Below are positions 1 to 6,200 of a stretch of DNA of 6,200 nucleotides, piece after piece. Below the pieces are notes generated by a model. It saw only the letters and a program-made list of their open reading frames with translations. It ran no database searches and was not told where the DNA came from. Location: NCBI GenBank assembly GCA_020428185.1, contig JAGQNH010000060.1, positions 1-6,200 of the forward strand, written 5' to 3'. Made by a program: the position numbers and the translations under genes. The number at the start of each line of letters is the position of its first letter. Within the stretch, counting starts at the first letter, position 1. The stretch is from Candidatus Saccharimonadota bacterium. GTDB taxonomy: Bacteria; Patescibacteriota; Saccharimonadia; Saccharimonadales; Saccharimonadaceae.

Positions 1-1
1 C

Positions 2-181
2 TCAACCACACACTGGCACTGGGCAAAAGTATTGCCTTACCACGTCAAGGTACGCGCAATATCATTGGTCGCAACAGCATCGGGTGACCTTGTCGTGACC
101 GTAGCGTATACAGATGGCGCGCTCGCCTTCGCAACAGCTGAAGTACATTTCAATTGGCACTTCGTCGCCATACCAAGATAA
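2..181 (+). CDS. 3' end of an unidentified gene (5' truncated by window edge)
   Basis: A reading frame is open from the left edge to a TAA at 179-181, giving 59 visible residues. I do not recognise the family. The visible part alternates hydrophobic and polar residues in several stretches (for example RAISLVATA, DLVVTVAY, ALAFATAEVHF), which suggests beta-strands, and it ends in aromatic-rich FNWHFVAIPR. The main reason to call it real is that its stop codon lies 9 nt before a strong intrinsic terminator pointing the same way. It converges on the ATPase gene. An opposite-strand frame at 37-219 covers the same bases, but it would start inside the terminator hairpin and has no visible ribosome binding site. 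Frame +1 also begins open but stops at 85-87. Function unknown; existence moderately supported. Confidence 0.5.
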   Translation, partial: STTHWHWAKVLPYHVKVRAISLVATASGDLVVTVAYTDGALAFATAEVHFNWHFVAIPR

Positions 182-190
182 GGTCGAACA

Positions 191-216
191 AGCCGCGTCA
201 CTGCACGCGGCTTTTT
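191..216 (+). terminator. Intrinsic terminator, probably bidirectional
   Basis: A perfect 8-bp GC-rich stem, AGCCGCGT (191-198) and ACGCGGCT (205-212), encloses a 6-nt loop and is followed by T212-T216. It sits 9 nt after the stop of the plus-strand partial gene. Read on the minus strand, the same stem is followed by TTGTT and lies about 13 nt after the ATPase stop codon, so it could also end that transcript, though with a poorer U-tract. Confidence 0.85.
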
Positions 217-225
217 CATTGCGAC

Positions 226-1515
226 TTATTTGTACCTATAATTTGATCGACGAAAGCCTATATAGTCACCTACAAGCAAGGCCGCCACTCCGGCAGCCGC
301 AGCAAGACTAATTGCATTGCGATTATTATTTATGACTGCTGGAAGATTTGCTGTTTCTTTTGCCTTTTCTGTTTTGTGCTGTGCTTTTTTTGCTAGTTTT
401 TCCGCTCGAGTCATTTTATCCTTGCGCCAGTCAATCCTCTTTGCCAGTGGCTCATCGTCGGGCACATCAGGCGACAGCATCGCATATACACAATCTCCAT
501 TATTCACACCGCCAGTATTCACAAAATCCGCCAGTTCGCTTTCGATTAGTTCACGATATTTTCGAATCACTGCACGAGCATTGTTCTCTCGGCGGTCATC
601 AGCACTCGCGACAATTGCATCGCGAACCTCAGGTGTCAACACGAGCGATACGCCAGCCTTATCGATATATTTCTTATTCATTTTCTCGACATGTCGCTCA
701 AGTATAAGCCCGAGGCTTTCGTCGTTATGATAATTAAACACAATACTTCGTTCAATACGATTCAAAAATTCTGGACGAAAAATCTTCTTCAGTTCCTTAA
801 ATGCTTCGCCCTCTATTTCCTTTTTTGTCGGTTCTTTGCTTTCGCCGTGCTGGAATCCGTAGCGCTGCGTACTTAGCTGCTTTGCCATCTGAGGCGCTCC
901 GACATTACTTGTAAATATTATGATAGAATTCGTGAAATCCGCCTGACCACCACGAGCCAATGGCACCTTGCCAGACCCAATTGCCTGCATGATAATATCC
1001 CAGTATTCCATTGACCCTTTTTCGATTTCATCAAAAAGTACGACATTAAATGGCTTCTTCAGCTCTTTCGATGAAAGCGCAGGCACGATCTCGGCACCAA
1101 CATATCCTGGAGGCGACCCAATCAGGCTCGATATATTGTGTCCATACATATACGTCTCACTATTTATCTCCAAATAACCGCCGCCATTTGGATGAAGCTG
1201 GTGTGCTAATTCCTTGGCAAATTCAGTCTTGCCGGTGCCTGTCGGTCCAAGCAATGCTACTGTCGTGATAGGTAAGTTTTCATCTCGCAACTTCTCTCGA
1301 TTGATTGCTCTGACAATTTCACCAATTGCATCCGACTGACCTACAATTGCGCGGTTCATGCCGTCCTCTACAAACTGATACGGTCGCAACTCACCTCTTG
1401 AAACCGACTTAAGACTCGTCAGAGAAAGCGTCTTCTCGCCTATGCTGATTTGAATATCCTTCTTATCAACAACCTCTGGTTCAGCGTTATTTTCGTAATT
1501 ATACAATTCCGACAT
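226..1515 (-). CDS. Single-ring Clp-type AAA+ ATPase (ClpC/ClpA D2-like) with C-terminal hydrophobic segment
   Basis: Predicted ATP-driven protein unfoldase. Visible motifs: Walker A GPTGTGKT (residues 90-97), a Clp pore loop GSPPGYVG (133-140) with Tyr138, Walker B ending in DE (162-163), sensor 1 TSN (202-204), FRPEFLNRIE (246-255) with likely arginine finger R253, and sensor-2-like R314 in NNARAVIRKY. The order and spacing match the second AAA module plus small C-terminal domain of ClpA/ClpC/ClpB. The Clp N-domain and first AAA ring are absent: 429 residues against roughly 750-860 in full-length relatives. A loop after sensor 1 contains RYGFQH (218-223), where ClpC and ClpA carry their VGF/IGL ClpP-docking tripeptide. 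After the AAA module come a highly charged stretch (about 355-388) and an Ala/Gly-rich hydrophobic segment (about 400-419) ending in a basic tail. Start chosen by a perfect AGGAGG 5 nt upstream. Family assignment is firm; ClpP partnership and membrane anchoring are inferred. Confidence 0.93.
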   Translation of the reverse strand: MSELYNYENNAEPEVVDKKDIQISIGEKTLSLTSLKSVSRGELRPYQFVEDGMNRAIVGQSDAIGEIVRAINREKLRDENLPITTVALLGPTGTGKTEFAKELAHQLHPNGGGYLEINSETYMYGHNISSLIGSPPGYVGAEIVPALSSKELKKPFNVVLFDEIEKGSMEYWDIIMQAIGSGKVPLARGGQADFTNSIIIFTSNVGAPQMAKQLSTQRYGFQHGESKEPTKKEIEGEAFKELKKIFRPEFLNRIERSIVFNYHNDESLGLILERHVEKMNKKYIDKAGVSLVLTPEVRDAIVASADDRRENNARAVIRKYRELIESELADFVNTGGVNNGDCVYAMLSPDVPDDEPLAKRIDWRKDKMTRAEKLAKKAQHKTEKAKETANLPAVINNNRNAISLAAAAGVAALLVGDYIGFRRSNYRYK

Positions 1516-1520
1516 GCCTA

Positions 1521-1526
1521 CCTCCT
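1521..1526 (-). promoter_or_regulatory. Strong Shine-Dalgarno of the ATPase gene
   Basis: The minus strand reads AGGAGG, then TAGGC, then ATG: a perfect anti-SD match at 5-nt spacing, which fixes the ATPase start at 1515. It contrasts with the two hydrolase genes, which have no SD. Confidence 0.85.
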
Positions 1527-1555
1527 ATGTCCCCTCATATTGAGATATACATAAG

Positions 1556-1581
1556 TATGTTGTCAAGAAAATATATGTTGT
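1556..1581 (-). promoter_or_regulatory. Candidate ATPase promoter/operator region with a direct repeat
   Basis: The 84-bp gap before the ATPase holds a perfect -35-like TTGACA on the minus strand (1566-1561), but no convincing -10 at 16-18 bp spacing (TCAATA at 17). An 8-mer ACAACATA occurs twice in direct orientation on the minus strand (1581-1574 and 1563-1556), 18 bp apart, the second copy overlapping the -35. A short inverted repeat ACATA-AG-TATGT lies at 1549-1560. This is compatible with a regulated promoter, but no regulator is identified. Confidence 0.35.
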
Positions 1582-1595
1582 TATTTAATCAACAT
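1575..1595 (-). terminator. Weak AT-rich hairpin after the 597-residue gene
   Basis: On the minus strand, ATGTTG (1595-1590) and CAACAT (1580-1575) can pair around a 9-nt AT loop, followed by ATATTTTCTT. It begins 4 nt after the TGA stop at 1602-1600. The low-GC 6-bp stem makes this a weak terminator at best, and the second arm overlaps one of the ACAACATA repeats, so it may equally be part of an operator. Confidence 0.25.
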
Positions 1596-1599
1596 TTTC

Positions 1600-3393
1600 T
1601 CAAGTTGCGTCTTTTGGTACTTCTACCATCTTGAGATCATGAATTTTCTTAGCTAGTTCTGCCACCTTATCCCAAGATGAGTTTTCGGACAATACCGTCA
1701 ATGCATACGCACCGTAGTTGCTATCGTATACGATTGCCGTATCGTTGTGCATTGATTCGCTCTCTCCGATAATATGCGAGACGCTTATGCCCGATGACCC
1801 TGCAGGTATACCGTCATTATTGCGATTAATACGAGCAGTACTCAGGATACTTTGCCCGTCCTGTGAGCGTGCAATCGTATTCTTGTAGATACCGACAAGT
1901 AATTTTTGCAGGTCATTTGCCGATGTGGTCGTATCGTCACCGGCAAATACAGTATTGTCTAGCGGTATTTCCTTTGCGCGAGAATTGATCGTAGCGAAGC
2001 CAAAGAAATTATAAAATCCTCGCCGACATCCCGTATCAAATTCCTGCAACATAAGTTTGAAGCAATCGATGGCCTCAGTGCCATCACTTATATTATCGAC
2101 AGGTCGAGATATCTTATCGTATTTTTGCATCAGATATGTGTACGCCAAATATAATGAATGAATACCGGCAGAATTCATCGATACATCACCTTTGTAGTTT
2201 GCGCTGCGTAGATTTCGCACACCGCTCAGCTCAGTGAATGCCAACCCCCATGTCCCAGGATTGTCTTGGGCATATTGTGCCAAAAGTGCCGAAAATCCAT
2301 TGCTCGTAGGTGTGTACGATCGCTTATAGACCATTGTGGGGCCGACTGGCTTTGTCGCTCCGATTGCTTTGTTGCGTTTCTCGCGTATATACTCCGTGAT
2401 TGTCTTGACGACCTTCGGCATATCCACTTCGCGGCCGCTCTTGCCATCCTTGCGCGATGTCTCGACAAAATCATTTGTACTGACATAACTCACTCCAGGC
2501 TTCTCGATAAGCTTTGCTGCGATTCCTTGATTAAGATATGCTTGTGTTCGATCAAGATTCACACTATATTCCAGGCTTGCCTGCTGATTCGCGCTGTTGT
2601 CGATATTTTTCTCAGGTACCTTGGCAGTGAAGTCTAACCAGCTCATGACGACACGCCCAGGAATCTCATCAGTATTCTTGTCAACCTGAATTGGCATAGG
2701 AGATGCCAAGCGAGCGTTCAATTTCGCTGCAAGATCACGCGCTATGTCATCAGTGACCGGTGCCGCTACTTCATTGATCGCTATGCGGATACTATTCGCT
2801 ACGTCTGGGTCTGGCTCAACTTTTGCCAATGTCTGCTGAAATAGCGTAATGTCACAATTACCTCCACTAAGGGCGGGCTGCAGCTCAAGTTGACTCTCAT
2901 TTAGCTTGAGCGTAGCGTTTTGAGGCTCTATACTGCAATCATTTCCGACCTTGCTTGTTGTGTAGTCCGCAATCTTTTCCTTATCATACACATATTCAAG
3001 TACACCCGGCTTCTGTAGTCCCGGTGCCCAAAAAATCGAGCCAGGAATAAACCGCAAAAACATCGGATAGTTCATCGCATCTATTCGCGCCTCATTATTG
3101 ACTCCGACACCTACATCTTTCATCTTCGGAGATTGGAAGGCTGCTTGATTTTTACCAAAATAAATATCCAATTTCAAACCAGCATACGCATTATCGAGCA
3201 GCTTCGCTGCATCTGCCTTGCGCATACCACCAATATTGAGACCGTCTACATTAACACCAGGTATCAGTCGAGTGCTCGGATAAATAATCTGGAAGATAGT
3301 CTCACCGAGAACCATCACGGAAAAAATAATCAGAAGCAATAGCTTCCAGTGCTGTTTCAGCGAATAATTTAATTCCAAAGAGTTCATGCCCAC
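1600..3393 (-). CDS. Membrane-anchored beta-lactamase/PBP-like pseudoenzyme, paralogue of the adjacent hydrolase
   Basis: Same architecture as the upstream 585-residue protein: a short cytoplasmic N-terminus, one membrane segment (about 18-38), two regions resembling the VanW-associated peptidoglycan-binding-like domain (about 45-250 and 275-340, the latter with GKSGREVD at 317-324), then a class A beta-lactamase-like domain (about 355-597). The catalytic residues are missing: the SxxK position reads GIHS (410-413), SDN reads FDT (452-454), and the KTG-box region reads HIIG (540-543) with no lysine. The frame is uninterrupted and the scaffold blocks are kept (SWLDFTA, NDTAIVY, NSSWDKVAELAKKI), so this looks like a maintained non-catalytic protein, perhaps a glycan-binding or regulatory partner, rather than a decaying gene. 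Start: GTG at 3393-3391 follows the promoter; ATG at 3387-3385 (M3) is an alternative. No SD is visible. The stop is TGA. Confidence 0.88.
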   Translation of the reverse strand: MGMNSLELNYSLKQHWKLLLLIIFSVMVLGETIFQIIYPSTRLIPGVNVDGLNIGGMRKADAAKLLDNAYAGLKLDIYFGKNQAAFQSPKMKDVGVGVNNEARIDAMNYPMFLRFIPGSIFWAPGLQKPGVLEYVYDKEKIADYTTSKVGNDCSIEPQNATLKLNESQLELQPALSGGNCDITLFQQTLAKVEPDPDVANSIRIAINEVAAPVTDDIARDLAAKLNARLASPMPIQVDKNTDEIPGRVVMSWLDFTAKVPEKNIDNSANQQASLEYSVNLDRTQAYLNQGIAAKLIEKPGVSYVSTNDFVETSRKDGKSGREVDMPKVVKTITEYIREKRNKAIGATKPVGPTMVYKRSYTPTSNGFSALLAQYAQDNPGTWGLAFTELSGVRNLRSANYKGDVSMNSAGIHSLYLAYTYLMQKYDKISRPVDNISDGTEAIDCFKLMLQEFDTGCRRGFYNFFGFATINSRAKEIPLDNTVFAGDDTTTSANDLQKLLVGIYKNTIARSQDGQSILSTARINRNNDGIPAGSSGISVSHIIGESESMHNDTAIVYDSNYGAYALTVLSENSSWDKVAELAKKIHDLKMVEVPKDAT

Positions 3394-3397
3394 ATAT

Positions 3398-3426
3398 AGT
3401 ATAGATTATGCTCGTGCTTTTGTGAA
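3398..3426 (-). promoter_or_regulatory. Sigma-70-type promoter of the 597-residue gene, near-leaderless
   Basis: The minus strand shows TTCACA (3426-3421, 5/6 to the -35 consensus), a 17-bp spacer, and TATACT (3403-3398, 5/6 to the -10 consensus). Transcription starting about 7 nt after the -10 would begin near 3391, on top of the GTG start codon and 4-5 nt before the alternative ATG. This leaves essentially no 5' leader. The promoter fills the 45-bp gap between the two paralogues. Confidence 0.65.
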
Positions 3427-3438
3427 TGTCAGCATTGG

Positions 3439-5196
3439 CTAACTATTGCGCCAGCTTTCGATCTGCCTTGTCAATTCTGCAATCGTACCCCAGCTACTGT
3501 TGCCAGTCATCACGACTAGTGCATATGTCCCCGTCTTGCCGTACACGATCGATGCATCATGTAGCAGATTGACCACGCCAGCCACGCCACTTACATGACC
3601 AGGGTACAAAAACCCAACCTTATCAGCCACAGTGCCACTCGTGCCCGACGGGATGCCTTGTCTATAGACATTGCGCTTCATAGCTGCAATAAGTGTATTC
3701 GTACTCGATGTATTCAATAACTGACCCGAACCAAGCAGTCCTAGATATTTCACCAAGTCACCCGGCGTAGATTGGATATAGCTATTCAAAAACGAACTAC
3801 TCGTAAATCCAGCATCCTGAATTTCGTGCGTCAACTGTGCGTAGCCAATTTTTGACAGCAATGCTTTTGCGCATTCATTATCGGACAGCACGATCATATC
3901 GTCGAAACATTTTGCCAGATCTCGACTACCACTAATATTTTTGTCAGTCCAATGCCATGTTTTCGATTCAATCCTCTTGAGCGTACCGTATGCGACATAC
4001 AGCTTATACGTACTCGCCGTCTCAAAAACCTTTGTCTCGTTGTAGCCTGCGTGTCGGTGCTCGCCATCGAGCTCCGCATAACTCACGCCATACACCCCAG
4101 AGTGCGATTCAGCAAAGTTTTTGATCAACGCGGCCAGTCCTGTGTCGGTTGCCGTGTAGCTACGTGAATAGGTCAGCAGTGGCGACGTCGGCGCGACCTT
4201 TGCGACAAGCTCAACATCTTCGCCATTCAACCATTTAGTTATAAGATCAATTGTCCCCTTGGTGTCCAGTGCTTGCCCCGACTGACCATGCTCGCGTTTT
4301 GTCTCGGTGAAGTCGACAGTTGTCACGCGCGTCGTACCTGCAAGTATTGTGACTTTTGGTGCAACCGTCTTCGACAAGAAGTCCGATGCTCGTTTGGTAT
4401 TTACTTTTGCCACGAGTCCGCTGTCTGGTGCCGAAAAATCAATCCAAGACAGTACAGTGTTTTGAGACACTGCGATATCATCGTCGCCCACTTTTATAGA
4501 CATATCCTTTGTCCTGTCCATAATTTCATCTGCAAAATCAGCCGCCTCAGAGTCATGGATCTTGGCCAGCCTCTCATCCATTGCAAATCTAACTGCCGCA
4601 TGCCGCAATGTCGGCTCAGTAGTACGTAGCATGGTGGTAACATCTTCTAATTTACACGAACCTCCATCTAGCGCAGGAATCACATGTAGTGTTCCATCTT
4701 CAAATCTAAGCGATGCATTTTTGGGTGTCACATCACACGATTTTCCAAGCTCCTTACCGACATATTCCTCAAGTTTCTTGTCGTCTCGCACGTATTCGGG
4801 AGACGATTTTGGAAGAACATTTTGCGCCCACCAAAGCGACGTCGGCACCATACGCAACCACAATGGGTATACTTGAGCATCCACCATAGGTTTACTATGT
4901 ATTTCCAAACCAATGTCACTTGGCTTTGGATGCCTATATGACGTTTCATTATCCCCAAAGTACAAATCAATCGATATGTCCTTGTACGTATCGTCTAGCA
5001 ATTTGATAGCTTCATCTCGAGACAACCTACCCACACCAACTCCATCTATCATAGCAAGTGGTGGCAAGGAATCTTTTGGATACGCCAACTGTGCAACAAC
5101 AAGCAACAATACACCTGTACTCAAACCAGATACAAGCAATCGTCGCCAATGCTGGCGAAAATAGTCTCCATGGTGTCTCAGGCGCAGCGGCCTCAT
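3439..5196 (-). CDS. Membrane-anchored extracytoplasmic serine hydrolase, PG-binding-like plus beta-lactamase/DD-peptidase fold
   Basis: A basic N-terminus (RHHGDYFRQHWRR) precedes one membrane segment (about 19-39), placing the rest outside the membrane. Two regions resemble the VanW-associated peptidoglycan-binding-like domain (about 48-255 and 265-325, the latter with HGQSGQALD at 303-311). The C-terminal domain (about 345-585) has the penicilloyl-serine transferase motifs in order: STYK (395-398, Ser395 nucleophile, Lys398), SDN (438-440), and K526-V-G528 in place of KTG. The ExxLN loop of true class A beta-lactamases appears as SSFLN (467-471), so the deacylating Glu is absent. This favours a peptidoglycan peptidase or transferase over an antibiotic-destroying enzyme. 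C154/C181 and C430/C442 are the only cysteines and are shared with the paralogue. It lies 17 nt after the LexA-like gene. ATG start with no SD and a -10 box 7 nt upstream. Exact substrate unknown. Confidence 0.9.
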   Translation of the reverse strand: MRPLRLRHHGDYFRQHWRRLLVSGLSTGVLLLVVAQLAYPKDSLPPLAMIDGVGVGRLSRDEAIKLLDDTYKDISIDLYFGDNETSYRHPKPSDIGLEIHSKPMVDAQVYPLWLRMVPTSLWWAQNVLPKSSPEYVRDDKKLEEYVGKELGKSCDVTPKNASLRFEDGTLHVIPALDGGSCKLEDVTTMLRTTEPTLRHAAVRFAMDERLAKIHDSEAADFADEIMDRTKDMSIKVGDDDIAVSQNTVLSWIDFSAPDSGLVAKVNTKRASDFLSKTVAPKVTILAGTTRVTTVDFTETKREHGQSGQALDTKGTIDLITKWLNGEDVELVAKVAPTSPLLTYSRSYTATDTGLAALIKNFAESHSGVYGVSYAELDGEHRHAGYNETKVFETASTYKLYVAYGTLKRIESKTWHWTDKNISGSRDLAKCFDDMIVLSDNECAKALLSKIGYAQLTHEIQDAGFTSSSFLNSYIQSTPGDLVKYLGLLGSGQLLNTSSTNTLIAAMKRNVYRQGIPSGTSGTVADKVGFLYPGHVSGVAGVVNLLHDASIVYGKTGTYALVVMTGNSSWGTIAELTRQIESWRNS

Positions 5197-5203
5197 ACCA
5201 AGT

Positions 5204-5209
5204 AGTATA
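5204..5209 (-). promoter_or_regulatory. -10 box of the 585-residue hydrolase gene, predicted leaderless
   Basis: The minus strand reads TATACT (5209-5204), then 7 nt, then the ATG at 5196, so the expected transcription start falls on or next to the start codon. The box lies inside CTATACTA, identical to the sequence at the paralogue's promoter. No good -35 is seen at 16-18 bp (TAGAGT at 17 bp, inside the end of the LexA-like gene). An AGGA 14 nt from the ATG is too distant to be a normal SD. Confidence 0.5.
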
Positions 5210-5212
5210 GTC

Positions 5213-5560
5213 CTAACCGCCCAAAAACTCTAATGCTTTTCGAAGTGTATCTAGCTCTTTTTCGTCGGCTTCTGCAGTCTCTCTCTTCAATATCTCCGTA
5301 CGAATCCAGGCCAAGTGTGTATTTTCGTCCGTCTCGGGGCCCTCTGACGCAAGCCGAATAGAGCGAGCGGATTTATCTTTTTTGACCAAATACCCCTTTG
5401 TAATAAGCCCGTCGACATGCACTGCCACGGTCGACACAGATTTGTAGTTCAACAACGTCATGATCTCACGATAGCTTGGTGCATAATTGTGCTCACTGAT
5501 AAAATCAGAGATAAACTGCAGTAGCTCTTGCTGCTTCTTAGTCGCGCGTTCACGAGTCAT
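5213..5560 (-). CDS. LexA-type winged-helix DNA-binding protein lacking the S24 peptidase domain
   Basis: Residues 7-70 align along their whole length with the LexA N-terminal DNA-binding domain: TKKQQELLQFI at the start, APSYREI as the turn into helix 2, SVSTVAVHVDGLITKGYL (41-58) as recognition helix and following strand, and a wing ending in ARSIRL (65-70). Full LexA is about 200 residues and continues with an Ala-Gly cleavage site and a Ser/Lys-dyad peptidase. This protein ends at 115 with a charged, probably helical tail (about 80-113) that might serve for dimerisation. It therefore cannot undergo RecA-stimulated self-cleavage, and its inducing signal would have to differ from SOS. The ATG overlaps the end of the O-antigen ligase-like gene by 11 nt, and only a weak GGGA-type SD is present, so translational coupling is likely. 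A role regulating this envelope cluster is inference only. Confidence 0.85.
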   Translation of the reverse strand: MTRERATKKQQELLQFISDFISEHNYAPSYREIMTLLNYKSVSTVAVHVDGLITKGYLVKKDKSARSIRLASEGPETDENTHLAWIRTEILKRETAEADEKELDTLRKALEFLGG

Positions 5561-6200
5561 GTTTTTTCTTTCCCTTTGTCATTTTTTGAATTCCCAATTC
5601 CATACTCCCTATTCCAACTGCCGCCAATCCCCACCACACTATACTGACAGTATCGTCTGCCCATACCGGCAAAAACAGTCCAATCACCGCAATTCCTAGT
5701 CCACTCGCAAACACACCAAGTGCAAGAAATGATTTCTTGCTAATCCAAAGCCGTTTCATTATTTCGACAAACAACCACACAAACAACAATAACCCCACCC
5801 AGCCCACTTCATGAGCTATGAACAAATATTGATTTTCAATAATCAATGGCTTGTTTCCTGTCAGCGATGCCGAACCAGTACTCCCGATTCCACTACCCAA
5901 TGGCTTAGTAGCTACAAGCGAAACGCCTTTCGCCAGAGAATCAACATGGGCAGTATTCGAATCAATCATGGCGCCCGTCGTAGGACTGTCGTGCAAAATA
6001 ACATTTGCAACAAACTCACTGTCGCGAAGTACATATACACTCCCCGCAACAACCACAACTGCAGCTACCAATAACCATGCTATCTTCTGGCGAATTCTAC
6101 CCGAAAAAGACACATACAATATAGTAGCAATCGCCACCGCCGCACCGATTAATGCACCTCGCGAATAGCTCGCTCCCAGTGCAACCCCTCCGGCAAGCGC
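5550..6200 (-). CDS. O-antigen ligase/polymerase family (Wzy_C) membrane protein, C-terminal part
   Basis: The frame stays open to the right edge, so the gene is 5'-truncated; 216 residues are visible. The GTG at 6137-6135 is internal, because the codons before it encode SYSRGALIGA, the SRG motif (visible residues 13-15) typical of this family. Then come hydrophobic helices (about 16-32 and 39-58), a long presumed extracytoplasmic loop (about 59-121) with HVDSLAKGVSLVATKPLGSGIG, then ENQYLFIAHEVGWVG (122-136) leading into another helix, and two further hydrophobic stretches before a Lys-rich cytoplasmic tail (MTKGKKKHDS). Family members polymerise lipid-linked glycan units or transfer them to an acceptor at the outer face of the membrane. 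Which reaction applies cannot be told here; in a monoderm-like CPR cell, surface glycan polymerisation or protein glycosylation is more plausible than LPS ligation. It ends with TGA inside the start of the LexA-like gene. Confidence 0.85.
   Translation of the reverse strand, partial: ALAGGVALGASYSRGALIGAAVAIATILYVSFSGRIRQKIAWLLVAAVVVVAGSVYVLRDSEFVANVILHDSPTTGAMIDSNTAHVDSLAKGVSLVATKPLGSGIGSTGSASLTGNKPLIIENQYLFIAHEVGWVGLLLFVWLFVEIMKRLWISKKSFLALGVFASGLGIAVIGLFLPVWADDTVSIVWWGLAAVGIGSMELGIQKMTKGKKKHDS

Follow-up and report, generated by a model that had tools for sequence, protein, structure and literature searches.

Among the systems closest to the pair of neighboring genes reported here, L,D-transpeptidase and VanW proteins carry PG_binding_4 and share a stretch like it with the ectodomain of both members of the pair, although their catalytic domain is presumably unrelated. 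DipM and EnvC are degenerate LytM regulators, whose fold presumably differs from the class A fold. PBP-A of Thermosynechococcus (TLL2115; PDB 2j7v, 2j9o) is also among the closest known systems; compared to this, the two proteins described below (A and B) are extended by a membrane helix and by an ectodomain of about 320 residues with the PG_binding_4-like stretch, and the residues needed for catalysis are missing from B. Class A beta-lactamases (NCBIfam NF033103; LRA-5, 8eo5-8eo7) have a fold like that of the C-terminal domains of A and B, but B lacks their nucleophile, lysines, and asparagine. In role, the nearest working analogue of B would be DipM, a catalytically dead relative of wall hydrolases that controls active wall enzymes, and the proposed resemblance is one of role only. 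Dead regulators of wall enzymes are already known for LytM proteins (PMC10336132). Among the titles listed in searches of the open-access literature, that on Patescibacteria included, there was no dead regulator in the PBP-A/class A beta-lactamase fold.

The stretch of DNA analyzed here, which we call the window, comprises 6,200 nucleotides of one contig (C64) from a Candidatus Saccharimonadota genome of 700 kb that is rated 76% complete. The minus strand carries its five main genes, in the order ligase, HTH protein, A, B, and AAA ATPase (Table 1), the last being ClpB-D2-like. The usual order in relatives is a GT4 gene and a sugar transferase gene, divergent from ligase, HTH, A, and B; the locus thus also holds surface-glycan genes. 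An assignment of A and B to a defense system was rejected, with no PADLOC match at E 0.01.

Table 1. Positions of the A/B genes, the replaced motifs of B, and adjoining features in the window
Feature	Position	Strand	Remark
B, predicted pseudoenzyme paralogue	1600..3387	minus	595 aa from ATG 3387; 597 aa from GTG 3393
B residues 540-543, HIIG replacing DKVG	1765..1776	minus	sequence, alignments
B residues 452-454, FDT replacing SDN	2032..2040	minus	sequence, alignments
B residues 410-413, GIHS replacing S-x-x-K, Gly at nucleophile	2155..2166	minus	sequence, alignments
Promoter-like element, TTCACA-17-TATACT (or CTGACA-16-CATAAT), ACAAAAGCAnnAGC spacer	3398..3432	minus	scan, by eye
A, active-motif paralogue	3439..5196	minus	585 aa; STYK, SDN, DKVG intact
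LexA_DNA_bind-only HTH protein, 115 aa	5213..5560	minus	conserved gene of A/B locus
Wzy_C / O-antigen-ligase-type membrane protein, cut by window end	5550..6200	minus	conserved gene of A/B locus

An earlier note on this DNA had described the two genes as neighbors that align over nearly their full length. Both open reading frames lie where it placed them, as an ORF check confirmed, and BLASTP aligns B 3-588 over A 1-583 with 178 of 601 positions identical (30%, E 1e-96). A and B are paralogues. The motifs that it had assigned in both proteins, and the positions given for those of B, are likewise correct by BLASTP and by the alignments. The length of 597 residues given for B is right as to frame, but probably not as to start. 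ATG 3387 is probably the true start, since the protein database holds B of the window as a protein of 595 residues (P0003) and several relatives start at the equivalent methionine.

The two proteins share a common layout. In A, a membrane helix is followed by a PG_binding_4-like ectodomain and then a domain of PBP-A/class A fold. In B, the N-terminal membrane helix (~16-37) precedes an ectodomain with a PG_binding_4-like stretch (128-178) and a C-terminal domain of class A fold (~361-591) that carries no catalytic residues. Both pass the Pfam cut-off of 22 bits for Beta-lactamase2 (PF13354), with 80.4 bits for A and 45.0 for B, the match of B beginning only at profile position 74. For PG_binding_4 (PF12229), A scores 23.3 bits and the window's B 20.6, compared to a curated cut-off of 22.1, and this domain is annotated in many B clusters among the matches listed (a precomputed column of the protein database). 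All structural matches displayed for models of full-length A and B fall on the catalytic domain. Those of B include S70G mutants of class A enzymes, some of them ligand-bound. Thus, the C-terminal domain of B is predicted to retain the class A beta-lactamase fold.

The catalytic motifs of A begin at residues 395 (STYK), 438 (SDN), and 525 (DKVG); an insertion peculiar to the window's A shifts the alignment register at KVG, so this motif was read from other alignments. Among protein-database A clusters (120 listed of 156 passing), the serine, the lysine, SDN, and [DN]KVG are each present in 120 of 120, and one cluster has serine in place of a cysteine. The motifs SxxK, SxN, and KxG of a PBP-A-like D,D-peptidase are therefore present in A, and B has none of them. 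We predict from these features that A is such a D,D-peptidase. Class A beta-lactamases carry an omega-loop glutamate, Glu166, in the motif ExxLN. Inspection by eye of 17 A sequences found no conserved glutamate between SDN and the TTAGDL block, and A, at 35.6 bits, falls short of the NCBIfam bla_class_A cut-off of 200; B has no listed match to that profile. Where the database names the A and B clusters at all, the names are "beta-lactamase class A," "serine hydrolase," or hypothetical.

A profile of B was searched against 394 genomes of the window's family, drawn from a larger group, and found B in 20: full length in 17, split over two contigs in one (G366), and as fragments in two (G370 and G297), which were assigned by best match and stop short of the motifs. 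The nucleophile position is glycine in all 18 genomes whose B covers it, and the reading frame is uninterrupted in 17. In the protein database, where the 7,997 candidates with the most shared words were scored, 145 B clusters passed. Among the 120 listed, all of similar length, the nucleophile is glycine and four cysteines are present in every one, whereas the lysine at position 4 of SxxK, the asparagine of SDN, and the lysine of KTG each occur in none. The earlier note had named orthologues with intact motifs, or with frameshifts as a sign of recent decay, as evidence that would count against its interpretation. No intact motifs were found in the 18 genomes or the 120 listed clusters, and the frames are open as described above.

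A tree of 82 rows, built by a quick method with the motif columns removed and six fragment rows dropped beforehand, groups the 17 B proteins into a single clade (SH-aLRT 100) that contains none of the active rows. This clade has an insertion of 15-19 residues, compared to 7-10 in the 64 active rows. One further glycine-bearing protein (L133, from G305) is without the B insertion, and the tree requires two changes to account for it and the B clade; a single clade of L133 and B was not rejected by the AU test (p 0.575), the tree constrained to it even scoring 6.03 higher. Among 294 genomes of the order, the best match to the window's B outside the family is an active-motif protein (L032, E 3e-45). 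No protein of the B clade carries the catalytic motifs. With motif loss across a clade, and with frame and predicted fold kept, B would qualify as a pseudoenzyme, and by sequence it is an ancient and conserved one.

We set pN against pS rather than give a dN/dS figure, because almost every pair is saturated at synonymous sites. Across whole genes, eight B pairs have pN of 0.12-0.25 and pS of 0.71-0.85, an excess of synonymous change. We then compared A and B between identical genome pairs (13 genomes, 78 pairs). In the N-terminal half, B has a mean identity of 0.49 compared to 0.37 in A, and is the higher of the two in 76 of 78 pairs; in the catalytic domain the values are 0.42 for B and 0.64 for A, with A higher in all 78. 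These pairs share history, so they represent a consistent pattern rather than 78 independent tests. Region by region (nine tandem genomes, 36 pairs), the largest excess of B over A falls at residues 200-262 (0.59 versus 0.32), and B also leads across the cytosolic and transmembrane part (0.52 versus 0.27). Its largest deficit is around KTG (0.43 versus 0.73), and the SxxK region gives the same two values. The regions of the former active site are the least conserved parts of B. These regional identities indicate that the old active-site groove of B is less well preserved than its membrane helix and ectodomain. The earlier proposal of a selected, non-catalytic role is supported by the glycine in 18 of 18 genomes and in 120 of 120 listed clusters, with frames intact in 17 genomes. 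One form of it, a decoy receptor, is disfavored because the old active-site regions are the least conserved.

The promoter-like element upstream of B has its TATACT 10 nt ahead of ATG 3387. A good promoter had been claimed for B, and on a consensus scan alone the claim fails, given that 12 sites occur in the stretch compared to 9.4 expected. What stands is the recurrence of a similar element in relatives. Judged by eye, a -35-like GTGACA or TTCACA followed by a AAAGCATAAGC-like spacer is found in 11 of 13 tandem-type relatives (including the window). Moreover, among 19 relatives examined, a TATANT box lies 4-20 nt before the B start in nine of the 13 and in none of the six others. A 16-base element from the A-B gap of relatives was searched in eight genomes with up to two mismatches, and the two copies without a mismatch, as well as three of the five with one, lie in an A-B gap; the window's own gap, being too diverged, has no match within two mismatches. 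Because the upstream element recurs in the A-B gaps of relatives, B is probably transcribed from a promoter of its own. The gap element does not support a regulon spanning the genome, since the eight genomes give 17 matches (five in the A-B gap, 12 elsewhere) versus 14 for a backwards control.

Given that the catalytic residues are absent while the rest is conserved, we see B neither as a beta-lactamase nor as a gene in decay; it likely acts at the cell wall as a partner or scaffold that does not cut. Our leading explanation, to which we assign an even chance, is that B is an ancient conserved pseudoenzyme that is anchored in the membrane, binds the wall, and works without catalysis of its own as a partner of A, itself a predicted PBP-A-like D,D-peptidase. 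After a duplication, catalysis would have remained with A, and binding or assembly would have become concentrated in the membrane helix and ectodomain of B. In this arrangement, B would position, activate, or restrain A, whether A adjoins it or is supplied from another locus, and the two would act where the neighboring ligase attaches surface polysaccharide. More tentatively, the pair may represent an enzyme and pseudoenzyme of the PBP-A/class A beta-lactamase superfamily that arose from a duplicated Saccharibacteria D,D-peptidase: the active copy would catalyze, and the dead copy, as a conserved subunit binding membrane and wall, would link the trimming of peptidoglycan to the attachment of surface polysaccharide.

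Gene order in relatives speaks only in part for a partnership. The proposed check of the two-gene order found the tandem in 10 genomes, but in eight of the 20 B genomes (G093, G164, G208, G356, G311, G337, G297, and G370; the first four from one genus) A is absent between HTH and B. In these eight, B comes after the ligase, with HTH between in seven and none recognized in G297. The far side of B is unseen in G208, G356, G297, and G370, where the contig stops just past or within B. Of the 20 genomes, 15 carry an intact A, which lies at another locus in G093, G164, G356, G311, and G297. G208 carries A only in pieces, with B intact. A was not found in G337 (96% complete, 8% contaminated), nor in G370, G134, and G360, where B is near a contig end in all three. 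Conversely, A stands alone at the locus in many other genomes of the family. The lists of B and A clusters (120 and 119 lengths) have 28 longest-contig sizes in common, one of which (2,169) is too short for both genes; this is only a coincidence of sizes, but it suggests that the two genes share a contig in many metagenomes.

A may be dispensable for B, because A is missing from its place, not found, or in pieces in some genomes, and the eight loci without A in place call for caution about the partnership. Accordingly, one alternative is that B acts without A: it would bind wall or glycan as a scaffold for the neighboring polysaccharide machinery (Wzy_C ligase, sugar transferase, and GT4), and would lie beside A only through duplication. 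It fits with B staying by the ligase where A is absent from the spot (HTH between in seven of eight), with the failure to find A in G337, and with the greater conservation of B relative to A in membrane helix and ectodomain. However, the finding that 15 of 20 B genomes have an intact A at one locus or another counts against it, as do the predicted class A fold and the retained cysteines, which seem beyond the needs of a pure glycan binder. We therefore regard this alternative as unlikely, though it deserves serious attention.

It is also conceivable, if improbable, that H412, D453, and H540 form a re-purposed active site, or a metal or ligand site, in the old catalytic domain. Among the 120 B clusters listed, position 412 is H in 96 and E in 19, position 453 is D in 112, and position 540 is H in 116, with all three residues found jointly in 86. 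However, E takes the place of H412, and V mostly that of H540, in a deep subclade (six rows, g7 and g161), the equivalent of D453 is also D in A, and the SxxK and KTG regions are the least conserved in B. In class A numbering we take these positions to be approximately 72, 131, and 233, outside the groove residues.

Another possibility, which we consider quite improbable, is a receptor or sensor that binds a muropeptide or beta-lactam without cutting it, in the manner of class A S70G mutants. The structural matches of B include such mutants, in some cases with a bound ligand, and glycine is at the nucleophile in all 120 clusters listed. However, B has also lost the SxxK lysine, the SDN asparagine, and the KTG lysine, and it is most variable in the regions around them (0.43 compared to 0.73 in A); this low conservation of the groove argues against a receptor. 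Finally, loss of all motifs might suggest a decaying duplicate on its way to a pseudogene, but this reading is hardly credible and recent decay is ruled out by the loss being common to the whole clade, the uninterrupted frames in 17 genomes, the excess of synonymous change in pN versus pS, and the similar length of the 120 clusters listed.

These findings also bear on how such genes are counted. A survey of candidate-phyla genomes arrives at a large number of class A-like genes (PMC8651080). Because some B clusters are named "beta-lactamase class A," yet the residues on which the known mechanism depends are absent from all 120 among the matches listed, we caution against scoring B-type genes as resistance genes.

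Saccharibacteria have few cultivated members, which grow on other bacteria, and in a genetic study of a cultivated relative, one EPS-synthesis gene is reported to be essential and two adjacent genes to give a growth deficit (PMC10633639). The A/B pair offers a testable handle on how Saccharibacteria build their envelope.

A further dead copy, L133 in genome G305, carries GVGR/NDV/NATG at the motif positions and lacks the insertion common to the clade of B, the pseudoenzyme paralogue of the predicted D,D-peptidase A. No ligase gene was seen adjoining it. This copy may have lost the motifs separately, or it may belong to the B clade as a distant member. In genome G208, A is fragmented (L119:4341-5784) and B is intact; the break in A may be a sequencing error.

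In the B proteins of L043-L045, L040, L072 and L073, about 100 extra Pro/Gln-rich residues precede the membrane helix at the N-terminus, as judged from the sequences of four of these proteins plus protein lengths. This extension is likely cytosolic. The window's A protein has an insertion after KVGFL (residues ~530-542) that is missing in 16 other A proteins aligned, and this region has low confidence in the predicted model.

The AAA ATPase downstream of B has, by eye, a C-terminal membrane helix, and PADLOC matches it to PDC-M37B (E 7.5e-27) and DolB (E 9.3e-15). An ATPase 38% identical to it follows B in G362 (L102).

Features of the locus and of related loci
Feature	Position	Remark
ClpB-D2-like AAA ATPase	226-1515	downstream of B
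TATANT box	e.g. 3398-3403	upstream of B
TATANT box	e.g. 5204-5209	upstream of A
LexA DNA-binding-domain protein, 115 aa	5213-5560	sole domain is LexA DNA-binding
TTATnATAAGCATAA-type inverted-repeat-like element		upstream of B in L011, L068, L073
Further dead copy	L133:1818-3620	genome G305

Among 19 A genes and 19 B genes, 15 and 9 respectively have a TATANT box that precedes the start codon by 4-20 nt (random positions, 1.6%). Judging from this spacing, transcripts may be nearly leaderless.

The 115-aa protein has no match to the LexA peptidase domain and is a candidate regulator of the locus. When the first 21 loci were compared, relatives of it turned up in 16 (window counted). In some genomes where the HTH gene is directly followed by B, inspection by eye reveals a TTATnATAAGCATAA-type element immediately before the B start, possibly an operator.
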